From: Chloroflexota bacterium
GTDB lineage: Bacteria > Chloroflexota > Anaerolineae > Promineifilales > Promineifilaceae
Assembly: GCA_024275635.1 (NCBI GenBank)
Contig: JAJRYT010000169.1
Coordinates: 1 to 64,000, forward strand
Length of the DNA stretch: 64,000 nt
Direction: 5' to 3'
The stretch's first letter is position 1; the number at the start of each line of letters is the position of its first letter. The notes under the pieces were generated by a model. The model made no database searches and was not told the origin of the DNA. It was given only the letters and a program-made list of their open reading frames with translations. Below are positions 1 to 64,000 of the stretch, piece by piece. The translations under genes and the position numbers were made by a program.

Positions 1-662
1 AGTCAATGCAACTTTACTCGAGTACGAATATTTGAACATCGCATAAAAAGAGTGACATGCAAATATTATTTGAATACAAACCCACGCGGTCGAGTACGGT
101 TTGGAAGCAATCTGTTAGGAATGTACAAAGTCGAGCTAAGGATTATCATTTTGTTCGATTATGTCAATATATTGCGGTGTGTAATAGTTATGCACCCCCC
201 TCATCTAATTGTAAAGATGATTTTGTCAAAAATGAACCACGCCCGGATTTTCTGTTTTAGCCAGGCATTTCCAATGTCCGACAATGGCCGGGACAAAACC
301 ATGTGTAAGTTTTGAACCATTGCCCGAAATATAGATTACACACCCATTAACCTTTGTAGTTCGTCCGGGGAGTGAGTGACCAGTTTTTCTAGTTGGGCTA
401 AATTATTGGTGGGTCGATCCAGTATCGGATAGGGAGGACACCCCAATTGTACATGACATATGTTACCAGAAATAGGTGACACTCTTCCTCATCTACCGCT
501 CATTTTTGGGGTAAACTGGGTTAAATTACCCATTCGGTTTATTAACCCATTGGGGATAATCGCCCATACAGAGCGTTTGATACGTGTGGCCTGGGCTTTA
601 ATGAAGTAGCCTGCGATTTAATAAGCTTGTAAGCGCTTCTTACTTTTGGAGGATCATGCCTG
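1..662. other. 5' non-coding stretch with no supportable gene
   Basis: This AT-richer stretch holds only short ORFs (for example 52..315 and 57..260) that overlap each other, resemble nothing recognisable and lack convincing ribosome binding sites. The one structured element seen is the pair of inverted repeats at 515-551, which belongs to the upstream region of the cytochrome gene starting at 663. A GGAGG ribosome binding site lies about 11 bases before that start. Confidence 0.6.
515..551. promoter_or_regulatory. Two tandem degenerate copies of a GGGTT-N4-AACCC operator
   Basis: Copy one (515-534) reads TGGGTT-AAAT-TACCCA in its core. Copy two (532-551) reads CGGTT-TATT-AACCCA. Both have the half-site and 4-base spacer geometry of the perfect copies TATGGGTT-N4-AACCCATA found before the paralogous cytochrome gene at 5881 and 5986. 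The centres of the two copies are 17 bp apart and lie about 120-140 bp before the start codon at 663. Half-sites of about five bases with a 4-base gap are typical of Crp/Fnr-family dimers, so a redox-responsive regulator of that family is a reasonable guess. The regulator itself is not identified in the window. Confidence 0.55.
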
Positions 663-1913
663 ATGAGCAAAAGATATTTAATTGGTGCGTTGTTAATCGT
701 CGTAATTTTGTTAGCGGCTTGTAAGGCAGAACCTGGTCCGGAAGGGCCGGTTGGCCCTGCTGGTCCGGCGGGGCCCATGGGGCCGCAAGGGCCAACCGGC
801 GATGATGCTGTCATCAGCCGGCAGTACGTTGGCTCGGAGAAATGCGGCAACTGCCACGAGGAACAGTATGCGGAATTTATTCTCTCCGGTCACCCCTATA
901 AGTTGACCAAGGTAGAGAATGGCGAACGGCCCCGCTATCCCTACGATGCTATCACCGGCGGCGTCAAGAACCCGCCGGAAGGGTACACCTGGGATGATAT
1001 CACCTACGTCATCGGCGGGTACGGTTGGAAAGCGCGCTTCATGGACAAGGATGGCTACATTATTACCGGCGATGAAAATGCGACAACCCAGTACAACTTT
1101 GCTAATCGTACGGTCGGCAACCAGGCGGGTTGGGTCGCTTACCACGCCGGTGAGCAAAAAGCTTATACTTGCGGTACCTGCCATACCACTGGCTATAATC
1201 CGGACGGCCACCAGGACGGCTTGGAAGGAATTATTGGCACTTGGGCCGCCCCTGGCGTGCAGTGCGAAGCGTGCCACGGCCCGGGCAGTCTCCACGCCGA
1301 AGACCCTTACGGCATTGAAATGAATGTGGAGTATGCTTCCCAATTGTGCGGCGAGTGCCATGTGCGCGATAATCCGGCGGAGATCGACGCCAGCGGCGGG
1401 TTTGAGAAGCACCATGAGCAGTACGAAGACCTATACAACTCCAAGCATTTCGCTATTTCTTGTGTCACCTGTCACGACCCCCATGCCAGCGCTTTGTACA
1501 GCGATGATGAAGTAAATCCGAATAAGGGGATTGTACAGCAGTGTGAATCGTGCCACTGGGAAAATGCGGCCGTGCAGAATAACGAGAAGCATGAAAACCT
1601 GGCCTGTACCGATTGCCATATGCCGCCGCTGGGGAAGTCGGCCCAGGCGAACCTGGATATTTTCACCGGGGATGTGCATTCACACCAGTTTGCCATCAAT
1701 ACCGACCCCGATGCGCCGCAGTTTTATGACGACGGCGCCAAAGTCATGCCTTATCTGACGCTCTCTTACGCCTGCCAACACTGCCACAATGGGGAAGTGA
1801 ATGCGGTCAAGGAATTGGACGAACTGGCGGCTGACGCCAAAGGGTATCATACGGAAATTCTACCTACGGCAGAGCCGGTTGCCCCAGAAGCAACAGCGAC
1901 GCCGACGCCATAA
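663..1913 (+). CDS. Octaheme c-type cytochrome lipoprotein with collagen-like stalk
   Basis: Predicted secreted electron-transfer protein of 416 aa. Residues 1-20 form a lipoprotein signal ending in the lipobox LAAC (Cys20). Residues 25-45 are seven uninterrupted Gly-Pro-X triplets, a collagen-like stalk. The rest carries eight CXXCH haem motifs, starting with CGNCH at about residue 61 and followed by CGTCH, CEACH, CGECH, CVTCH, CESCH, CTDCH and CQHCH. The arrangement resembles multihaem cytochrome c554/c-prime-like proteins. The C-terminus is Pro/Ala/Thr-rich. A full-length paralogue, interrupted by a stop, lies at 4567-5868 on the other strand, and a NapC-like cytochrome follows at 2264. 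A role in moving electrons across or outside the cell envelope is inferred; the partner and substrate are unknown. Confidence 0.9.
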   Translation: MSKRYLIGALLIVVILLAACKAEPGPEGPVGPAGPAGPMGPQGPTGDDAVISRQYVGSEKCGNCHEEQYAEFILSGHPYKLTKVENGERPRYPYDAITGGVKNPPEGYTWDDITYVIGGYGWKARFMDKDGYIITGDENATTQYNFANRTVGNQAGWVAYHAGEQKAYTCGTCHTTGYNPDGHQDGLEGIIGTWAAPGVQCEACHGPGSLHAEDPYGIEMNVEYASQLCGECHVRDNPAEIDASGGFEKHHEQYEDLYNSKHFAISCVTCHDPHASALYSDDEVNPNKGIVQQCESCHWENAAVQNNEKHENLACTDCHMPPLGKSAQANLDIFTGDVHSHQFAINTDPDAPQFYDDGAKVMPYLTLSYACQHCHNGEVNAVKELDELAADAKGYHTEILPTAEPVAPEATATPTP

Positions 1914-2263
1914 AGGGAAGCTGCTCATTTTAAAATTCATATGGGTAGGGCGGGCCGGATTGGCTTGCTCTACCCGTGAAACTTTTTTGGGTCTCTGGGA
2001 TTTCGCGTGGTTAGTTCACCGGATGGTTCATTTTTTGACACGAATGGCACGAATTTTCACGAAATTTCTTATTATTCGTGTCGTTCGTGTTATTCGTGTC
2101 AGGTTTTTTTCTCGACCCCGCGAAATCCTAAAGAACCACTTTTTTCTCAGGAGACACTTGCGCTACGGCGCACCAATAAATGAACGAAAATGGGGCACAA
2201 ATTTAACGGATAACACGGATTTATCCGTGTTATCCGTATCCTATTTACATTGGAGATCGATTT
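1914..2263. other. Intergenic region with two repeat hairpins between cytochrome genes
   Basis: No gene is supportable here; the ORF 1801..2415 is a shadow reading through it. 2036-2100 is low-complexity: CACGAAT words followed by their complement ATTCGTG, able to fold back on itself. 2206-2237 is a perfect inverted repeat (listed separately). The ribosome binding site GGAG for the next cytochrome lies at about 2252. Confidence 0.7.
2206..2237. repeat. Perfect 15-bp inverted repeat (ACGGATAACACGGAT)
   Basis: ACGGATAACACGGAT at 2206-2220 is followed after two T bases by its exact reverse complement at 2223-2237. It ends 26 bp before the start codon of the NapC-like cytochrome. No T-run follows it, so it is more likely one of the fold-back intergenic repeats of this genome than a terminator. 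It could affect the 5' end of the downstream message. Confidence 0.8.
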
Positions 2264-3997
2264 ATGAAGAGACTACGTCCTTTCTCATGGCTAAAACAGT
2301 TTTTCTTTCCCCCGGCAGGGACGCCGCGTTGGCTTCGGATCCTGCCTTATGCTTTTATGGGCGTTCTGTCTGCGATTGCGCTTTACTATGGGGCGCAGGG
2401 ATGGGATTACGCTAATTCTCCCCAATTCTGCGGAACGACCTGCCACACTATGCCGCCGGAGTACAGCGCTTACCTGGTCTCACCGCACGCCCGCGTTTTG
2501 TGCTCCGAATGCCATATTGGGCGCGATGTTTTAACCGAACAATTCTCACGAAAAGCGGGCGATATGCGCCATGTCATTGATCTGGTGGCCGTGAATTATG
2601 AATATCCTATCTTTGCTAAGGAGATGAGACCGGCGCGTGAAACTTGCGAGCGTTGTCACTTTCCGGAAAAGTTTTCTGATGACAGTCTGCGGGTGATCAG
2701 TCACCGGGTAAGCGATGAAGCGAACACTAAGGAGGAGACGACGCTGATCATGAAGACTGGCGGCGGCAGCGAACGGGAAGGGCTGGGCCGGGGAATCCAC
2801 TGGCACATCGAAAACGAAGTCTGGTATCTGGCAACGGATCCGCTAGATCAGGAAATTCCTTATGTGCGGACGGTAGATGCCGATGGGGAAATCAAGGAAT
2901 ATTACGATGTCGCTTCTGGTCTGACGCCAGATGACGTGGCGGGTTCAACGTTGGAGCGGATGGATTGTATTACCTGCCATAACCGGATTACCCATTCTAT
3001 GCCTGATCCGGGAACGGCCGTTGATCAGGCGATGGAGAAAAAGTTAATAGCGGGTGATTTGCCTTTTATGAAACAAGAAGCGGTTAAATTATTGTCGGCG
3101 TCCTACCCGAATCAGGAAACGGCCATGTTAGAGCTAACCGCTTTGGTCGATTATTATCAAGAAAATTATCCGGAAATTTATGTTGGGCGCGCGGATGAAA
3201 TCCAACAGGCGGTTGACGTCCTGCAAGATATTTACAACCAGATAGTTTTCCCGGATCAAGAAGTGGACTGGCAGACACATCCGGACAATCTGGGTCATAT
3301 CGCCGCGCCTGGTTGTTTCCGTTGTCATGACGGCAAACATCTTACCAGTACCGAAGAGGCAATTCGCCTGGAGTGCAATATCTGCCATTCGGTTCCGGTG
3401 GTTCATGATCCGAATGCCCTGGTAACGAATATTGAAATTATTCAGGGGCCGGAACCGACGTCTCATATCCATACCAGTTGGATCGCGCTGCATGGTCAGG
3501 CGATTGATATTTCGTGCGCTGCCTGCCATGAGCCAAACGATCCCACGGTGGATTACACTACGTTGGAAGGAAGACCGCCCAGCGATGGTTCTTTTTGTGG
3601 GAATTCTGCCTGTCATGCTTCCGAATGGACGTATATTGGCCTTGATGCGCCGGAAATGGACGCAATTTTGGATCGCCAGCTCTATCTACTGCTCAATACC
3701 AGCCCCTATTTGATGGATGGGGAGCCGCGGACATATGAAGGGGTGTTTAAGGCGATGTTTGACGGCCGTTGCACCTTCTGCCATGCCGGCCTTGAGCCTA
3801 AAGCGGGACTGGACTTGAGTAGCTATGAGATGATCATGCAAGGGGGCAATAACGGCCCGGTGATTATCCCCGGCGACCCGGACGCCAGCCTGCTCATTGA
3901 GGTGCAATCCACCCGCAAAGGTCACTTTGGTCAAGTGTTGGATGATGAATTGGCCGCGCTGCGTGATTGGATTGTTACCGGCGCGCCGGGAAATTAG
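2264..3997 (+). CDS. NapC/NirT-type multihaem cytochrome c, membrane anchored
   Basis: 577-aa membrane-anchored cytochrome. One transmembrane helix (about residues 25-45) is followed at once by CGTTCH-TMPPEY (56-61), the CX3CH signature typical of the first haem of NapC/NirT quinol dehydrogenases. Eight further haem-type motifs are visible: CSECH, CERCH, CITCH, CFRCH, CNICH, CAACH, a non-standard CX4CH (CGNSACH) and CTFCH. The last lies in a C-terminal segment resembling the planctomycete-type cytochrome c domain. It probably takes electrons from the quinone pool and passes them to the outward-facing octaheme lipoproteins next to it. That role is inferred from family and context. Confidence 0.87.
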   Translation: MKRLRPFSWLKQFFFPPAGTPRWLRILPYAFMGVLSAIALYYGAQGWDYANSPQFCGTTCHTMPPEYSAYLVSPHARVLCSECHIGRDVLTEQFSRKAGDMRHVIDLVAVNYEYPIFAKEMRPARETCERCHFPEKFSDDSLRVISHRVSDEANTKEETTLIMKTGGGSEREGLGRGIHWHIENEVWYLATDPLDQEIPYVRTVDADGEIKEYYDVASGLTPDDVAGSTLERMDCITCHNRITHSMPDPGTAVDQAMEKKLIAGDLPFMKQEAVKLLSASYPNQETAMLELTALVDYYQENYPEIYVGRADEIQQAVDVLQDIYNQIVFPDQEVDWQTHPDNLGHIAAPGCFRCHDGKHLTSTEEAIRLECNICHSVPVVHDPNALVTNIEIIQGPEPTSHIHTSWIALHGQAIDISCAACHEPNDPTVDYTTLEGRPPSDGSFCGNSACHASEWTYIGLDAPEMDAILDRQLYLLLNTSPYLMDGEPRTYEGVFKAMFDGRCTFCHAGLEPKAGLDLSSYEMIMQGGNNGPVIIPGDPDASLLIEVQSTRKGHFGQVLDDELAALRDWIVTGAPGN

Positions 3998-4030
3998 GAT
4001 ACGGCACCTCTGGGACTTTGAGGAGCTACG

Positions 4031-4078
4031 GGGCGTAAAACGTGACTTGTGACCTGCGGATAGTCACGTTTTACGCCC
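4031..4078. terminator. Long hairpin (17-bp perfect arms) after the NapC-like gene
   Basis: GGGCGTAAAACGTGACT (4031-4047) is followed after 14 bases by its exact reverse complement (4062-4078). It starts 34 bp after the stop codon of the upstream cytochrome gene. The stem is strong but only a weak T-run follows (CTTACTTTTG), so it may be a terminator, an mRNA 3' stabiliser or one of the dispersed fold-back repeats. Confidence 0.6.
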
Positions 4079-4513
4079 TTACTTTTGATGGTGAAAACGA
4101 TCTAGGCAGTTGGTTGATCAACCCTCCGGCTTTTGATTTGAGCGCCGCCCTGATTTTGGGGAGACGCTTCTTTTTTGCCTGGATAACCTTATGGGCGATT
4201 CTGCATTTAATCGTAGTTTGCTTGTTTTTGATAACGAATGGTGGAAAGAACGACTTCATTCCGTAAACAATTCATTGTCCTGGCACGAAAAAGGCGAAAC
4301 CAGGCAAGAAACAAGCCTACCCCCCATTTATTTTTACCTGAACGAATCCTTTAGTCGACAGGCGATAAATAGCCCACAAAATGACGCCCGATGAATCGGA
4401 CTTTTTTGTTTAGCGTTATCCCAGTTCGTCTGGCGCTTCTTCAGACACTTTTCACTTTAGGCGCTTCAGGCACTTCTCGCTTCTCGCTTTGTTGCCGGAA
4501 GGGGGAAACAAAA

Positions 4514-4540
4514 ACGGCCGTATCCATCGGATACGGCCGT
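4514..4540 (-). terminator. Rho-independent terminator of the octaheme pseudogene (bidirectional)
   Basis: ACGGCCGTATCC and GGATACGGCCGT form a 12-bp stem around a 3-base loop. Read on the minus strand it is followed by TTTTGTTT and lies 27 bp past the stop of the pseudogene. On the plus strand CTCTTTTG follows, so it can act in both directions. Each stem arm contains the over-represented octamer ACGGCCGT. Confidence 0.8.
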
Positions 4541-4566
4541 CTCTTTTGTGGTTAAATCAAAATGGA

Positions 4567-5868
4567 TTACGGTGTTTCCGATAATCCTTCATGATAGCCA
4601 ATAGCCATCGCTTGCAGTTCCTCATCCGTCTTCGCCGGGGCTACACCGCCATCTACATGGCAGTGACGGCAGGCAAAGTCCAGCGAAATCTGCGACAGCG
4701 CCACTTTGCCATCTTCACTGAATTGACCCACTTGCATCGGATCAATAGCCATCAAATGGCTGCGAATATCGCCAGTAAACATCTCCGCGTTGCCCAGGGC
4801 GCTCTTGACGATGCGCGGCATATGACAGTCAATGCACTCGACATTGTTTTCGATATGCGCCGCATTTTTCTGAGTCTCAGCATTCTGGAAGTGGCAGTTT
4901 TCACAGCTGGTACGGGTCGTTTGCAGCCCTTCCTTCCGTAACTGGACTACCCCGGTATGCGGGTCGTGGCAGGTAACACAATCGAGCGTAATATGCTTGC
5001 TCTGGAATAACTCCTCGTATTGTTCATGGTGACGAATAAAGCCGCCAGAAGCATTGACCTCTTCCTGCGTGCCGCGGAAGTGGCAATCGCCACATGCGGC
5101 TGCATCACGGTCCACTTTCATTTGCCAATTGTAGGGGTTTTCTACGTGCAAACTGCCAGGGCCGTGGCACTCTTCACAACGGATGCCAGGTTCTGTCCAG
5201 GTGCCGATCATCCCTTCCATGCCGTCCTGATGGCCTTCTGGGTTATAGCCGGTGGTGTGGCAGGTGCCGCAGTTATACGGCTTTTCTTCACCAGGATGAT
5301 ACCCTACCCAGTTTGTGCCCATATCCAGGTCGGCATTGTATAGGTTGTACTGGGTGGTCGCATTTTCGTCTGCTCCGGTAATGATGAAGCCATCATGGCC
5401 GATGAACCGCGCCTTCCAGTTGTAGCCGCCGATGACATAGCTGATGTCATCCCACGTATATCCTTCTGGCGGGTTGGGAACCTCAGTGAAAGGGTATTCT
5501 GGCGGTTGGCCGTCAACCACTTTGTTCAGTTTGTACGGGTGCCCGCTTTTCATGAATGCATCGTAATTTTCCTGATGACATTCGGCGCAGGATTATGTAC
5601 CAACGTATTCGGGCATTATGGCGACGGCTTCACTGGCAGCGGCAGCCTCACCGGCCGGCCCTGCTGGCCCAGCAGGACCTTCTGGGCCAGCGGGGCCGGC
5701 CGGCCCAACAGGACCTTCCGGGCCGGCGGGGCCTTCTGGGCCAGCAGGACCTTCCGGGCCAGCAGCGCCGGCACAGCCGGCAAGGGCCAGCATGAAGACC
5801 AAAACTAATGTAATAAACCAAAACTTTTTCATGTAAATCCTCCTAGGAAGTTGTAAAAAATTTACCAA
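4567..5868 (-). pseudogene. Octaheme cytochrome lipoprotein with collagen stalk, interrupted by one in-frame TAA
   Basis: Paralogue of the gene at 663. The first part (5868-5593) encodes a lipoprotein signal with LAGC (Cys20), twelve Gly-X-Y triplets (residues 25-60) and ...MPEYVGT, then TAA at 5595-5593. The same frame continues without a break through SCAECHQENYDAF and on to 4567, giving eight CXXCH motifs in all and a full length of about 433 codons, similar to the intact copy (416 aa). In the intact copy YVGS is followed by Glu (YVGSEKCGNCH), so one base change (GAA to TAA) explains the stop. The ORF track's start at 5553 (MKSGHPYK) is an internal Met that would lack signal, stalk and first haem. 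Either a young pseudogene, a sequencing error, or recoded; the first two are more likely. Confidence 0.8.
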
Positions 5869-5880
5869 AGTCGCTGAATT

Positions 5881-5900
5881 TATGGGTTATATAACCCATA
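5881..5900. promoter_or_regulatory. Perfect 20-bp palindromic operator TATGGGTT-ATAT-AACCCATA
   Basis: The 20-mer is identical to its own reverse complement. It ends 13 bp before the start codon (5868, minus strand) of the octaheme cytochrome pseudogene, a position suited to repression. A second copy with the same arms and another spacer lies at 5986-6005, and degenerate copies precede the paralogue at 663. Confidence 0.75.
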
Positions 5901-5985
5901 TTATCTACGAAATATTAACAGAATATGAGTGAAAATCCAAGAGATCAGCTTGAAAACAAGAGGATTAGTGACAAATGTCACAAGT

Positions 5986-6005
5986 TATGGGTTACAAAAC
6001 CCATA
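5986..6005. promoter_or_regulatory. Second operator copy TATGGGTT-ACAA-AACCCATA
   Basis: The 8-base arms are identical to those at 5881-5900 and the spacer length (4) is conserved while its bases differ. This is what a dimeric regulator's binding site would show. The centre-to-centre distance of 105 bp is close to ten helical turns, which would allow looping between the two sites. Confidence 0.72.
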
Positions 6006-6149
6006 TCATTCACTGGGTATATTCTGAATACGTGGGTTTTACGTCCATTTTGGCTAGTTGTAGAAATATGTTCGGAAAACGGCCGTCACCACTGGTACTG
6101 CCGTTCCTAAATCCTCCATCTAAAACTCGTTCTTTGACCCACAATCAGG

Positions 6150-6155
6150 TATAAT
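6150..6155 (+). promoter_or_regulatory. Possible -10 box (TATAAT) upstream of gyrA
   Basis: A consensus TATAAT lies about 155 bp before the gyrA start. No good -35 is seen at 17 bp; TTGACC at 6134 is only 10 bp away. If it is used, the 5' leader is long. The rest of 5869-6309 shows the two operators above and no gene. Confidence 0.35.
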
Positions 6156-6309
6156 TCAACGTGTGAAACACCCTATTTCCAGACCAGAGCCACCCCGACC
6201 CAGGTGGCTATTTTTCATCTAAAAACAAACAGTCAAAAGCGCGTAATGCAGCACGGCATTTATTCATCCTTCTGCCTCCTGCCTTCCGTCTTTTCTTCGG
6301 AGGTTTCTT

Positions 6310-8838
6310 TTGGAAATCGGCACTGTCAATACCATAGACATTAACCAGGAGATGCGAAACTCCTATCTTGACTACGCCATGAGCGTTATCGTGTCCCGCG
6401 CCCTGCCCGATGCGCGCGATGGCCTCAAACCCGTCCACCGGCGCATCCTTTATGCCATGCACGACATGGGCATTCGCGCCACTGGCCCGCACCGCAAAAG
6501 CGCTCGTATCGTCGGCGAAGTGTTGGGTAAGTACCATCCGCACGGCGATTCCTCTGTGTACGACGCGATGGTGCGCATGGCCCAGCCTTTCTCCCTGCGC
6601 TACATGTTGGTAGACGGGCAGGGTAACTTTGGCAGTATTGACGGCGACAGCGCGGCGGCCATGCGTTACACCGAAGCCCGTCTGGCCCGTATCGCCAACG
6701 AACTGCTGGAAGATATTGATAAAAATACGGTTGATTTTGCCCCCAATTTTGACGACAGCCTGACCGAGCCAGAACTTTTACCGGCGCGTTTGCCTAATTT
6801 ATTGCTTAACGGCTCATCCGGTATCGCCGTGGGGATGGCGACGAATATCCCGCCCCACAATCTAACCGAAATTGGGAACGCACTCATTTATCTGATTGAC
6901 CGCCAGGATGATCTGGATAACGTCACGCTGGATGATTTGATGCAGTTTGTGACCGGGCCGGATTTCCCCACAGGCGGCATTATTGTGGGCAATGAAGGGA
7001 TTCGTAACGCTTACGCAACGGGACGCGGTCGTATCATTGTGCGCGGCCTGGCAACGATTGAGGAGATGCCGGGCAAATCGGATCGGCAGCGGATCAACAT
7101 TACCGAAATACCATTTCAGGTGAATAAGTCCATGCTCATCGAGCGTATTGCCGAACTGGCGAATAAGGGTGTCATCCCCGATATTTCTGATTTGCGCGAC
7201 AGTTCTGACCGGTGCGGTATCTCGGTGGTGGTGGAATTGAAGCGGGGGACGCAGCCGTTAAAGGTGCTGAACCAGCTTTACAAACACACAGCGTTGCAAA
7301 CGACGTTTGGGGTACAGATGTTGGCGTTGGTGGATAAACAGCCGCGCCTGCTCTCGCTCAAACGGGCGCTGCAAATTCATATTGACCACCGGGTAAATGT
7401 CATTACACGCCGCACGCAGTTTGAGTTGGATAAGGCGTTGAAGCGACAGCACATTTTGGAAGGGCTGATGATTGCGCTGGATCACCTGGATGAGGTGATT
7501 GCGACGATTCGCCGCTCGCCAGATGCCGATGAAGCGCGAGGACGGCTGATGGCCGGCTTTGGCCTGACGGAGCAGCAGGCGACGGCTATTTTGGATATGC
7601 AGCTGCGTCGTCTGGCGGCTCTGGAACGGCAGAAGATTGAGGATGAATATAAGGAAATCACGGCGCATATCGCATATCTGCGCGGATTGCTGGCGGATAA
7701 GACGCAGGTTTTGGGCCTCATTAAGGAAGATGTGCAAACGCTGCTGAAGAAGTTTGGCGATGAGCGGCGCACCGAAGTGGCGATAGGGCTGGCGGCTGAT
7801 ATAAATATGGAAGATCTCATCCAGGATGAGGATGTGTTGATTGCCATTACGCAGCGCGGCTATATTAAGCGCACGCCGGTGGCTGCTTATCGTGTTCAAG
7901 GGCGCGGCGGTAAGGGGCTGATTGGGATGAGTACGCGGGGGGAGGATGTGTTGGAGCAGTTGTTTGCGGCCGGCACGTTGAACAGTATTTTGTTTTTCTC
8001 GAACCGGGGCAAGGTGTATTCGGAGAAGGCGTACAATATCCCGGAGATGGGACGGACGGCGCGGGGCAAGTCGTTGATGAATGTGCTGCCGTTGATGCCG
8101 GATGAGAAGATTACGGCCGTTATTGCTATCCATGATTTTGCCGATGCGGAATATTTGACGATGGTGACGGTAAACGGCCGTATCAAGCGCGTCGAGGTCG
8201 GTTCCTTCAAACACGTGCGACCCAGCGGCCTGATCGCCATCGGCCTCGATGAAGACGACAGTCTGGGCTGGGTAAAACTAACGCGCGGCGATCAGGATTT
8301 GATTCTGGTCAGCGAACAGGGTAAGGGCATCCGCTTCAAAGAGAATGATGTGCGGGCAATGGGCCGAACGGCGGCTGGCGTTAACGCCATTCGGCTGGAC
8401 AGTTGGGACAAAGTAGCCGGGGCCGATGTGGTTGCGCCCGACGATGATTTGTTGGTGATTACGGAAAATGGGTATGGCAAACGAACGCCATTATCTGAAT
8501 ACCGTACCCAGAACCGGTACGGCCAAGGGGTGCGGGCGATGGTGCTAGAACCGGAGCGAACCGGTAAGATTGTCAGCGCCCGTGTGGTCACACGCGGCGA
8601 CGAGGTGACTTGTATTACGTCTAGCGGTATTATTTTGCGGACGGCAACGGACACAATTTCGCAGCAGGGCCGATCTACGCGCGGGGTACGGGTCATGGAT
8701 TTGCGCGGCGAGGATACAATTGCTTCTGTGGCCCTGATTCGTGAAGGACGTCTATCGCGGGTTAATGGGGATGAGGATGAGGTGAAAATACAGGATATTG
8801 ACCCGGAAACGGCCGTTTCTAACCCGGCGTTATCTTAA
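6310..8838 (+). CDS. gyrA: DNA gyrase subunit A
   Basis: 842-aa type IIA topoisomerase subunit that cuts and rejoins DNA while GyrB supplies ATP-driven strand passage. The start is TTG, preceded by GGAGG six bases upstream. The catalytic tyrosine is Tyr120 in [11 protein letters not shown]. The quinolone-resistance region reads [12 protein letters not shown], with Ser81 and Asp85 at the positions of E. coli Ser83 and Asp87, i.e. the sensitive-type residues. The C-terminal beta-pinwheel carries the GyrA box as QGRGGKG at about residue 530, which favours GyrA over ParC. Length is normal for GyrA. No gyrB is in the window, so the gene stands alone; a terminator follows. Confidence 0.95.
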
Positions 8839-8873
8839 TACTCTGTCCCAATTGATAGGCTGCGTTGAAAATA

Positions 8874-8899
8874 AGAGACGGTGTACGGCCGTCTCTTTT
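8874..8899 (+). terminator. Rho-independent terminator of gyrA
   Basis: AGAGACGG (8874-8881) and CCGTCTCT (8889-8896) form an 8-bp stem with a 7-base loop, followed by TTT(T)C. It starts 36 bp after the gyrA stop. Confidence 0.8.
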
Positions 8900-9091
8900 C
8901 GTATACGTTCCCTATTTCCTATACGACACACTTCCATCCAGGATTATACTTAAAGCGCTGACATCTCTCGCACAAACCGTGTTCTCACTAAGAGAGATAG
9001 AAATAGGCGTGCGTCTTCCAAGCTTAACATAGCGCCGGTGTGACGGCCCATTTGCTATTAAAGCCAGCAGTTTAGCGTCTGGAGAGTTTGA

Positions 9092-10414
9092 ATGACATCG
9101 GGTGAATTAAATCAAATATTAACCCCACTTACCAAAATAAGTGAACTAGATGTGCCCGTTGGATTAGTTCAAGACATTATATTTCGTCTTTTGTTTAACG
9201 AAGGCACAGTCAACATTGGCCGGTTTGCGGAAATACTGGGATTGCCGACACGTGCCCTTGACGAATTACTTTCCCGGATGAAGCAGGAACATCTGGTAGA
9301 AATCGTTAAAGCTGGAACCCTGGGCAGTTTAAGCTTTACCTACGGGTTGACTGAAGCTGGAACCAAGCGCGCCCGCAATGCCTTTGAGCGCAGCCAATAC
9401 GTTGGCCTGGCGCCGGTCTCCATAGAATCATATAACAAAGCTGTCCTGGCCCAAACCGGCCAGACACAGCGTATCACGCCGGAACAGGTGCAGAATTCCC
9501 TTCGTCATCTCATCTTGCCGGATAGTTTCCATCGCCGCATTGGCCCGGCAGTCAATTCTGGAACGTCCCTTTTTCTGTATGGCCCGCCTGGAAACGGTAA
9601 AACGACGATTGCCCAGGCAATTGCCGGACTGTTAGCGAAAGATGATCCTATTTGGTTGCCCAATGCCATCACCGTCGGCGGTCAAATCATTCGCATTGTG
9701 GATCCGTTAGTGCATGAACCGCTGCAAATGGAAGAAGTGCCGTTTCATACGGCCGCAACCTTGAAGTCCAGCGCGACATCTAAACTCAAAATTGATAGGC
9801 GTTGGCGGCTATTTAAGCGGCCGTCCGTCATGGTTGGCGGTGAGTTAGTCATGGATTCACTCGATTTACGGTATGAACCTGTGTCCAAAGTATACGAAGC
9901 TCCGCTGCAATTAAAAGCCAACGGCGGCATGTTCCTCATAGACGATTTCGGCCGTCAGCAAATTAGCCCCCAACAGCTTCTCAACCGTTGGATCGTCCCC
10001 CTGGAAAGCGGCATAGATTTTCTACGCCTCCAGTCAGGCCAAAGTCTGGAAGTCCCTTTCCGTCAACTCATCGTCTTTTCAACCAACCTTGACCCCGGAG
10101 ATTTAGTGGACGATGCTTTCTTGCGCCGTATTCAAATGAAAGTAGAAGTTGGTGGGCCTGACGAACGGTTGTTTTACCAGATATTTTTGCGAATGTGCGA
10201 GGTAATCAAAATATCTTTTGACAAAAAAAGCTTCGTCCATCTGTTACAAAAATGGTATCGTGAACCACAGCGAAAGATGCAATCCGTTCATCCGCGGGAT
10301 ATTATCAAAACAGTTATTTCCCTTTGTGAGTATGAAGGCTCAGAACCCCATTTTACGCCCGACTTGATTGATGAAGCGTGCATCAGTTACTTTGTAGACA
10401 TAAAAAAGGAATGA
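9092..10414 (+). CDS. AAA-type ATPase with winged-helix-like N-terminal region
   Basis: 440-aa P-loop ATPase of unknown role. Residues about 20-90 look like a winged helix-turn-helix (helical, then LSRMKQEHLVEIV and a beta-hairpin-like stretch). The ATPase core has Walker A GPPGNGKTT (about 164-172), followed by a long insert (200-270) and Walker B-like FLIDDFG at about 279. IVFSTNLDPGDLVDDAFLRRI resembles the sensor-1/arginine-finger region of AAA+ proteins. A GGAG ribosome binding site precedes the ATG. Neighbours (gyrA upstream, AIM24 gene convergent) do not indicate a pathway. I recognise the fold but not a named family. Confidence 0.72.
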   Translation: MTSGELNQILTPLTKISELDVPVGLVQDIIFRLLFNEGTVNIGRFAEILGLPTRALDELLSRMKQEHLVEIVKAGTLGSLSFTYGLTEAGTKRARNAFERSQYVGLAPVSIESYNKAVLAQTGQTQRITPEQVQNSLRHLILPDSFHRRIGPAVNSGTSLFLYGPPGNGKTTIAQAIAGLLAKDDPIWLPNAITVGGQIIRIVDPLVHEPLQMEEVPFHTAATLKSSATSKLKIDRRWRLFKRPSVMVGGELVMDSLDLRYEPVSKVYEAPLQLKANGGMFLIDDFGRQQISPQQLLNRWIVPLESGIDFLRLQSGQSLEVPFRQLIVFSTNLDPGDLVDDAFLRRIQMKVEVGGPDERLFYQIFLRMCEVIKISFDKKSFVHLLQKWYREPQRKMQSVHPRDIIKTVISLCEYEGSEPHFTPDLIDEACISYFVDIKKE

Positions 10415-10472
10415 GGACTGAGAAACGAGGAACGAGTGAAGAAATGCTCATCCCTCTGAACTCAGTCCTCAT
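10411..10472. terminator. Shared hairpin between convergent genes (12-bp arms)
   Basis: ATGAGGACTGAG (10411-10422, overlapping the ATPase stop codon) pairs exactly with CTCAGTCCTCAT (10461-10472) across a 38-base loop. CACTTTTCC follows on the plus strand. The same GAGGACTGAG/CTCATCC vocabulary reappears at 44427 and 48962, so this is also a member of the fold-back intergenic repeats. Confidence 0.6.
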
Positions 10473-10480
10473 CACTTTTC

Positions 10481-11269
10481 CTAGCTTTGCAACAAATCCG
10501 TCAAACCTCTAACAATTGACCCTTCGCCTGTTGTTTTGCCGCTAGCCGAGGGCGCATTAGCCAGGATGCGGTCAGCCAGGCGGGAGAAGGGCAGCGATTG
10601 CAGCCAGACACGGCCCGTTCCCTGCAATGTGGCCATAAACAACCCCTCGCCGCCAAAAATCATAGACTTCAGGTTCCCGGCGCGCTGAATGTCGTAATTA
10701 ATCGTGGGTTCAAAAGCGACGATACAGCCGGTATCAACCATCAGTTTCTCGCCGCTCAAACGTTTTTCAATAATGGTTCCCCCGGCATGGATGAACACGT
10801 TGCCATCGCCGCGCAGCCGCTGTAGGATGAACCCTTCACCGCCAAACAGCCCGGCGCCCAGCTTTTTGTTAAACGCAATGCTGACTTCCGTGCCCAGTGC
10901 CGCACACAGGAAGGAATCTTTCTGACAAATCAGTTCGCCGTTGGCCTCGTCGAGGTCAATGGCAATGATTTTGCCGGGATAGGGGGCGCCGAAAGCGACA
11001 TGCTTCTTGCCTTGCCCGCTATTGGTGAAATGGGTCATGAAAATAGATTCACCGGTAAAAGCCCGTTTCGCAACGCTGCCTAACTTACTCATGAATCCGG
11101 CGCTGGGGTTGGAGCCATCACCCATCTTGGTTTCAAAGGTCACCCCATCTTCCATGTACATCATTGCCCCAGCTTCCGCGATAACAGTTTCTCGCGGATC
11201 GAGTTCAACTTCTACAAATTGAAGATCGTCGCCAAATACCTGGTAATCAACCTCGTGACTTTTAGCCAT
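10481..11269 (-). CDS. AIM24 / TIGR00266 family protein
   Basis: 262-aa protein of the AIM24 (TIGR00266) family, a beta-sandwich fold widespread in bacteria and named after a yeast mitochondrial biogenesis factor; its bacterial role is unknown. Family hallmarks are visible: [15 protein letters not shown] near the N-terminus, [34 protein letters not shown] and the C-terminal [26 protein letters not shown] clear GGAGAT ribosome binding site lies before the ATG. The gene is monocistronic and convergent with the upstream ATPase. Confidence 0.88.
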
Positions 11270-11553
11270 TTGTTTATCTCCTTATGATTTGAGGGTTTAT
11301 TATTGACATTATACCCGATATACGCAAGCGTTACGGGGAAGGTTGTAACCCTGTTTCTGATATATGGGGGCGTGAATTGATGAACGATTTTGGTTGGCGG
11401 GAGTTGGGTGACTTCTCGATATCTGGGGGCAATCTTCCGTGCGGTTTGGTACTCACGCTGTCTGCCGTAAGGATTCTCTCGGAGGCTTCCCTGATTATTG
11501 AGATATTGCGTAATTGGTAATAAATTTTGCAGGTTTATGGAGGGCTTAAGTGT

Positions 11554-11916
11554 CTACATGCAAAATCTAGCGTTCTGGAATTCTGAAGCGTAAATGATTT
11601 TGAGGAAGTCGGTTATTTCTGTAATTTGATGAGGCTGCTGGTCAAATACAACCACCAGATTGCTTTCCAGGCTTACCCCTACAATCCGTAGATTGTTTTT
11701 AAGTTTTAACAAGTCCACCAACCCGATCATTTTCACCGGGTTACAGAAGTCTGTCAATACAACCGCATCAGGATGAAATTGTTCTACTTCTTGCAACAGG
11801 TTGATTTGATTGGTACATGCGATGCCTGAAACTTCTAAATATTTGTCTTGGGACAGCAAGCTTTCCAGGCTTGCGCCCATTAATAAATTATTGCCAATGA
11901 TCAAAACGCGCCGCAT
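11554..11916 (-). CDS. Stand-alone receiver-like domain protein
   Basis: 120-aa protein with the layout of a CheY-like receiver: MRRVLIIGNNLLMGASLESLL at the start, a predicted phospho-acceptor Asp in DAVVLTDFCNP (about residue 56) and a beta-4/beta-5 pattern in LRIVGVSLESN. The acidic pair after beta-1 (normally DD) is replaced by GNN, so normal Mg-dependent phosphorylation is doubtful, and no output domain is attached. An AGGAG site precedes the ATG. It lies downstream of the giant protein at 12024-17729 and may belong to the same minus-strand regulatory set as the two LuxR-type regulators. Confidence 0.6.
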   Translation of the reverse strand: MRRVLIIGNNLLMGASLESLLSQDKYLEVSGIACTNQINLLQEVEQFHPDAVVLTDFCNPVKMIGLVDLLKLKNNLRIVGVSLESNLVVVFDQQPHQITEITDFLKIIYASEFQNARFCM

Positions 11917-12023
11917 TTGAATTCTCCTAAAAGTAAGCAGTACGTTCCAGAGATGCCAGGCTCCTTCAAATTCTTTTGCAAAAGTTGCACCTGAAAAAAG
12001 GGCCTGGCATCTGAAGTGACCGT

Positions 12024-15000
12024 TTAATGATGTGGCTGCTTATGTCTGCGCTGATTATTGTCATTATGAATAGGATGGTTATCGTGCGCGATGTTATGGT
12101 TGTTTTTTAAGGCTTTCTGGGCATAATTCCAGGCTTTTTTGTAGTGTCTGATGGCTTTGTCCGGTTCGCCTTTGTCTAGTTCTTCCCGGGCCTTTGCCAT
12201 TTCTCCCAATGCCTTGTCAATTTTCTCTTGATTACCGTCGGCGATAATGGCCTGGTCAACGGCCGTTTCCGCCAATGTTTGAGCAGCATTCACCAGGGCA
12301 GTAACGGCCGTTTCCACCCCCACTGCTTCTGAACCGCCATCACGGGTAACCTTCAACAATTCGTTCACCGCCTTCTTTGTCTCATCAAACACCTTCTTAC
12401 CTTTACCAGTTAGATGACTGTCATCCACCCAAAACGCGGCGTCGAGGCTTTTCTCAAGGCGCGCCATCGCTTTCGTGAGATGTTTATCAGTTTTCCTGTC
12501 GCCTGTAGGAACCATGTCGGCCAGCAAATTGCGCGTGACCTGGATCGCAATTTGCGGTTCGCTGCCATCAAGAATGCCATCGCCATCACTGTCGGGGTTG
12601 AGCGGATCCGTGCCGAAAAGCGCCTCATCCGCGTCGCTGAGGCCGTCATTATCACTATCGCCATCCAGGTTACCGCTGCTGCTGGCGCTGTTGAAAGTAC
12701 AGGTGACATCCTCGGCATCTTCCAGGTATATCGTTAGCGCAATTTCCCCATTCACATCAAAATTATTATCCAGGTTAGAGACACATTCTATGCCAACCAG
12801 GTTCCAGTCAGTGGGCATTGTCTCCGTAACCGTGTAAGAGCCAGAAATAAGACCTGTGTAGGCAATGGTCTCGGCAATGCCATCGCCATCATCGGGGACG
12901 GCATCATCCAGGCTAAAGCTGCCCCAATCGCCCGTGAAAAAGAAATCCGTGCCGTCGGCCGGGTCAGCATCATGGATGATGGTGATAGTCCCGGCGTCGG
13001 GCGACTGGAATTCATACGCGCCCAGATCAACCATACCTTGTACCGGCTGGCGCAAATGCCCATCCAGATCAAAGCGCGGCGAGGCAGCAGCCGGTGATTG
13101 GTCAATGGCTGGCGAACCGGCCAGCAGGCGCCAATCAGCGCCGGGAGTCATCAGGGGAGAAGCGCCGTCGGTCAGGAAATGCATGACGGTGGGAGCGATG
13201 AACTGGGGATCAACATGGATGTTACCGGCCCGATCAGCATAAGCGCCGTCGGAAATGATATTGTTTTCGACAAAGGTGAAACTCTCCGAATTATTGTGGC
13301 TTTCCCACGATGGCTGCAGCGCCGGATTATCCACGTGCAGATCATCCGGGACCCAAACATAATTGAGGCCCCAGGTGTAATCCAGGTCTTCTTCATCGGC
13401 GCTTCCGGCCGGTTGGTCATAATGCAGCCGCCAGTTGTTCCAGATGATGTTGTTGTAGATTTTCACGTCGCTAAATCCGGGCGCGATTGCTTCGCCGTCT
13501 ACGCCATCATACTCATGACCATTGCGTTCACTGTCTATCCCGCCCCCAGCGGCCGTGTAGCTGCCGGCGACAATGTTGCCCACAATCGTATTGTTGAAAA
13601 CTTCTACATAAAACGTGTCATCGAACGCCAGACCCGCGCCGCGCGCGTGATTTTCGTCATGATCATCGGCGATATTCTCGGCAATTAAGTTGTTGTAAAT
13701 CCTGACCAGAGAGGTGTCATTACCGACATCTTCAAAGCTGATAGCCCCGCCATCGTCATAGCAGAGGTTGCGTAGAAACAGATTGCCGTAGAGGTCAATT
13801 GGCCCGGTATCTTCAAAAAATGCACCGCCGCCGTGATCCTCAGCTTTGTTCTCCTCGATCACATTTCCGTAAATCATCAGGCGGTCCTTGATCTCGTACA
13901 TAGAGATGCCACCGCCATAATCGGGTGAATAATTGTGTAGGATGTGGTTATTGTATATTTGATATGTGCCCGGCGGCGGCCCGGTCCTATGGTCATCCCT
14001 GGTATGTTCGGGTTCGCCACAATGGGTGCAGGTAGCAAGGTAATCTTCAGGCAAGATGAGGCCCATATCGCGATGTTCCGCCACCACGTAATCAGGCTCG
14101 TCGTTAACGCTAATACCGCCGCCATAACCGCCATAGTTGCCGTTTTCAGCGATGGTGTTTGACCATATTTTTACGTTGTGATTGGAGCGGTGCAGCCAGA
14201 TGCCGCCGCCGTAGTAGCCGCCGTTGCGGACAATGATGTTGTTATTGATGTCTATGTTGCGATTGCCGTAGTCGCCAAAGATGCCGGCGCCAATATCTTC
14301 GGCAACGCTCCCTCCGGTGATGGTGAAGCCGCTGATGACGATGTTTTGGACACGGCCGTCTGCCCCACCCGCGCCAATGAAAATAACCGGGCCGCCGCCG
14401 TTACTGGCCCCCTGCGATTCGGTCACATTGGACTCGGAAAGGCCATCAATAATCGTCTCATGCGGCCCAGAGCCGATAAGCTGAATATCTGATTCAGCAA
14501 TCTGTAACCGTTCGTTGTACGTGCCTGGGGCGACAAACACGTAGCGCGGCGTGGCCTCTGGCAGATTGTCCAACGCTTTTGTGATACTGTGCCAGGGTTT
14601 TGCCTGGGAGCCATCTTCCGGCCCGGCGCTGCTGCCGTCTACAAATACGGAGCGCGCATCCAGGTAGCTGGCCCAGTTAGGATGATAAACCAGGTCGTCC
14701 AATCGGATGCCGTTGGAAGGCCCTGCGGTGGTGGTGACGATGATGATATTACCCGCCGGGTCTGGTACGCCTTGTACCTTAATTTCATTATTCGACCAGG
14801 AGATGACTTTGAGTTCCTGGCCGCCCAGCGTGACGGTTGAGAAGCCTTGTTCATTGCCGAAATTTCCCCCTCTAATTGCAAAGCTGCCCCCCAGGGCCAC
14901 ACTGTTCACGCGGGCATTGAAAAAAGCGCGGAAAGTGTTCCACAATCCGTTGAAAAGGGGCGTTTTTAACTGCATTTGCGCCATGCGCGGCCCAGCCAGC

Positions 15001-17729
15001 GCCGCAATACCCGGGAAGTCTATTTCGTTTTCGCCAATGAACGGTTCGGCCGGGCTATACCAGGGGGCGATGTTGCACAACCGGCCGGCGTCATTGGCCG
15101 GATCGGCGGCGACGGGGACGAGTGACCAATCGGCTTCAAATTTATACTGCCCCTGGCCGAAGGTGTAGGGCAGCATGAGGGGCAGGTAATTGGCGCAGAA
15201 GCCGGCTAAGGCGGGATCGTTACCGAGGTATATGTGAACGCCGGGGGCGAAGCGCCGCTCTAATTCTGGCTTTTGTATCTGAACTTCTTCCGGCGGGCAT
15301 TGGCTGACGCCGGGTTGGCCGGGGATGTCGGGCGCGCCGGCATAGCACAGAGGGTTGCCCATGAAACCTGATCCCAGGAAGTAGCCGAGGTGGTCGTAGA
15401 CGCCGACCGGGGCGTAATCTATGCCTGCTTTTTCGGCGAACAGCAGGCTTTGGGTATCAGTAGGATTGGGAGTGATGTCGCCGCCCCGGTGGTCAATGTT
15501 AAGATCATCGAAGACGCCGCCTTCGATTTCACCGGCCAATGGCACGCCGATGGGCGAGCCGGGCGGGGTGGTGTTGAGGCCGAAGTTGATGGGGATACGG
15601 CCGTTGCCCCCTACCGTCACCGTTACCACATCCGAACCGGCTGGAGAAGGCGCAAACCCATCCGGCACAGTCGCCTTAACAACGTAATCACCCGGAGCCA
15701 GGTCGCGAAATTCAAAATAACCGGGCATCGGCCCCACAAAAGCGCCGCCCCATTCGTCAATCGGCCAGGTGTAGGGTTCGACCCAACCCTGTGCCATCGT
15801 TGCTGCCTTGTCAAACTGGCCTGATGTCGTCTCCGTCAACAGGGTTGTCCCATTTGCATCCCACAATTCAACCGTCACGCCAGGCAGCGTTCTCTCGTCG
15901 TTGGGCTGAAAAACGCCATCACTTACCCAGTCGCCTCGCTCAAATTGGTCGTTGAAGACAAAGCCATCTATATGGCCTGTTCCAGCGGGAACCGGCTCAA
16001 GATAGAGATCGGCCTGGTAGTTGGCCGTGTACCACTGCACGTACCGGTTCATGGCATTATGCGTGACGGTGTAAGGGTCGCCCATCTCGACGCAGGGAGC
16101 GGGCGGGACGTTAGGGTTACAGGTCGGTGTGTAGATGATGTTGGGATAGAAGGTATCGGTTATCATCGCGCCGCGGTAGCCGGGCGGCGGTTCCACGTCC
16201 ACATAGGCCAGGACTTCAATTTCCGGCATGGCGTCGAAATTGTACCAACCGTTGGCGTCGGTTGTTGTAGTGTGTTGTATGCTGCCATCTTTGTAGCGGA
16301 TGTGGACAACGGCCCCCGCCATCGGCGTCGGCGGCGTGGTTGAATGATCATAAACTGTCCCTTGCACCCGGGCATAGAAGCGGGGTAACAATGTCTCAAA
16401 CCAGGGTAGGGTAATCCAATTGTCTCTGGCCGGGACGATTACCTGGGCCTGCCCCCAGACGTAATTGATGGGTACATCGGAGAGAAAAACTTTGTAACGG
16501 CCGGGGGGGACATCATCAAACTGAAAGAAACCGGTTTCCGGGTTGGCTTCCACGGCGGCCACCGGATGGGTCGGTATCGCTTCATCATCAATAAAAAGAA
16601 TCACAAAGCCATCAACGACGCGGGTGTTGGCGGAAACGCCCGGATGCGCCTGGGGAACCAATGCGTCTGCCGGTTCCAGCGCGTCAAAGGCCATGTCGGC
16701 ATCAAACAGCGTGCCGCTGATTTTACCGGCATTGGTCAGGGTCGTGCGGGGCGGGAAGCGGTCAGCCAGGTTATCGGCGGTGATCTGGCCCAGGTTTTCC
16801 ACAAACCCATGCCAGATGAGATAACCACCATCCTCCACGCCTGGATCGCCGGGGTAGAGGACGGCTTCAAAGGCACGGCCGCCTTCCTCGCTGCTCATAA
16901 GGAAGAATTCGGTTGTGGCGTCAAAGTCCAGCGGCGACCGCGTGGCCGGATTGTTAACTGGGCCGAAGGATGATGGCCCGTCTACATCGTATAAGTAGGC
17001 TGTGGATGGGTCGGAGGTGATGAAAACTTCTCCGGGCGGCAGGCAGGTGAAGTAGTAGAGGCCAGCGGTGTTGTTAACGGCCGTTCCATCTGCCAACATA
17101 ATCTCTTCCTGCGAGCCACTCACGCCCGTCGCCAACAAATTGCCATCCGCGTCCCAGGCGCTAAACGTTACGCCATTCAGCGGCGGATCATCAGGCGCAT
17201 CATCTTCCCCGTTCACCAGATTGTCGTAGAACGCATAAGCGAGCAAGTTGGCCCTGGGGAGATCGTTAGGGCCGATGGCACAGTTCGGATTAGGGTCTGG
17301 CCCGCCCAGAGGCGGCAGATAGGCATCCTGAATCAGATTGTCGCCTGGCTCAACGTTGAATTCACGGCTGGTAGAATCATGGCCGGGGGCGCTGAAAATG
17401 ACCACATACTCACCAGGGGCGGGGAGAACGGCCGTCCATTCATTACTCAAGCTGGAACCTGTACTTACGATGCTTCCATACGTTACAAAAGCGCCGGAAT
17501 GCATATCCTGCACCATAACCTGAGCGTCAAAAATAGGCGGGGTAAGCGGATTAGGTGCAAGGATTGACCCGGCCCCATCATTGGTCCCGGTATAAATACT
17601 GCCCCCAACAGTTGCTGTTCCTGCCTGCGCCTCAATGGATGTTGATGGTCTGGCGGTCAGTACGAAAATTGCCACAATCGAAACTAGCCAAAAATATCTG
17701 ATGCGTCCCTTCAAAGTTTGTTTAGACAT
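12024..17729 (-). CDS. Giant secreted multidomain protein (Cna/SdrD-like, TIG, beta-helix, TSP3)
   Basis: About 1900-aa exported protein. I start it at ATG 17729 (MSKQTLKGRIRYFWLVS), because a signal peptide begins there behind a GGGGG-rich ribosome site; the ORF track starts 33 bp earlier at a TTG. In order: several carboxypeptidase-regulatory/Cna-B-like beta domains (VQDMHSGAF, GYRGAMITDTFYPN), SdrD-B-like domain (FVFNDQFERG), an IPT/TIG domain (GNFGNEQGFSTVTLGG), a right-handed beta-helix (DUF1565-type start, then repeated NNIIVRNGG-like turns), a prealbumin-like domain, a calcium-binding TSP3 repeat (DSDGDGILDG), a charged helical segment and a His/Asn-rich tail. No LPXTG or other anchor is visible. 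It is paralogous to the 20319-25115 protein over the Cna-like part. Adhesion or sheath formation is a guess. Confidence 0.85.
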   Translation of the reverse strand: MSKQTLKGRIRYFWLVSIVAIFVLTARPSTSIEAQAGTATVGGSIYTGTNDGAGSILAPNPLTPPIFDAQVMVQDMHSGAFVTYGSIVSTGSSLSNEWTAVLPAPGEYVVIFSAPGHDSTSREFNVEPGDNLIQDAYLPPLGGPDPNPNCAIGPNDLPRANLLAYAFYDNLVNGEDDAPDDPPLNGVTFSAWDADGNLLATGVSGSQEEIMLADGTAVNNTAGLYYFTCLPPGEVFITSDPSTAYLYDVDGPSSFGPVNNPATRSPLDFDATTEFFLMSSEEGGRAFEAVLYPGDPGVEDGGYLIWHGFVENLGQITADNLADRFPPRTTLTNAGKISGTLFDADMAFDALEPADALVPQAHPGVSANTRVVDGFVILFIDDEAIPTHPVAAVEANPETGFFQFDDVPPGRYKVFLSDVPINYVWGQAQVIVPARDNWITLPWFETLLPRFYARVQGTVYDHSTTPPTPMAGAVVHIRYKDGSIQHTTTTDANGWYNFDAMPEIEVLAYVDVEPPPGYRGAMITDTFYPNIIYTPTCNPNVPPAPCVEMGDPYTVTHNAMNRYVQWYTANYQADLYLEPVPAGTGHIDGFVFNDQFERGDWVSDGVFQPNDERTLPGVTVELWDANGTTLLTETTSGQFDKAATMAQGWVEPYTWPIDEWGGAFVGPMPGYFEFRDLAPGDYVVKATVPDGFAPSPAGSDVVTVTVGGNGRIPINFGLNTTPPGSPIGVPLAGEIEGGVFDDLNIDHRGGDITPNPTDTQSLLFAEKAGIDYAPVGVYDHLGYFLGSGFMGNPLCYAGAPDIPGQPGVSQCPPEEVQIQKPELERRFAPGVHIYLGNDPALAGFCANYLPLMLPYTFGQGQYKFEADWSLVPVAADPANDAGRLCNIAPWYSPAEPFIGENEIDFPGIAALAGPRMAQMQLKTPLFNGLWNTFRAFFNARVNSVALGGSFAIRGGNFGNEQGFSTVTLGGQELKVISWSNNEIKVQGVPDPAGNIIIVTTTAGPSNGIRLDDLVYHPNWASYLDARSVFVDGSSAGPEDGSQAKPWHSITKALDNLPEATPRYVFVAPGTYNERLQIAESDIQLIGSGPHETIIDGLSESNVTESQGASNGGGPVIFIGAGGADGRVQNIVISGFTITGGSVAEDIGAGIFGDYGNRNIDINNNIIVRNGGYYGGGIWLHRSNHNVKIWSNTIAENGNYGGYGGGISVNDEPDYVVAEHRDMGLILPEDYLATCTHCGEPEHTRDDHRTGPPPGTYQIYNNHILHNYSPDYGGGISMYEIKDRLMIYGNVIEENKAEDHGGGAFFEDTGPIDLYGNLFLRNLCYDDGGAISFEDVGNDTSLVRIYNNLIAENIADDHDENHARGAGLAFDDTFYVEVFNNTIVGNIVAGSYTAAGGGIDSERNGHEYDGVDGEAIAPGFSDVKIYNNIIWNNWRLHYDQPAGSADEEDLDYTWGLNYVWVPDDLHVDNPALQPSWESHNNSESFTFVENNIISDGAYADRAGNIHVDPQFIAPTVMHFLTDGASPLMTPGADWRLLAGSPAIDQSPAAASPRFDLDGHLRQPVQGMVDLGAYEFQSPDAGTITIIHDADPADGTDFFFTGDWGSFSLDDAVPDDGDGIAETIAYTGLISGSYTVTETMPTDWNLVGIECVSNLDNNFDVNGEIALTIYLEDAEDVTCTFNSASSSGNLDGDSDNDGLSDADEALFGTDPLNPDSDGDGILDGSEPQIAIQVTRNLLADMVPTGDRKTDKHLTKAMARLEKSLDAAFWVDDSHLTGKGKKVFDETKKAVNELLKVTRDGGSEAVGVETAVTALVNAAQTLAETAVDQAIIADGNQEKIDKALGEMAKAREELDKGEPDKAIRHYKKAWNYAQKALKNNHNIAHDNHPIHNDNNQRRHKQPHH

Positions 17730-17894
17730 TTCCGCCCCCAGGAGCTTGACGTTTGTCGCCAAGAGCTTCTGCCTGACCAGGTTTAAGCAACGACCATGTA
17801 TCGTAGCTTACCCAAACCTAAATTTCAGGAAGAAGTAATCCTCAACCGACTATGCTATTATAATAAAGTCAGTGTAAATCAAATTGCTGACGAA

Positions 17895-17975
17895 CGGTAT
17901 CCTGTTTTTGGATGAATAAGGGGGGTGATTTTTCCCAAATCAAAAGGATGATGGAGAATCACCTATTCAGGTGAT
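17895..17975. repeat. Conserved intergenic element, copy 1 (GGTATCCTG ... ATCACCT hairpin)
   Basis: CGGTATCCTGTTTTTGGATG is followed by an AAGGGGGGTGAT stretch and, at 17958-17975, a 7-bp hairpin (ATCACCT-ATTC-AGGTGAT) ending just past the response-regulator stop. The same word order occurs at 25469-25539 and 25902-25981, again between a response regulator and a giant secreted protein gene. It probably lies in the leader or promoter region of the giant protein gene. Confidence 0.6.
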
Positions 17976-17978
17976 AAT

Positions 17979-18599
17979 TCAATCTAACTTTGGCATATAC
18001 AGTCCTAACGCGACAGCGCGGGCAACGATTTGTGTGCGATTAACGACGTCTAATTTTTCTTTGAGGTCATTAATTGTTGTTTGGACAACGGTTGGAGAAA
18101 GGTTACATATTGCGGCAATTTCAACCGTGGTTGCACCTTTGGTCAATTCAGCGAGTACTTCACGCTCACGCGAGTTTAGACTTGCTTCTATTGGTTTCCC
18201 TTCCGGAATCAGTTTGTGTGTTAACACCCCTTGTTTAGCTACCTGGCGAATTGCTTTGTAGAGATGTTCCGGTGTGGCTGGCTTCATTAAGAACCCATCT
18301 GCTCCCGTCATCAAAACATTTGAGATTTCAGCTGGCTTGCTGCCAATATCGAGCGCCAAAACCCGCACGCTCGCCTCAACTTTCAAGATGCGTATCGTCT
18401 CAGATGGGATTATTGTATCAATTAGGACTACATCAATCTGTTGCTGGCGGGCTAATTGCACTGCTTCCAACCCGCTGCTCGTCACGCCAGCTACAATAAA
18501 GTCGGATTGTCCATTGACCAGATTCACCAACCCTTTACGAAACAAGTCATGCGCAACTACAATCAAAACCTTGATTTGACCAGTTTCCTGAGAATTCAT
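17979..18599 (-). CDS. NarL/FixJ-type response regulator with degenerate receiver
   Basis: 206-aa regulator: receiver (residues about 9-125) plus LuxR-type HTH (about 140-200, LNSREREVLAELTKGATTVEIAAICNLSPTVVQTTINDLKEKL). The phospho-acceptor Asp is present in DVVLIDTIIPS, but the acidic pocket reads VAHD instead of the usual DD and the conserved Thr/Lys region is altered (LALDIGSKP), so phosphorylation may be weak or absent. It is a paralogue of the intact regulator at 26013-26657. It sits upstream of, and reads toward, the giant protein gene 12024-17729, its likely target. No kinase lies next to it. Confidence 0.85.
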   Translation of the reverse strand: MNSQETGQIKVLIVVAHDLFRKGLVNLVNGQSDFIVAGVTSSGLEAVQLARQQQIDVVLIDTIIPSETIRILKVEASVRVLALDIGSKPAEISNVLMTGADGFLMKPATPEHLYKAIRQVAKQGVLTHKLIPEGKPIEASLNSREREVLAELTKGATTVEIAAICNLSPTVVQTTINDLKEKLDVVNRTQIVARAVALGLYMPKLD

Positions 18600-18624
18600 T
18601 GCAAATAATACCGCCGAATTATCC

Positions 18625-20067
18625 TTATGGGGCCGTAATTACAATTGGCAAGAAAACCCCTGCATACACAGTAACATAATTGATTTTGGTGTGAGTATCG
18701 TTTCCGCTCGGCCCGCTGGCTGTCAAACTCACAGTATAAGCGCCTGCTTGGGAATAGCTGTGAGCGGGCGGATTGCAGATGGCGCTGCTGCTGCCATCGC
18801 CGAAATCCCAAGAGCAGGCAGTGTAGCTGCCGCTTGAACTGTTGGTGAAGTTGACACTTAATGGGACGCTGCCGTTGGTTGGTATGCCGCTGAAGCTGGC
18901 AATGGGGGGAGGAGGCCCGGCAATAGCAATGAGTTCACTGGCTTGGGCTGTAGCCCCGTAACGATCTCGGACTTGCATGGTGATTGGGTAATCGCCAGGT
19001 TCGGCGAGTTTGTAATTGCCCCAGACGCTGGCCAGGGCAAAATCAGCATCCCAGTTGCCGTCGCTGTCCCAATCGAATCGATATTCTAGCAAACCATCCC
19101 AACTTGTACCGCTGTCGGCGTCACTGGTTAAACTAAAGTCCAAAGGGATGGGAGTGGTGGCACTTCCGGTACTGCTGGAAAAGATGCCGTTTACAACTGG
19201 CGCGTGATCGTAAGGATTGCCCCAGATATGGCGTGCGGTTACGGCCGTATCCCCATTAAAATCCCAGCGAAATTGCAGATTGGCCGAAGGCGTTTCGCCA
19301 TCGCTGCTGCCTGAAGCGTCAAAGGCAAAGGGGTTAAGGCAAGCGCCGGGACAGTATTCATCTTTGGTTCCAAAGATGTGACCGGTTTTGTGAGCCACAG
19401 TGTAGCCACCCCGTAAATCGCAATCATACAGGGTCAGTGCAGGCCCGCGATAGATGGAACCAGCCACCCCGCACTCATTCTCGACCGTGCGTTCGTCATC
19501 TTGCACCTGTACCAGATAGGCCCAGTTGGCGCCGTAGGCAGTGCGTAGGTCGTTGAGGTAATCGTAAATATTGGTTAGATAATAGAAATTTGTATACCCC
19601 AGCCGGGCCATAAAACTGTTGATGACATTGGGGTCAAAGTTGTTGATATACTTTTCGGCTTCGTAATCGCTTTCAACGGTGTTGCTCACCCCACCAGGAG
19701 GCGGGGCGTCGGCCCACACATAGATGAAGGTCAAGCTGGCGTTTGGCTCGGCTTGAACCCACGCATCCAGCCCCGCGACTGTGGTATTTTGGACATCAAG
19801 CACCTCCGATGTGGTCCAATCTTGAGTGCTGTCATCAACCTCACCGTTGCTTTCAGACAATACCAGAGCCATAACAACATCGCCCAGTAGATAGGCGCTG
19901 GTATCGCCAGAGCCGGCCCCGTAAAGTATGGTCTGGATGCTCGGCCCCGTTACCGGCAATTGGCCGGGGGCGATGATAACTTTAAATAGCGTTATTAACA
20001 AAACAAGGCTGATTTGCAGCCCTAGCAGAGAAAAAACGACTGACTTCTTGATGAGATGACGGTTCAT
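18625..20067 (-). CDS. Secreted PKD-domain protein with degenerate zinc-metalloprotease motif
   Basis: About 480-aa exported protein; ATG 20067 gives MNRHLIKKSVVFSLLGLQISLVLLI, a signal peptide (the track starts two residues earlier at TTG). Residues about 90-245 resemble a metalloprotease region: a Tyr/Asn-rich stretch leads to VAHKTGHIFGTKDEY, which would be the HEXXH zinc site with the catalytic Glu changed to Lys (AAA instead of GAA). The segment then passes abruptly (CPGACLNPFAFDASGSSDG) into PKD-like domains, the last being a clear PKD (CSWDFGDGSSS). The C-terminus VFLPIVITAP resembles tails of other Chloroflexota secreted proteins. It is probably catalytically dead and could be a decaying gene. 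Confidence 0.72.
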   Translation of the reverse strand: MNRHLIKKSVVFSLLGLQISLVLLITLFKVIIAPGQLPVTGPSIQTILYGAGSGDTSAYLLGDVVMALVLSESNGEVDDSTQDWTTSEVLDVQNTTVAGLDAWVQAEPNASLTFIYVWADAPPPGGVSNTVESDYEAEKYINNFDPNVINSFMARLGYTNFYYLTNIYDYLNDLRTAYGANWAYLVQVQDDERTVENECGVAGSIYRGPALTLYDCDLRGGYTVAHKTGHIFGTKDEYCPGACLNPFAFDASGSSDGETPSANLQFRWDFNGDTAVTARHIWGNPYDHAPVVNGIFSSSTGSATTPIPLDFSLTSDADSGTSWDGLLEYRFDWDSDGNWDADFALASVWGNYKLAEPGDYPITMQVRDRYGATAQASELIAIAGPPPPIASFSGIPTNGSVPLSVNFTNSSSGSYTACSWDFGDGSSSAICNPPAHSYSQAGAYTVSLTASGPSGNDTHTKINYVTVYAGVFLPIVITAP

Positions 20068-20117
20068 GCACAAACAATAATAAACTGGACACTGGCGCTT
20101 TTTATTTTACTAAAGGA

Positions 20118-20179
20118 GACCAGCGAGGTTCTTGGACGATGATATCTTCAATGCACCAGAGGTGAAAACCTCGCTGGTC
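20118..20179. repeat. Inverted repeat with 13-bp perfect arms (GACCAGCGAGGTT)
   Basis: GACCAGCGAGGTT (20118-20130) pairs exactly with AACCTCGCTGGTC (20167-20179) across 36 bases, upstream of the PKD protein gene. No T-run follows. It looks like a dispersed palindromic repeat rather than a terminator. Confidence 0.6.
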
Positions 20180-20264
20180 GTAATGCGCCAGACTCCAAAA
20201 AGAGGCGCCTGACTTCAAAGTCACAACTTCAGCATATGTTGAGTTTGTTTTGAACCATGTCCTC

Positions 20265-20296
20265 AGCCCCGGCCCGTTGAAAGGCGGGCCGGGGCT
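20265..20296 (-). terminator. GC-rich hairpin after the second giant protein gene
   Basis: AGCCCCGGCCCG and CGGGCCGGGGCT form a 12-bp perfect stem with an 8-base loop, 23 bp past the stop codon of the minus-strand gene ending at 20319. The T-run on that strand is poor, so termination strength is uncertain. Confidence 0.6.
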
Positions 20297-20318
20297 AATT
20301 AATTACTGGTTGAAAGCT

Positions 20319-23300
20319 TTATGGCCGGTTGATGGTCGTGGTGTCGCTGCCAACGCCACAAGTCGGATCATACACGGCCGTTTGTCCCTCGCCGGGAAGT
20401 ACGTTCAGTGTCACGTCTACGGAGGTGAGAGCTTCATTCTCAACAGTTTCAAGGATCAGAGTAGCCTGACCATTTATATCCGTGATGGCAGCCGATCCCT
20501 GGCCAGTACTCCAGTTCCCAAGGACCTCAGCGCCCGGCAGCAGGCCGATGTCATCTTCCACGGTGACCACCAGTGAGGCGCTCCACTTCGTGCCCTCAGT
20601 CCAGTGGCTTGAGCCGGATAGGCCGGTGACGCAAATGGCGTTACCGGGCGGTGCCGAGCCGCCGGGGTTCATGGGCAGCCCCAGCGACCAGTCGGCTTCA
20701 TACTTGGCCTGGCCTTGTCCCATCGTATAGGGCAGCTCGAGGTTAAACTTGTTCGGATTGAAGCAAGCGCCATCGGTAAGAGCAGGTTCACCGCCAGGCC
20801 CTGTACATTCGGGCAGCGTTGGATCGTTGCCCCAGTAAAGGCGCAGGCCGGGGGCGACCAGCCGGTCAATTTCTACGTCATACCCAAGGTCTGGGCGATC
20901 GCAGATGGCCCCATACGGCTCTGGTACATAACCTGGGGGCAGCGGATTCGGGATGGGCGTTGTGCCGGGGTAGCACACGCCTGAAGGCTGGACCAAGATG
21001 TCGAGCTGGTAGCCCAGGTAGTCACGGACGACCGTACTATAACCGACGAGGAGTTGCTTCTCCTCAGAGAAGGCGCTGTACCATCTCTGATCGAGGATGG
21101 TGTCATCAAAGATGCCGCCCTCCATCTGACCAGCCTGTGGCACCCGGGTGTAGAGGCCATAGTTCACATCGTCGCGCGCCCCGCCGGCAACCGTCACCAG
21201 CGTGTCAACGTAGCCTAAGCCCAGTCCGGTCAGTGGATCTACGGCCTCGGCCGGCGATTGGAAGCCGCGCGGCAGGGTCAAGCGGACCGTGTAACTGCCC
21301 GGAGCCACATCCCTGAACTCGTAAAAGCCGGGCATGGGGCCGGAGAAGAAGCCACCCCACTCGTCGGGCGGGACGCTCTGGCCCGGAACGATGTAGCCCT
21401 GGGCCACGGCGGTGGCCTTGTCGTAGGTTCCGCTCGTAGTAATCGTGGCCGGGTCTTGCACTGGCAGACCGGTGATTGGATCAGTTATCAGGAACGGGTT
21501 GCCAGCGGCATCCAATAGCTCGATTGTCACGCCTTCCACAACGCCTTCCGCTCCTTTGTCGTAGAGGCCGTCGGCGGTCCAAGTACCCATGGCCAGCGTG
21601 TCGTTGTACACAAGCCCCTGGACCTGGCCGACACCCGTAGGAACCGGCTCCAGGATCAGACTCGACCTGTAGTTGGCCGTGTAATACTGTACCCAGCGGT
21701 TCATCCCATTGCGCTCCACGACAAGTGGATCGCCAGGGATGACGCATAGCGGGTCAACAGCAGGATTACATGGGGCGGGCACGATGGGGCAATTGTCAAA
21801 GTCCACGCAATCCGGGTCCGGCGGCACAAAGGCGTTGGGATAATAGGTGTCCGTCACCAGCTTGCCACGATAGCCGGGCGGCGGCTCGACGTCAATCATG
21901 GCCATTGTCTCGATCTCGGGCAGGAAGTCGAAGTTGTACCAACCGGTGGCGTCCGTGACCGTACTAAAGGCGGCGTTGCCAGCCTGGTAACGCAGGTTCA
22001 CGGTTGCTCCGGCAATCCCGATGTTCTGGTCATCCACCACGAAGCCGTTTACGCGGGCGCCAAACCGAGCGACGATGGCCAGTGGCACACCCGGCTGCTC
22101 TTGGGCAAAGGGTGGGAGTACGATATCATTGACACCGTCGACAGTAATCTGAAACTCCCCGAAGATATTGTTGAGCGGTTTGTCGACGTAGAAGACGTTA
22201 TAGGTACCCGCCGGGATGTTGTTGATGCTGAACGTGCCGTCGGTCGGATGGGCCTCCACGGTGGCGACGACCTGGGAAGTCTCGCCAGCGCCTCGCCAGA
22301 GCACGAGAAAGGCATCGGGAACCGGGCCGTTGGTGGTGACGCCCGGGTTGATGAAGACCGGGTCCAGCGGAGCCCCCGCCTCGGGGGGTTCACAAATATT
22401 CGGGTCCCAGTTAGGTCCGCCGACGGGAGGAATACATGTCCCTGGAGGGGGACCCGCTTCCCAGGGTACGTCGGCATCTTCAACGACGCCGCTGACGTTG
22501 GACCGTGTCTCGCCAGGGAGGGGATCTGGGAGCTGGCCTAGCTTCTTGACAAAGCCAAACCAGGCCATGAAGGCGCCCGCTTCGGTGCCGGGATCGCCCG
22601 GATAGATCAGGATTTCCCATTCCTGGGTGCCTTCCATCGTGTAGGTGTGGTACCAGCCGTTTGTCCAGAGATTACCGTCCCCGTCTATGTTGCCCGCCGT
22701 CGCCCGGAGGCGATATTCACCAGGTGGGATGTTGGTGAAGTAGTAGTTGCCGGCCAGCTCGGCACAGGGGATATCCAGACCGTCTGACGTAAAGAAGGCG
22801 GTTCCCAGTCCGTCCACACCAACGGGGCAGTTAGGGTTAGGCGCACCAACCGGGATGTCGCCGCTGAGGCCGCTGGCCACGACATTGCCGGTCACCGGGT
22901 CATACAGCTCGAACAGGACGCCATTCAGTCCTGGATCGATCGGCATGTCGGGTGCGCCGTTGACCGCGTTCTCCTCAAAGGCATGAACGAGCAGATTCCC
23001 CAGAGGCTGAACCGGGTTGTTGATCGGGTCTATGACACCCGTAGCCAGATCCATGTACAGGGCTGGCAGGTACGCCTCGCGCACCACTGCTGGGGTCACG
23101 TACCCCACCGGCACATCGTACACGGCGCTGGTCAGGTCATGATCGGGGGCGCTGAACATGGCAATGTAGGCGCCACCCACCGGCACATCTACGCTCCAGA
23201 AGTTGGTGTAAGAGAATTGGGAACCGGTTTGGATTGTTTCAAAGATGCCGTAGGCCATAACAGCCCCGGTATGCATGTCCTGAATCATCACTTGCGCTCC

Positions 23301-25115
23301 GCCAGGCCCCCCGTTGATAGGTGGCGCATCGGGTGCGAAAAGAGCATTGCGATGGACGACCGGCTCTCCGAGCGGATCCAGGGAATAGGTTACCGTACCG
23401 CGCCCGCTGTAAACCGCACCGCTGATGATCACGCAGGCATCACCCACGCCATTGCCGTCGGCATCGAGCTGGTCGGAGTTGGCCACGTTGGGGCAGTTAT
23501 CACTGACATCGCCTACGCCGTCGTGGTCGGTGTCGGCCTGATCGGGGTTGAACAGCGGACTGTTGTCTATATCACCCCCGATACCATCGCCATCGGCATC
23601 ATTTGCCGGGTCGTTGGGGAAGGGGTCGCAGGCGTCACCCTGGCCGTCAGCGTCGGTGTCGAGCTGGTCGGTGTTGAGCGTCAGCGGACAATTATCGGCG
23701 CCGTCGAGTACGGTGTCGGCATCGCTGTCAGGATTGAGTGGATCGGTGACCAGGTTCGCCTCGTCAACGTCGAGCAGCCCGTCGTTGTCATCGTCGTCGT
23801 CACAGGCATCACCCAGGCCGTCGCTGTCGGTGTCGAGTTGGAGCGGATTGGGCGTCAGCGGGCAGTTGTCGTCAATGTCGTCAATGCCGTCACCGTCATT
23901 GTCCGCCACTTCACAAGCGTCCCCTACCCCGTTGCCATCGCTGTCGATCTGGTCGGGGTTGTACGTCAGCGGACAGTTGTCACCGTTGTCGCCAATGCCG
24001 TCACTGTCGCCATCCGCCCACTCGGTAGGGTCGAGGGGGAAGGCATCGGTAGCATCGGGCCTTCCGTCGTTGTCGTCGTCGAAATCGGCGTTGTTCCCGA
24101 TACCGTCGCCGTCGCTATCGATCCACTCGGTGGAGTCGAAGGGGAAGGCATCGTCGACATCGTTTACCCCGTCGTTGTCGTCGTCGGGGTCGGCGTTGTT
24201 GCCGATGCCGTCGCCGTCGTTATCAGCCCACTCGGTGGGGTCGAGGGGGAAGAGGTCGTCGACATCGTCCACCCCGTCGTTGTCGTCGTCAGGGTCAACG
24301 CAGTTGGGGATGTTGTCGCCGTCTGCGTCGGGCGAGAGGCTCGTACCATTTAGCGGGTCTGAGCCGCAGGCCGTCTCATCGGCGTCGGTCTGGCCGTCGT
24401 TGTCGTCGTCGGGGTCGGCGTTATCGCCGGTACCGTCGCCGTCGTTATCGGCCCACTCGGTGGGGTCGAGGGGGAAGGCATCGTCGACATCGTTTACCCC
24501 GTCGTTGTCGTCGTCGGGGTCGGCGTTGTCGCCGGTACCGTCGCCGTCGTTATCGGCCCACTCGGCGGGGTCGAGGGGGAAGAGGTCGTTGACGTCGAGT
24601 ACGCCGTCGTTATCGTCGTCATCGTCGCAGGCGTCGCCCTGGCCGTCGCCGTCGGTATCTAACTGATCCGGATTGGCAACGGTGGGGCAGTTATCTGTCG
24701 CATCGGGCGTGCCGTCGTTATCGTTGTCTGGATCGGGTGGCGGTCCTGCCCACGGCGCGCAGACTTCGATGCTGGGTGTTCCACCATTCGCGTCGTTTAA
24801 GTTGGTGATCGTGAAGGTGACACAATCGGGGCCGCCCTCGAAGGTTTCACTCTTGGCGGTGAAACGGCCGTTGCCGTTGGTTTTCTTTGCTTTGATCCCA
24901 CCACCAAAGTTATAAAAGACCTTGATGTTCCCAGCCGGATTGCCGCTGTTTTCCACAGTGACGGTGACCCGGGCATACCACTTGCCCTCACCCTTGTCAA
25001 TGCTCTGGGCATTCAGCGCAGCCACTACAGGGCCAGTTTGCGCAGAAAGGCTGCCGGAAGCTATGACCATCACCATAAATACCATTATAAGGACAAACAA
25101 ATTTCTCATTTTCAT
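20319..25115 (-). CDS. Giant secreted protein with calcium-binding TSP3 repeats and Cna/SdrD-like domains
   Basis: 1598-aa exported protein. MKMRNLFVLIMVFMVMVIASGSLSAQ is a signal peptide, behind GAGGAG. An N-terminal beta domain (about 30-125) is followed by a long array of thrombospondin type-3 Asp-rich repeats (about 125-590, units like DNDGDGTGDNADPDDDNDG), each able to bind calcium. Then come Cna-B/carboxypeptidase-regulatory-like domains that align with the paralogue at 12024 (VMIQDMHTGAV, EPPPGYRGKLVTDTYYPN, YEFRDVAPGSYTV), and a C-terminal Ig-like domain (SASLVVTVEDDIG...). No sorting motif is seen. It is probably cell-surface or sheath material. The repeats give the DNA a strongly biased GTCG-rich composition and produce a long antisense ORF (22983..24353) that is not a gene. 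Confidence 0.87.
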   Translation of the reverse strand: MKMRNLFVLIMVFMVMVIASGSLSAQTGPVVAALNAQSIDKGEGKWYARVTVTVENSGNPAGNIKVFYNFGGGIKAKKTNGNGRFTAKSETFEGGPDCVTFTITNLNDANGGTPSIEVCAPWAGPPPDPDNDNDGTPDATDNCPTVANPDQLDTDGDGQGDACDDDDDNDGVLDVNDLFPLDPAEWADNDGDGTGDNADPDDDNDGVNDVDDAFPLDPTEWADNDGDGTGDNADPDDDNDGQTDADETACGSDPLNGTSLSPDADGDNIPNCVDPDDDNDGVDDVDDLFPLDPTEWADNDGDGIGNNADPDDDNDGVNDVDDAFPFDSTEWIDSDGDGIGNNADFDDDNDGRPDATDAFPLDPTEWADGDSDGIGDNGDNCPLTYNPDQIDSDGNGVGDACEVADNDGDGIDDIDDNCPLTPNPLQLDTDSDGLGDACDDDDDNDGLLDVDEANLVTDPLNPDSDADTVLDGADNCPLTLNTDQLDTDADGQGDACDPFPNDPANDADGDGIGGDIDNSPLFNPDQADTDHDGVGDVSDNCPNVANSDQLDADGNGVGDACVIISGAVYSGRGTVTYSLDPLGEPVVHRNALFAPDAPPINGGPGGAQVMIQDMHTGAVMAYGIFETIQTGSQFSYTNFWSVDVPVGGAYIAMFSAPDHDLTSAVYDVPVGYVTPAVVREAYLPALYMDLATGVIDPINNPVQPLGNLLVHAFEENAVNGAPDMPIDPGLNGVLFELYDPVTGNVVASGLSGDIPVGAPNPNCPVGVDGLGTAFFTSDGLDIPCAELAGNYYFTNIPPGEYRLRATAGNIDGDGNLWTNGWYHTYTMEGTQEWEILIYPGDPGTEAGAFMAWFGFVKKLGQLPDPLPGETRSNVSGVVEDADVPWEAGPPPGTCIPPVGGPNWDPNICEPPEAGAPLDPVFINPGVTTNGPVPDAFLVLWRGAGETSQVVATVEAHPTDGTFSINNIPAGTYNVFYVDKPLNNIFGEFQITVDGVNDIVLPPFAQEQPGVPLAIVARFGARVNGFVVDDQNIGIAGATVNLRYQAGNAAFSTVTDATGWYNFDFLPEIETMAMIDVEPPPGYRGKLVTDTYYPNAFVPPDPDCVDFDNCPIVPAPCNPAVDPLCVIPGDPLVVERNGMNRWVQYYTANYRSSLILEPVPTGVGQVQGLVYNDTLAMGTWTADGLYDKGAEGVVEGVTIELLDAAGNPFLITDPITGLPVQDPATITTSGTYDKATAVAQGYIVPGQSVPPDEWGGFFSGPMPGFYEFRDVAPGSYTVRLTLPRGFQSPAEAVDPLTGLGLGYVDTLVTVAGGARDDVNYGLYTRVPQAGQMEGGIFDDTILDQRWYSAFSEEKQLLVGYSTVVRDYLGYQLDILVQPSGVCYPGTTPIPNPLPPGYVPEPYGAICDRPDLGYDVEIDRLVAPGLRLYWGNDPTLPECTGPGGEPALTDGACFNPNKFNLELPYTMGQGQAKYEADWSLGLPMNPGGSAPPGNAICVTGLSGSSHWTEGTKWSASLVVTVEDDIGLLPGAEVLGNWSTGQGSAAITDINGQATLILETVENEALTSVDVTLNVLPGEGQTAVYDPTCGVGSDTTTINRP

Positions 25116-25412
25116 TTTATATGCTCCTCGTACAGATTAAACGCGAGACTGGTCGATTCATATGGATTTTCCTCCGTTCCTTAACTTTAATTGAGCCTTG
25201 ACTTAGTACTGTTGTCGAGAGAACGCAAAGCGGAAATGCTCTGATTAAATCAGATTTGGAATTCAAATCACTAAGCTTATGTTTAAAATTTAATGCTTTT
25301 CATGATAGGTTTCACCCTCCGTAAATTGATAAATTTAGGCCGGTTAACTTTTTCCCCGATGGGTGCAAAATTGCACACAGGCATCCATGAATCTTGAAGA
25401 TAAGCGAAGCGC

Positions 25413-25430
25413 ATAGTACGAAGGTACTAT
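25413..25430. promoter_or_regulatory. Candidate operator ATAGTAC-GAAG-GTACTAT
   Basis: A perfect 7-bp inverted repeat with a 4-base spacer, about 300 bp before the start of the giant protein gene. The size fits a dimeric regulator. A LuxR-type response regulator gene lies just upstream. Binding is not shown. Confidence 0.4.
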
Positions 25431-25468
25431 AACGGCATGGTAATAGTCTAAGGGAAGCGATGGGTAAG

Positions 25469-25539
25469 CGGTATCCTGCAATGGATTGAATGGAGGATGA
25501 AATTTAAAAGGCCGAAAGGGTGATGGCTTATCACCCTTT
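25469..25539. repeat. Conserved intergenic element, copy 2
   Basis: CGGTATCCTG at 25469-25478 is followed by ATGGATTGAATGGAGGATG and a 10-bp hairpin AAAGGGTGAT-GGCTT-ATCACCCTTT (25515-25539). The word order and spacing parallel those at 17895 and 25902. Confidence 0.55.
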
Positions 25540-25901
25540 TCGAGGGTGGAATAGTTTTCGGCGAAAAGTTAGTTTGGAAGATGAACGCTTAATGTAGCGG
25601 CAAAGAGTAACCGTTCACTCTCCCTTTTCGTGCCCACGTTCTACGTGGGAAACCCTGCCTGAACGCTCCGCATTTTGCCCGATGCAGAGCGTCTAACCGG
25701 TCATTCCATGCGGAGCGTGGAACGAGGGGGCTGAATGTTTGCGGCATGGGAGATGGTTTGGAGTGATTATTGGCTTTAAGTGTATCAGGGGTGATAGAAG
25801 TGGGTTTGGGTAGCGTTTGGTATAATGGCGGTCGCTAATTGTTGTATGGTTTGATATAGTTGCTCTGGGTTCGCATTTGTTTAAGGAAAACGGCCGTTTT
25901 C

Positions 25902-25981
25902 CGGTATCCTGTTTTTTGGTGAATAGGGAAAGGGGAGTTAGGCGACAGAGGATGACTGACTGGGTGATTCCTCTGTCACCC
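25902..25981. repeat. Conserved intergenic element, copy 3
   Basis: CGGTATCCTG (25902-25911) is followed by TTTTTTGGTGAATAGGG and by nested hairpins GACAGAGG/CCTCTGTC (25944-25977) and GGGTGA/TCACCC (25962-25981), 32 bp past the stop of the response regulator at 26013. It is most like copy 1 in its first 30 bases. Confidence 0.55.
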
Positions 25982-26012
25982 TTCTGGAGGCGAGTTGTGA
26001 GACTCTGGCGGG

Positions 26013-26657
26013 TTAGTGGGGTAGTTGAAGCCCCATTGCGGCCGCACGGGCAACAGCCTCGGTGCGGTTGGCGGCTTGTAGTTTATCCATGATGCGACGA
26101 ATGTGTGTTTTGACGGTGTTCGGGGAAATGACGAGGGTAACGGCAATTTCGGCCGTCGTCGCGCCCTTGGCCACTTCTACTAATATCTCGTACTCGCGTG
26201 GACTAAGGGCAGATGCCAGCGCCGTATCTTGGCTGGTGGCGGCGGTTCGCATTATCTTTGGTATGATCTCAGGCGATAAAGCGCCATGTCCGGCCGCCAC
26301 TTGCCGGATCGCCTGAAAAAGCTGATCGGGGTCGGTGTTCTTCAATAGATAACCATCGGCCCCAGCAGCTAAAGCTCCTTTCAAATCCTCATCTTTACTG
26401 GAGATCGTAAGCATCATTATTTGTACATCTGACTCCTGTTTGAGGGTGCGCACCGCTTCCACTCCCCCGCTAGTAGGCATATGTACATCCAGTAAGACGA
26501 CGTCTGGCTGCTGCTGCCGGGCGAGCTGCACGGCCTCCGGCCCACTACTGGCCTCTCCAATGATAAGAAAATCAGGTTGTTCGCTCAATAAGTTTATTAT
26601 TCCTTTGCGGAAAAGCACATGATCATCGGCGACCAGCAGCTTAATGGGTTCAGTCAT
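26013..26657 (-). CDS. NarL/FixJ-type response regulator
   Basis: 214-aa two-component regulator. The receiver has all key residues: the acidic pair in LLVADDHVLFRKG, phospho-acceptor Asp in DVVLLDVHMPTSGG (about residue 56), Thr in MMLTISS and Lys in GYLLKNTDP. The LuxR-type HTH is LSPREYEILVEVAKGATTAEIAVTLVISPNTVKTHIRRIMDKL. Its start overlaps the end of the histidine kinase gene by eight bases, so the two form a translationally coupled pair. It reads toward the giant protein gene 20319-25115, a plausible target. It is paralogous to the degenerate regulator at 17979. Confidence 0.93.
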   Translation of the reverse strand: MTEPIKLLVADDHVLFRKGIINLLSEQPDFLIIGEASSGPEAVQLARQQQPDVVLLDVHMPTSGGVEAVRTLKQESDVQIMMLTISSKDEDLKGALAAGADGYLLKNTDPDQLFQAIRQVAAGHGALSPEIIPKIMRTAATSQDTALASALSPREYEILVEVAKGATTAEIAVTLVISPNTVKTHIRRIMDKLQAANRTEAVARAAAMGLQLPH

Positions 26658-28497
26658 TTGTGGCCTCGTGAATCATTTCTTTGAGCGGGAGTCTGATAGT
26701 TACTTGCGTTCCTTCACCTGGTTGGCTGTTAATGTGGAAATCGGCTTCCAGCAATTCGGCGCGTTCACGCATGATGCGTGTACCGTGACGGGCAATAGGG
26801 AGCACATCATCGAGATCAAAGCCAATGCCATCATCATAGATTTGCAGGGTCAACCACTCGCTGCTCATATGCCATTCCACTCTGACCGCTGTGGCACAGG
26901 CATGTTTGCGAATGTTGTTCAATGCCTCCAGAACAATACGCTGTAATTGGGCTTGCACTTCATGTGGGAGGGTGATATTAGGCAGAACGGCCGCTTTTAC
27001 CTGGATGTCGCTCACCGTCTCGAACTCTGAGAGCATTTCGTTAAACCATTCCTCCAATTGACTGTTTTGTGCCGTCAGGTGCAGGCCATCAATCGCTTCT
27101 CGTGTATTTACATAAGTATCATTTAGTACTTTTTGTACTTCCATCAAACCGGCCAAAATTTTTTTCTCTTCCCCCTTTTGCAGCCAATTTATGATCTGAA
27201 TTGTACGTAATTTGAGGTAGCCTAATGCTTGGGCCAGGCCATCATGAATTTCGCGGGCTAACCGGGCGCGTTCGGCCCGTGCGGCGCGGTACTCGCCTTG
27301 CAAAAAAAGGCGCTGATTGGCGACTAACAGCGCCGCCTGTCCGGCCACGGTGGACACCAGTTGGCTGCGATGTGTGGTGAACACATTGGGGTGATCGTCC
27401 CACAAGAGCAAGCTGCCCAGGGCTTGATCATTTGTTCGCACTGGCGCTGCCAATAAGGAACGAATGCTGTCCGCTTTGGCTTTTTCTAGATCGCGGATGA
27501 TGAGCGTGTCTTCAGCCAGCCAGGCATCGGCGGCAATGCCATGAATTAGACCCAGGTCACTGGTTAACGGCCGTCCCGCTTTCGTTTCCAATTGTAGTTT
27601 TCCTGTTTCCAACTCAACTAAAAACAGCGCGCCGCCACTCACTTCCAGGGCGTTGATAGTATGCTCCAGCACCTTGGTAAGTTCATTGTGCAGATCGCTA
27701 ACTTGGCGTGCTCGTTGAATATGGGTGAGCATTTCCAATTCACGTGTACGCATACGTTGGCTCTCCAATGCTAACGTTAATTCATGAGCCAGGGCGTCTA
27801 GCAGCAACTGTTCTTGAGGCGTTGGATGGCTGGCATCCTGTAAATAGATGTTTAGAACACTGTGCGCCCGCCCATCGCCTAACGGTAAACAATGGATTTT
27901 ATTTATCCCCAATGGAGAAAGGGCGGATTGCAAAAGCGGGCAGGCGTTGGGCAGGATAACGGAATACACCTCACAAGAGGCGCATTGTTGACGTGTATCA
28001 TGATCAACCAGATGAGCGGACCAGGCTTCTAATTGTGCCGGTTCCATCTGATGGTGATAAATGGTTGGCAGCCTTTGCTGGTGTTGGTCGAAAGAAACAA
28101 GCGATGTAGCCACAGCCGGGACAATTTCGCGGGGTAGTTCCAACATCATGGTAATAAGCGCTTCTTCATCTTCGACTTTTGCTAGACGATGGTTGACGTC
28201 AATGAGAAAAGTCAACCGCTTGTTCACTTTGGCTAAAGTCCCATGCGCTTTCTGGAGGGCGTGTTCAGCCATTTCCGTCTCGCCAATACTGCGCCGCAGC
28301 GAGGTCATGACCCACCAAAGCGCCCCTGACCCAACGATGACGTAGACAGCCTCAAAATTTTCTAACTGTATATGTTCGTCTAATGGGGTGAACTCAATGA
28401 TCTGGTGGCTTACGATCAGCATAATGGTGAAAAAAACCACCAACCAACGCAGGTTGGAAATGCGCTGATATAGTGAGGAAGGAGCAAACTCATTCAT
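26650..28497 (-). CDS. NarX/LiaS-type sensor histidine kinase with GAF domains
   Basis: 615-aa membrane-bound sensor kinase. Two N-terminal hydrophobic helices (about 15-35 and 48-65) are followed by a coiled-coil linker, a first GAF-like region (about 95-250), a second GAF domain (about 265-395), a HisKA_3 dimerisation helix with the phospho-acceptor His in RLAREIHDGLAQALGYLKLR (about 417), and a C-terminal HATPase_c with N-box LEALNNIRKHA, G1 box DDGIGFD and a G2 segment. The first GAF region has CASC-x9-C (QQCASCEVYSVILPNACPLL), a possible Fe-S or redox ligand set. It pairs with the overlapping response regulator gene. The signal is unknown. Confidence 0.92.
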   Translation of the reverse strand: MNEFAPSSLYQRISNLRWLVVFFTIMLIVSHQIIEFTPLDEHIQLENFEAVYVIVGSGALWWVMTSLRRSIGETEMAEHALQKAHGTLAKVNKRLTFLIDVNHRLAKVEDEEALITMMLELPREIVPAVATSLVSFDQHQQRLPTIYHHQMEPAQLEAWSAHLVDHDTRQQCASCEVYSVILPNACPLLQSALSPLGINKIHCLPLGDGRAHSVLNIYLQDASHPTPQEQLLLDALAHELTLALESQRMRTRELEMLTHIQRARQVSDLHNELTKVLEHTINALEVSGGALFLVELETGKLQLETKAGRPLTSDLGLIHGIAADAWLAEDTLIIRDLEKAKADSIRSLLAAPVRTNDQALGSLLLWDDHPNVFTTHRSQLVSTVAGQAALLVANQRLFLQGEYRAARAERARLAREIHDGLAQALGYLKLRTIQIINWLQKGEEKKILAGLMEVQKVLNDTYVNTREAIDGLHLTAQNSQLEEWFNEMLSEFETVSDIQVKAAVLPNITLPHEVQAQLQRIVLEALNNIRKHACATAVRVEWHMSSEWLTLQIYDDGIGFDLDDVLPIARHGTRIMRERAELLEADFHINSQPGEGTQVTIRLPLKEMIHEATND

Positions 28498-28640
28498 GAC
28501 GAACCATGTGAATTATATGAACTTCAATTGTCACCACGTATAAAATGTAGATTATTCTAGCAACAGGGACTTACAATGAATCTTAAAGGGGAGGTGGCGA
28601 TAAGTCAATATGAATACTACCGGGCTAGGGGAATAAAAAA

Positions 28641-28679
28641 CTGGGCTGCCGTTTGATAACGGCAGCCCAGCTATTTTTT
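28641..28679 (-). terminator. Strong bidirectional terminator closing the mevalonate cluster
   Basis: CTGGGCTGCCGTT (28641-28653) pairs exactly with AACGGCAGCCCAG (28658-28670) around a TGAT loop. Read on the minus strand it is followed by TTTTTTATT and starts about 28 bp past the stop codon at 28698. On the plus strand CTATTTTTTC follows, so it also insulates in that direction. Confidence 0.9.
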
Positions 28680-28697
28680 CTTCAATGGAGGCAAATG

Positions 28698-29108
28698 CTA
28701 GTTGACGGTTTGAGCCAAACTAAGCGGTCTAAATTTGTAACCGTATACGATCATACCTTCTTCGCCATCGGTGCGCAGTTTGCGTGTTACCATCTCCACC
28801 GGCATCCCGATAGCAACGTCTTCCTTTTCGACATCGGTCAACTGTGCAGTGACGAGGGGGCCTTCATCCAGTTTAACCAGGGCGATGGTGTAGGGAGCGT
28901 GGTGTTCAAACCCGGCCGGGGCATCATAAATGGTGGTGTAGGAAAAGATTTCGCCCAATCCGGTGAAGGTGAATAGTTCTTTGGCCGGCGCTTCACATTC
29001 TAGGCACACATCACGCGGCGGGAATAATTTGACGCCGCATGAATCGCAAGTTTCGCCTACCAATTTGTACCGCTGTTCCTGTAAACGCCAATGACGTGAA
29101 ACTTCCAT
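28698..29108 (-). CDS. DUF35 Zn-ribbon/OB-fold protein, acyl-CoA channelling partner
   Basis: 136-aa protein: N-terminal zinc ribbon (CDSCGVKLFPPRDVCLEC) and OB-fold, the DUF35 family. In archaea such a protein bridges acetoacetyl-CoA thiolase and HMG-CoA synthase and passes the intermediate between them (established for archaeal complexes). It follows genes for exactly those two enzymes here, so the same role is inferred. The gap to the thiolase gene contains a fold-back repeat of TTTAGTCGTTAGTC words. Confidence 0.88.
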   Translation of the reverse strand: MEVSRHWRLQEQRYKLVGETCDSCGVKLFPPRDVCLECEAPAKELFTFTGLGEIFSYTTIYDAPAGFEHHAPYTIALVKLDEGPLVTAQLTDVEKEDVAIGMPVEMVTRKLRTDGEEGMIVYGYKFRPLSLAQTVN

Positions 29109-29261
29109 TTTTTAGTCCTTTAGTCGTTAGTCTCGTAATCTCGACCTTTCTACCGAGTATTATTATCCACACGTTTGCTTTCATAACCTGTCAACAGGCT
29201 AAAAGATGCTGTCAAAAGCTGTCAAAAGAGGAAAAAGCGGCAGAGTCGCTTGGCCACTCTA

Positions 29262-30419
29262 CTACTTTGACGCTTTTAATATGTGCGTCACGGCCGTTCC
29301 CCCCATCCCGCCTAAATTCTGGGCCATACCAATCTTGGCCCCTTCTACCTGGCAAGGGCCAGCCTCGCCGCGCAGTTGGCGTACTACTTCCACAATCTGG
29401 TAAACGCCCGTCGCGCCTAACGGATTACCCCGCGCTTTAAGGCCGCCAAACGTGCTGATGGGAATACGGCCGTTCCTCCCAATACCTCCATTCTGCGCCA
29501 ACCGCCAGCCCTGGCCTCGTTCGGCAAACCCGGCCGCTTCCAGCGATAGCGCCGCTATGATCGTAAACGAATCATGCAGTTCAAACAGGTCAACCTCATC
29601 CGGCGTTACCCCGGCCTGGGCCAACGCCCGTTGAGCGCTCTTCTCCGCCGCCGCCAGCCATAGCGCCTCCTTACGGTCATGCAAAGCAAGCGTATCGGTG
29701 GCCATGGCCGAACCGGCAATGCGCACCGGCTGCGGAACCATATCCAGCGCCCGATCATGGCTGGTCACAATCACCGCTGCGGCGCCATCCCCCAGCGGCG
29801 CGGCGTCAAACAGCGTGACCGGGTCAGCTACCAACGGTGCGGCGGTGAACCGTTCCGCCTTCAGCCGGTTGCGGAACATCGCCTGCGGATTGTCGGCGCC
29901 GTTACTATGCGCGTTGACGCTGAATCCGGCAAAATCAGCCACTTGCCGGCCGTACTCGTGCATGTAACGCCGCATGAGCAGAGCGCCCGCGCCCGCCAGC
30001 GTCAATCCGTGCATCGCTTCATAATCGGCGTCAAGACTGGTGGCGGCAGCGGCCGTCACCTTTGGCCCGGTCTCATCCGTCATCTTCTCCACGCCTACAG
30101 CCAGCGCCGTTTCCACCAGTCCGCTTTTCACAGCCAGCACCGCCTGGCGCAGCGCTGCGCCACCAGAAGCATTCGCCGCTTCTACGGTCACGGCTTCAAT
30201 GCCGCGCAAACCGGCAAAATCGGCTACAAGCGCCCCCAGGTGATTTTGATTACTCAACGATTCAGCCAGCATATTGCCGACAAAAATCGCATCAACATCT
30301 GTCGTATGGGCATCATCCAGCGCCGCCTCAATGGCATACCAGGCCAGGTGGCGGATGGAAGTGTCCCACATCTCTTTGACTTCAGTCTGTCCAATACCGA
30401 TGATAGATACGTTGGTCAT
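29262..30419 (-). CDS. Thiolase (acetyl-CoA C-acetyltransferase, archaeal/SCP2 type)
   Basis: About 385-aa thiolase-like enzyme, expected to condense two acetyl-CoA to acetoacetyl-CoA as the first step of the mevalonate pathway. I place the start at ATG 30419 (MTNVSIIGIGQTEVKEMW); the 28 extra residues of the ORF track (MMIEAGLLIINLQSL...) are translated intergenic repeat. Features: VTVEAANASGGAALRQAV at the usual nucleophile region, where the expected Cys appears as Ala/Ser-rich ANASGG, ELHDSFTI and the C-terminal GNPLGATGVYQIVE. The nucleophile position is atypical, as in many SCP2-type thiolases. The gene is flanked by HMG-CoA synthase and DUF35. Confidence 0.85.
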   Translation of the reverse strand: MTNVSIIGIGQTEVKEMWDTSIRHLAWYAIEAALDDAHTTDVDAIFVGNMLAESLSNQNHLGALVADFAGLRGIEAVTVEAANASGGAALRQAVLAVKSGLVETALAVGVEKMTDETGPKVTAAAATSLDADYEAMHGLTLAGAGALLMRRYMHEYGRQVADFAGFSVNAHSNGADNPQAMFRNRLKAERFTAAPLVADPVTLFDAAPLGDGAAAVIVTSHDRALDMVPQPVRIAGSAMATDTLALHDRKEALWLAAAEKSAQRALAQAGVTPDEVDLFELHDSFTIIAALSLEAAGFAERGQGWRLAQNGGIGRNGRIPISTFGGLKARGNPLGATGVYQIVEVVRQLRGEAGPCQVEGAKIGMAQNLGGMGGTAVTHILKASK

Positions 30420-30420
30420 A

Positions 30421-30520
30421 ATAAATCCATTGATGATTAAAGATTGAAGACTGATGATTAAAGATTGAAGATTAATGATTAAAAGACCGGCTTCAATCAT
30501 CAATCATTAATCATATTTTT
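30421..30520. repeat. Fold-back intergenic repeat (GATTAAAGATTGAAG / TCAATCATTAATC)
   Basis: Tandem words GATTAAAGATTGAAG and GATTAATGATT are followed by the complementary TCAATCATCAATCATTAATC. The stretch fills the gap between HMG-CoA synthase and thiolase and creates the false N-terminal extension of the thiolase ORF. Confidence 0.8.
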
Positions 30521-30524
30521 AGAA

Positions 30525-31571
30525 TTACGACATTTTTAGCTTGTCGCGGAACCGCGAGTATGTCGCATAATTAATCTCTGTGCGGCGGCTGATGTACGTT
30601 TCCGTTTTCATCGCCCGGTCGCGGGCCGCTTCAATCCGGTCGGTAACGCGGATGTCGAAGGCGTCGGAGCCAGCGCCGGAGCCATAGCTGACCATTAGAA
30701 TTCGGTCACCCGGTTCAGCGACATCCAAAACGGCCGTTAGCCCAATCATCGTGGAGCCGGAATAGGTGTTGCCGATACGGGGGCTAAGCAAGCCGGGCGC
30801 AATTTGTTCCGGTGTAAATCCCAGCATCTTGGCCACGCGCTGGGGGAATTTAGCATTGGGTTGGTGGAAGACGGCCCAATCATAATCGGCCGCCATGCGT
30901 TCCAACGCTTCCATCAAGGCTTCCGCCGCGCCCATCACATGTTTGAAATAGGCCGGTTCGCCGGTAAAACGATCGCCGTGCGAAGGATAGTTGGCGTGGG
31001 CGCGCCGCCAGAAGTCCGGCGTGTCGGTGACGAAGGAGTAGGAACCGTTGATAACAGCGACGGCTTCTTCAGCTAATCCAATCAAAATGGCCGCGCCGCC
31101 GGCAGCGGCCGTATATTCCAATGCATCGCCGGGCCGCCCCTGGGCCGTGTCCATGCCGATGCTGAGCGCGTAGCGGGCCATGCCCGAACCGACAAAGGCG
31201 ATGGCTGCCTGCATCGCTTCGGTGCCCGCTTTACAGGCAAATTCCCAGTCAGCGGCCTGCGTATTGGGAACTGCGCCGATGGCTTCGGCAACGGTCGTGC
31301 TGCTGGGCTTGACGGCGTAGGGGTGGCTTTCGCTGCCTACCCAGACGGCGCGAATGTCGCGGGGATTGATCTGGCCGCGATCCAGGGCGTTCCGGGCCGC
31401 TTCAATGGACATAGTGACGACATCTTCATCCAGCCCGTTAACGGCTTTTTCCTGGATGGGCACGCCGCCAACGCCGCCCGTCCACATTTTGCTGATTTCT
31501 TTGGCCGGGATACGGTAGCGGGGGACGTAAGCGCCGTAGCCGACGATGCCTACGTCCAGGTTGGGTTTCAT
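30525..31571 (-). CDS. Hydroxymethylglutaryl-CoA synthase, archaeal type
   Basis: About 348-aa enzyme that joins acetoacetyl-CoA and acetyl-CoA to HMG-CoA. The start at ATG 31571 ([20 protein letters not shown]) fits the family, which begins just before GIVGYGAY; the ORF track begins 30 bp earlier. The catalytic Cys lies in [15 protein letters not shown], the His in [14 protein letters not shown] and the C-terminal motif in [17 protein letters not shown]. Length and motifs match the archaeal-type family rather than the longer eukaryotic or Gram-positive mvaS. It lies between mvaA and the thiolase, as part of a minus-strand mevalonate operon. Confidence 0.92.
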
Positions 31572-31612
31572 GAGACCTTGTTGGGGGGTGTATTCATTCA
31601 TAATTTTGCTGA

Positions 31613-31672
31613 TGAGGTAATTACTAATTACTAATTACTAATTACTAATTACTAATTACCAATTACTAATTA
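31613..31672. repeat. TAATTAC tandem repeat overlapping the mvaA stop
   Basis: About seven to eight copies of the 7-base word TAATTAC/CTAATTA with one variant (CCAATTA). On the minus strand it begins at the stop codon of the HMG-CoA reductase gene and ends shortly before HMG-CoA synthase. Confidence 0.85.
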
Positions 31673-32943
31673 CCTGCTAACAGTTCCTTCGCTCGATTCA
31701 CATTGATATTCTTTTCCGTCACCAGTTGGTTGGCGATTGCCTGGATATTGCTGTTGGCAGCGCCAGCGGCCATAGCCACCTGGCGGGCGTGCAGGGCCAT
31801 GTGCCCTTTTTGAATTCCGACGGTGGAGAGGGCTTTGATGGCGGCCAGGTTTTGGGCCAGACCGACGGCCGCTATGATCTGGGCCAGTTCAGGCGCTGAT
31901 TTGACGCCCAGGATTTTCATGGCCACGCGGGCAGTGGGGTGGACTTTGGTAGCGCCGCCAACCATGCCGACGGCCATTGGTAAGGTAATGGCGCCGAACA
32001 GGTCGCCGTTTTCATCTATATGCCAGTCGGTGAGAGCGGCGTAGTGTCCGTTCCGCGCGGCGTAGGTGTGGGCGCCGGCCTCAATGGCCCGCCAATCGTT
32101 GCCAGTGGCGATGACGACGGGATCAATGCCGTTCATAATACCTTTGTTGTGTGTGGCCGCCCGGTAGGGGTCTACCAAAGCGAAGGCGTTGGCTTCTGCA
32201 ATGAGCTGTGCGGCCGCGCGCCCTTCGATACCGGGGACGGCCAACTGGTCGGCCGGGATGGTGCAGCGGGCGGTTGCCAGCCGCTGGTCGGCCAGGTTGG
32301 AGAGGATGCGTAGGTTGGTACGGCCGCCGGTTAATTTGGCGATGTGTGGGGCCAGTGATTCCAGGGCGGTGTTGATAGCGTTGGCGCCCATGGCGTCGCG
32401 GGTGTCGAACTGTAGATGGACGATGAGCATGGGGCCAACGGGGGTATCGGGGAACGGCCGTACTACAATATCGCGTGCGCCGCCGCCTAAATCAACAATG
32501 ACCCGGTCACAGCAGTTAGCCAAATCCATCAATTTCTGTTTGTTGGCGGCAATGGCGGCGATGGCGGCGTCCATGTCGGGTACGTCCAACACCTGGATTT
32601 GGCCGATCATAACCGGGTCGCTGGCTTCAGTTTGAAAGCCGCCCCCGGCGCGAATTAACTTGGCGGCGTAGCTGACGCCGGCCAGGACGCTGGGCTCTTC
32701 AACGGCCATGGGAATGATATAATCCCGGCCGTTTATCAAGAAGTTGCAGGCGATGCCCAGGGGCAGTTCAAATGTACCCAGGACATTCTCAATCATCATA
32801 TTGGCCTGACCCGCTTGTAAGCCGCGCCCGGTTAAGACCGCTTGTTCAGTCTCATCCAGCCCGGCCCAATCGGCTACCATTTTGAGCCGTTCGGCAATTG
32901 GCAGTTTGTAAAATCCCGGTAATCGCGAGGACTTTTGGGTCAC
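31666..32943 (-). CDS. mvaA: Hydroxymethylglutaryl-CoA reductase, class II type
   Basis: 425-aa reductase making mevalonate from HMG-CoA. The N-terminal motif ENVLGTFELPLGIACNF and EEPSVLAGVSYAAKLI are those of class II (bacterial) enzymes; NKGIMNGIDPV, ATGNDWRAIEAG, ITLPMAVGMVGGAT and the C-terminal catalytic His region LHARQVAMAAG are all present. The protein begins MTQKSSRLPGFYKL, the normal start for the class. It is the first gene of a run mvaA, HMG-CoA synthase, thiolase, DUF35. Class II enzymes are often degradative in pseudomonads, but with the synthase alongside a biosynthetic role is likelier. Confidence 0.95.
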   Translation of the reverse strand: MTQKSSRLPGFYKLPIAERLKMVADWAGLDETEQAVLTGRGLQAGQANMMIENVLGTFELPLGIACNFLINGRDYIIPMAVEEPSVLAGVSYAAKLIRAGGGFQTEASDPVMIGQIQVLDVPDMDAAIAAIAANKQKLMDLANCCDRVIVDLGGGARDIVVRPFPDTPVGPMLIVHLQFDTRDAMGANAINTALESLAPHIAKLTGGRTNLRILSNLADQRLATARCTIPADQLAVPGIEGRAAAQLIAEANAFALVDPYRAATHNKGIMNGIDPVVIATGNDWRAIEAGAHTYAARNGHYAALTDWHIDENGDLFGAITLPMAVGMVGGATKVHPTARVAMKILGVKSAPELAQIIAAVGLAQNLAAIKALSTVGIQKGHMALHARQVAMAAGAANSNIQAIANQLVTEKNINVNRAKELLAGN

Positions 32944-33123
32944 TGTTTACCTCCCTTCGCCACACTGCCGCAGGCGCACTGCTGCGGCAGTCTCTCAATA
33001 TTTTTTATTCAGGCAGCCAATTTGGACTACCATTGGTTACAACCCACATTTATAATGTTGGTTCTCTGTCAAAAGCTATCGAGAAGGGGATTGACGGAGA
33101 AAATGAGGGGAAATTAATGTTTT

Positions 33124-33156
33124 AACCTCTCGGAGGTTCCGAACCTCCGGGAGGTT
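33124..33156. repeat. Dispersed palindrome AACCTCTCGGAGGTT-CCG-AACCTCCGGGAGGTT
   Basis: Two 15-bp arms, each itself nearly palindromic and differing at one base, separated by three bases, lie before the NACHT gene. A related copy (CCTCCCGGAGGTT ... AACCTCTGGGAGG) lies at 52368-52421. This looks like a REP-type element. Confidence 0.6.
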
Positions 33157-33240
33157 GGCAACGGGTGTAAAAACGGCCGTTTTATGCTAACATCATTTCA
33201 TCACTTGCCCGTTGCCATTTTTATAAAAGGTAGAAGCGCC

Positions 33241-36087
33241 ATGAGCCAACTCCTGCACAACCTGACTGTCCTTTTTAACCGGGACGAACTGAAAACCCTG
33301 TGCCTTGAATTAGACGTCAACTTTGACGAACTGCCCGAAGGCGGCCTGACTGGCCAGGCCCGCGAGTTGATTCACCTGCTGCGGCGGCAAGACCGGTTGT
33401 TGGAACTGGTAAAAGCAGGCCAGGAGATGCGGCCCAACGCGGACTGGCCCGCCCCTGGCAAACTAGAAAGCGGCCTGCCCCCGGCCGAGACGCCGCCAGA
33501 GCTGCGCCCTTACCTGGAATTGATGCTGCGCCGCAGCAGCCGGCTGCCGCTGGTGCCGCTTGACCCGCAAGGCCGGGAGAGCGCCCATTTATCGCTGCGA
33601 CAGGTTTTCATCAACCTGAATGGCGATTTTGCTCACCAGGTTTACCGCGACGAAACCAAAGCGGACTATAAAGCGCATCTGTTTTTCAACGCCATTCTGG
33701 CCCACATCCATTACAACCAGCAGCTCATCTTGCTGGGCGATCCCGGTTCGGGGAAATCAACTTTGCTGCGTTATCTGGCCCACATTTTGGCCCAACATTG
33801 GCTGGAACCGGCCGGGGATTGGTTGGACAATCTGGCCTGGCCAGTGGGTATCAAGCGGTTCAAGGCGGAGGAGAGCGCGATCGTTTACAGTCGGGAATCC
33901 TATCTGGAAAAACATTTTGAGGCTGATGAGTTAACAGAGCGCCATTGGGTTTTGACGCCGCCGGTTCCCGTTTATATTGAACTGCGCGCGTTTGCCCGCT
34001 CCGGTTTTGACCCGGATTCGCCGCTGGCTTTGTGGCAGTTTGCCGGGCGGCAGTTGGAGCGGGATGGCTGTGCCCGCGCTTTGCCCGCGTTACAAGCTTT
34101 GGTAGAGCAAGGACGAGTCATCTTTTTGCTGGATGGGGTAGATGAAGTTCCGGTAAGAGAGCGGGGACGCATCTGGCAGGCGGTGGCCAATCTGGAACAG
34201 GGGGTGTGCGGCAGCAACCGTTGGCTGACGACTTGCCGGGTTCTCTCTTTTACGGCAGCGGAAGCGCCGGCCGGGGCGCCGGTGAAGACGTTAAGGCCCT
34301 TGGACGAGGGGCAAATTGAGCGCTTCATCGGCCGTTGGTATGGCGCTTTGGCCGAATTGGGGGAGATGAACCGGGAACAGGCTGACAATATGACGGCCAG
34401 TTTGCAGGCGGCGGCCCGGCGTCCCCAGTTGCAGCCGCTGGCCGCTAACCCGATGCTGTTGACCATCATGGCCATCGTGCAGACGTTTTACGGGGCGCTG
34501 CCCGATGAGCGGGCCAAGCTGTACCAGGCGTGCGTGGAGACGCTGCTGCTGCGCTGGCAGCGGCACAAGGAGCAGGACGCCGCCGCCGAACTGCCGGCCG
34601 AATTGACCGAACTGAACATCAGCCTGGAAAACCTGGAGCGGCTGTTGTGGGAGATCGCCTGGCAGGCGCACAATCAGAGCATTGGCCAGGAAGACGCCGC
34701 CGACATCCCGGAGACGGCGTTGATGACCCTGGCCCGGCGGCATTTGGGCAGTTGGGCCAGCGCCGAGAAGTTCCTGGCCTACACCGAACGGCGGGCCCAT
34801 TTGCTGGTGGGGCGGGGCGGGGTAGATAACCGGGTTTACACCTTTCCCCACCGTACTTTTCAGGAGTATCTGGCGGCGTGTTACCTGACGCCCGGCTTGC
34901 GGCTGCGGAAATTAGGGCCGGATTTGGCTGCCCAGGGGGATACCTGGCGCGAGGTGTTGAACCTAGCGGCGGGCGCGTTGGTGTATAACAAGAACAACCG
35001 GGAAATGGTGATGTTGGCGATAGAAGGCATTTTGCCGCGTCGTTTGCCCGACGATGCGGATGAAGGGGGCTGGTTCCGTATCTGGCGGGCGGCGGAGATG
35101 GCCTTGATTGTGGGGCGGGCGGCGCTGGAAAGTAACGATGTGGCGGAAGATTTGCTGCCCGCTTTGCGCGAACGCCTGGCCGCTTTGTTAGAGAAGGGGC
35201 GGTTGACGCCGCGCCAACGGGCCGAAGCGGGCGGTGCGCTGGGCTGGCTGGGCGACCCGCGCCCCGATGTGGCTTGTGCCATACCGGCGCTGGTGGACAT
35301 TCCGGCCGGGCCGTTTTTGATGGGCAGTGATAAAAAGGCAGATAAGCAGGCATACGATGATGAAGAGCCGCAGCACAGCTTGAATTTGCTTGCTTATGCC
35401 ATTGGTAAATATCCGGTGACGGTGGCCCAGTACCGCTGTTTTGTGGTTGCCGGGGGATATGACAACCGAGATTATTGGACGGAAGCAGGCTGGGAATACC
35501 GGCAAAAGGAAGGCTGGACAGAACCCCGTTATTGGCAAGCGCCGCGCTGGACAGTTCCCAATCATCCGGTAGTGGGGGTAAGCTGGTATGAAGCGGCGGC
35601 TTACTGTAACTGGCTGAAAGCGACGACTGGGCGCGATTTTCGTTTGCCGGATGAGGCGATGTGGGAGAAGGCGGCGCGGGGAACGGACGGCCGTCTCTAT
35701 CCCTGGGACAATGAATGGAACCCGGCTTATTTGAACGCCCACGAAACGGGAATCGGCCAGACGGCGGCGGTGGGGATGTTCCCGAACGGCCGTTCCCCGG
35801 CCGGGGTTTTTGATTTGAGCGGCGGCGTGTGGGAATGGATGTCAAGCCAATTTCGGCCGTATCCTTTTGACGCAGCCGATGGCCGTGAAGAGCCGGAAGG
35901 AGAGGCGCGGCGCGTCTTGCGCGGCGGTTCGTGGGCTTACGCCCGTTCCATCGCGCGCGCGGCTTCCCGTATCACGCCTTCACCCCCGGCGCCCGTGGCG
36001 GCAATGTCGGCCTCCGGGTGGCGCTGGCGTGCCGTTCCCCATCTCATTAAGAACACTGATCCCTGTTCTTGGCGGGCGAAGTGGTAA
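33241..36087 (+). CDS. NACHT NTPase fused to effector-associated domain and formylglycine-enzyme-like domain (frameshifted end)
   Basis: Probable conflict/signalling STAND-type protein. I use ATG 33241 (MSQLLHNLTVLFNRDELKTL) behind AAAGGTAG; the track starts 57 bp earlier. An N-terminal effector-associated-like domain (1-70) is followed by a NACHT NTPase with Walker A GDPGSGKS (about 168) and Walker B FLLDGVDEVP (about 295), a helical region (LLVGRGG...FPHRTFQEYLAACYL), and a formylglycine-generating-enzyme-like domain (about 680 on: IPAGPFLMGSD, GVSWYEAAAYCNWL, LPDEAMWEKAARG, GGVWEWMSS, VLRGGSW). After RAASR (35968) the frame is wrong: adding one base restores YHAFTPGARGGNVGLRVA..., the canonical end of this domain, with a stop at 36048-36050. 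So the last 38 residues of the ORF are probably out of frame. Confidence 0.85.
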   Translation: MSQLLHNLTVLFNRDELKTLCLELDVNFDELPEGGLTGQARELIHLLRRQDRLLELVKAGQEMRPNADWPAPGKLESGLPPAETPPELRPYLELMLRRSSRLPLVPLDPQGRESAHLSLRQVFINLNGDFAHQVYRDETKADYKAHLFFNAILAHIHYNQQLILLGDPGSGKSTLLRYLAHILAQHWLEPAGDWLDNLAWPVGIKRFKAEESAIVYSRESYLEKHFEADELTERHWVLTPPVPVYIELRAFARSGFDPDSPLALWQFAGRQLERDGCARALPALQALVEQGRVIFLLDGVDEVPVRERGRIWQAVANLEQGVCGSNRWLTTCRVLSFTAAEAPAGAPVKTLRPLDEGQIERFIGRWYGALAELGEMNREQADNMTASLQAAARRPQLQPLAANPMLLTIMAIVQTFYGALPDERAKLYQACVETLLLRWQRHKEQDAAAELPAELTELNISLENLERLLWEIAWQAHNQSIGQEDAADIPETALMTLARRHLGSWASAEKFLAYTERRAHLLVGRGGVDNRVYTFPHRTFQEYLAACYLTPGLRLRKLGPDLAAQGDTWREVLNLAAGALVYNKNNREMVMLAIEGILPRRLPDDADEGGWFRIWRAAEMALIVGRAALESNDVAEDLLPALRERLAALLEKGRLTPRQRAEAGGALGWLGDPRPDVACAIPALVDIPAGPFLMGSDKKADKQAYDDEEPQHSLNLLAYAIGKYPVTVAQYRCFVVAGGYDNRDYWTEAGWEYRQKEGWTEPRYWQAPRWTVPNHPVVGVSWYEAAAYCNWLKATTGRDFRLPDEAMWEKAARGTDGRLYPWDNEWNPAYLNAHETGIGQTAAVGMFPNGRSPAGVFDLSGGVWEWMSSQFRPYPFDAADGREEPEGEARRVLRGGSWAYARSIARAASRITPSPPAPVAAMSASGWRWRAVPHLIKNTDPCSWRAKW

Positions 36088-36187
36088 CGAAGTCCCGCCC
36101 CTCGCGCGTTAGCGCGATCGCCGCAAATTTGGCAGCTGTCCAATGGTTGCGGCCGGTAGGCCGTTCGTTTAGTCGAGAGAAATCCGC

Positions 36188-36221
36188 GCCATCCCACCCC
36201 GACGGGAATGGTTGGGATGGC
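36188..36221 (+). terminator. Possible terminator after the NACHT-FGE gene
   Basis: GCCATCCCA and TGGGATGGC form a 9-bp stem around 16 bases, followed by GGCTTTTGG. It lies 138 bp past the reconstructed stop at 36050. The T-run is short. Confidence 0.4.
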
Positions 36222-36250
36222 GGCTTTTGGGGAGGGTGTACGAACAAGTT

Positions 36251-36313
36251 GGCAACGTCTTTGGGTTTGGCGATGCCATTGGGTTTGGCAACGCCTTTGG
36301 GTTTGGCAACGCC
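36251..36313. repeat. 18-bp tandem repeat (GGCAACGCCTTTGGGTTT)
   Basis: Three full copies and a partial fourth, with a few substitutions. The unit is a multiple of three, but no supported ORF uses it. Confidence 0.75.
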
Positions 36314-36457
36314 AACCCCCTACGTCAGGCCGCAATGGTAGGGGCATGGCGCGGCCATGCCCAACACGGCCGTGCCCAGTAACGTTGTAAACATGTTTGA
36401 CAACTTGGTCGTAGACCCTTTTGGGGAGATGGGCTACTTTATACGGCCGTATCCCGC

Positions 36458-36463
36458 TATAAT
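36458..36463 (+). promoter_or_regulatory. Possible -10 box (TATAAT) of hisS
   Basis: Consensus TATAAT 39 bp before the hisS start. The -35 region at the right distance (TACTTT) is weak. A consensus TTGACA at 36397 is too far away to pair with it. Confidence 0.4.
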
Positions 36464-36501
36464 AGGGGCTGATTTGTTCACAATTACCTTGGAGGTTTCT
36501 T

Positions 36502-37794
36502 TTGGCAAACTTACAACGCGCCAAAGGTATGCAAGACGTTCTGCCCGAAGATCGGCATTATTGGGATTGGATCGTTCAAACGGCCGCCGACCTGGCCCGC
36601 CGCTATGGGTTCCAACGCATAGACATTCCCGTCATCGAATATACCGACCTCTTCGCGCGGGGGATGGGGACGGCGTCTGACGTCTTTGTGCAGAAAGAGA
36701 TGTATACCATCGCCGAACCGGACGGCGCCAGCATTACCCTGCGGCCGGAATTTACGGCCGGGCTGGTCCGCGCTTACATCCAAAATGGGATGGGAAGCTG
36801 GCCGCAGCCGGTGAAGTTGTTCACTTTTGGGCCCATCTTCCGCCGCGAACGGCCGCAAGCGGGCCGCTACCGCCAACACAGCCAGTTCGACATCGAAATT
36901 TTAGGGGAAACCGACCCGGCGGCCGACCTGGAAGTGATGATGGCAGCGATGAATTTTTGCCGCGCTCTGGGATATAAAGGATTGACCTTCCAACTGAACA
37001 GCACTGGCTGCCCTGCGTGCAAGCCGGGCTACATCAAAGCCCTCAAAACCTACCTGGCGGCCCATGCCGACAAGCTGGCTCCCGTTGATAAGGAACGGCT
37101 GGCAAAAAATCCGCTGCGTGTGTTGGACAGCAAAGAGAAGGGGATGGATGAATTGTTGGCCGATGCGCCGCACATCATTGATTATCTTTGCCAAGATTGC
37201 GAAACCCATTTTGCCGATTTGCGCCTCTTGTTGGATGCGCTGGAGCAATCTTACGCCATCAATTTCCGGTTGGTGCGGGGGATTGATTATTACACCAAAA
37301 CGGTGTTTGAAGTGTGGGCCGAAGGGATTGGGGCGCAGTCTGCTATTTTCGGCGGCGGCCGGTATGACGGATTGGCTGAGGCGATTGGCGGCTCGTCTAC
37401 GCCGGGCGTCGGTTTTGGCTGCGGTATTGAACGGGTTGTGTTGGGGTTGAAGGAGCAGAACATTGCCCCGCCCCAGCCGGACATGCCGCCGGTTCTGGTA
37501 GCCCATTTTGGCGGCGCAACGAAAACGGCCGCCGTCCAATTGGCTTTCCAACTGCGCGCGGCGGGCATTGGCGCGCGGCTGGCGTTTGCCCGCGCGCGGC
37601 GCAGTTTGAAGAGCCAGATGCGCGAGGCGAATAAGCACAACATTCGTTATGTTCTCATCCTGGGCGAGTCGGAGTTGAGTGAGGGGATGGCAGCGGTACG
37701 GCCGTTAGACGGCGGCGAGCAAACCCGCATCCCATTGGCAGAACTGCCCAACTGGCTAAAGGCAGAAATCAGAAGGCAGAAGGCAGAAGGTTAA
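36502..37794 (+). CDS. hisS: Histidyl-tRNA synthetase
   Basis: 430-aa class II synthetase charging tRNA-His. TTG start behind GGAGGTTTCTT, the same arrangement as gyrA. Motif 2 is LFTFGPIFRRERPQAGRYRQHSQFDIEI; the histidine-specific loop is RLVRGIDYYTKTVFEVW; motif 3 is GVGFGCGIERVVLGL. The C-terminal anticodon domain follows (about 330-420, ALHFGG... style VLVAHFGGATKTAAVQLA). HisS is normally dimeric. Downstream of it, 41 bp on, nadK follows on the same strand, so co-transcription is possible. Confidence 0.96.
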   Translation: MANLQRAKGMQDVLPEDRHYWDWIVQTAADLARRYGFQRIDIPVIEYTDLFARGMGTASDVFVQKEMYTIAEPDGASITLRPEFTAGLVRAYIQNGMGSWPQPVKLFTFGPIFRRERPQAGRYRQHSQFDIEILGETDPAADLEVMMAAMNFCRALGYKGLTFQLNSTGCPACKPGYIKALKTYLAAHADKLAPVDKERLAKNPLRVLDSKEKGMDELLADAPHIIDYLCQDCETHFADLRLLLDALEQSYAINFRLVRGIDYYTKTVFEVWAEGIGAQSAIFGGGRYDGLAEAIGGSSTPGVGFGCGIERVVLGLKEQNIAPPQPDMPPVLVAHFGGATKTAAVQLAFQLRAAGIGARLAFARARRSLKSQMREANKHNIRYVLILGESELSEGMAAVRPLDGGEQTRIPLAELPNWLKAEIRRQKAEG

Positions 37795-37838
37795 CCGCGC
37801 GCACTTGCCACTTTGCACTTTGCACTTAACAGTTCATT

Positions 37839-38675
37839 ATGACCCGTATCGGCATTGTGTATCAATCAAAAAAACCGGCCGCGAAGCCGGTCGCGGCTGA
37901 AATTGCCGGCTGGTTGGCCGAACAGGGAATTGACTCCTGGGTAAGTTCGACCTGGGATGAAGACAGCGCCAACGGTAACATGGGGGATACCTCTTTGTTG
38001 GTTGTGTTAGGCGGCGACGGTTCGACTTTGCACGCGGCGCGGCTGGCGATTTCACACAGCGTACCGATTTTTGGCGTTAATATGGGACGGGTGGGCTTTT
38101 TGAGCGAGGCCCAGCCGCATAATTGGCGAGAACGGTTGAGTCAGGTGTTGGCCGGGGAGTATTGGGTAGAGAATCGGTTGATGCTTCATGCGGCGTTGCA
38201 GAGGGACGGCCGTATCCTCAATACCTTCACCGCGCTCAATGATTTGGTGGTTGGGCGCGGTGAACACGTGCGTATTTTGCGGATGGAACTGCGTGTTGAT
38301 GGCGATCTGGTCACCACTTACGCCGCCGATGCCTTGATTGTAGCCACGCCTACGGGTTCCACTGCCTACTCAATGGCCGCCGGCGGCCCCATGCTGCCGC
38401 CGCGGTTGATGAACTTCATTGTCACGCCGGTTGCTGCGCACCTTACTCTGAATCGGCCGTTAGTTTTACATGAAGAGGCCGAGATTTCCATCAAAGTGCA
38501 GATGGATCATGAAGCGCTGCTGACGGCCGACGGCCAGGATGCAGTCAAGCTGCAAGACGGCGACCTGATCATCATCAAAAAACATGCCAATGTCTGTTGT
38601 TTTGCCCGTGTGGAAAGTTCGGGTTATTTTTATCGCCGGTTGATGCGCCGGCTGGGATTTGGACGGCCGGATTGA
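37839..38675 (+). CDS. nadK: NAD kinase
   Basis: 278-aa kinase making NADP from NAD and ATP or polyphosphate. The diagnostic GGDG motif is VVLGGDGSTLHAARL (about residues 50-64, Ser replacing the usual Thr), and the NAD-binding PTGSTAYSMAAGGP motif is at about 166-180. N-terminal MTRIGIVYQSKKPAA is the usual beta-strand start. The gap from hisS holds GGCAGAA and TTGCACTT tandem words. A large repeat block follows. Confidence 0.95.
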   Translation: MTRIGIVYQSKKPAAKPVAAEIAGWLAEQGIDSWVSSTWDEDSANGNMGDTSLLVVLGGDGSTLHAARLAISHSVPIFGVNMGRVGFLSEAQPHNWRERLSQVLAGEYWVENRLMLHAALQRDGRILNTFTALNDLVVGRGEHVRILRMELRVDGDLVTTYAADALIVATPTGSTAYSMAAGGPMLPPRLMNFIVTPVAAHLTLNRPLVLHEEAEISIKVQMDHEALLTADGQDAVKLQDGDLIIIKKHANVCCFARVESSGYFYRRLMRRLGFGRPD

Positions 38676-39058
38676 GACTGAAGACGGAAGATTGAAGGTT
38701 GAAGATTGAAGACGGAAGATTGAAGATTGAAGATTGAAGATTGAAGATTGAAGATTGAAGATTGAAGATTGAAGACGGAAGATTGAAGATTGAAGATTGA
38801 AGACGGAAGATTGAAGATTGAAGACGGAAGATTGAAGATTGAAGATTGAAGATTGAAGACGGAAGATTGAAGATTGAAGACGGAAGATTGAAGATTGAAG
38901 ATTGAAGATTGAAGACGGAAGATTGAAGATTGGGGATTGGTGACTGGAGATTAGCCCGATCTCTAATCTTTAATCTTTAATCTTTAATCTTTAATCTTTA
39001 ATCTTTAATCTTTAATCTCTAATCTTTAATCTTTAATCTCTAATCTTTAATCTCCAAT
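38676..39058. repeat. Large fold-back repeat block: GATTGAAG array then TTAATCT array
   Basis: 38684-38934 is an array of 7- to 8-base units GATTGAA/GATTGAAG with interspersed GACGGAA. 38957-39056 is an array of the approximate complement, AATCTTTAATCT. The two halves can pair as one very long hairpin or cruciform. There are no spacers of CRISPR type. It fills the nadK-39101 gap and is the largest of the word-repeat gaps in the window. Confidence 0.92.
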
Positions 39059-39100
39059 CCAAGTTACGTAGATTATTTATTTAATACGCATTCCTAAGGT

Positions 39101-40102
39101 ATGGATATGACAATAAGCGGACCACGACTGCGATCATTGCTGCGGCAGGCGGAAAAGGCGGCCGATTCCGGCAAGCGGGCGGCGGCCAGAACACTTTATC
39201 GCCAAATTCTTGAGGAAGCGCCAGAGTCGGAAGCGGCCTGGCTGGGTTTGGCCGGAGTTACATTTGAACTGGCTGAGAAAACGGCCGTTTATGAACGTAT
39301 CTTACAAATCAACCCGGATAATGAGGCTGCCAAAACGGGACTGACCCAACTGCGGGGCGATCCCATTCCAGTGGAAGACGAGGCAGACCCGTTTGAGCAA
39401 TCCCGGGAATGGTTGAAGACGGCCACTGCGCCGGCAACTGAAAAGAAAGCGGCCGTTCCCGAACCTGAGCCTAAACCTGAGCCTAAACCGGTGGCGGAAA
39501 CGGCCGTTCATGACCACGATCATGACCACGACCCCATCGCCGCCGCCGGAGATGATTTCGACCTGTTTTGTTACCGTCATCCGAACCGCGAAACGTCTCT
39601 GCGCTGCTACAACTGCGGCCAGCCCATCTGCATCAGCTGCGCCGTCAAAACCCCCGTCGGCTACAGCTGCCCGGACTGCATCCGCGATTTGCAGAAAAAC
39701 TATTACACGATTACGCTGCTGGATTACATCATTGCCTTCATTGTTGCCCTGCCTTTATCCATCATCGCCGCTTACCTGGTCGGCTTTTTAGGCTTTTTTG
39801 TCATTTTCGTAGCGCCGGTTGCTGGCACACTGATTGGCCGGATCGTTTTCTGGGCCGTGCGGCGGCGGCGCGGGCGCTGGCTGGCGCATCTTGTGGGTGC
39901 GACCGTTGTTTTGGGGGCGATTATTGCCCAAGCAGGCCCTTTTCTCCTTTCTGTGGCGATGGCGCTGCTGCTGTCTCCGGAACAGATTGCGGCTGCCGGA
40001 GGAATGACGAGTTTGCTGTTACGCGGCGGAGGCTCACTGATTTGGACAGGATTTTACGCATTTCTGGCGGCGGGCGCCGCCTACTATTTTGTAAAGGTGT
40101 GA
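39101..40102 (+). CDS. Membrane protein with TPR-like N-terminus and B-box-type zinc finger
   Basis: 333-aa protein of unknown function. Residues 10-90 look like two TPR-type helical pairs (AEKAADSGKRAAARTLYRQIL, AVYERILQINPDNEAAKTGL). A Pro/Glu-rich linker with a His-Asp run (HDHDHDHD, about 140-147) follows. Then a B-box-like zinc finger: CYRHPNRETSLRCYNCGQPICISCAVKTPVGYSCPDC (about 158-195). The C-terminal 130 residues are about four hydrophobic helices. ATG 39107 (MTISGPRLRS) is better spaced from AAGG than the track start at 39101. It has no operon partner apart from recN downstream. Confidence 0.75.
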   Translation: MDMTISGPRLRSLLRQAEKAADSGKRAAARTLYRQILEEAPESEAAWLGLAGVTFELAEKTAVYERILQINPDNEAAKTGLTQLRGDPIPVEDEADPFEQSREWLKTATAPATEKKAAVPEPEPKPEPKPVAETAVHDHDHDHDPIAAAGDDFDLFCYRHPNRETSLRCYNCGQPICISCAVKTPVGYSCPDCIRDLQKNYYTITLLDYIIAFIVALPLSIIAAYLVGFLGFFVIFVAPVAGTLIGRIVFWAVRRRRGRWLAHLVGATVVLGAIIAQAGPFLLSVAMALLLSPEQIAAAGGMTSLLLRGGGSLIWTGFYAFLAAGAAYYFVKV

Positions 40103-40162
40103 TGAGCAAGAACAAGAGGAAGCGCGCTTTCTCATCCTCGCGCTCAATGCGCTATCTTTCCT

Positions 40163-41926
40163 ATGTTAACAGAGCTTTATATTCGTAATTTTGCCATCAT
40201 TGATGAACTGCGGCTGCCGATTGCACCCGGATTTAATGTGTTAACCGGGGAAACCGGGGCCGGTAAATCTATCATTTTGGATGCGGTGACGTTGGTTTTG
40301 GGCGGCCGCGCCGACCTGACGGCGATTCGGGCCGGGTGTAGTGAGGCGCATGTGGAAGCGACGTTTACACTTAGTCCGGCGGCTCAAGTGATGATCGCGC
40401 CTTTGCTGGCCGATGAGGGGTTGGATGATGAGGCCGGGGATGCCTTGCTGTTGGCGCGGGAGTTGCGGGCGAACGGCCGTAATATTTCCCGTGTGAACGG
40501 CCGTACTGTTACCCTGGCCCTGCTGCGCCAGATTGCCGCTCCCTTGATTGACATTCATGGACAGGGGGAACACCTTTCCCTGCTCAAACCCCGTTCTCAT
40601 CTGCCCTTGCTGGATTCGTATGCGAGGTTGACGGCGGAGCGAACGGCCGTTGCCCGCGAAGTGAACCAACTACATAAACTCCAGCGCGAATTAGAGGCGC
40701 TGCGGCGCGATGAGCGCATCCTGGCCCAGCGCATAGACATGCTCCAATTCCAGGTAAAAGAGATCGACGCCGCCAAACTGGAACCCGGCGAAGAAGAGGA
40801 ACTGCGGGCCGAGCGCGCCCGGTTGGCCAACGTGGAACAAATCATGCGCCATGCCGGCGAAGCGCTGCGGCTCATGAACGGCATAGATGATGATTCCCAG
40901 TCCATCGGCGACATGGTAGGGCAGGCAGAACGCGCGTTAGACCAATTGGCCCGATTCGATGCGTCGCGGGTCTCCCTGCTGGAACGGTGGCAGGGATTGG
41001 CTTTCCAACTAGAGGAACTGGTGACGGAGCTGGATGATTACCAGCAAGAATTGGAATTCAACCCCGCCCGTCTCAATGAGGTGGAAGAGCGGCTGGAACT
41101 GATCGCCAGTTTGAAGCGGAAATATGGCCCGGATATTCCGGCGGTATTGGCTTTGCGTGACCGGGCGGCGGCGGAATTAGAAACTATCAACCGGAGCGAA
41201 GAGCGGGCGGCTGAACTGGACGCGGCGCAAGATCGTTACTTGCGCCGCGTCGGCCAGATGGCCCAGGCATTGTCGCAAAAACGGCGGGCGGCGGCGGAGA
41301 AGCTGTCCGCGGTGGCGGAACAGCAGTTAGCTGATTTGCGAATGGAAGGAACGCGATTTCAGGTTGATTTTCAAGTGGAGCCGCTTGAGGATGGCGCTTA
41401 TGTGGGCGAACAGCGGCTGGCGTTCGACCAGACGGGTATTGATCGGGCCGAATTTCTGCTCTCGACAAATCCGGGCGAGCCGCTGAAGCCGATGGCGAAG
41501 ATCGCCAGCGGCGGTGAGACGGCGCGGCTGATGCTGGCGCTGAAAACGGCGCTCACAGCAGTGGATGCCACCCCGACGTTGATTTTTGATGAGATTGACC
41601 AGGGGATTGGCGGCCGGGTGGGGGATATTGTGGGGCGCAAGTTGTGGCGGTTAACGGCCGCTGCCGAGCATCAGGTTATTGTCGTGACCCATTTGCCCCA
41701 GTTGGCCGGGTATGGCGACGTCCATTACCGGGTCCGCAAACAGGTGAATGACGGCCGCACGATCACGGCCGTTCAGCAGTTGGATGATGACGGCCGTATT
41801 GAAGAACTGGCCGCCATGCTGGGCACGCAAGGCGAACACGCCCGTGGCGGCGCCGCCAACATCCTCCAACAAGCCGCCAAAGCGAAGGCAGAAATCAAAG
41901 GTCAGAAGAATAAAAATAATTCCTGA
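40163..41926 (+). CDS. recN: DNA repair protein RecN
   Basis: 587-aa SMC-like protein for double-strand-break repair. Walker A is LTGETGAGKSIILDAVTLVLGGRAD at the N-terminus; a central coiled coil spans about 160-370; the ABC signature is ASGGETARLMLALKTAL and Walker B TLIFDEIDQGIGGRVG, followed by the H-loop VIVVTHLPQLA. Length is normal. The C-terminus ends in a Lys/Asn-rich tail where the intergenic GGCAGAAATCA words begin. No LexA-type operator was recognised upstream. Confidence 0.96.
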   Translation: MLTELYIRNFAIIDELRLPIAPGFNVLTGETGAGKSIILDAVTLVLGGRADLTAIRAGCSEAHVEATFTLSPAAQVMIAPLLADEGLDDEAGDALLLARELRANGRNISRVNGRTVTLALLRQIAAPLIDIHGQGEHLSLLKPRSHLPLLDSYARLTAERTAVAREVNQLHKLQRELEALRRDERILAQRIDMLQFQVKEIDAAKLEPGEEEELRAERARLANVEQIMRHAGEALRLMNGIDDDSQSIGDMVGQAERALDQLARFDASRVSLLERWQGLAFQLEELVTELDDYQQELEFNPARLNEVEERLELIASLKRKYGPDIPAVLALRDRAAAELETINRSEERAAELDAAQDRYLRRVGQMAQALSQKRRAAAEKLSAVAEQQLADLRMEGTRFQVDFQVEPLEDGAYVGEQRLAFDQTGIDRAEFLLSTNPGEPLKPMAKIASGGETARLMLALKTALTAVDATPTLIFDEIDQGIGGRVGDIVGRKLWRLTAAAEHQVIVVTHLPQLAGYGDVHYRVRKQVNDGRTITAVQQLDDDGRIEELAAMLGTQGEHARGGAANILQQAAKAKAEIKGQKNKNNS

Positions 41927-41949
41927 CGTAAGCGTTCACTCCCCCCTGG

Positions 41950-42011
41950 AGACTTTTGAAGTTTTGACGCCATATATAGTTGTGTACCCGACTGCAAAAC
42001 TTCAAAAGTCT
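41950..42011. terminator. Hairpin with 17-bp perfect arms between convergent recN and ctpA
   Basis: AGACTTTTGAAGTTTTG (41950-41966) pairs exactly with CAAAACTTCAAAAGTCT (41995-42011) across 28 bases; GTTCTTTTCC follows. It lies 24 bp after the recN stop and 18 bp past the stop of the opposite gene, so it could terminate both. The loop end TGTGTACCCGACTGC recurs at 61742-61756, which marks the element as a dispersed repeat. Confidence 0.7.
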
Positions 42012-42028
42012 GTTCTTTTCCTGACGCT

Positions 42029-43237
42029 TCATTCCTCGTTACTCAAAATGGGCTTGCCCAACAAATAATCAATCGCGGCTTGCAGTTGCGTGTCTACAAA
42101 ATCATCGGGGTTGTCCACCTCCGGCAGTGTGATCACGTAATCGGGTTCGATACCAACTTCGTGTATCCAGGATTCTTCCGGCGTGAGCCAGCGGGCAATG
42201 GTGATACGCACACCGCCTCCGTTGCTGAGCGCGTGCCAGGTTTGTACGGTTCCTTTGCCAAATGATGTTTGCCCAATCAAGACGCCGCGGCTCCGGTCGT
42301 GAATGGCCCCGGCCAGCACTTCGGAGGCACTGGCGCTGCCTTCGTCAATGAGTACGACCATAGGAATCTCTTCGGCTAATCCTTTTTTGGTTGACTCGAA
42401 GGTGTTGATGCGGCCGTTGCCAAATTCCTCTTCTAACACCACGCCTTCAGGCAGAAATTGGTCGGCGATTTCAACGACTGTTCCTAGCCCGCCGCCCGGA
42501 TTACGGCGTAAATCCAAAATCAGCCCGGTTGGATTTTCGGCCAGCAGCGCCGTTAACGCCTCTTCTACTTCCTGGCTGGTACGATTGCCAAATTGGGTGA
42601 TGCGAAGATAAGCCACTCCTTCTTCCAGCACTTCGCTGCGGACGCTGATTAATTCAACTACATCGCGGATGATGGTCACTTCCAATCGTTCGCCGTCTCG
42701 TTCGATGATCAGGGAAACGGCCGTTCCTGCTGGCCCGCGCACTAACTGCACCGCATCAAATAAATCCATTCCTGTCAGTTCAACGCCATCAGCCTGTCGC
42801 AAAATATCCCCCGGCCGTAATCCCGCTGCCTCTGCCGGGGAGCCGTCAATTGGCGAGACAATCGTGATCGCGCCGTCCACACTCTCTACTTCGGCGCCAA
42901 TTCCCTGAAACTCCCCATCCATCCGTTCTCGTGTATTTTCTTCATCTCGTGGCGACAAATAGCGCGTGTGCGGATCATCTAACACGGCCAGCATACCGTC
43001 AATCGCCCCCTCAGTTAATAGTGCATCGTCCACCGGCTGCTCATAATAGCGCGTATGAACCAACTCCCAAACCTCCCAAAAAGGGGCAAATACCTCGTCG
43101 GCATTTTCCGGCATCTCCATTGCCGGGCCAAATAAATCCACCGGAGCGGCCGGTGATTGGCCTAATAAATACCCGGCGCTAAAACCGAAAAATAGCAAAA
43201 AAATTGTCAGCAGTGTGTACAAAGAACGTGACTTCAT
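42029..43237 (-). CDS. S41-family C-terminal processing peptidase
   Basis: About 402-aa exported serine protease of the CtpA/Prc family. ATG 43237 (MKSRSLYTLLTIFLLFFGFSAGYLLG) gives a signal anchor behind GAAGGA; the track adds 12 residues. An N-terminal helical region is followed by a PDZ domain (SPIDGSPAEAAGLRPGDILRQADG, about 110-180) and the catalytic core, with the nucleophile Ser in LIDEGSASASEVLAGAIHD and the Lys in GQTSFGKGTVQTW, the usual Ser/Lys dyad. It processes or degrades proteins by their C-termini outside the membrane. Substrate unknown. Confidence 0.93.
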   Translation of the reverse strand: MKSRSLYTLLTIFLLFFGFSAGYLLGQSPAAPVDLFGPAMEMPENADEVFAPFWEVWELVHTRYYEQPVDDALLTEGAIDGMLAVLDDPHTRYLSPRDEENTRERMDGEFQGIGAEVESVDGAITIVSPIDGSPAEAAGLRPGDILRQADGVELTGMDLFDAVQLVRGPAGTAVSLIIERDGERLEVTIIRDVVELISVRSEVLEEGVAYLRITQFGNRTSQEVEEALTALLAENPTGLILDLRRNPGGGLGTVVEIADQFLPEGVVLEEEFGNGRINTFESTKKGLAEEIPMVVLIDEGSASASEVLAGAIHDRSRGVLIGQTSFGKGTVQTWHALSNGGGVRITIARWLTPEESWIHEVGIEPDYVITLPEVDNPDDFVDTQLQAAIDYLLGKPILSNEE

Positions 43238-43555
43238 CGTGTAATCCTTCTCATCAATAGTTTCGAGCATCAATTATTTTCGGCTCCCTGGAAATATGTG
43301 GAGTTTACGCAAATTCATGCGTCACCAGAATACTTCACGTTTGACGTATAACGCATGAGCAATTATCCTCTGAATTCCTGAAGGCCCTTAATTTCAAATT
43401 ATAGACCACAATCATTAGCAACAGGTAGGCTGAGGTTTAATAACAGTTAAGGATAGGGTAAATCAGAGATCTGCCGTTTCGATGTTTGGGCAAATTCGCC
43501 TCAGGGCATTGTTCGTGATTAAATATCCTTACACATCACAATTGAGGAGATTTGT

Positions 43556-44425
43556 GTGCTTATCAGCTTATTAAAAACCATGCGTCCGCGACAGTGGACG
43601 AAGAATATCTTTGTCTTTGTGGCTTTGCTGTTTGACCGTCAATTGACGAACCCGGACAGCTTTTTGCATACACTGGCAGCGTTTGCGCTGTTGTGTCTCA
43701 TGTCCAGCGCAGTTTACATCATGAATGACCTGGCCGATATCGAAAGCGACCGCCAGCACCCGGAGAAACGGGAACGGCCGTTACCCTCCGGCCAACTTGA
43801 CCCAACCATTGCCCGCGCTGCCTCCATCTTGTTTGCCCTGGGCAGCCTGGCCGCTGGGTTCGCGCTGGCGGCCAACTTCGGCTGGGTTTTGTTGGGCTAC
43901 CTGGTTATCCAAATCGCATACACCTTCTGGTTTAAACATGTCGTTTTGCTGGACGTGTTCATTATCACCACCGGCTTTGTCTTGCGCATCGCGGCTGGCG
44001 TTACCATCATTGACGTACAGCGATTCTCTCCCTGGTTGTACGTGTTTGGCGGCTTTTTGGCGTTGTTCATGGCTCTGGGCAAGCGGCGGCATGAACTGGT
44101 CTTGTTAGGCGATAATGCCCGCAGTCACCGCGCCATCCTCAATGAGTACAACCTGGATTTTATTGACCGGATGTTGGGCGTGGTGATGACCAGCGCCATC
44201 GTCTCTTACAGCCTGTACACCTTCCTGGCGGAAGGGCTGCCGGGAAATCATGTGATGATGTTGACGATTCCGTTTGTGTTGTACAGCATTTTCCGCTATC
44301 TGTACCTGATTCATGTGCAAAATGAAGGCGGCGCGCCGGAGGAGATTTTGCTGCGCGACAGGCCGTTGCAGGCGGCGGTGGGACTATTTGGAGTAGTGGT
44401 GTTTATTGCGCTTTATGTGCTTTAG
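43556..44425 (+). CDS. UbiA-family prenyltransferase (decaprenyl-phosphate phosphoribosyltransferase-like)
   Basis: 289-aa integral membrane protein with about eight helices. GTG start behind GAGGAG. The first Asp-rich motif is NDLADIESDRQHPEKRERPLPSG and the second lies in YNLDFIDRMLG. These and MRPRQWTKNIFVFVAL near the start match the branch of UbiA that includes the mycobacterial DprE-pathway enzyme, which moves phosphoribose to polyprenyl phosphate. Another prenyl-dependent reaction is possible. Mevalonate kinase follows on the same strand, so polyisoprenoid metabolism links the two. Confidence 0.8.
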   Translation: MLISLLKTMRPRQWTKNIFVFVALLFDRQLTNPDSFLHTLAAFALLCLMSSAVYIMNDLADIESDRQHPEKRERPLPSGQLDPTIARAASILFALGSLAAGFALAANFGWVLLGYLVIQIAYTFWFKHVVLLDVFIITTGFVLRIAAGVTIIDVQRFSPWLYVFGGFLALFMALGKRRHELVLLGDNARSHRAILNEYNLDFIDRMLGVVMTSAIVSYSLYTFLAEGLPGNHVMMLTIPFVLYSIFRYLYLIHVQNEGGAPEEILLRDRPLQAAVGLFGVVVFIALYVL

Positions 44426-44426
44426 C

Positions 44427-44470
44427 GATGAGGGATGAGGACTGAGCGCTCATCCCTCGTTCCTCATTCC
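44427..44470. repeat. Fold-back repeat GATGAGGGATGAGG / CCTCGTTCCTCATTCC
   Basis: Purine-rich words just after the UbiA stop are followed by AGCGCT and their approximate complement. The vocabulary is shared with 10411-10472 and 48962-49028. Confidence 0.7.
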
Positions 44471-44471
44471 T

Positions 44472-45422
44472 ATGATAGCTTCTGCTCCCGGCAAAATTAT
44501 TCTATTTGGCGAACATGCCGTGGTATACGGCCGTCCCGCCATCGCTGCCCCCGTTTCTCAAGTGAGGGCAACGGCCGTTGTCACCCCCAACGAAGGCGAA
44601 GGCGTGCGCATCATTGCTCCCGACCTGGACGCCGATTTTCTGCTCGATGAAGCCGACCAGTCCGACGCGCTGGTGGCGACGATGCGGCAAATCCAGACGG
44701 CCGCCGGATTAGCCCGTCTGCCCAATCTCACGGTAACAGTCCGCAGCGATATCCCCATTGCCAGCGGGCTGGGCAGCGGCGCAGCCATCACGGCCGCCGT
44801 TATTCGCGCCGTAGCCGGGCAGTTGGGGCTGGCCCGTCTGGCCACGGATGAATGGGTGTCTGGTTTGACGTATGAAGTGGAGAAGATTCATCACGGTACG
44901 CCCAGCGGGATTGATAATACGGTGGTGGCCTATGAAAAGCCGGTTTATTTTGTACGGCAGCAGCCCCGGAATATCATTGAGACGTTTAAGGTGAAACGAC
45001 CGTTACGCCTCCTCGTCGCCGATACAGGGGTACGCAGTTCCACCAAAATCGCGGTGGGCGATGTGCGCCGCCATTGGGAAGCAGCCCCGATCCAATTTGA
45101 AGCTTTGTTTGACGGCTGCGGCCGGATTGCCGCCGCCGCCCGCACCGCCATTGAAGCCGGCGATGTGACCGCAATCGGCCGTTTGATGACCGAAAATCAA
45201 CGCCTGCTGGTTGAAATGACCGTATCATCGCCGGAATTAGATGCTTTGGTCGCGGCCGCGCTGCGGGCCGGGGCATTGGGGGCCAAGCTCAGCGGAGCCG
45301 GCCGGGGAGGGAATATGATTGCCCTGGTAGAAGATGAAGAAATGGAAACGGCCGTGCGTCAGGCCCTCCTCGCTGCCAACGCCCATACCGTCCTTACCAC
45401 AACCATCAAAAGCAGAAATTAG
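44472..45422 (+). CDS. mvk: Mevalonate kinase
   Basis: 316-aa GHMP kinase that phosphorylates mevalonate. Motif 1 is SAPGKIILFGEHAVVYGRPAIAAP (residues 4-27), motif 2 the ATP loop PIASGLGSGAAITAAVIRA (about 95), motif 3 KLSGAGRGGNMIALV near the C-terminus. KIHHGTPSGIDNTV is diagnostic for mevalonate kinases. Together with mvaA, HMG-CoA synthase and thiolase at 28.7-33 kb it completes the upper pathway to phosphomevalonate; the later kinase and decarboxylase steps are not in the window. Confidence 0.95.
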   Translation: MIASAPGKIILFGEHAVVYGRPAIAAPVSQVRATAVVTPNEGEGVRIIAPDLDADFLLDEADQSDALVATMRQIQTAAGLARLPNLTVTVRSDIPIASGLGSGAAITAAVIRAVAGQLGLARLATDEWVSGLTYEVEKIHHGTPSGIDNTVVAYEKPVYFVRQQPRNIIETFKVKRPLRLLVADTGVRSSTKIAVGDVRRHWEAAPIQFEALFDGCGRIAAAARTAIEAGDVTAIGRLMTENQRLLVEMTVSSPELDALVAAALRAGALGAKLSGAGRGGNMIALVEDEEMETAVRQALLAANAHTVLTTTIKSRN

Positions 45423-45492
45423 AAAGCAAAACCCGATTTCACCTTCTGCCTTCTACCGCCCTTTGTGTTATGATTGGGCCGGTCTGAGAAAC

Positions 45493-45519
45493 AAAAAAGC
45501 CCGCCCCAGGGGCCGGCCT
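45493..45519 (-). terminator. Rho-independent terminator of rpmB
   Basis: Read on the minus strand, GCCGGCCCC-T-GGGGCGGGC forms a 9-bp stem with one mismatch and a tight loop, followed by TTTTTTG. It lies about 50 bp past the rpmB stop. Confidence 0.8.
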
Positions 45520-45567
45520 TTTAGCTGTCGGCGGATAGGTATCCACCGGGCAATTAACAAACCAAAC

Positions 45568-45744
45568 TTACTTAGAAAGCGTCTTCAAACAGCGCGTGCA
45601 AACGTACTTACGAACCTTACGGTTGCCTTCGTGCAGCGTCATCCGCTGGATATTGGGCTTAAATTGACGCTTTGTCTTTTTCTGTGAGAAGCTCACGTTG
45701 TGGCCTGTCATCGGCCCTTTGCCACATATTTCACATTTGGCCAT
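45568..45744 (-). CDS. rpmB: Large-subunit ribosomal protein bL28
   Basis: 58-aa ribosomal protein. ATG 45744 gives [21 protein letters not shown], the standard bL28 start; the 12 extra residues in the track come from the leader. It keeps both Cys pairs (CEIC and CTRC), so it is the zinc-binding form. It is divergent from asp23-fakA, as in Firmicutes. It has its own promoter, a 5' hairpin and a terminator. Confidence 0.97.
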
Positions 45745-45770
45745 AATTACACCTCGCCGGGACAAATTAA

Positions 45771-45792
45771 AAGCGACCAACTGCGGTCGCTT
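45771..45792 (-). promoter_or_regulatory. Hairpin in the rpmB 5' leader (AAGCGACC / GGTCGCTT)
   Basis: A perfect 8-bp stem with a 6-base loop sits between the predicted transcription start (about 45809) and the rpmB ATG (45744). Ribosomal protein leaders often carry binding sites for autoregulation, so this is a candidate. No known bL28 leader motif was matched. Confidence 0.45.
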
Positions 45793-45815
45793 GATTTCAA
45801 AATGAACAGCTTGCG

Positions 45816-45844
45816 ATTATAATCGAAGGTATATGATTTTGCAA
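45816..45844 (-). promoter_or_regulatory. Sigma-70-type promoter of rpmB
   Basis: On the minus strand TTGCAA (45844-45839), a 17-base spacer and TATAAT (45821-45816). This is close to consensus and gives a leader of about 65 nt. Confidence 0.75.
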
Positions 45845-45869
45845 ACAAAATTCAAGATAAAAGGCAAGA

Positions 45870-45935
45870 CTAAAGACTACGGGACTAAAGACCACGAGAC
45901 TACAAGAGTAAAGACTTCGAGACTATATCATTCAT
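45870..45935. repeat. GACTAAAGACTAC word repeat before asp23-1
   Basis: Imperfect copies of GACTAAAGACTACGG and GAGACTACAAGAGTAAAGAC, of the same kind as the other word-repeat gaps. Here no complementary half is seen nearby. Confidence 0.6.
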
Positions 45936-45951
45936 TAATTCGGGAGAAGAC

Positions 45952-46314
45952 ATGCCGGTTAAAGAAGATCCATTAGGAACGATTGATATTTCGACAACGG
46001 CCGTTATCACCATCGCCAGCCAGGCCATCAACCAATGTTACGGCGTGGTAGGCATGGCCAACAAAAATCTGGTTAACGGCATTGCCAACCTGCTGTCGCG
46101 GGAGAGCCATCGCGGCCTGGAAGTAACCATCGAAGAAGACGCCATCACGATAGATGTGTACGTCATCGTTGAGTATGGCGTGCGCATCCGAGCCGTTGCC
46201 GAAAGCGTCCAAAACACCGTTAAATTTCACGTAGAAAAGTCGCTGGGGTTGCCCGTAAAGGCTGTCAACGTGTATATTCAAGGGTTGCGCTTAACCAAGG
46301 AGAAATCAGAATAA
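45952..46314 (+). CDS. Asp23/Gls24 family protein (YloU-like)
   Basis: 120-aa protein of the Asp23 family: small proteins of two beta-alpha units, with TTAVITIASQAINQCYGVVGMANKN at the start and YVIVEYGVRIRAVAESVQNTVKFHVEKSLG later. In Firmicutes the family is linked to cell-envelope homeostasis. As in Bacillus (yloU-yloV) it immediately precedes fakA. GGGAGAAG precedes the ATG. A second family member lies at 55256. Confidence 0.92.
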   Translation: MPVKEDPLGTIDISTTAVITIASQAINQCYGVVGMANKNLVNGIANLLSRESHRGLEVTIEEDAITIDVYVIVEYGVRIRAVAESVQNTVKFHVEKSLGLPVKAVNVYIQGLRLTKEKSE

Positions 46315-46378
46315 GTATCAAACGTGAAACATCAATTATCCCGACGTTTCACGCAGCAACCTTCATGAGGAATCACCA

Positions 46379-48061
46379 GTGACACAAACGATACTTGCCA
46401 CACCAACACCGCCGCAGAAATGGCTGCAATGCAACGGACAGCAGCTGCGAAAACTGGCCCAGGCCGGCCTGCTTTGGCTGGACAAACATCATCGGGTCGT
46501 CAATGAACTAAATGTCTTCCCCGTCCCTGACGGCGATACCGGAACCAACATGCTGCTGACGATGAAATCAGCCTGCAGCCGCATTCAAGACAGTGAGGAG
46601 ATGCATGTCGGTAAAGTGGCTGGCGAGCTGGCGCATGGCGCCTTGATGGGCGCGCGGGGCAATTCCGGCGTCATCCTCAGCCAAATCTGGCGCGGCCTGG
46701 CGAAAGGATTGAAAGAGAAGGAAACGTTTGACGCCTATGATCTGGCCCAGGCTTTCCAGGATGCGTCCGATACCGCTTATGGCGGCGTCATGCGCCCGGT
46801 CGAAGGAACCATCCTTACCATCATCCGCGAAGGCGCCGAGGAAGCCCAGGATGCGGCCGAAAAGAGCCGCGATTTGCGCTTTGTTTTGGAACGGGTGCAG
46901 GAACGTTGCGAACAGGCATTGGAACGCACGCCCGACTTACTGCCTGTCCTGAAGCAGGCCGGGGTCGTAGACTCGGGCGGAAAAGGGCTGGTCTACCTGT
47001 TTGAAGGGATGCTGCGTTATGTCAATGGTGAATTGGCCGGTGTGGCTGAAGAACTGGCCCAGGGGAAAATGGCGGCCGACCTCCCGGCGCAGGCGTTGGC
47101 GGTTCCTGAAGGCGGCGTGCTGGAAAACCCCTATGATGTGCAGTTTATCCTGATGGGCAGCGATTTAGATGTGGCGACGGTGCGTGATCGCATTGATGCG
47201 ATGGGCGACTCCACGGTGGTTGTCGGCGATGAGACGACGATTAAGGTGCATATCCATGTGCAGGATCCGGGGAAACCATTGAGTTATGGGATCAGCTTGG
47301 GCGCGATCACCGATGTGGTCGTAGAAAATATGCAGGAACAGATGGAGGATATTATCAATGCGGCAGCGGGGACGGTGCAAGTGGCTCCGGCCACAGTGCA
47401 GCCGGGGCAGATTGGTGTAGTGGCGGTGGCTGCCGGTGATGGTCTGGCGAATATTTTCTGTAGCCTGGGGGCGGCGTTTGTGGTGAATGGCGGGCAGACG
47501 AATAATCCCAGCACAGAGGAGATTTTCCAGGCGATTCAAGATGTGCCGACGGATAAAGTCATTATTTTGCCGAATAATAAAAATATTATTCTGGCGGCGG
47601 AAGCAGCCCGTGATTTAAGCCCGAAGCAGGTAGCAGTAATTCCTTCGCGCACTGCACCGCAGGGGTTTAGTGCGATGATGGCTTTGAACCCGGATGGGGA
47701 TCTGGCGGAAACGGCCGCTTCTATGCAAACTGCGCTCGATTATGTCACCACTGGTGAAATTACCCGTGCAACCCGTTCGGTGGAACTGGATGGGGTGGCT
47801 GTTCAGGAAGGCGAAATTATTGGGTTGGTAGACGGCCGTCTCCGCGTATCCGGCAGCGATATGAACGATTCCATTACCAAAGTGTTGGCCGATATGGAGA
47901 TGGCCGAGTGCGAACTCGTTTCCCTTTACTTTGGACAAGATGTGACCGCAGAAGAAGCGGCGGCCGTGGCTAAATTGATTGCCGAACAATACCCTGATGT
48001 AGAAGTAGAAACCCTATTCGGCGGTCAGGCGCACTACTTCTACATTCTGGGCGCGGAATAA
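46379..48061 (+). CDS. fakA: Fatty acid kinase catalytic subunit FakA (DAK2/YloV)
   Basis: 560-aa enzyme that phosphorylates fatty acids held by a FakB (DegV) protein, feeding phospholipid synthesis. GTG start behind GAGG. An N-terminal Dak2 ATP-binding domain (about 20-215) carries NVFPVPDGDTGTNMLLTMKSA (Mg-binding Asps) and HGALMGARGNSGVILSQIWRG. A middle DUF1949/FakA-type region (DVQFILMGSDLD, about 250) and a C-terminal DegV-like domain (about 330-560, LPNNKNIILAAEAA) follow. The partner fakB is next, 57 bp on. A phospholipid role through PlsX/PlsY is family knowledge; PlsX is not in this window. Confidence 0.95.
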   Translation: MTQTILATPTPPQKWLQCNGQQLRKLAQAGLLWLDKHHRVVNELNVFPVPDGDTGTNMLLTMKSACSRIQDSEEMHVGKVAGELAHGALMGARGNSGVILSQIWRGLAKGLKEKETFDAYDLAQAFQDASDTAYGGVMRPVEGTILTIIREGAEEAQDAAEKSRDLRFVLERVQERCEQALERTPDLLPVLKQAGVVDSGGKGLVYLFEGMLRYVNGELAGVAEELAQGKMAADLPAQALAVPEGGVLENPYDVQFILMGSDLDVATVRDRIDAMGDSTVVVGDETTIKVHIHVQDPGKPLSYGISLGAITDVVVENMQEQMEDIINAAAGTVQVAPATVQPGQIGVVAVAAGDGLANIFCSLGAAFVVNGGQTNNPSTEEIFQAIQDVPTDKVIILPNNKNIILAAEAARDLSPKQVAVIPSRTAPQGFSAMMALNPDGDLAETAASMQTALDYVTTGEITRATRSVELDGVAVQEGEIIGLVDGRLRVSGSDMNDSITKVLADMEMAECELVSLYFGQDVTAEEAAAVAKLIAEQYPDVEVETLFGGQAHYFYILGAE

Positions 48062-48070
48062 ATTCATTTA

Positions 48071-48106
48071 GAGATTAGAGACTAGTTTTCTCCAATCTCT
48101 AATCTC
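48071..48106. repeat. Fold-back repeat GAGATTAGAGA / TCTCTAATCTC
   Basis: 11-bp perfect arms, 14 bases apart, in the fakA-fakB gap. It is followed directly by the fakB start region. Confidence 0.75.
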
Positions 48107-48118
48107 TAATTTGCCTCC

Positions 48119-48964
48119 ATGACTATCAAAATCGTAACCGACAGCGCCTGCGATGTTCCTGAAGCCATTGCCGCCCAACTGGGCATTACGGTTGTGCCCG
48201 TGTATATAAACATCGGCGAGGAGAGCTACCGGGAGGGAGTTGACCTCCCGCGCCGCATATTTTACGAACAACTGCCCGGCTACCGCAGCTACCCGACAAC
48301 AGCTGCGCCGTCCGTTGGCGCGTTCACTGAAGTATACGAGCGATTAGCGCGGGAGGGCGCTGTTGAGGTTTTGTCCCTCCACGTGGCCTCCGGCCTCAGC
48401 GCCGTTTATAATGCCGCCCGATTGGGCGCGGCCGCCCAAAATTTGGTTCCCGTTACGTTGTTTGATTCCCAGCAAATTACGTTGGGGGCCGGGTTATTAA
48501 TCATGCTGGCGGCAGAAATGGCCGCCGCCGGACGCAGCATGGCCGAAATTCTGGACATGCTTAATGAGCGCGTTAATCGCGCTTACGTGTTTGGCATGTT
48601 GGACGGCCTGGAAGCGCTGCGGTGCAGCGGTCGGGTCAGCTTGATGCAATTTGGCCTGGGAACGCTTTTACAAATTAAACCGGTGATGATGATTCATCAA
48701 GGCGTCGTATCGGTAGCGGCTAAAATTCGGACCCGTAAACGCTCCATTCAACACGCATTGGAACTGGTGTCCGGATTTGGCCCTTTTGAACGATTGGCTA
48801 TTATTCATGTACATGCGCCGGAAGCAGCCGAACATCTGCGGCAGCAGGCGGCGCATCTCTTTCCGCAGGGACTCCCGCTCTTAACGGCCGAAATTACTCC
48901 AGCTATTGGCATTCATCTGGGATTAGGCGCGATCGGGTTTGCCTGCATAACTAAAAAGGAATGA
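48119..48964 (+). CDS. fakB: DegV-family fatty-acid-binding protein FakB
   Basis: 281-aa protein that presents a bound fatty acid to FakA. Typical start KIVTDSACDVPEAIAAQLGITVVPVYI, then SYPTTAAPSVGAFTEVYERL, and the fatty-acid-head contacts region LSLHVASGLSAVYNAARLGA. LEALRCSGRVS and IKPVMMIHQGVV follow as usual. The gene abuts recG after a fold-back repeat, so the operon asp23-fakA-fakB-recG is likely. Confidence 0.94.
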   Translation: MTIKIVTDSACDVPEAIAAQLGITVVPVYINIGEESYREGVDLPRRIFYEQLPGYRSYPTTAAPSVGAFTEVYERLAREGAVEVLSLHVASGLSAVYNAARLGAAAQNLVPVTLFDSQQITLGAGLLIMLAAEMAAAGRSMAEILDMLNERVNRAYVFGMLDGLEALRCSGRVSLMQFGLGTLLQIKPVMMIHQGVVSVAAKIRTRKRSIQHALELVSGFGPFERLAIIHVHAPEAAEHLRQQAAHLFPQGLPLLTAEITPAIGIHLGLGAIGFACITKKE

Positions 48965-49028
48965 GGGACGAGGAATTAAGGAATGAGGGGAGCGAGCGCT
49001 CAAAACTCATTCCTCATTCCTCATCCCT
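48962..49028. repeat. Fold-back repeat between fakB and recG
   Basis: GAGGGACGAGGAATTAAGGAATGAGG is followed by AGCGAGCGCT and CTCATTCCTCATTCCTCATCCC. Translation of this repeat gives the false N-terminus of the recG ORF. Confidence 0.8.
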
Positions 49029-49038
49029 AACTTATCTT

Positions 49039-51582
49039 ATGGGACGTGCATTTACACGATTGGAACGGGTCTTAAATTTAGAGACCCAACAAGGGTATCA
49101 GAATAAAGCGGTCGTTGGCGGCATCCGGCAGTTTGCGGTGTTTTGGGTAGGCCAGGCCCGTGAGGAAGCGATGGATGAGGCGGATCGGGCGTTAGTGGAG
49201 CAGGTGGCTGAGGTGTTGATGGGATACGGCCGTTTACCTGGCGCTGAAGCGCGCCGTAAAGCGTTAGACTCATTGACCGCTCGCTTAAAAGTGCGACAAG
49301 AACGGCTGGGCAAAAGCCCATCTCCAACCAAGCAGGCTCATCGTCAACCCCGGCCAGCGCGAGAAGTCAAACGGGGCCAGGTGAAAAAATCGCCGCGGCG
49401 GCCGGAACGACTGCCAAAACCCAAACAAAAAGCGCCGACTAAAACGCCCGACACATTTGTCGAGCCGGAAAAACCACAAATCAAGCCGCTGCCGCCGTCG
49501 GCCGAACCAGACCCGGAAGGATTGTCGCAGCCGGTGACGGCGCTGTCCGGCGTTGGCCCCAAGCTGGCGGAGAAATTACAGCGGTTGAATGTGGCGACCG
49601 TTTGGGAACTGTTGTATGTTTTTCCGCGCCGGTATGATGATTACACATTGATGAAGCCGATCAAAGACCTGGCTTATGGCGAGCAGGTGACGATTATTGG
49701 CACGATTTGGGAAACACGCGCCCGGCGCACACGCGCCAATCAGATCGTTGTCCAATCCGTCATTAGCGATGGCACGGCTACGATTCAGGCAACCTGGTTT
49801 AATCAAAGATGGTTGGTGGATAAGCTGAAATCGGGTATGCAGGTGGTTATCAGCGGTAAGGTGGACCAATATCTGGGCCGTCTGGTGTTTAATTCGCCGG
49901 AGTGGGAGCCGTTGGAGATGGACCCGCTGCAAACTCGCCGCATTGTGCCGGTGTATCCGCTGACGGAGGGATTGTCGAGTAAGAGAATGCGGGCGGTGAT
50001 GGATACGGCCGTTACCCGCTGGAGCCGTCACATTCCCGACCCCTTACCCGAATCCATACGTAAACGGCGCGATTTTTACAGCCTGCCCCAGGCTGTGCAG
50101 CAAATTCACTTCCCCGCCACTCAAGACAGCCTGCACCACGCTCGCCAGCGGCTCATCTTTGACGAACTGTTCCTGCTGCAATTGGGTATGCAGGGGCAGC
50201 GGCATAAATGGCAGTCCCAGCCCGGCATTCCCCTGGTGATTGATGAAGAGGCGTTAAGCCAGTTCCGAGCCTCGCTGCCTTACCAATTAACCGACGCGCA
50301 AAACCGCGTGGTGAATGAAATAATCACCGATATGCGCCAGGAAATACCCATGAATCGGCTGCTGCAAGGGGATGTAGGCTCCGGTAAAACCGTTGTGGCC
50401 GCGGCGGCTATGATTGTTGCCGCCAAAGCGGGAACACAGGCCGCGTTGATGGCCCCCACCGAAATTTTGGCCGAGCAGCATTACCAGGGTTTGCGCCAAC
50501 TGTTGGCGCCGCTGGGCATCACCACATGTTTGCTTACCGGCAGCACACCCGCCGCCGAAAAAGAGCAGATTTATGCCGATCTGGCTTCTGGTCAAATTCA
50601 GATTGCCATCGGCACACATGCGCTCATTCAGGAGGCCGTCACATATAGCCGGCTGGCGCTGGCGGTGATTGATGAACAGCACCGTTTTGGCGTCGATCAA
50701 CGACAGGCGCTGCGGGAAAAGGGCGCGAAAACGGCTAATGGGAAGCCCAATCCCCATTTATTGGTGATGTCGGCCACCCCCATTCCACGCACGTTGGCCT
50801 TATCTTTGTACGGCGACCTAGATTTGTCCATTTTGGACGAAATGCCGCCGGGCCGCCAGGAGATTAAAACGCGCTGGCTGCGTCACAGCGAGCGCGAGCG
50901 GGCCTATGCTTTTATTCGCGGCCAGATCGAACGGAAACGGCAGGCTTATATCATTTACCCGCTCGTTGAGGAGTCGGACAAGGTTGACGCCAAAGCGGCC
51001 GTCGCCGAATATGAACGGCTGCAAAATGAAGTTTTCTCGAATCTGAAGGTCGGATTGGTTCACGGCCGTCTTAAATCACGTGAAAAAGAAGCGGCGATGC
51101 AGGCTTTTAAGCAGGGAGAAACGGATATTCTGGTAGCTACCTCGGTGATTGAAGTGGGTGTGGATGTGCCTAACAGCACAGTGATGTTGATCGAAGGGGC
51201 CAATCGGTTTGGCCTGGCCCAACTGCACCAGTTCCGGGGCCGGGTAGGGCGCGGCGAACACCAATCGTACTGCATTTTGATTAGTGATGCGGAAACGGCC
51301 GTTGCCGAGGAGCGACTACAGGCATTAGAACAAACCAACGATGGTTTCCAACTGGCCGAAAAAGATTTAGAGATACGCGGCCCAGGCGAATTTTTCGGCC
51401 GTCGCCAAAGCGGGCTGCCCGAACTACATCTGGCCTCTTTGCTCGATGTGCATATGCTGGAAATGGCCCAAACCGAAGCCGCCGACCTTTTTGCCGCCGA
51501 TCCTATGCTGGAACAAGAAGAACATCGTTTACTCAAAGAATCCGTCGCTAAATTTTGGGAACAAGCCGGCGATGTCAGTTAA
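49039..51582 (+). CDS. recG: ATP-dependent DNA helicase RecG
   Basis: 847-aa helicase that remodels stalled forks and Holliday junctions. I start at ATG 49039 (MGRAFTRLERVLNL), since the 26 residues before it in the track are translated repeat. An N-terminal helical and Pro/Lys-rich extension of about 170 residues precedes the usual VTALSGVGPKLAEKLQRLNV, longer than in E. coli RecG. Then the OB wedge domain, Walker A LLQGDVGSGKTVVAAAA, DEAD-like DEQH in AVIDEQHRFGVDQR, motif III MSATPIPRTLALSLYG, motif VI QFRGRVGRGEHQSYC. The C-terminal RecG hook region is present. No good ribosome site is visible before 49039, so the exact start is uncertain. Confidence 0.94.
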   Translation: MGRAFTRLERVLNLETQQGYQNKAVVGGIRQFAVFWVGQAREEAMDEADRALVEQVAEVLMGYGRLPGAEARRKALDSLTARLKVRQERLGKSPSPTKQAHRQPRPAREVKRGQVKKSPRRPERLPKPKQKAPTKTPDTFVEPEKPQIKPLPPSAEPDPEGLSQPVTALSGVGPKLAEKLQRLNVATVWELLYVFPRRYDDYTLMKPIKDLAYGEQVTIIGTIWETRARRTRANQIVVQSVISDGTATIQATWFNQRWLVDKLKSGMQVVISGKVDQYLGRLVFNSPEWEPLEMDPLQTRRIVPVYPLTEGLSSKRMRAVMDTAVTRWSRHIPDPLPESIRKRRDFYSLPQAVQQIHFPATQDSLHHARQRLIFDELFLLQLGMQGQRHKWQSQPGIPLVIDEEALSQFRASLPYQLTDAQNRVVNEIITDMRQEIPMNRLLQGDVGSGKTVVAAAAMIVAAKAGTQAALMAPTEILAEQHYQGLRQLLAPLGITTCLLTGSTPAAEKEQIYADLASGQIQIAIGTHALIQEAVTYSRLALAVIDEQHRFGVDQRQALREKGAKTANGKPNPHLLVMSATPIPRTLALSLYGDLDLSILDEMPPGRQEIKTRWLRHSERERAYAFIRGQIERKRQAYIIYPLVEESDKVDAKAAVAEYERLQNEVFSNLKVGLVHGRLKSREKEAAMQAFKQGETDILVATSVIEVGVDVPNSTVMLIEGANRFGLAQLHQFRGRVGRGEHQSYCILISDAETAVAEERLQALEQTNDGFQLAEKDLEIRGPGEFFGRRQSGLPELHLASLLDVHMLEMAQTEAADLFAADPMLEQEEHRLLKESVAKFWEQAGDVS

Positions 51583-51589
51583 TTAATCA

Positions 51590-51760
51590 TTCCGCATTCA
51601 GAATTCATCATTCCACATTCAGAATTCATCATTCCACATTCAGAATTCATCATTCCGCATTCAGAATTCATCATTCCGCATTCAGAATTCATCATTCCGC
51701 ATTCAGAATTCATCATTCCGCATTCAGAATTCATCATTCCGCATTCAGAATTCATCATTT
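51590..51760. repeat. 21-bp tandem repeat (CATTCAGAATTCATCATTCCG), about eight copies
   Basis: Units of 21 bp differ only at one A/G position. The sequence lies entirely in the recG-coaD gap. Because 21 is a multiple of three, both strands carry repetitive ORFs (51555..51812, 51579..51806), which are not genes. Confidence 0.93.
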
Positions 51761-51777
51761 CAACAAGGAGATTACCA

Positions 51778-52308
51778 TTGAAAAGACGAGCGTTATACCC
51801 CGGCACATTTGATCCTGTTCACTACGGCCACCTGGATTTGATGAAACGAGCTTGCGAATTATTTGATGAAGTAATTGTGGGCGTGTATGAACATAGATTT
51901 CCGTCCAAATCCATCCTGTTCCCGGTTCAAGAACGGATCACCATGATTAAAAATGCCCTTAACGGACAGGACAACATTACCGTTTTAAGCTACAGCAGTC
52001 TGACAGTTGATTTTGCCCGGCAGATTGGGGCCAAGATCATCATACGTGGTTTGCGCGTCTTTTCTGATTTTGAATTTGAATTTCGCCTGGCTTTAGCCAA
52101 CCAGCGGCTGTCGCCTGAAGTCGAAAACGTCAACTTGATGACCCGCGAGCAGCATACCTTCCTCAGCGGCACCATCGTGCGTGAAATCGCATCACTCGGC
52201 GGCGATGTGTCCAGTATGGTTCCGCCCAATGTGGCCCAGGCGTTGTATGCTCGTTTCAATGATGAGGACGCGGCCGACTTTAATCGGCCCGTTCCATTGC
52301 GTGACTGA
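51778..52308 (+). CDS. coaD: Phosphopantetheine adenylyltransferase
   Basis: 176-aa enzyme of coenzyme A synthesis (4'-phosphopantetheine plus ATP to dephospho-CoA). TTG start behind AAGGAG. The nucleotidyltransferase signature is YPGTFDPVHYGHLDLMKRA (HxGH as HYGH), and the second ATP motif LSGTIVREIASLGGDVSSMVP replaces the usual ISST-xxR. Normal length. Confidence 0.96.
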   Translation: MKRRALYPGTFDPVHYGHLDLMKRACELFDEVIVGVYEHRFPSKSILFPVQERITMIKNALNGQDNITVLSYSSLTVDFARQIGAKIIIRGLRVFSDFEFEFRLALANQRLSPEVENVNLMTREQHTFLSGTIVREIASLGGDVSSMVPPNVAQALYARFNDEDAADFNRPVPLRD

Positions 52309-52367
52309 GGCGGTAGCCTTTATAATGGGGGCAAGTGGCAAGTGAGCAGATAGGCGAGTGAAGTGTT

Positions 52368-52421
52368 CCTCCCGGAGGTTGTTTGACGAACGCAGTCAGG
52401 AGCTGGCGAACCTCTGGGAGG
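52368..52421. repeat. Dispersed palindrome copy (CCTCCCGGAGGTT ... AACCTCTGGGAGG)
   Basis: 13-bp arms with one mismatch, 28 bases apart, between coaD and the coiled-coil gene. Related to the element at 33124-33156. The false extension of the next ORF (MKCSSRRLFDERS) is translated from it. Confidence 0.6.
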
Positions 52422-52450
52422 ATGCTTTAGTAGTGACCATAGGTGTGATT

Positions 52451-52924
52451 ATGGACATCCAACATCTGGTAGATCGGTTAGAACAGTTGCTGAATGAGAG
52501 TTTTCGCTTTCCGTTAAGCGCTTACCTGTTTGTCAACGAAGATCAGATATTTAACTTGATTGATCAACTGCGGGTTGCTGTGCCGGAGGAAGTCAAGCGG
52601 GCCAACCGGATCGAATCGGAAAAAGACCGGATTTTGGCCCAGGCCCAGGAAGAAGCGGAACGTATTCGTAAACTGGCCCAGCAGGAAGCGGGCGAATTGG
52701 TGAATCGAGACACAGTGACGATGTCGGCCCAGCAGCGGGCGGATAATATTCTGGAACGCGCCCGACGGGATGCGGAAGCCCTGCGCCAGGATGCGGATGT
52801 GTATGTGGTGGAGGTGCTGGCCCAGTTGGAGGATGAACTGTTGCGTTCGTTAACGGTGGTACGCAATGGCCTCCATAAAGTTCATGTTGAACAACAGGAA
52901 CCGGCCGAATCGGGCGCTGATTAA
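52451..52924 (+). CDS. Coiled-coil protein of unknown function
   Basis: 157-aa protein starting at ATG 52451 (MDIQHLVDRLEQLLNES); the track begins 31 residues earlier within a repeat. Residues 50-130 are a charged helical stretch rich in Glu, Gln, Arg and Ala (EEVKRANRIESEKDRILAQAQEEAERIRKLAQQEA), very likely a coiled coil, resembling the b or E subunits of rotary ATPases in composition only. It lies between coaD and rpmF. A structural or cell-division-type role cannot be told from sequence. Confidence 0.75.
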   Translation: MDIQHLVDRLEQLLNESFRFPLSAYLFVNEDQIFNLIDQLRVAVPEEVKRANRIESEKDRILAQAQEEAERIRKLAQQEAGELVNRDTVTMSAQQRADNILERARRDAEALRQDADVYVVEVLAQLEDELLRSLTVVRNGLHKVHVEQQEPAESGAD

Positions 52925-52949
52925 GGGTTGAGTCGCGCTTGATTTTTTC

Positions 52950-52977
52950 TTGACAGTCGGGTGGGGGTCGTTATAAT
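52950..52977 (+). promoter_or_regulatory. Consensus sigma-70 promoter of rpmF
   Basis: TTGACA (52950-52955), 16-base spacer, TATAAT (52972-52977): exact consensus hexamers. Predicted leader to the rpmF ATG (53076) about 92 nt. It supports a transcription unit separate from coaD. Confidence 0.85.
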
Positions 52978-53075
52978 TGTCAGTCGCGGCCTGAACGCCG
53001 CTTATTTTTTGTATGCAAACCATTTTGGCGCGGACTTGTCCGGCCAAACGAGAATTTTACAGAGAGGATGTAGTC

Positions 53076-53261
53076 ATGGGTGCAGTTCCCAAGCGAAAAA
53101 TTTCTAAAGCACGACGAGACAGACGGCGTTCCCACCACGCCTTGAAAACCTTCCACCTGGTTACTTGCCCGGAATGTGGCGAGATGCGGCGGGCACATCA
53201 CGTATGCCTGAATTGTGGCACTTACCGTGGCCGCCAGGTTTTACCGGAAGCCGAAGATTAA
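53076..53261 (+). CDS. rpmF: Large-subunit ribosomal protein bL32
   Basis: 61-aa protein. ATG 53076 gives [21 protein letters not shown], the family start, behind AGAGAGGA; the track adds 21 leader residues. Four cysteines (CPEC and CLNC) mark the zinc-ribbon form. A consensus promoter precedes and a terminator follows it. Confidence 0.97.
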
Positions 53262-53275
53262 ACTGATACGCGAAG

Positions 53276-53300
53276 AGGTCGCCTTGTTTGCGGCCTTTTT
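53276..53300 (+). terminator. Rho-independent terminator of rpmF
   Basis: GGTCGC and GCGGCC (one G-U pair, extended by A-T) form a 7-bp stem with a 7-base loop, followed by TTTTT. It lies 15 bp after the rpmF stop. Confidence 0.8.
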
Positions 53301-53454
53301 CGTTTATTATGAGTTTGCTCGTCAATAACTTTGGACCTTCCAGATTGGTTCACTCTCAAGGATTAAGCCAATCTCGCCAAGTTAAAAACGAATGAGTCTT
53401 TATGTCTTGATTCGCATGTGAATCCTGACGCCAACCATGAGTAGGCTTTAACAA

Positions 53455-54363
53455 GTGAGTACCGCTTTTCTTTTTCCCGGACAAGGATCACAGCACGTGG
53501 GGATGGGGCAAGATTTCTATCAACGCTCCCCGGAAGCGCGTGCTGTCTTTGATCAAGCGGACGCTCAGCTCGGATTGGCGCTGTCCGCGCTTTGTTTTGC
53601 CGGGCCTGAAGAGACGCTGACGGATACCAGCAATCAACAACCGGCTTTGTTTGTGGTAAGTATGGCGGTCTGGCAGGCAATGAAGGCGCAGGGGGAGCCA
53701 GCGCCTGCTTTTGTAGCTGGACACAGCCTGGGTGAGTTTTCGGCGTTGGCGGCAGCGGGGGCGCTTTCGTTTGCCGATGGGCTGCGGCTGGTGCGGCGGC
53801 GCGGCGAGTTGATGAAGGCGGCGGGAGAACGGGAACCAGGGGCGATGGCGGCGATTCTGGGGATGGACACGGCCGTTATCCGCCAACTGTGCGCCCAGGT
53901 CAGGGATGAAACAGGGCGGGCCGTACAAATCGCTAACGACAACTGCCCCGGCCAGATCGTCATTTCCGGCGACAAAGCCGCATTGGCCCGCGCGATGGCG
54001 CTGGCCCAGACAGCGGGGGCGCGTAAAGTGGTAAAACTACCTATTTCTATTGCCGCCCATTCTCCACTGATGGCTTCAGCCGCCGCTGAATTTGCCCAGG
54101 CCGTTGATACCGCGCCTCTGCAAGCGCCGCAGATGCCGGTGATTGGCAATGTATCGGCACGGCCGTTAACCACTGCGGACGACATCCGCGCTGAACTAAA
54201 AGCGCAGTTAACCGCCCCCGTAGCCTGGACCGACTCCATTAATTTCCTGGTAGAACAGGGGGTAGATACCTTTATTGAAGTAGGGGCTGGAAACGTGCTG
54301 CTGGGTTTGGTGAAACGGATCAATCGGAAGACGAAAAGGATAAAGTTTGAGATCGCCGAATAA
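53455..54363 (+). CDS. fabD: Malonyl-CoA:ACP transacylase
   Basis: 302-aa enzyme that loads malonate onto acyl carrier protein for fatty-acid synthesis. GTG start (STAFLFPGQGSQHVGMGQDF). Active Ser lies in AGHSLGEFSAL (about residue 92), the catalytic His in PISIAAHSPLM (about 202), and QQPALFVVSMAVWQA is the usual preceding segment. fabG follows after a fold-back repeat. Confidence 0.95.
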   Translation: MSTAFLFPGQGSQHVGMGQDFYQRSPEARAVFDQADAQLGLALSALCFAGPEETLTDTSNQQPALFVVSMAVWQAMKAQGEPAPAFVAGHSLGEFSALAAAGALSFADGLRLVRRRGELMKAAGEREPGAMAAILGMDTAVIRQLCAQVRDETGRAVQIANDNCPGQIVISGDKAALARAMALAQTAGARKVVKLPISIAAHSPLMASAAAEFAQAVDTAPLQAPQMPVIGNVSARPLTTADDIRAELKAQLTAPVAWTDSINFLVEQGVDTFIEVGAGNVLLGLVKRINRKTKRIKFEIAE

Positions 54364-54420
54364 TGATTGAAGATGGATGACTGAAAATTGATTGTTTACT
54401 ATTATCAATCTTCAATCATT
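54362..54420. repeat. Fold-back repeat AATGATTGAAGAT / ATCTTCAATCATT
   Basis: 13-bp perfect arms (54362-54374 and 54408-54420), overlapping the fabD stop and ending 26 bp before the fabG start. Confidence 0.8.
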
Positions 54421-54445
54421 GATCTTCTGCTTTGGGATAATAGTT

Positions 54446-55192
54446 TTGTTATTAGAAGGTAAAGTTGCAGTTGTTACCGGCGCTTCGCGCGGAATTGGCC
54501 GGGCCATCGCCGAGGATTTGGCGGCGCATGGCGCTGTCGTTGTGGTCAATTATAATGCCAGTTCCGAAGCGGCTGAGGAAGTTGTGGCCGTGATAACCAG
54601 CCAGGGCGGGACGGCGCTGGCCGTGCAGTCAGATGTCAGCCAGTTCGATCAGGCGCAGGCGCTCATCAAGACAACGCTTGACAGGTATGGACAAATTGAT
54701 ATTTTAGTAAACAATGCCGGTACCACCTGTGATAAGCTCTTGATGATGATGAAGGAGCAAGATTGGGACATGGTGCTGGATACGAACCTGAAAAGTGTAT
54801 TTAATTGCTGTAAAGCAGTGGCGCGGCCCATGGTGCGGCGTAAGCAAGGCGGCCGTATCATCAACATTTCATCAGTAGTGGCTTTGGTTGGGCAGGCGGG
54901 TCAAGCTAATTATGCTGCTTCAAAGGCCGGGATCATTGGCTTTACCAAGTCACTGGCAAAGGAATTGGGGTCGCGGCAGATTACAGTCAATGCGGTAACG
55001 CCGGGATTTTTCCCGACGGCGTTAACGGCCGTTTTGCCCGAAGATGCAGTTGAAACAAGCCGGGAATTCATCCCGCTTGGTCGTTGGGGCCAACTGCCAG
55101 AAGTGGCTTACCTGGTCTCCTTCCTGGCCTCTGAGAAAGCGGCTTACATGACCGGTCAGGTTATTAGCGTGGATGGCGGTTTGGCTATGTAG
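54446..55192 (+). CDS. fabG: 3-oxoacyl-ACP reductase
   Basis: 248-aa short-chain dehydrogenase reducing 3-oxoacyl-ACP with NADPH. I start at TTG 54446 (LLLEGKVAVVTGASRGIGRA); the track's ATG at 54392 lies in the repeat. Rossmann motif TGASRGIGRA, NNAG in ILVNNAGTTCDK, catalytic Ser in INISSVVALVG and YxxxK in NYAASKAGIIGF. C-terminal YMTGQVISVDGG is typical. It immediately precedes asp23-2. Confidence 0.95.
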   Translation: MLLEGKVAVVTGASRGIGRAIAEDLAAHGAVVVVNYNASSEAAEEVVAVITSQGGTALAVQSDVSQFDQAQALIKTTLDRYGQIDILVNNAGTTCDKLLMMMKEQDWDMVLDTNLKSVFNCCKAVARPMVRRKQGGRIINISSVVALVGQAGQANYAASKAGIIGFTKSLAKELGSRQITVNAVTPGFFPTALTAVLPEDAVETSREFIPLGRWGQLPEVAYLVSFLASEKAAYMTGQVISVDGGLAM

Positions 55193-55255
55193 ATGGGTAT
55201 TGGCGGCCAGCCGTTAATTGTGCTGGCCGATGTTGCCAACCGCCAGCGGCAAAGA

Positions 55256-55621
55256 ATGAATATGAGCGAACAAACAGAGAGTATTGGTCGAATAGAAGTT
55301 GCGCCGGATGTATTGGCGATGATAGCCTTTTTTGCCACCCAGCGCGTGGAGGGTGTGGCCAAGATGGCGACCATTCCCGCCGACGCAGCCCGCTTGTTCC
55401 GGCGCCATTCCCGGCACGATGGCATTATCCTGGATTTGTCTGATGATAAGGTCAGATTTGATATTTACGTTATAATGGCCCCGGATGTGAATATCATGGA
55501 GACGAGTCATGCTTTACAAACGGCCGTTATCGAAGCCATTGATACAATGGTTGGCTTGCCGGTTGATGCTGTCAATGTACATGTTGAAGATGTGATTTAC
55601 GTCCAGGAAGGAATTGGATAG
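55256..55621 (+). CDS. Asp23/Gls24 family protein (YqhY-like)
   Basis: About 121-aa protein of the Asp23 family. ATG 55256 (MNMSEQTESIGRIEVAPDVLAMI) is preferred over the track start at 55193, which abuts the fabG stop. Core: AFFATQRVEGVAKMATIPAD and YVIMAPDVNIMETSHALQTAVIEAIDTMVGLPVDAVNVHVEDV. Its position just before nusB matches the yqhY-nusB pair of Firmicutes. In Bacillus yqhY is linked to acetyl-CoA carboxylase control; that role here is only an inference. Confidence 0.9.
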   Translation: MNMSEQTESIGRIEVAPDVLAMIAFFATQRVEGVAKMATIPADAARLFRRHSRHDGIILDLSDDKVRFDIYVIMAPDVNIMETSHALQTAVIEAIDTMVGLPVDAVNVHVEDVIYVQEGIG

Positions 55622-55701
55622 AAGCGCTAAACGATTTTTCCATAAGCGCAAGATTTTACGGCGGGTTCAGAAAAACCTATGCCGGATGACATGTTAACAT
55701 C

Positions 55702-56145
55702 ATGAAAACAAGACGACGCGCTCGCCGCGTTACCCTTGAAACGCTTTACGAATATGACATTGTCGACCATCCTGCAGGTGAAGTTTTGCAGCGTCGTCTG
55801 CAAGAGAACCCAATGGAAAATGCCGGTGTTGCCTTCACTTCACATCTGTTAACGGGCGTCATCGAACATTTGACGGAAATAGACCGTCTCATCGCGCGGT
55901 ACGCCCCGGAATGGCCTCTTGACCAAATGGCTGTCATTGACCGTAATATTCTACGTATAGCCATCTTTGAATTCCTGATTTTTGGAGAAACCCCTGTCAA
56001 AGTTGCGATTAATGAAGCTGTTGAATTGGCTAAAACTTACGCCTCGGACAGCGCGCCTCGTTTCATTAATGGGGTGCTGGGGTCATTAGCAGACCAAATA
56101 CCGGCGCTGAAACAAGAACTCATGGCTGTTCCCGTACCCGAATAA
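55702..56145 (+). CDS. nusB: Transcription antitermination factor NusB
   Basis: 147-aa all-helical protein that binds NusE and boxA RNA in rRNA antitermination. Start [19 protein letters not shown], with the usual Arg-rich N-terminus, and the conserved [32 protein letters not shown] near the end. 80 bp after asp23-2. Confidence 0.95.
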
Positions 56146-56171
56146 GGCGGTTGCCAGACTTAGTAACCGCC
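56146..56171 (+). terminator. Possible terminator of nusB
   Basis: GGCGGTT and AACCGCC form a 7-bp stem with a 12-base loop right after the stop codon, followed by TAAAATTT. Weak T-run. The following GAGATTAGAGACTGGAGGCTAGAGACC (about 56187-56213) is another word repeat. Confidence 0.45.
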
Positions 56172-56400
56172 TAAAATTTACTTCTTGAGATTAGAGACTG
56201 GAGGCTAGAGACCGCCAGTCTTCCAACGGGGAACTTATTTCTGGGCGGTCACTCAATAACAGATACGTTTAATTCTGGTTAGGATAAGCTGCCAGCTTGT
56301 CGGCAATCTAGCAGATTGTCCCACAAGTTACAGGACTCATTTGGAAACACACCCTTTAATAACTCACCGACATTGCCGTTTTATTGGCCCTCAAATTGTC

Positions 56401-56429
56401 TTGACAGAGCCATTTCCAGATGTTATGAT
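56401..56429 (+). promoter_or_regulatory. Sigma-70 promoter of the pheST attenuator
   Basis: TTGACA (56401-56406), 17-base spacer, TATGAT (56424-56429). The expected start (A at about 56436) is only three bases before the leader-peptide ATG, so the leader would be translated from a nearly leaderless transcript. Confidence 0.8.
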
Positions 56430-56438
56430 GCGCCCATC

Positions 56439-56516
56439 ATGATGAACACACGATTTTTTAGCTTTTTCTTTAGAAATGCCGCTCAACTGTTCGCGCAGGA
56501 GGTTGTTTCTGCTTGA
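56439..56516 (+). CDS. Phenylalanine-rich leader peptide of pheST
   Basis: A 25-codon ORF, MMNTRFFSFFFRNAAQLFAQEVVSA, starting just downstream of a sigma-70 promoter and ending 32 bp before an attenuator-type terminator. Codons 6, 7, 9, 10, 11 and 18 are Phe. The Phe cluster matches what is known for the E. coli pheST leader (pheM, also rich in Phe). The track reports it only as the end of a 66-aa ORF (56316..56516) whose earlier part lies upstream of the promoter. It acts as a sensor of charged tRNA-Phe, by inference. Confidence 0.85.
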   Translation: MMNTRFFSFFFRNAAQLFAQEVVSA

Positions 56517-56577
56517 GAAAAAGCAAACACAACTACACGATTCCGATAAGACGCGGCATAATACCCGCGTCTTTTTT
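56476..56577 (+). promoter_or_regulatory. pheST transcription attenuator (antiterminator and terminator)
   Basis: Terminator: AAGACGCGG (56548-56556) pairs with CCGCGTCTT (56565-56573), followed by TTTTATTTTT. Antiterminator: ATGCCGC inside the leader ORF (56476-56482, immediately after the Phe codons) is the exact complement of GCGGCAT (56553-56559), which includes most of the terminator's left arm. A ribosome stalled on the Phe codons would leave ATGCCGC free to pair, preventing the terminator and letting pheST be transcribed. This is the classical logic of amino-acid attenuation; pairing energies were not computed. Confidence 0.8.
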
Positions 56578-56640
56578 ATTTTTGCCTGGAAGGAATTTAT
56601 CATTCATCCTTCCTCATTCATGATTTCTTAGGATGATAAC

Positions 56641-57666
56641 ATGCTGGCACAATTAGATGAACTATACTCCGACTCATTAGAGAAATTGAAGCAGTGTGAG
56701 GAAACGGCCGTTCTCGACGCCTGGTATAAGCAAACCCTGGGCCGTAAAGGCAGCATCTACCTCATGACCCGCCAGGTCGGCCAACTCAGCCCCGAAGAAC
56801 GGCCCGCCTTCGGCAAACGCATCAACGCCGTCAAGCAAGAACTGCAAGCCGCCTACGAACAGCGTCTGGCTGAATTGAAAGCCGCCGAACTCACGGCCCA
56901 AATGGCCGCGTCAGCTATTGACGTAACCCTGCCCGGACGCAAACAATGGCGTGGACGGCTGCACCCGGCTACCCAAACCCTGCGTGAAATCTACCGCATT
57001 TGGGGGGACATGGGGTTCCAGATTTACCGCAGCCGCGACGTCGAAACCGACGAGTATAACTTCGAGCTGCTCAACATTCCCCAAGACCACCCGGCGCGCG
57101 ACATGTGGGACACCTTCCATACCACTGCGCCCGGCGTTATCCTGCGCACCCACACCAGCCCGGGGCAGATTCACGCCATGCGCGAATATCATCCGGAACC
57201 GATTCGAGTTATTCTGCCCGGCATGTGCTACCGTTACGAGCAAATAACCGCCCGCGCCGAAATCCAGTTTCATCAAGTCGAAGGGTTGGCTGTCGGTAAA
57301 AACATCACCCTGGCCGATCTCAAAGGGACGCTAACGGACTTTGCCCGGCGAATGTTTGGCGCCCACCGGCAGGTACGCTTCCGGGCCAACTACTTCCCCT
57401 TCACCGAACCTAGCGCCGAGATGGATGTGGAATGTATTCTTTGCAATGGCGCTGGCTGTAATGTCTGCAAATACACCGGCTGGCTGGAGATTCTCGGCTG
57501 CGGCATGGTTCACCCCACCGTCCTGCGCAACGGAGGCTACGATCCGGACATCTACTCCGGCTTTGCCTTTGGTATGGGGCCGGAACGCATCGCCATGCTC
57601 AAATACCATATTGACGACATCCGCTATTTCTGGGGGAATGACCTCCGCTTCCTGCAACAATTCTAA
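56641..57666 (+). CDS. pheS: Phenylalanyl-tRNA synthetase alpha subunit
   Basis: 341-aa class II synthetase subunit. An N-terminal coiled coil (about 1-90) is followed by the catalytic core: TLREIYRIWGDMGFQIYRSRDVETDEYNFELLNIPQDHPARDMWDTF, motif 2 RVILPGMCYRYEQITARAEIQFHQVEG, and motif 3 YSGFAFGMGPERIAMLKY. A four-Cys insertion (CILCNGAGCNVC) in the ECxxCxG region is seen as in some bacterial PheS. The gene is cotranscribed with pheT and preceded by the attenuator. Confidence 0.96.
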   Translation: MLAQLDELYSDSLEKLKQCEETAVLDAWYKQTLGRKGSIYLMTRQVGQLSPEERPAFGKRINAVKQELQAAYEQRLAELKAAELTAQMAASAIDVTLPGRKQWRGRLHPATQTLREIYRIWGDMGFQIYRSRDVETDEYNFELLNIPQDHPARDMWDTFHTTAPGVILRTHTSPGQIHAMREYHPEPIRVILPGMCYRYEQITARAEIQFHQVEGLAVGKNITLADLKGTLTDFARRMFGAHRQVRFRANYFPFTEPSAEMDVECILCNGAGCNVCKYTGWLEILGCGMVHPTVLRNGGYDPDIYSGFAFGMGPERIAMLKYHIDDIRYFWGNDLRFLQQF

Positions 57667-57667
57667 A

Positions 57668-57726
57668 ATAAAGATTGAAGATTGATGATTATTGAATCAT
57701 CAATCATCGATCTTCAATCATCAACT
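57668..57726. repeat. Fold-back repeat between pheS and pheT (GATTGATGATT / AATCATCAATC)
   Basis: 11-bp perfect core with a 4-base loop (57680-57705), extended by GATTGAAG and ATCTTCAATC words on both sides. Translation of it gives the false start of the pheT ORF. Confidence 0.8.
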
Positions 57727-57738
57727 ACGGAGAACCAC

Positions 57739-60273
57739 ATGCTCGTACCCATTTCCTGGCTCAAAGATTATGTAGACATAACCCTGCCGGTTGAAGAACT
57801 GGCTGAAAAGCTGACCATCGCTGGAGTGGAAGTTGAACATATTGATTACGTCGGCATCCCCGGCGGCAATGACAAAAACCGGCTTGTTTGGGACCGTGAT
57901 AAAGTCCTCGTCGGTCACATCCGCAAGGTCGAACAACACCCCAACGCTGACCGGCTGGTGCTGGCAACGGTGGATTACGGCGGCGCAGAAAACGAGGTGA
58001 CTGTTACCGGCGCGCCCAATCTGTTCCCATACGTAGGGCAGGGGGACATCAGCCCTCTCAAACTATACTCTCCTTTTGCGATGGAGGGGGCGATTCTCTA
58101 TGACGGGCACAAAGAGGGGCAGGTAAAGACGAAGTTGAAGGGACGGCCGTTACGCGGCATCCACAACCGCTGTATGCTTTGTTCCGAAAAAGAGCTTGGT
58201 CTCAGCGACGAACACGAAGGGATCATGATTCTTGAAGGCGAATACACGCCCGGTACACCTTTGCAAGACGTGCTGGGTGACGCCGTCCTCAGCATAGACA
58301 TCATTCCCAACATCGCCCGCTGCGCTTCCATCGTTGGCGTAGCCCGTGAAGTGGCCGCTCTCACCGGCCAGCAGGTGCGCTATCCCAGCTATGACGTGCG
58401 GCAAGAAGGGCCGCTAGTTGACGGCAAAGTGGTTATCACCACCGAAAATCCAGACCTGAACCCGCGATTCACAGCCATGGTCATCACAGGCGTTGAACAA
58501 AAACCCAGCCCCCAGTGGATGCAGCGCCGCTTGCGCCTGGCCGGGCAGCGTCCCATCAACGTCGTCGTGGACATCAGCAACTACGTCATGCTAGAGATGG
58601 GCGAACCTAACCACACCTTCGACTACGACTACCTGCGTGGACGCGCCGACGTCTACAATGGACTTGACGGCCCCATCCACCTCATCACCCGCCTGCCCCA
58701 AGACGGGGAAAAATTGACGACACTCGATGGTGAAACCCGCGATCTGCCACCCACCACGATTCTTGTCACCGATCCGGCTGGCGGGCTTAGTTTGGGCGGC
58801 ATCATGGGCGGCGAAACGAGCGAGATTAGCGACCACACGACCAATGTGTTGCTAGAGGCGGCATCCTGGAATTTTATCAATATCCGCCGCAGTATGAGCC
58901 TGCTGAAAATTAACAGCGAGGCCGGCTTCCGTTTTAGCCGGGGCGTACATCCCAGTCAATCTGTTTTAGGAGCCAAACGCGCTGCTGAACTGCTGCGTCA
59001 ATTGGCGGGCGGTACGGTGTGGCAGGGTATCATTGATTATTATCCCCTGCCACCACAACCAGTCACGCTCAAATTAACGGCCGCTGAAGTCCAGCGCATT
59101 GGCGGCATCAGCCCCAGCCATGCTGAAATTAAGCAAATGCTGGAGGCGCTGGAGTTCACAGTTGAGGACAAGGGCAATCATTTGCTGGTAACGGCGCCTG
59201 ATCACCGGCTGGACATTGAGTTCACAAATGACCTGGTGGAGGAAGTTTGTCGCATGTATGGCTATGATAAACTGCCGGCCACAGAAATGAGCGACACGCT
59301 TCCGCCGCAGCGTGCCAATACCAGGCTGGAACAGGAGGAGCGGATTAAGGATAGTTTAGTCCAGCTTGGTTTGCAGGAAATCATCACCTACCGGCTGACG
59401 ACGCCGGAGCGGGAAGGGAAGCTGCTGCTGTCTGAAGAAGGGATCGCAGCGGATGAACGTCCATACGTCACCCTCGCCAATCCCATCACCGTAGACCGGG
59501 CCGTGATGCGGCACAGTTTGCTGGCGGCGGCGTTGGAAATTGCCGCCGCCAACAGCCGTTTTCAAGAACATATGGCCCTGTTCGAAGTGGGGCAAATCTA
59601 CCTGGCTTCGGAAGAAGGGGCGCTGCACGACGAATTAGGACGTCTCTCTCTGGTCATGACCGGCCCGCGTCGCCAGCTTTCCTGGCAGGAAAATAACCAG
59701 GATGAGGCGTTGGACTTTTTCGATTTGAAAGGGGTTATCGAAATGTTGTTGGCCGATCTGCACGTAGAGGGGTTGACTTTAGAAGCCGCTGCTCATCCTA
59801 CTTTCCGCCCTGGCCGCACGGCGCGAGCGCTGCTCGACGGTCACCAACTGGGCTGGATGGGTGAGATGCACCCGTTGGTCGTGGAAGGGTTTGACATCCG
59901 CACGGAACGCCCTGTTTTGGCGGCGGAACTGGATTTGGATTTGCTCTTAAGCCAGATTCCTGCGGGGTATCATACTGAGCCGGTGTCGAATTATCCGGCC
60001 GTTCATGAGGATTTGGCATTGGTGGTGGATAAAACGGTTTCTGCCGCCGAAGTCGCGGCCCAGATGCAGCGGGCCGGCGGTTTCTTACTTAAAAATGTCG
60101 AATTATTTGACATCTATGAAGGCCGGCAGATTGCACCTGGCAAAAAGAGTTTGGCCTACCATCTCACCTTCCAATCGCCCGGCAAGACGCTGACGGATAA
60201 GGATACGCAGAAGCAGCGTAAACGTATCCTCAAACAGTTGGCGTATCATCTGGGTGCACGCTTGCGCGAATGA
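57739..60273 (+). CDS. pheT: Phenylalanyl-tRNA synthetase beta subunit
   Basis: 844-aa partner of PheS. ATG 57739 (MLVPISWLKDYVDITLPVEELAEKLTIAGVEVE) is the family start, behind CGGAG; the track adds 19 repeat-derived residues. Domains: tRNA-bind OB fold (DKVLVGHIRKVEQHPNADRL, about 55-180), B3/B4 editing domain (RFTAMVITGVEQKPSPQWMQRRL, NVVVDISNYVMLEMGEPNHTFD, about 235-420), B5 (LTAAEVQRIGG), catalytic-like core, and C-terminal FDX-ACB (PVSNYPAVHEDLALVVDK). The B-region RLRLAGQRPINVVVDI is intact, so editing is probably retained. Confidence 0.96.
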   Translation: MLVPISWLKDYVDITLPVEELAEKLTIAGVEVEHIDYVGIPGGNDKNRLVWDRDKVLVGHIRKVEQHPNADRLVLATVDYGGAENEVTVTGAPNLFPYVGQGDISPLKLYSPFAMEGAILYDGHKEGQVKTKLKGRPLRGIHNRCMLCSEKELGLSDEHEGIMILEGEYTPGTPLQDVLGDAVLSIDIIPNIARCASIVGVAREVAALTGQQVRYPSYDVRQEGPLVDGKVVITTENPDLNPRFTAMVITGVEQKPSPQWMQRRLRLAGQRPINVVVDISNYVMLEMGEPNHTFDYDYLRGRADVYNGLDGPIHLITRLPQDGEKLTTLDGETRDLPPTTILVTDPAGGLSLGGIMGGETSEISDHTTNVLLEAASWNFINIRRSMSLLKINSEAGFRFSRGVHPSQSVLGAKRAAELLRQLAGGTVWQGIIDYYPLPPQPVTLKLTAAEVQRIGGISPSHAEIKQMLEALEFTVEDKGNHLLVTAPDHRLDIEFTNDLVEEVCRMYGYDKLPATEMSDTLPPQRANTRLEQEERIKDSLVQLGLQEIITYRLTTPEREGKLLLSEEGIAADERPYVTLANPITVDRAVMRHSLLAAALEIAAANSRFQEHMALFEVGQIYLASEEGALHDELGRLSLVMTGPRRQLSWQENNQDEALDFFDLKGVIEMLLADLHVEGLTLEAAAHPTFRPGRTARALLDGHQLGWMGEMHPLVVEGFDIRTERPVLAAELDLDLLLSQIPAGYHTEPVSNYPAVHEDLALVVDKTVSAAEVAAQMQRAGGFLLKNVELFDIYEGRQIAPGKKSLAYHLTFQSPGKTLTDKDTQKQRKRILKQLAYHLGARLRE

Positions 60274-60274
60274 T

Positions 60275-60324
60275 GGGGTGAAAGGGTGAGCGGGTGATGT
60301 GTCACCCGCTCACCTGTTCACCCC
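60275..60324. repeat. Fold-back hairpin GGTGAGCGGGTGA / TCACCCGCTCACC after pheT
   Basis: 13-bp perfect core (60285-60297 and 60302-60314, 4-base loop) flanked by GGGGTGA / TCACCCC. CACCCC and TTCACCCC words continue after it to about 60340. No T-run. Confidence 0.75.
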
Positions 60325-60348
60325 TGCACCCCTTCACCCCGGCATCTT

Positions 60349-61065
60349 ATGAAACGGCCGTTTCGCTACTACCTCCTCCGCGCTTTCATCCAGCTAATCA
60401 TCAAAATCCTGGTCAAGCTCACAATTACCGGCCAGGAGAACTTACCGGATGGCGATGAACCACTCATCCTGATTGGGAATCATTTTAGTTTGTTGGAACC
60501 TCCCCTGATTGGGCTGTATTTGCCTTATGATATGACCTTTTTTGCGGCGGCCGAGCTGCAAGAACATCCCTTTATCCGTTTGTTGTACTCGGCGATAAAC
60601 GTCATCCTCGTCCACCGTACTCAGGCCGATCGGGCTGCGCTGCGGCAGGCTTTAGAGGTGTTGGCGCAGGGCAAACAACTGGTGATTATGCCTGAAGGGG
60701 GCATTGATCTGGTGCATCGGGACGCCCTGGCCAGCGGCCAGGAAACTTCCGTAAACGAAGAAGTCAATTCTCGCCTCAGCGCCGAACTTATCCCGGCCCG
60801 GCCTGGGTCGGCTTACCTGGCGACGCGCAGCCAGGCAAAGGTGCTGCCGATTGCCGTGTTGGGTGGGGAGCAGGTGTTGGGTAACTTACGCCGCTGGCGG
60901 CGCACGAAAGTAACCATGCGCATCGGCCCGGTGTTTGGCCCGTTGCAGTTGGATCCATCCTTGCGCGGCGCGGCCCGACGCGCCCAGTTGGATGCGTTTG
61001 GCGATGAGATGATGCGCCATATTGCTGCTCTGATGCCGCTGGAAAATCGTGGGCCGTATGGGTAA
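60349..61065 (+). CDS. 1-acylglycerol-3-phosphate acyltransferase-like protein
   Basis: 238-aa PlsC-family membrane acyltransferase. The HX4D catalytic motif reads NHFSLLEPP (HX4E), a conservative but unusual change. The second block is VILVHRTQADRAALRQAL and the third MPEGGIDLVHR in place of the common FPEGTRS. A positively charged hydrophobic N-terminus (FRYYLLRAFIQLIIKILVKL) anchors it. The substrate is probably a lysophospholipid, but with these variants another acyl acceptor is possible. MKRPF start overlaps ACGGCCGT. Confidence 0.8.
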   Translation: MKRPFRYYLLRAFIQLIIKILVKLTITGQENLPDGDEPLILIGNHFSLLEPPLIGLYLPYDMTFFAAAELQEHPFIRLLYSAINVILVHRTQADRAALRQALEVLAQGKQLVIMPEGGIDLVHRDALASGQETSVNEEVNSRLSAELIPARPGSAYLATRSQAKVLPIAVLGGEQVLGNLRRWRRTKVTMRIGPVFGPLQLDPSLRGAARRAQLDAFGDEMMRHIAALMPLENRGPYG

Positions 61066-61098
61066 ACGGCCGTTATGCCAGCCTCGTCTTTTTAGCAG

Positions 61099-61159
61099 TT
61101 GACTTGTCCATTACCGCGTGATATAGTTGCAATGTCAACCGTTGCAATGTCAACTATAT
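61099..61159 (+). promoter_or_regulatory. Promoter with overlapping palindromic operator before the MarR gene
   Basis: TTGACT (61099-61104), 17-base spacer, TATAGT (61122-61127) is a good sigma-70 promoter. From 61121 it is overlaid by ATATAGTTGCAATGTCAAC and a second copy 15 bp on, GTTGCAATGTCAACTATAT, so that ATATAGTTG and CAACTATAT form the outer palindrome and GTTGCAATGTCAAC is a direct repeat. The layout suits binding of one or two MarR dimers that block the promoter. Confidence 0.75.
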
Positions 61160-61183
61160 TATGAGAGACCACGGGATACGCTA

Positions 61184-61630
61184 ATGGGCGATCAAGAAAA
61201 ACTGTACAATCTCTTAAAAGAAGCTTTCTTACTCCTCGACTTTGGCGACCGCCAACTTTTTACTCATTATAATTTAACTGCGCCTCGCTTTTATGCGCTC
61301 TTCCATATCAACCAGGAGCCGGGCATATTATCCAGTCAACTTAGCAGCCGGATGTTTTGCGATAAGAGCAACGCGACTCGCATCATCAAGGGACTGGAAG
61401 CCGAAGGCTATGTAGAACGCATACCCCACGAGACAGACGGCCGTTCCCTGCGCCTTTATTTAACTGAAGAAGGAACGGCCGTTTGCCAACAAGTCATCGC
61501 TGCCCATCAAGCATATAACCAGACCCGCCTCGACTGCATCTCCGAAATTGAACAAGGTAATCTCATACAAGGACTGTCGCTGCTCAATCAACGATTACAA
61601 GAGTCCCTTACTGAGGCCCAGTTGATTTAA
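61184..61630 (+). CDS. MarR-family transcriptional regulator
   Basis: 148-aa regulator. I start at ATG 61184 (MGDQEKLYNLLKEAFLLLDFG), since the track's first 19 residues translate the operator repeat. The winged HTH lies at about 50-110 (LSSQLSSRMFCDKSNATRIIKGLEAEGYVERIPHETDGRSLRLYLTEEG), with the DGRS wing turn usual in MarR proteins. It probably represses itself through the palindrome at 61121-61159. The target operon may be the transporter that follows, but a 250-bp gap separates them. Confidence 0.92.
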   Translation: MGDQEKLYNLLKEAFLLLDFGDRQLFTHYNLTAPRFYALFHINQEPGILSSQLSSRMFCDKSNATRIIKGLEAEGYVERIPHETDGRSLRLYLTEEGTAVCQQVIAAHQAYNQTRLDCISEIEQGNLIQGLSLLNQRLQESLTEAQLI

Positions 61631-61741
61631 TCATAAACGACTCATCATGATTTCCAATTGTTTCCAAAGGGAGATAAACCCCGCTCGTAGTTAGCCACGG
61701 AGCTTGCGGAGTGGCGTTTTAGCGGACGACACCCCGCAGAC

Positions 61742-61756
61742 TGTGTACCCGACTGC
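61742..61756. repeat. 15-bp copy of a dispersed element end (TGTGTACCCGACTGC)
   Basis: The 15-mer is identical to 41981-41995, which forms the loop end of the 41950-42011 hairpin. Here it sits in the marR-malE gap (61631-61878), which otherwise shows only a ribosome binding site. Confidence 0.6.
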
Positions 61757-61878
61757 GAATATACTTATACGAGGAGGTGATGCGCAACCAACCCCAAGAA
61801 CAAACAAACGATACCATCTACAAAACCAGAAAATAAACGCATCTGAGAAATAAAAACTTAAAAAGTGAGGAGAACGAA

Positions 61879-63534
61879 ATGAAAAACAAAAAGTTATACT
61901 TGCTGCTTGTCATGATGTTGATGGGCGCACTCTTATTAGTGGCTTGCGGCGGCGATACGACAGAGCCGACTGCTGAAGAACCCGCTGCCGTTGAAGAACC
62001 GGTTGTCGCTGAAGAACCAGCCGCCGCCGAGCCGACCGAGGCCCCCGTAGAAGAGCCAACCGAAGCGCCTGTGGCGGAGCCAACCGAAGCGCCGGTAGAA
62101 GAACCGACCGAAGCGCCGGTAGTCGAAGAACCGGAAATCTCAATCACCATTTGGGCCGACGACACCCGTACCCCCATTCTGCAAGCCCTGGCTGAAGAGT
62201 TCCAGGCGACCTATGGCGTTGGTCTGGTCATCGAGCAGATCGCCGATATCAACGACCAATTCCCCATCGCCGCTCCAGCCGGCGAAGGCCCCGACATTCT
62301 TATTGGGCCGCATGACCGCGCTGGCGGTTGGGTCGCCAGCGGCCTCCTGGCCCCCGTTGATTTGGGCGATAAAGCGAGCCAGTTTTCGCAAGTTGCTTTA
62401 GATGGTTTGACCTTTGACGGTCAACTCTACGGCTTGCCCTACGCTGTTGAAAACATGGCCCTTTTCCGCAACACAGACCTTGTTCCCGATGCGCCTGAAA
62501 CATGGGACGATGTGATTGCGGTTGGCTCCGCGCTGCAGGCGAGCGGTGATGCTACCTTTGGGTTGGCTCTCTCTGGTACGACCTATGATGCTTTCCCCAT
62601 TATGACCTCTTTTGGCGGTTATGTCTTTGGACAGGATGACGTCGGTAACTATGACCCCAGCGACGTGGGCATTGACGGCGAGGGCATGGTTGCCGCCGGG
62701 ACATGGATTGCCGACAATGTGGCCTCTGGTTTCTTGAGCGACAACACCGATTGGGACACCGCCCACGTACTGTTTGAAACGGGTGAGACTCCTTTCTTGA
62801 TGGGCGGCCCCTGGGCATTGGATCGTATTCGTGAATCCGGCGTACCGTATGCCATCAGCAACTTCCCCAGTGGTGGTCAACCGTTCGCTGGCGTGCAGGG
62901 TTTTTATGTCAATGCACTCAGCGAGAATGTTTTGCTGGCCCAGACGTTCCTGGTTGAGTTTGTGGCCACCGAGGAAGTGATGATGGAACTGCAAACCGCT
63001 GGTAATCGCGCTTCGGCGATGACGGCCGTTGCCGCCGCTTCCGAAGACCCCGATCTGGCGGCCTTTGCCGAGGCCGGCGCGGAAGCCGAACTTATGCCTG
63101 CCATCCCGGAAATGGGGTCCGTGTGGGGTTCCTGGAGCGATGCGTTCAGCCTTATCATTAACGGTGAACAGACTCCCGATGAGGCCCTGGCCAATGGCGC
63201 GCAGCAAATCCGCGACCTGATCGGCGGCGCAGCAGCGGGCATGGTTAACGTGCCCGGCTCCTGGCAGGCCGCTTCCGGCGCTTGCGAAGGCGACTGGGAT
63301 CCGGCTTGCGAAGGCTCGGCTTTGACCGAAGCCGACGGCATGTACACTGCCTCCTTCAGCCTCCCCGCCGGTGACTATGAAGCTAAGGTTGCCCACGACG
63401 GCGCCTGGACGGAAAATTACGGCGTTGACGGCAAGGCCGATGGCGACAACTACGCCTTCAGCATGGCTGCTGACGGCACTGTCACCTTTACCTACGATCC
63501 TGAGACCCACATCCTGGAGATCGCTACCGAGTAA
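61879..63534 (+). CDS. Maltodextrin-binding lipoprotein with C-terminal X25 domain
   Basis: 551-aa ABC-transporter substrate-binding protein. Lipobox LLVACGG (Cys at about 22). A Glu/Pro/Thr/Ala-rich linker with repeats of VEEPTEAP (about 30-95) separates the anchor from the MalE-like domain (about 100-450: ITIWADDTRTPILQALAEEFQ..., IGPHDRAGGWVASGLLAPVD, LYGLPYAVENMALFRNTDLV). After about residue 455 comes NVPGSWQAASGACEGDWDPACEGSALT...YTASFSLPAGDYEAKVAHDG, the pattern of the X25 domain of pullulanases. Fusion of a transport receptor with this carbohydrate-binding-like domain is unusual. GAGGAG precedes the ATG. The permease gene follows. Confidence 0.9.
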   Translation: MKNKKLYLLLVMMLMGALLLVACGGDTTEPTAEEPAAVEEPVVAEEPAAAEPTEAPVEEPTEAPVAEPTEAPVEEPTEAPVVEEPEISITIWADDTRTPILQALAEEFQATYGVGLVIEQIADINDQFPIAAPAGEGPDILIGPHDRAGGWVASGLLAPVDLGDKASQFSQVALDGLTFDGQLYGLPYAVENMALFRNTDLVPDAPETWDDVIAVGSALQASGDATFGLALSGTTYDAFPIMTSFGGYVFGQDDVGNYDPSDVGIDGEGMVAAGTWIADNVASGFLSDNTDWDTAHVLFETGETPFLMGGPWALDRIRESGVPYAISNFPSGGQPFAGVQGFYVNALSENVLLAQTFLVEFVATEEVMMELQTAGNRASAMTAVAAASEDPDLAAFAEAGAEAELMPAIPEMGSVWGSWSDAFSLIINGEQTPDEALANGAQQIRDLIGGAAAGMVNVPGSWQAASGACEGDWDPACEGSALTEADGMYTASFSLPAGDYEAKVAHDGAWTENYGVDGKADGDNYAFSMAADGTVTFTYDPETHILEIATE

Positions 63535-63552
63535 TCGGGTTTATGTAACAGT

Positions 63553-63584
63553 AATGAAGGCCGGGGGAAACCTCGGCCTTCATT
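63553..63584 (+). terminator. Hairpin 1 between malE and malF (AATGAAGGCCG / CGGCCTTCATT)
   Basis: 11-bp perfect stem with a 10-base loop, 19 bp after the binding-protein stop. Only a short T-run follows. In transport operons such hairpins often reduce permease expression relative to the binding protein by partial termination or by protecting the upstream message. Confidence 0.65.
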
Positions 63585-63587
63585 TAT

Positions 63588-63616
63588 CGTAGAACGATTT
63601 ACCAAATCGTTCTACG
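63588..63616 (+). promoter_or_regulatory. Hairpin 2 between malE and malF (CGTAGAACGATTT / AAATCGTTCTACG)
   Basis: 13-bp perfect stem with a 3-base loop (ACC), 4 bp after hairpin 1 and 30 bp before the permease ATG. Tandem stems at this place would protect the binding-protein mRNA from 3' exonucleases. Confidence 0.65.
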
Positions 63617-63646
63617 GTGTAGCAGGCAGGGGAAGGAGGAAGAGGC

Positions 63647-64000
63647 ATGAGCGTGTTACAGTTTGCCAACGGGAAAAAATCCACTGCGCTATCCAGTTCT
63701 GTAGCCGGCATCGTTGTGCGATTAGCGCTCTTGAGCGCCATTGATGCTTTTGCCGTTTGGTTTTTGCTCAATCTAATTGGCGACGAAGTTTACTTCCTGG
63801 CTACAGGTGTAGCCATCATCGTCATTTTTGTGAATGTCGTTATCTTGCGGCACGATGCTTACCCCATTCGCTGGATGCTTATTGGCTTGGTGTTGATGGC
63901 CTTGTTTGCTATCTATCCTATCATCTTCACCATTTACGTGGCCTTTACCAATTTTGGCGACGGGCATTTGCTTTCACGGGAAGTGGCTATCCAGCAAATT
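63647..64000 (+). CDS. Sugar ABC transporter permease, MalF-type (partial, runs off the window)
   Basis: First 118 codons of a permease; the gene continues past the window end. ATG 63647 (MSVLQFANGKKSTALSSSV) behind GGAAGGAGG. Three hydrophobic helices are seen (RLALLSAIDAFAVWFLLNLI, YFLATGVAIIVIFVNVVIL, WMLIGLVLMALFAIYPIIFT), then YVAFTNFGDGHLLSRE, the segment that in MalF follows the early helices. It is not in the ORF track as a full ORF because it has no stop here. It forms an operon with the X25-tagged binding protein. Confidence 0.85.
   Translation, partial: MSVLQFANGKKSTALSSSVAGIVVRLALLSAIDAFAVWFLLNLIGDEVYFLATGVAIIVIFVNVVILRHDAYPIRWMLIGLVLMALFAIYPIIFTIYVAFTNFGDGHLLSREVAIQQI

Follow-up and report, generated by a model that had tools for sequence, protein, structure and literature searches.

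A single in-frame TAA at codon 80 interrupts an octahaem lipoprotein cytochrome gene in the 64,000-nucleotide stretch of Chloroflexota DNA analyzed here (the window), and it exemplifies a genome-wide trait of the source assembly, in which about 22 similar stops are found in unrelated genes on many contigs. With a probability of roughly 0.55, we favor the reading that the TAA is a consensus change without function, arising either as a base error or because the consensus of a mixed population took up a minor broken allele. The stop would have been generated by one G-to-T substitution in the consensus sequence of this draft assembly, the normal gene of the species would be intact and encode a membrane-anchored octahaem cytochrome on a collagen-like stalk, and the intact base would presumably be carried by reads or by the population.

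The interrupted gene has 421 codons followed by a terminal TAA at codon 422, and its features are collected in Table 1. All eight CxxCH motifs (codons 82, 188, 219, 247, 285, 310, 333 and 388) lie downstream of the in-frame TAA, which precedes the first of them by two codons. Beyond codon 80 the frame remains open for 341 codons, free of frameshifts, and is 70-74% identical to intact orthologues; a stop-free run of this length with eight haem motifs at such identity is more than chance would give. The original prediction of one TAA splitting an octahaem cytochrome gene, with some 340 codons and all haem motifs retained in frame past it, was thus confirmed on the minus-strand frame 5832-4567. 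It had also traced the stop to one G-to-T change on the basis of a GAA in the paralogue; the paralogue does have Glu at the aligned codon but encodes it as GAG, and it is the GAA in the orthologues of two congeners (G001 and G002) that bears out the single change. An AlphaFold model of the cytochrome was weak (mean pLDDT 46).

Table 1. Coordinates of the interrupted cytochrome gene, its parts and its neighbors in the window.
Feature	Position	Strand	Remarks
Octahaem lipoprotein cytochrome gene, interrupted at codon 80	4567..5832	-	Pfam Cytochrome_C7, Cytochrome_C554, MtrC/MtrF II/IV, Collagen
In-frame TAA, codon 80	5593..5595	-	GAA in G001 and G002; GAG in G024 and the paralogue
N-terminal 79 codons: signal peptide with lipobox LAGC (Cys20) and collagen-like stalk	5596..5832	-	
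Collagen-like segment, 15 G-X-Y triplets, codons 19-63	5644..5778	-	Such a segment in every orthologue
C-terminal part, open past the TAA	4567..5592	-	Holds all eight CxxCH
First ATG past the stop	5551..5553	-	Product of 328 aa without signal peptide or first haem motif
Strong Shine-Dalgarno AGGAGG ahead of the ATG	5839..5844	-	
Intact octahaem paralogue	663..1913	+	56% identical; eight CxxCH; 8 G-X-Y triplets; GAG at the aligned site
NapC/NrfH-like N-terminus fused to a multihaem/PSCyt1 part	2264..3997	+	7 CxxCH; between the two octahaem genes

A search for the family in 52 genomes gave a list of 54 matches with E values up to 1e-30, and among these listed matches the stop is present in one, the window's own gene, and absent from the other 53; no relative in this set has a short form of the cytochrome. 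All 29 of the other orthologues compared span the stop site with a similar signal peptide and a collagen-like stalk of 10-17 triplets. The possibility that relatives use a different gene start and lack the upstream part therefore failed, the N-terminal part being common to the orthologues, and comparison with the closest relatives found them intact across the site. Of the columns downstream of the stop that do not vary among the other orthologues, the gene retains 73 of 73, and of the near-invariant ones 99 of 101, in agreement with the expectation that the remainder of the gene is conserved. Pairwise dN/dS in this region against the G001 orthologue is 0.095, not far from the 0.03-0.07 of intact pairs, with dS near saturation. 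By these measures relaxed constraint past the stop was not found, as would be the case for an error or a very recent event, and since the sequence is undecayed, a real stop would have to be very young. Both the occurrence of the stop in a single listed match and the lack of decay argue for the consensus change.

Further support comes from the assembly itself (hereafter G000; 5.7 Mb in 253 contigs, 93.65% complete). Stops were sought in 1.63 Mb of G000 (434,000 codons) and 0.66 Mb of two congeners (181,000 codons) in two ways, by coding-like sequence that continues in frame to either side and by homologous alignments that run across the stop. The homology scan was limited to genes whose codon usage is coding-like, and the stop count excludes gene boundaries, antisense frames and sites that probably encode selenocysteine. 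In the G000 sample, about 22 single stops (13 TAA, 8 TAG and 1 TGA) interrupt the frames of genes that are otherwise intact, and 3-5 frameshifts were also seen, compared with 0 to at most 2 breaks in the congeners (p ~0.01). The G000 breaks are spread over more than 10 contigs and affect unrelated genes, including those for glutamine synthetase, PDH E1-beta, MazG, HdrA, a histidine kinase, ABC proteins, a PBP and GlnRS, where the names were read from translations and those of GlnRS and the cytochrome alone were checked against family models. For example, an in-frame TAG lies in the sole full-length GlnRS of G000 (G000:C192:20750-22327), a gene that is intact in three relatives. No DNA motif common to the in-frame stops was seen around them.

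Interrupted coding sequences have been described in Mycobacterium smegmatis, where they make up 1.4% of coding capacity and are in part real and in part sequencing errors (PMC1852416). There, as in G000 (~2% of genes), genes that are intact in relatives are broken at one position; however, the confirmed M. smegmatis errors are not miscalls, which that program could not find (PMC1852416), whereas the G000 breaks are mostly single-base stops with a Glu bias.

Possible, though in our estimate the less probable account, is a real and very recent nonsense mutation that created a new null allele or pseudogene in the lineage, tolerated because the paralogue remains, and left a short lipidated stalk stub without the haem head. 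The paralogue is intact and only 2.7 kb away, and the residue aligned with the stop is unconserved across the family (E, A, G, D, Q, P or T), indicating that the site itself is not critical. Authentic interrupted genes do occur in bacteria, 45 of 73 resequenced cases in M. smegmatis having proved real (PMC1852416). Against such a mutation stand the lack of any trace of decay past the stop and the many like breaks in G000, among which the hit in the sole GlnRS is hard to square with a tolerated fixed loss. Nor was a mutator defect found: loss of MutY/MutM is rejected as a source of the stops, as mutY and fpg are both intact in G000.

Some evidence against a consensus change comes from the ancestral codons of the stops. 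Orthologous codons were retrieved for the G000 in-frame stop sites, and 19 were resolved: 12 of the 13 TAA sites (Glu 9, Gln 2, Gly 1, so that TAA does not stand for Glu throughout), six of the eight TAG sites (Gln 2, Tyr 1, Ser 1, Leu 1, Asp/Lys 1) and the TGA site (Arg). The Glu-to-TAA changes affect the cytochrome, glutamine synthetase, PDH E1-beta, one ABC protein, the kinase, HdrA, MazG, a methyltransferase and a solute-binding protein (45% identity), at window position 5593 and the G000 loci L110, L124, L128, L136, L139, L198, L214 and L225. Based on codon usage, 7-13% of one-step nonsense changes would be expected to fall in this class, compared with the 9 of 19 observed (p 3e-6 to 2.5e-4, uncorrected for the choice of this residue once the data had been seen). 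Within the G>T/C>A nonsense changes, GAA accounts for 9 of 10-11, where 39% is expected (p 0.001-0.005). A plain G>T/C>A process at this rate, including simple G-to-T error, would be expected to give about 14 more stops, arising from GAG, TAC, GGA, TCA, TCG and TGC (GAG>TAG, TAC>TAA and GGA>TGA among them), but only 1-2 were seen, and GAG-to-TAG and TAC-to-TAA changes are nearly absent. Also counting against the consensus change, though as a weak test, missense changes of the G>T or C>A type are not in excess in 27,000 orthologous codons.

The same bias would follow if the organism occasionally decoded UAA as Glu, whether by leaky termination or by a tRNA-Glu that suppresses ochre codons; full-length cytochrome would then be made, and GAA-to-TAA changes would do next to no harm. 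Both Glu excesses point in this direction, as does the presence of glutamine synthetase, PDH E1-beta, MazG and HdrA among the affected genes, but we consider this explanation unlikely. No UUA-anticodon tRNA was found among 45 tRNA loci of the assembly, which lacks ~6% of the genome, and both tRNA-Glu are ordinary. TAA ends 523 of 1213 sampled G000 genes (43%), similar to the 50% and 46% in two congeners, and in the G000 sample TAA is followed by a second stop no more often than other terminators are. In addition, about half of the stops, those at Gln, Tyr, Ser, Arg or Gly, are unexplained by Glu insertion, and the Glu excess was spotted by eye ahead of testing. Reassignment of UAA in G000 is excluded on present evidence, and sporadic or weak suppression with Glu is unlikely. 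Still more doubtful is an early, ambiguous stage of stop-codon capture, in which UAA would be the main stop yet also encode Glu, with GAA-to-TAA changes persisting in conserved genes that would include the cytochrome. It has been suggested that readthrough events in prokaryotes, detected as in-frame stops with conserved surroundings, are frequent and mostly short-lived (PMC7918605). The cytochrome stop likewise lies within an otherwise constrained-looking gene, but that study (PMC7918605) leans on stops common to orthologues, whereas ours is found in a single genome.

Two tRNA-related observations were made alongside. A degenerate tRNA-like sequence at G000:C241:1395-1461 (L106:101-167; 31.8 bits, no ARAGORN call), followed by a terminator-like hairpin, has the anticodon GAC and is thereby rejected as a suppressor tRNA. 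In-frame TGA codons occur where homologues have Cys in DUF3179-like, HdrD/MvhD-like and MBL-fold genes, and in an OsmC-like gene where the residue is probably Cys (G000 loci L113:17775, L122:1744, L139:6294 and L189:5342); together with a tRNA-Sec on contig C206, these sites suggest probable selenoproteins. Selenocysteine-type recoding of the cytochrome stop is rejected, since the stop is a TAA, with Glu at this position in relatives.

Of the three origins envisaged in the original prediction, a recent event or an assembly or read error is supported by the lack of decay, the intact orthologues and the numerous comparable breaks elsewhere in the assembly. Nothing speaks directly for readthrough: TAA is the commonest terminator, a UAA-reading tRNA was not found and RNA structure 3' of the codon-80 TAA is unremarkable (z -1.6). 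Least probable of all is a functional short product, either a lipidated collagen-like surface peptide, for which lipobox, stalk and ribosome-binding site are intact but which is at odds with a strictly conserved head and with the short form occurring in no relative, or a separate C-terminal protein from internal starts, which from the first downstream ATG would lack the signal peptide and first haem motif, making haem attachment outside the membrane impossible.

The best solved relative of the cytochrome by profile is PDB 6i5b, which we take to be OcwA (E 6.8e-23), matching in the N-terminal haem region over ~185 of 526 residues. OcwA is a cell-surface multihaem terminal reductase of Thermincola potens (PMC6703420). 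The octahaem protein resembles it as a surface cytochrome, but OcwA is larger and the match starts past the collagen-like segment. Haem content, lipid anchor and this relative suggest that the cytochrome may act in extracellular electron transfer, and the product of the fused NapC/NrfH-like gene is a possible quinol-side partner. A G-X-Y stalk of 8-17 triplets separates the lipid anchor from the haem head in every member compared (both octahaem genes of the window, L005, L006 and L023-L049), and no published octahaem lipoprotein cytochrome with a collagen-like stalk was found in the literature.

By itself, the cytochrome stop carries little weight; it adds another case to the interrupted genes of draft genomes. 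With roughly one broken frame per 50-60 genes in G000, claims of gene loss drawn from this assembly need reads. The intact protein, whose architecture of a collagen-like stalk bearing an octahaem lipoprotein head is retained throughout a whole family, is more interesting than the stop. Lastly, if the excess of Glu at TAA sites proves true in reads and proteomes, it would constitute a bacterial case of ambiguous UAA decoding.

Follow-up and report, generated by a model that had tools for sequence, protein, structure and literature searches.

The pheST attenuator of E. coli comprises a Phe-rich leader peptide, PheM, and alternative terminator and antiterminator hairpins. T-boxes likewise act before an intrinsic terminator and answer to tRNA charging; they sense uncharged tRNA directly and have no leader ORF. 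Attenuation of pheST in γ-Proteobacteria is cited in PMC1262725, and the same paper describes classical attenuators before two aminoacyl-tRNA synthetase genes of Streptomyces, trpS and leuS. The trpL leader peptide of Sinorhizobium meliloti is leaderless: its RNA starts at the ATG (PMC7298713). For Chloroflexota, our literature search, whose coverage excluded most subscription journals, found no report of ribosome-mediated attenuation, in line with the initial annotation of the DNA analysed here, which had noted the lack of a precedent.

Here we analyse a stretch of 64,000 nucleotides (the window) from a Chloroflexota genome assembled to 5.7 Mb in 253 contigs. Judged from sequence, pheST in this window is very probably governed by a ribosome-mediated transcription attenuator with a leaderless sensor ORF. 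The kind of mechanism is known; here it stands in a phylum for which our search found no report, with a predicted leaderless sensor, an extra hairpin (P2) and a set of targets. Like E. coli pheM, the leader has pheST as its target operon, a Phe-rich leader peptide and terminator/antiterminator alternatives. It differs from pheM in phylum, in its predicted leaderless sensor, in a helix (P1) built on the Phe codons, in P2, and in having same-class relatives that use T-boxes. It would share with S. meliloti trpL a leader ORF at the extreme 5′ end of the transcript, but trpL concerns Trp in an alphaproteobacterium and is experimentally established, whereas the Chloroflexota leader is predicted solely from promoter spacing. 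Streptomyces trpS and leuS also place classical attenuators ahead of synthetase genes beyond Proteobacteria, though in Actinobacteria and for Trp and Leu instead of Phe. The T-boxes (RF00230) of other Anaerolineae precede the same gene, pheS, and also lie ahead of an intrinsic terminator; unlike the leader described here they have no leader ORF, and they are absent from the pheS regions of this family.

Architecture of the pheST leader

All features of the locus lie on the forward strand. The upstream neighbour in the ORF list (55702–56145) encodes a protein that looks NusB-like by sequence. Directly downstream of the leader, NCBIfam models identified the proposed targets, pheS (56641–57663; phenylalanyl-tRNA synthetase alpha subunit, TIGR00468, 317.5 bits, cut-off 237.45) and pheT (57742–60273; beta subunit, TIGR00472, 654.3 bits, cut-off 402.65). 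The consensus promoter claimed in the initial annotation was found at 56401–56429: it is of the sigma-70 type, TTGACA-17-TATGAT, with 11 of 12 consensus matches and an extended −10 TG, and is assigned from its sequence and its spacing to the leader ATG. Sites with at least 9 of 12 matches are expected 1.6 times in the stretch scanned. Transcription is predicted to start at about 56436, some 3 nt 5′ of the leader ATG. The 25-codon Phe-rich ORF named in that annotation is present at 56439–56516 and reads MMNTRFFSFFFRNAAQLFAQEVVSA followed by a stop codon; it is predicted to be translated leaderless. Five Phe fall within six of its codons, and these control codons (6, 7, 9, 10 and 11) occupy 56454–56471.

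Four competing helices are supported in this leader by the sequence analysis. Two of them, the antiterminator and the terminator, had been proposed before; P1 and the stop-codon hairpin P2 had not. P1, the strongest element of the leader fold, pairs Phe codons with bases 3′ of the stop codon: its 5′ arm, segment 1 (56461–56470), consists of Phe codons, and its 3′ arm, segment 1′ (56515–56524), starts at the stop codon, both being assigned from the MFE fold, partner-swap tests and covariation. In the fold, the inner part of P1 (56471–56511) encloses segment 2, ATGCCGC (56476–56482), the 5′ arm of the antiterminator, for which a synonymous-recoding control was used. Its claimed 7-bp partner does exist: segment 3, GCGGCAT (56553–56559), overlaps the 5′ arm of the terminator. 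P2 (56501–56534), assigned from the fold and a partner-swap test, surrounds the stop codon and is nested in the antiterminator; it joins the last leader codons to the linker, with 56501–56506 pairing with 56529–56534 and 56510–56514 with 56521–56525, and shares bases with P1. The intrinsic terminator, AAGACGCGG-CATAATAC-CCGCGTCTT and a T-run (56548–56578), also turned out as proposed, with a 9-bp stem at 56548–56573 and the T-run directly 3′; it is assigned from the fold and from covariation. P1 and the terminator are mutually exclusive with P2 and the antiterminator. The leader RNA as a whole folds more stably than shuffled sequences (z = −2.96), with 1 of 200 shuffles equally stable.

Conservation across the family

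The named relatives, with 78–87% PheS identity, are MAGs labelled Chloroflexi, Chloroflexota, Anaerolineae and Ardenticatenaceae. A Phe-rich leader ORF precedes pheS in 37 of the 38 same-family regions in our wider scan (for example MNQQRFFSFFFFNNVRAAFAPEVRSA), and promoter, ORF and terminator are kept in a fixed order in these 37 or nearly as many. A narrower scan, accepting ATG ORFs of 12–45 codons with at least 4 Phe per 8 residues within 450 nt of pheS, retained 33 of 38 family genomes; Markov shuffles gave a mean of 0.75 per 38, and outside the family 3 of 91 qualified. The exception, L013, has a similar terminator before pheS without a leader ORF. Its genome (G019, 94% complete) yielded zero genome-wide matches to a covariance model of the leader, and G018, from the same genus, yielded five.

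The spacing behind the leaderless prediction is likewise kept. In 35 of 36 family leaders the −10 box ends 6–10 nt before the ATG, in 23 of them exactly 9 nt, as in the window. The sole exception, L005, has its −10 box 31 nt upstream and AAGGA before the ATG, which fits a leader that needs translation. From promoter spacing, leaderless translation is predicted throughout the family. Changes at the three codon positions of the leader ORF numbered 675/600/558. There is no third-position excess, and the peptide beyond the control codons therefore shows no sign of protein-level selection.

Evidence for pairing

Family genomes share kinship, and dereplication corrects the covariation statistics below only in part. 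RNAalifold on a MAFFT alignment recovered the terminator, with two-sided changes in four pairs, as the only helix, owing to the variable length of the linkers; we turned to partner-swap tests in its place. For P1, native partners gave −12.5 versus −10.4 ± 0.41 when swapped, and none of 5000 permutations was as good; the same held in a dereplicated set (n = 23; 0 of 5000). In the P1 and terminator columns together, 88.4% of cells were paired, against 45–65% when the columns were slid, and there were 36 two-sided changes versus 14.6. For P2, 1 of 10000 permutations matched the native pairing in a dereplicated set (n = 25).

The antiterminator duplex between leader and terminator arm averaged −15.8 kcal/mol, compared with −12.8 ± 0.37 in synonymous recodings of the same peptides. 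The leader segment is mostly an in-frame GCC GCG or GCC GTG, usually 22 nt 5′ of the stop codon, and changes jointly with its partner, as in GCCGTGC/GCACGGC (L005) and GCTGTGC/GCGCGGC (L037). The automatic antiterminator register was off for the window leader (L001), L020 and L031, and the window pair was taken from direct reading of the sequence. The recoding control and the joint changes both point to an antiterminator whose formation excludes the terminator. Complementarity or covariation in all stems thus stood above the recoding and partner-swap controls. The outcome that the initial annotation had named as refuting, relatives lacking a Phe-rich ORF or compensating changes in the stems, did not occur. 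With conservation, this strongly supports the leader-peptide reading of the initial annotation, regulation itself being predicted from the same sequences.

A putative switch

In the proposed mechanism, RNA polymerase would start about 3 nt 5′ of the leader ATG and a ribosome would load at the 5′ end of the RNA. With ample Phe-tRNA, this ribosome would pass the Phe codons, reach the stop codon, open P2 and depart; P1 could then form and sequester segment 2, so that the terminator would form and transcription would stop ahead of pheS. With scarce Phe-tRNA, a ribosome stalled on the Phe codons would cover segment 1 and block P1; P2 would form, segment 2 would pair with the 5′ arm of the terminator, and transcription would read through into pheST. 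Segment 2 would stay uncovered if the ribosome lingered at the stop codon, so that termination in times of plenty would depend on prompt release.

Folding with masked 5′ ends backs this switch in part. The uncovered control-codon region pairs, as P1, in a way that favours the terminator. When the Phe codons were masked and the terminator was still incomplete, segments 2 and 3 paired with a mean probability of 0.98, versus 0.72 in free RNA; in several genomes this pairing precedes completion of the terminator with no ribosome stalled at all. At equilibrium, full-length leaders favour the terminator in both states (0.90 free versus 0.76 stalled), and in the full-length leader of the window it forms in every masked state, with no equilibrium switch. 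As the terminator wins in most of these full-length folds, the switch would have to be kinetic, decided during transcription. Folding at equilibrium, with the 5′ ends masked, was discarded as a test of switching: a kinetic switch can be neither proven nor refuted in this way.

T-boxes in relatives

The initial annotation had regarded T-boxes as the device that Firmicutes use before pheST. They are used there, but many Anaerolineae relatives from the same class also have one before pheS. Outside the family, 61 of 91 distinct pheS regions carry the T-box motif GGTGGNACCGCG (shuffles, about 2 per 104); none of the 38 family pheS regions does. At the Rfam gathering threshold, which missed the relatives' T-boxes in a set that included some motif-bearing loci, the 64-kb window gave zero matches, T-box RF00230, known leaders and riboswitches included. 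At a lowered threshold, RF00230 matched all seven motif-bearing class relatives tested (E 6e-7 to 9e-21), among them L042, which belongs to the same order as the source genome. Given the absence of Rfam matches in the window at the gathering threshold and of the motif in the family regions, a T-box or riboswitch as the pheST leader was rejected.

T-boxes are nonetheless retained in the family: the 20 genomes searched carry 4–9 each, while pheST, tyrS and aroH-aroF have leader peptides. In the source genome, one T-box (G000:C8:3539-3882:-) lies about 180 nt ahead of trpE. Read most simply, these distributions mean that in this family a T-box at pheST probably gave way to leader-peptide attenuation.

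Similar leaders before other genes

A covariance model built from the pheST leader and searched in family genomes gave at least one match at E up to 0.1 in 50 of 52, and most of the family genomes have matches at additional loci. Matches before other genes share the build of the pheST leader. In the source genome, a leader on contig C181 (L155, G000:C181:16820-17027:-) has a Phe/Tyr-rich ORF, MSKMTAFFSFYFYFFTNHL..., with a like promoter and terminator, before the genes for chorismate mutase and DAHP synthase (aroH-aroF). Another, on C50 (L157, G000:C50:13898-14076:+), has a Tyr-rich ORF of like build, MMQKHAFNYYYG..., before tyrS. Both patterns are repeated across the family, before aroH-aroF (L156, L188, L191, L194, L196, L199, L202, L205, L208–L212, L214, L216, L217, L220, L222, L227) and before tyrS (L158, L189, L192, L195, L197, L200, L201, L204, L213, L218, L219, L224, L225). 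The same promoter-ORF-terminator build, its ORF lacking a run of a single amino acid, also precedes an ABC exporter ATPase gene (L159 in G000:C19, L193, L198, L207, L215, L223, L226).

At alaS, roughly half of the scanned loci (L293–L322) have leader ORFs with runs of about 5–7 Ala; in the source genome this ORF is MNQFSSIIQNSAAAAAGQTSGLDRLCA (L297), and its promoter position does not make it leaderless. At lysX, leader ORFs carry KKxKK clusters (L203, L221, L323–L333), and several loci have two Lys-rich ORFs in a row. Except for the model matches L190, L203 and L221, the alaS and lysX leaders were picked by an Ala or Lys residue filter and are weaker evidence because they were chosen for those residues. 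In the best of them, too, a promoter of the TTGACA type lies a few bases 5′ of the ATG. We know of no leader-peptide attenuator for Ala (alaS) or Lys (lysX) elsewhere. The mean best counts per 8 residues were F 4.9 for pheST, F 4.3 with Y 2.2 for aroH-aroF, Y 3.1 for tyrS, A 5.4 for alaS and K 4.6 for lysX; cognate residues thus prevail in all five target groups, which were assembled by hand.

Similar elements were seen farther afield. Family f54, of the same phylum and outside the class (genomes of 1.4–2.1 Mb), gave weak matches, with MIARNSFYAYYFTWCPGG... before DAHP synthase and Phe/Tyr-rich leaders ahead of an AMP-ligase-like gene. Leaders in Chloroflexota outside the class precede aroF (L149, L151, L358), the AMP-ligase-like gene (L355–L357, L361) and an ilvD-like gene (L354, MNSLRFSLVLIITYCSQ); they are rich in fitting amino acids and have a promoter close 5′ of the ATG. 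Weak matches in family f27 (L150, L152–L154) were set aside: they look like unrelated terminators and have no fitting leader ORF. Family f43 (L050, L053, L057), which belongs to the same class, has before pheS a longer Phe-rich ORF that begins 3′ of a purine-rich, AGGAGA-like site resembling a Shine-Dalgarno sequence and has a terminator after it; this seems to be a second, differently built design. Taking these leaders together, we think it likely that attenuators with leaderless leader peptides form a regulon in Chloroflexota that serves several amino acids, including Ala at alaS and Lys at lysX, and that in this family the system took over genes under T-box control in relatives and left Trp genes to T-boxes.

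Discussion

What the sequences show of the pheST attenuator is its anatomy, the conservation of that anatomy and the covariation of its helices, and the competing readings have to be weighed against these. The ORF could be translated and the terminator real while regulation comes from a leader-binding protein or tRNA instead of the position of the ribosome on the Phe codons. The abundance of T-boxes in these genomes and the lack of an equilibrium switch in the window leader would fit such a regulator, but no T-box was found in the window at the gathering threshold or, by motif, before pheS in the family; moreover, the control codons themselves form one arm of P1, and codon clusters fit the gene in five target groups. 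We consider this reading very unlikely. Less likely still is a small ORF that encodes a functional peptide, with the RNA stems secondary. A C-terminal motif like AxEVxSA does recur, yet that stretch encodes the 5′ arm of P2 and adjoins the antiterminator arm, the codon-position counts show no third-position excess, and paralogous leaders have a common architecture with differing peptide sequences.

The least probable reading, to which we give hardly any weight, is that the Phe-rich ORF arose by chance in the gap that separates the upstream gene from an ordinary terminator, with the pheST promoter further downstream. The terminator does sit between two genes, and L013 keeps its terminator without the ORF, but the fixed order of promoter, ORF and terminator and the compensatory changes in the helices tell against chance. 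So does the terminator type, ACGCGG..CCGCGTYTTTTT, which occurs at three sites in the 5.7-Mb source genome, each at a leader element. Conservation in the family refutes a chance ORF. We therefore favour ribosome-mediated attenuation of pheST.

This reading would extend attenuation to a deep phylum, alongside abundant T-boxes in the same genomes. Two of its design features merit testing, the conserved, predicted-leaderless sensor ORF and the stop-codon hairpin, and the leader codon clusters would give a direct read-out of the amino acid that controls each gene in uncultured bacteria. With leader peptides and T-boxes side by side, it becomes possible to test gene by gene how one way of sensing is exchanged for the other. 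If the wider reading, of a regulon that took over genes from T-boxes, is true, a single class shows a lineage swapping tRNA-sensing for ribosome-sensing control, one gene at a time.
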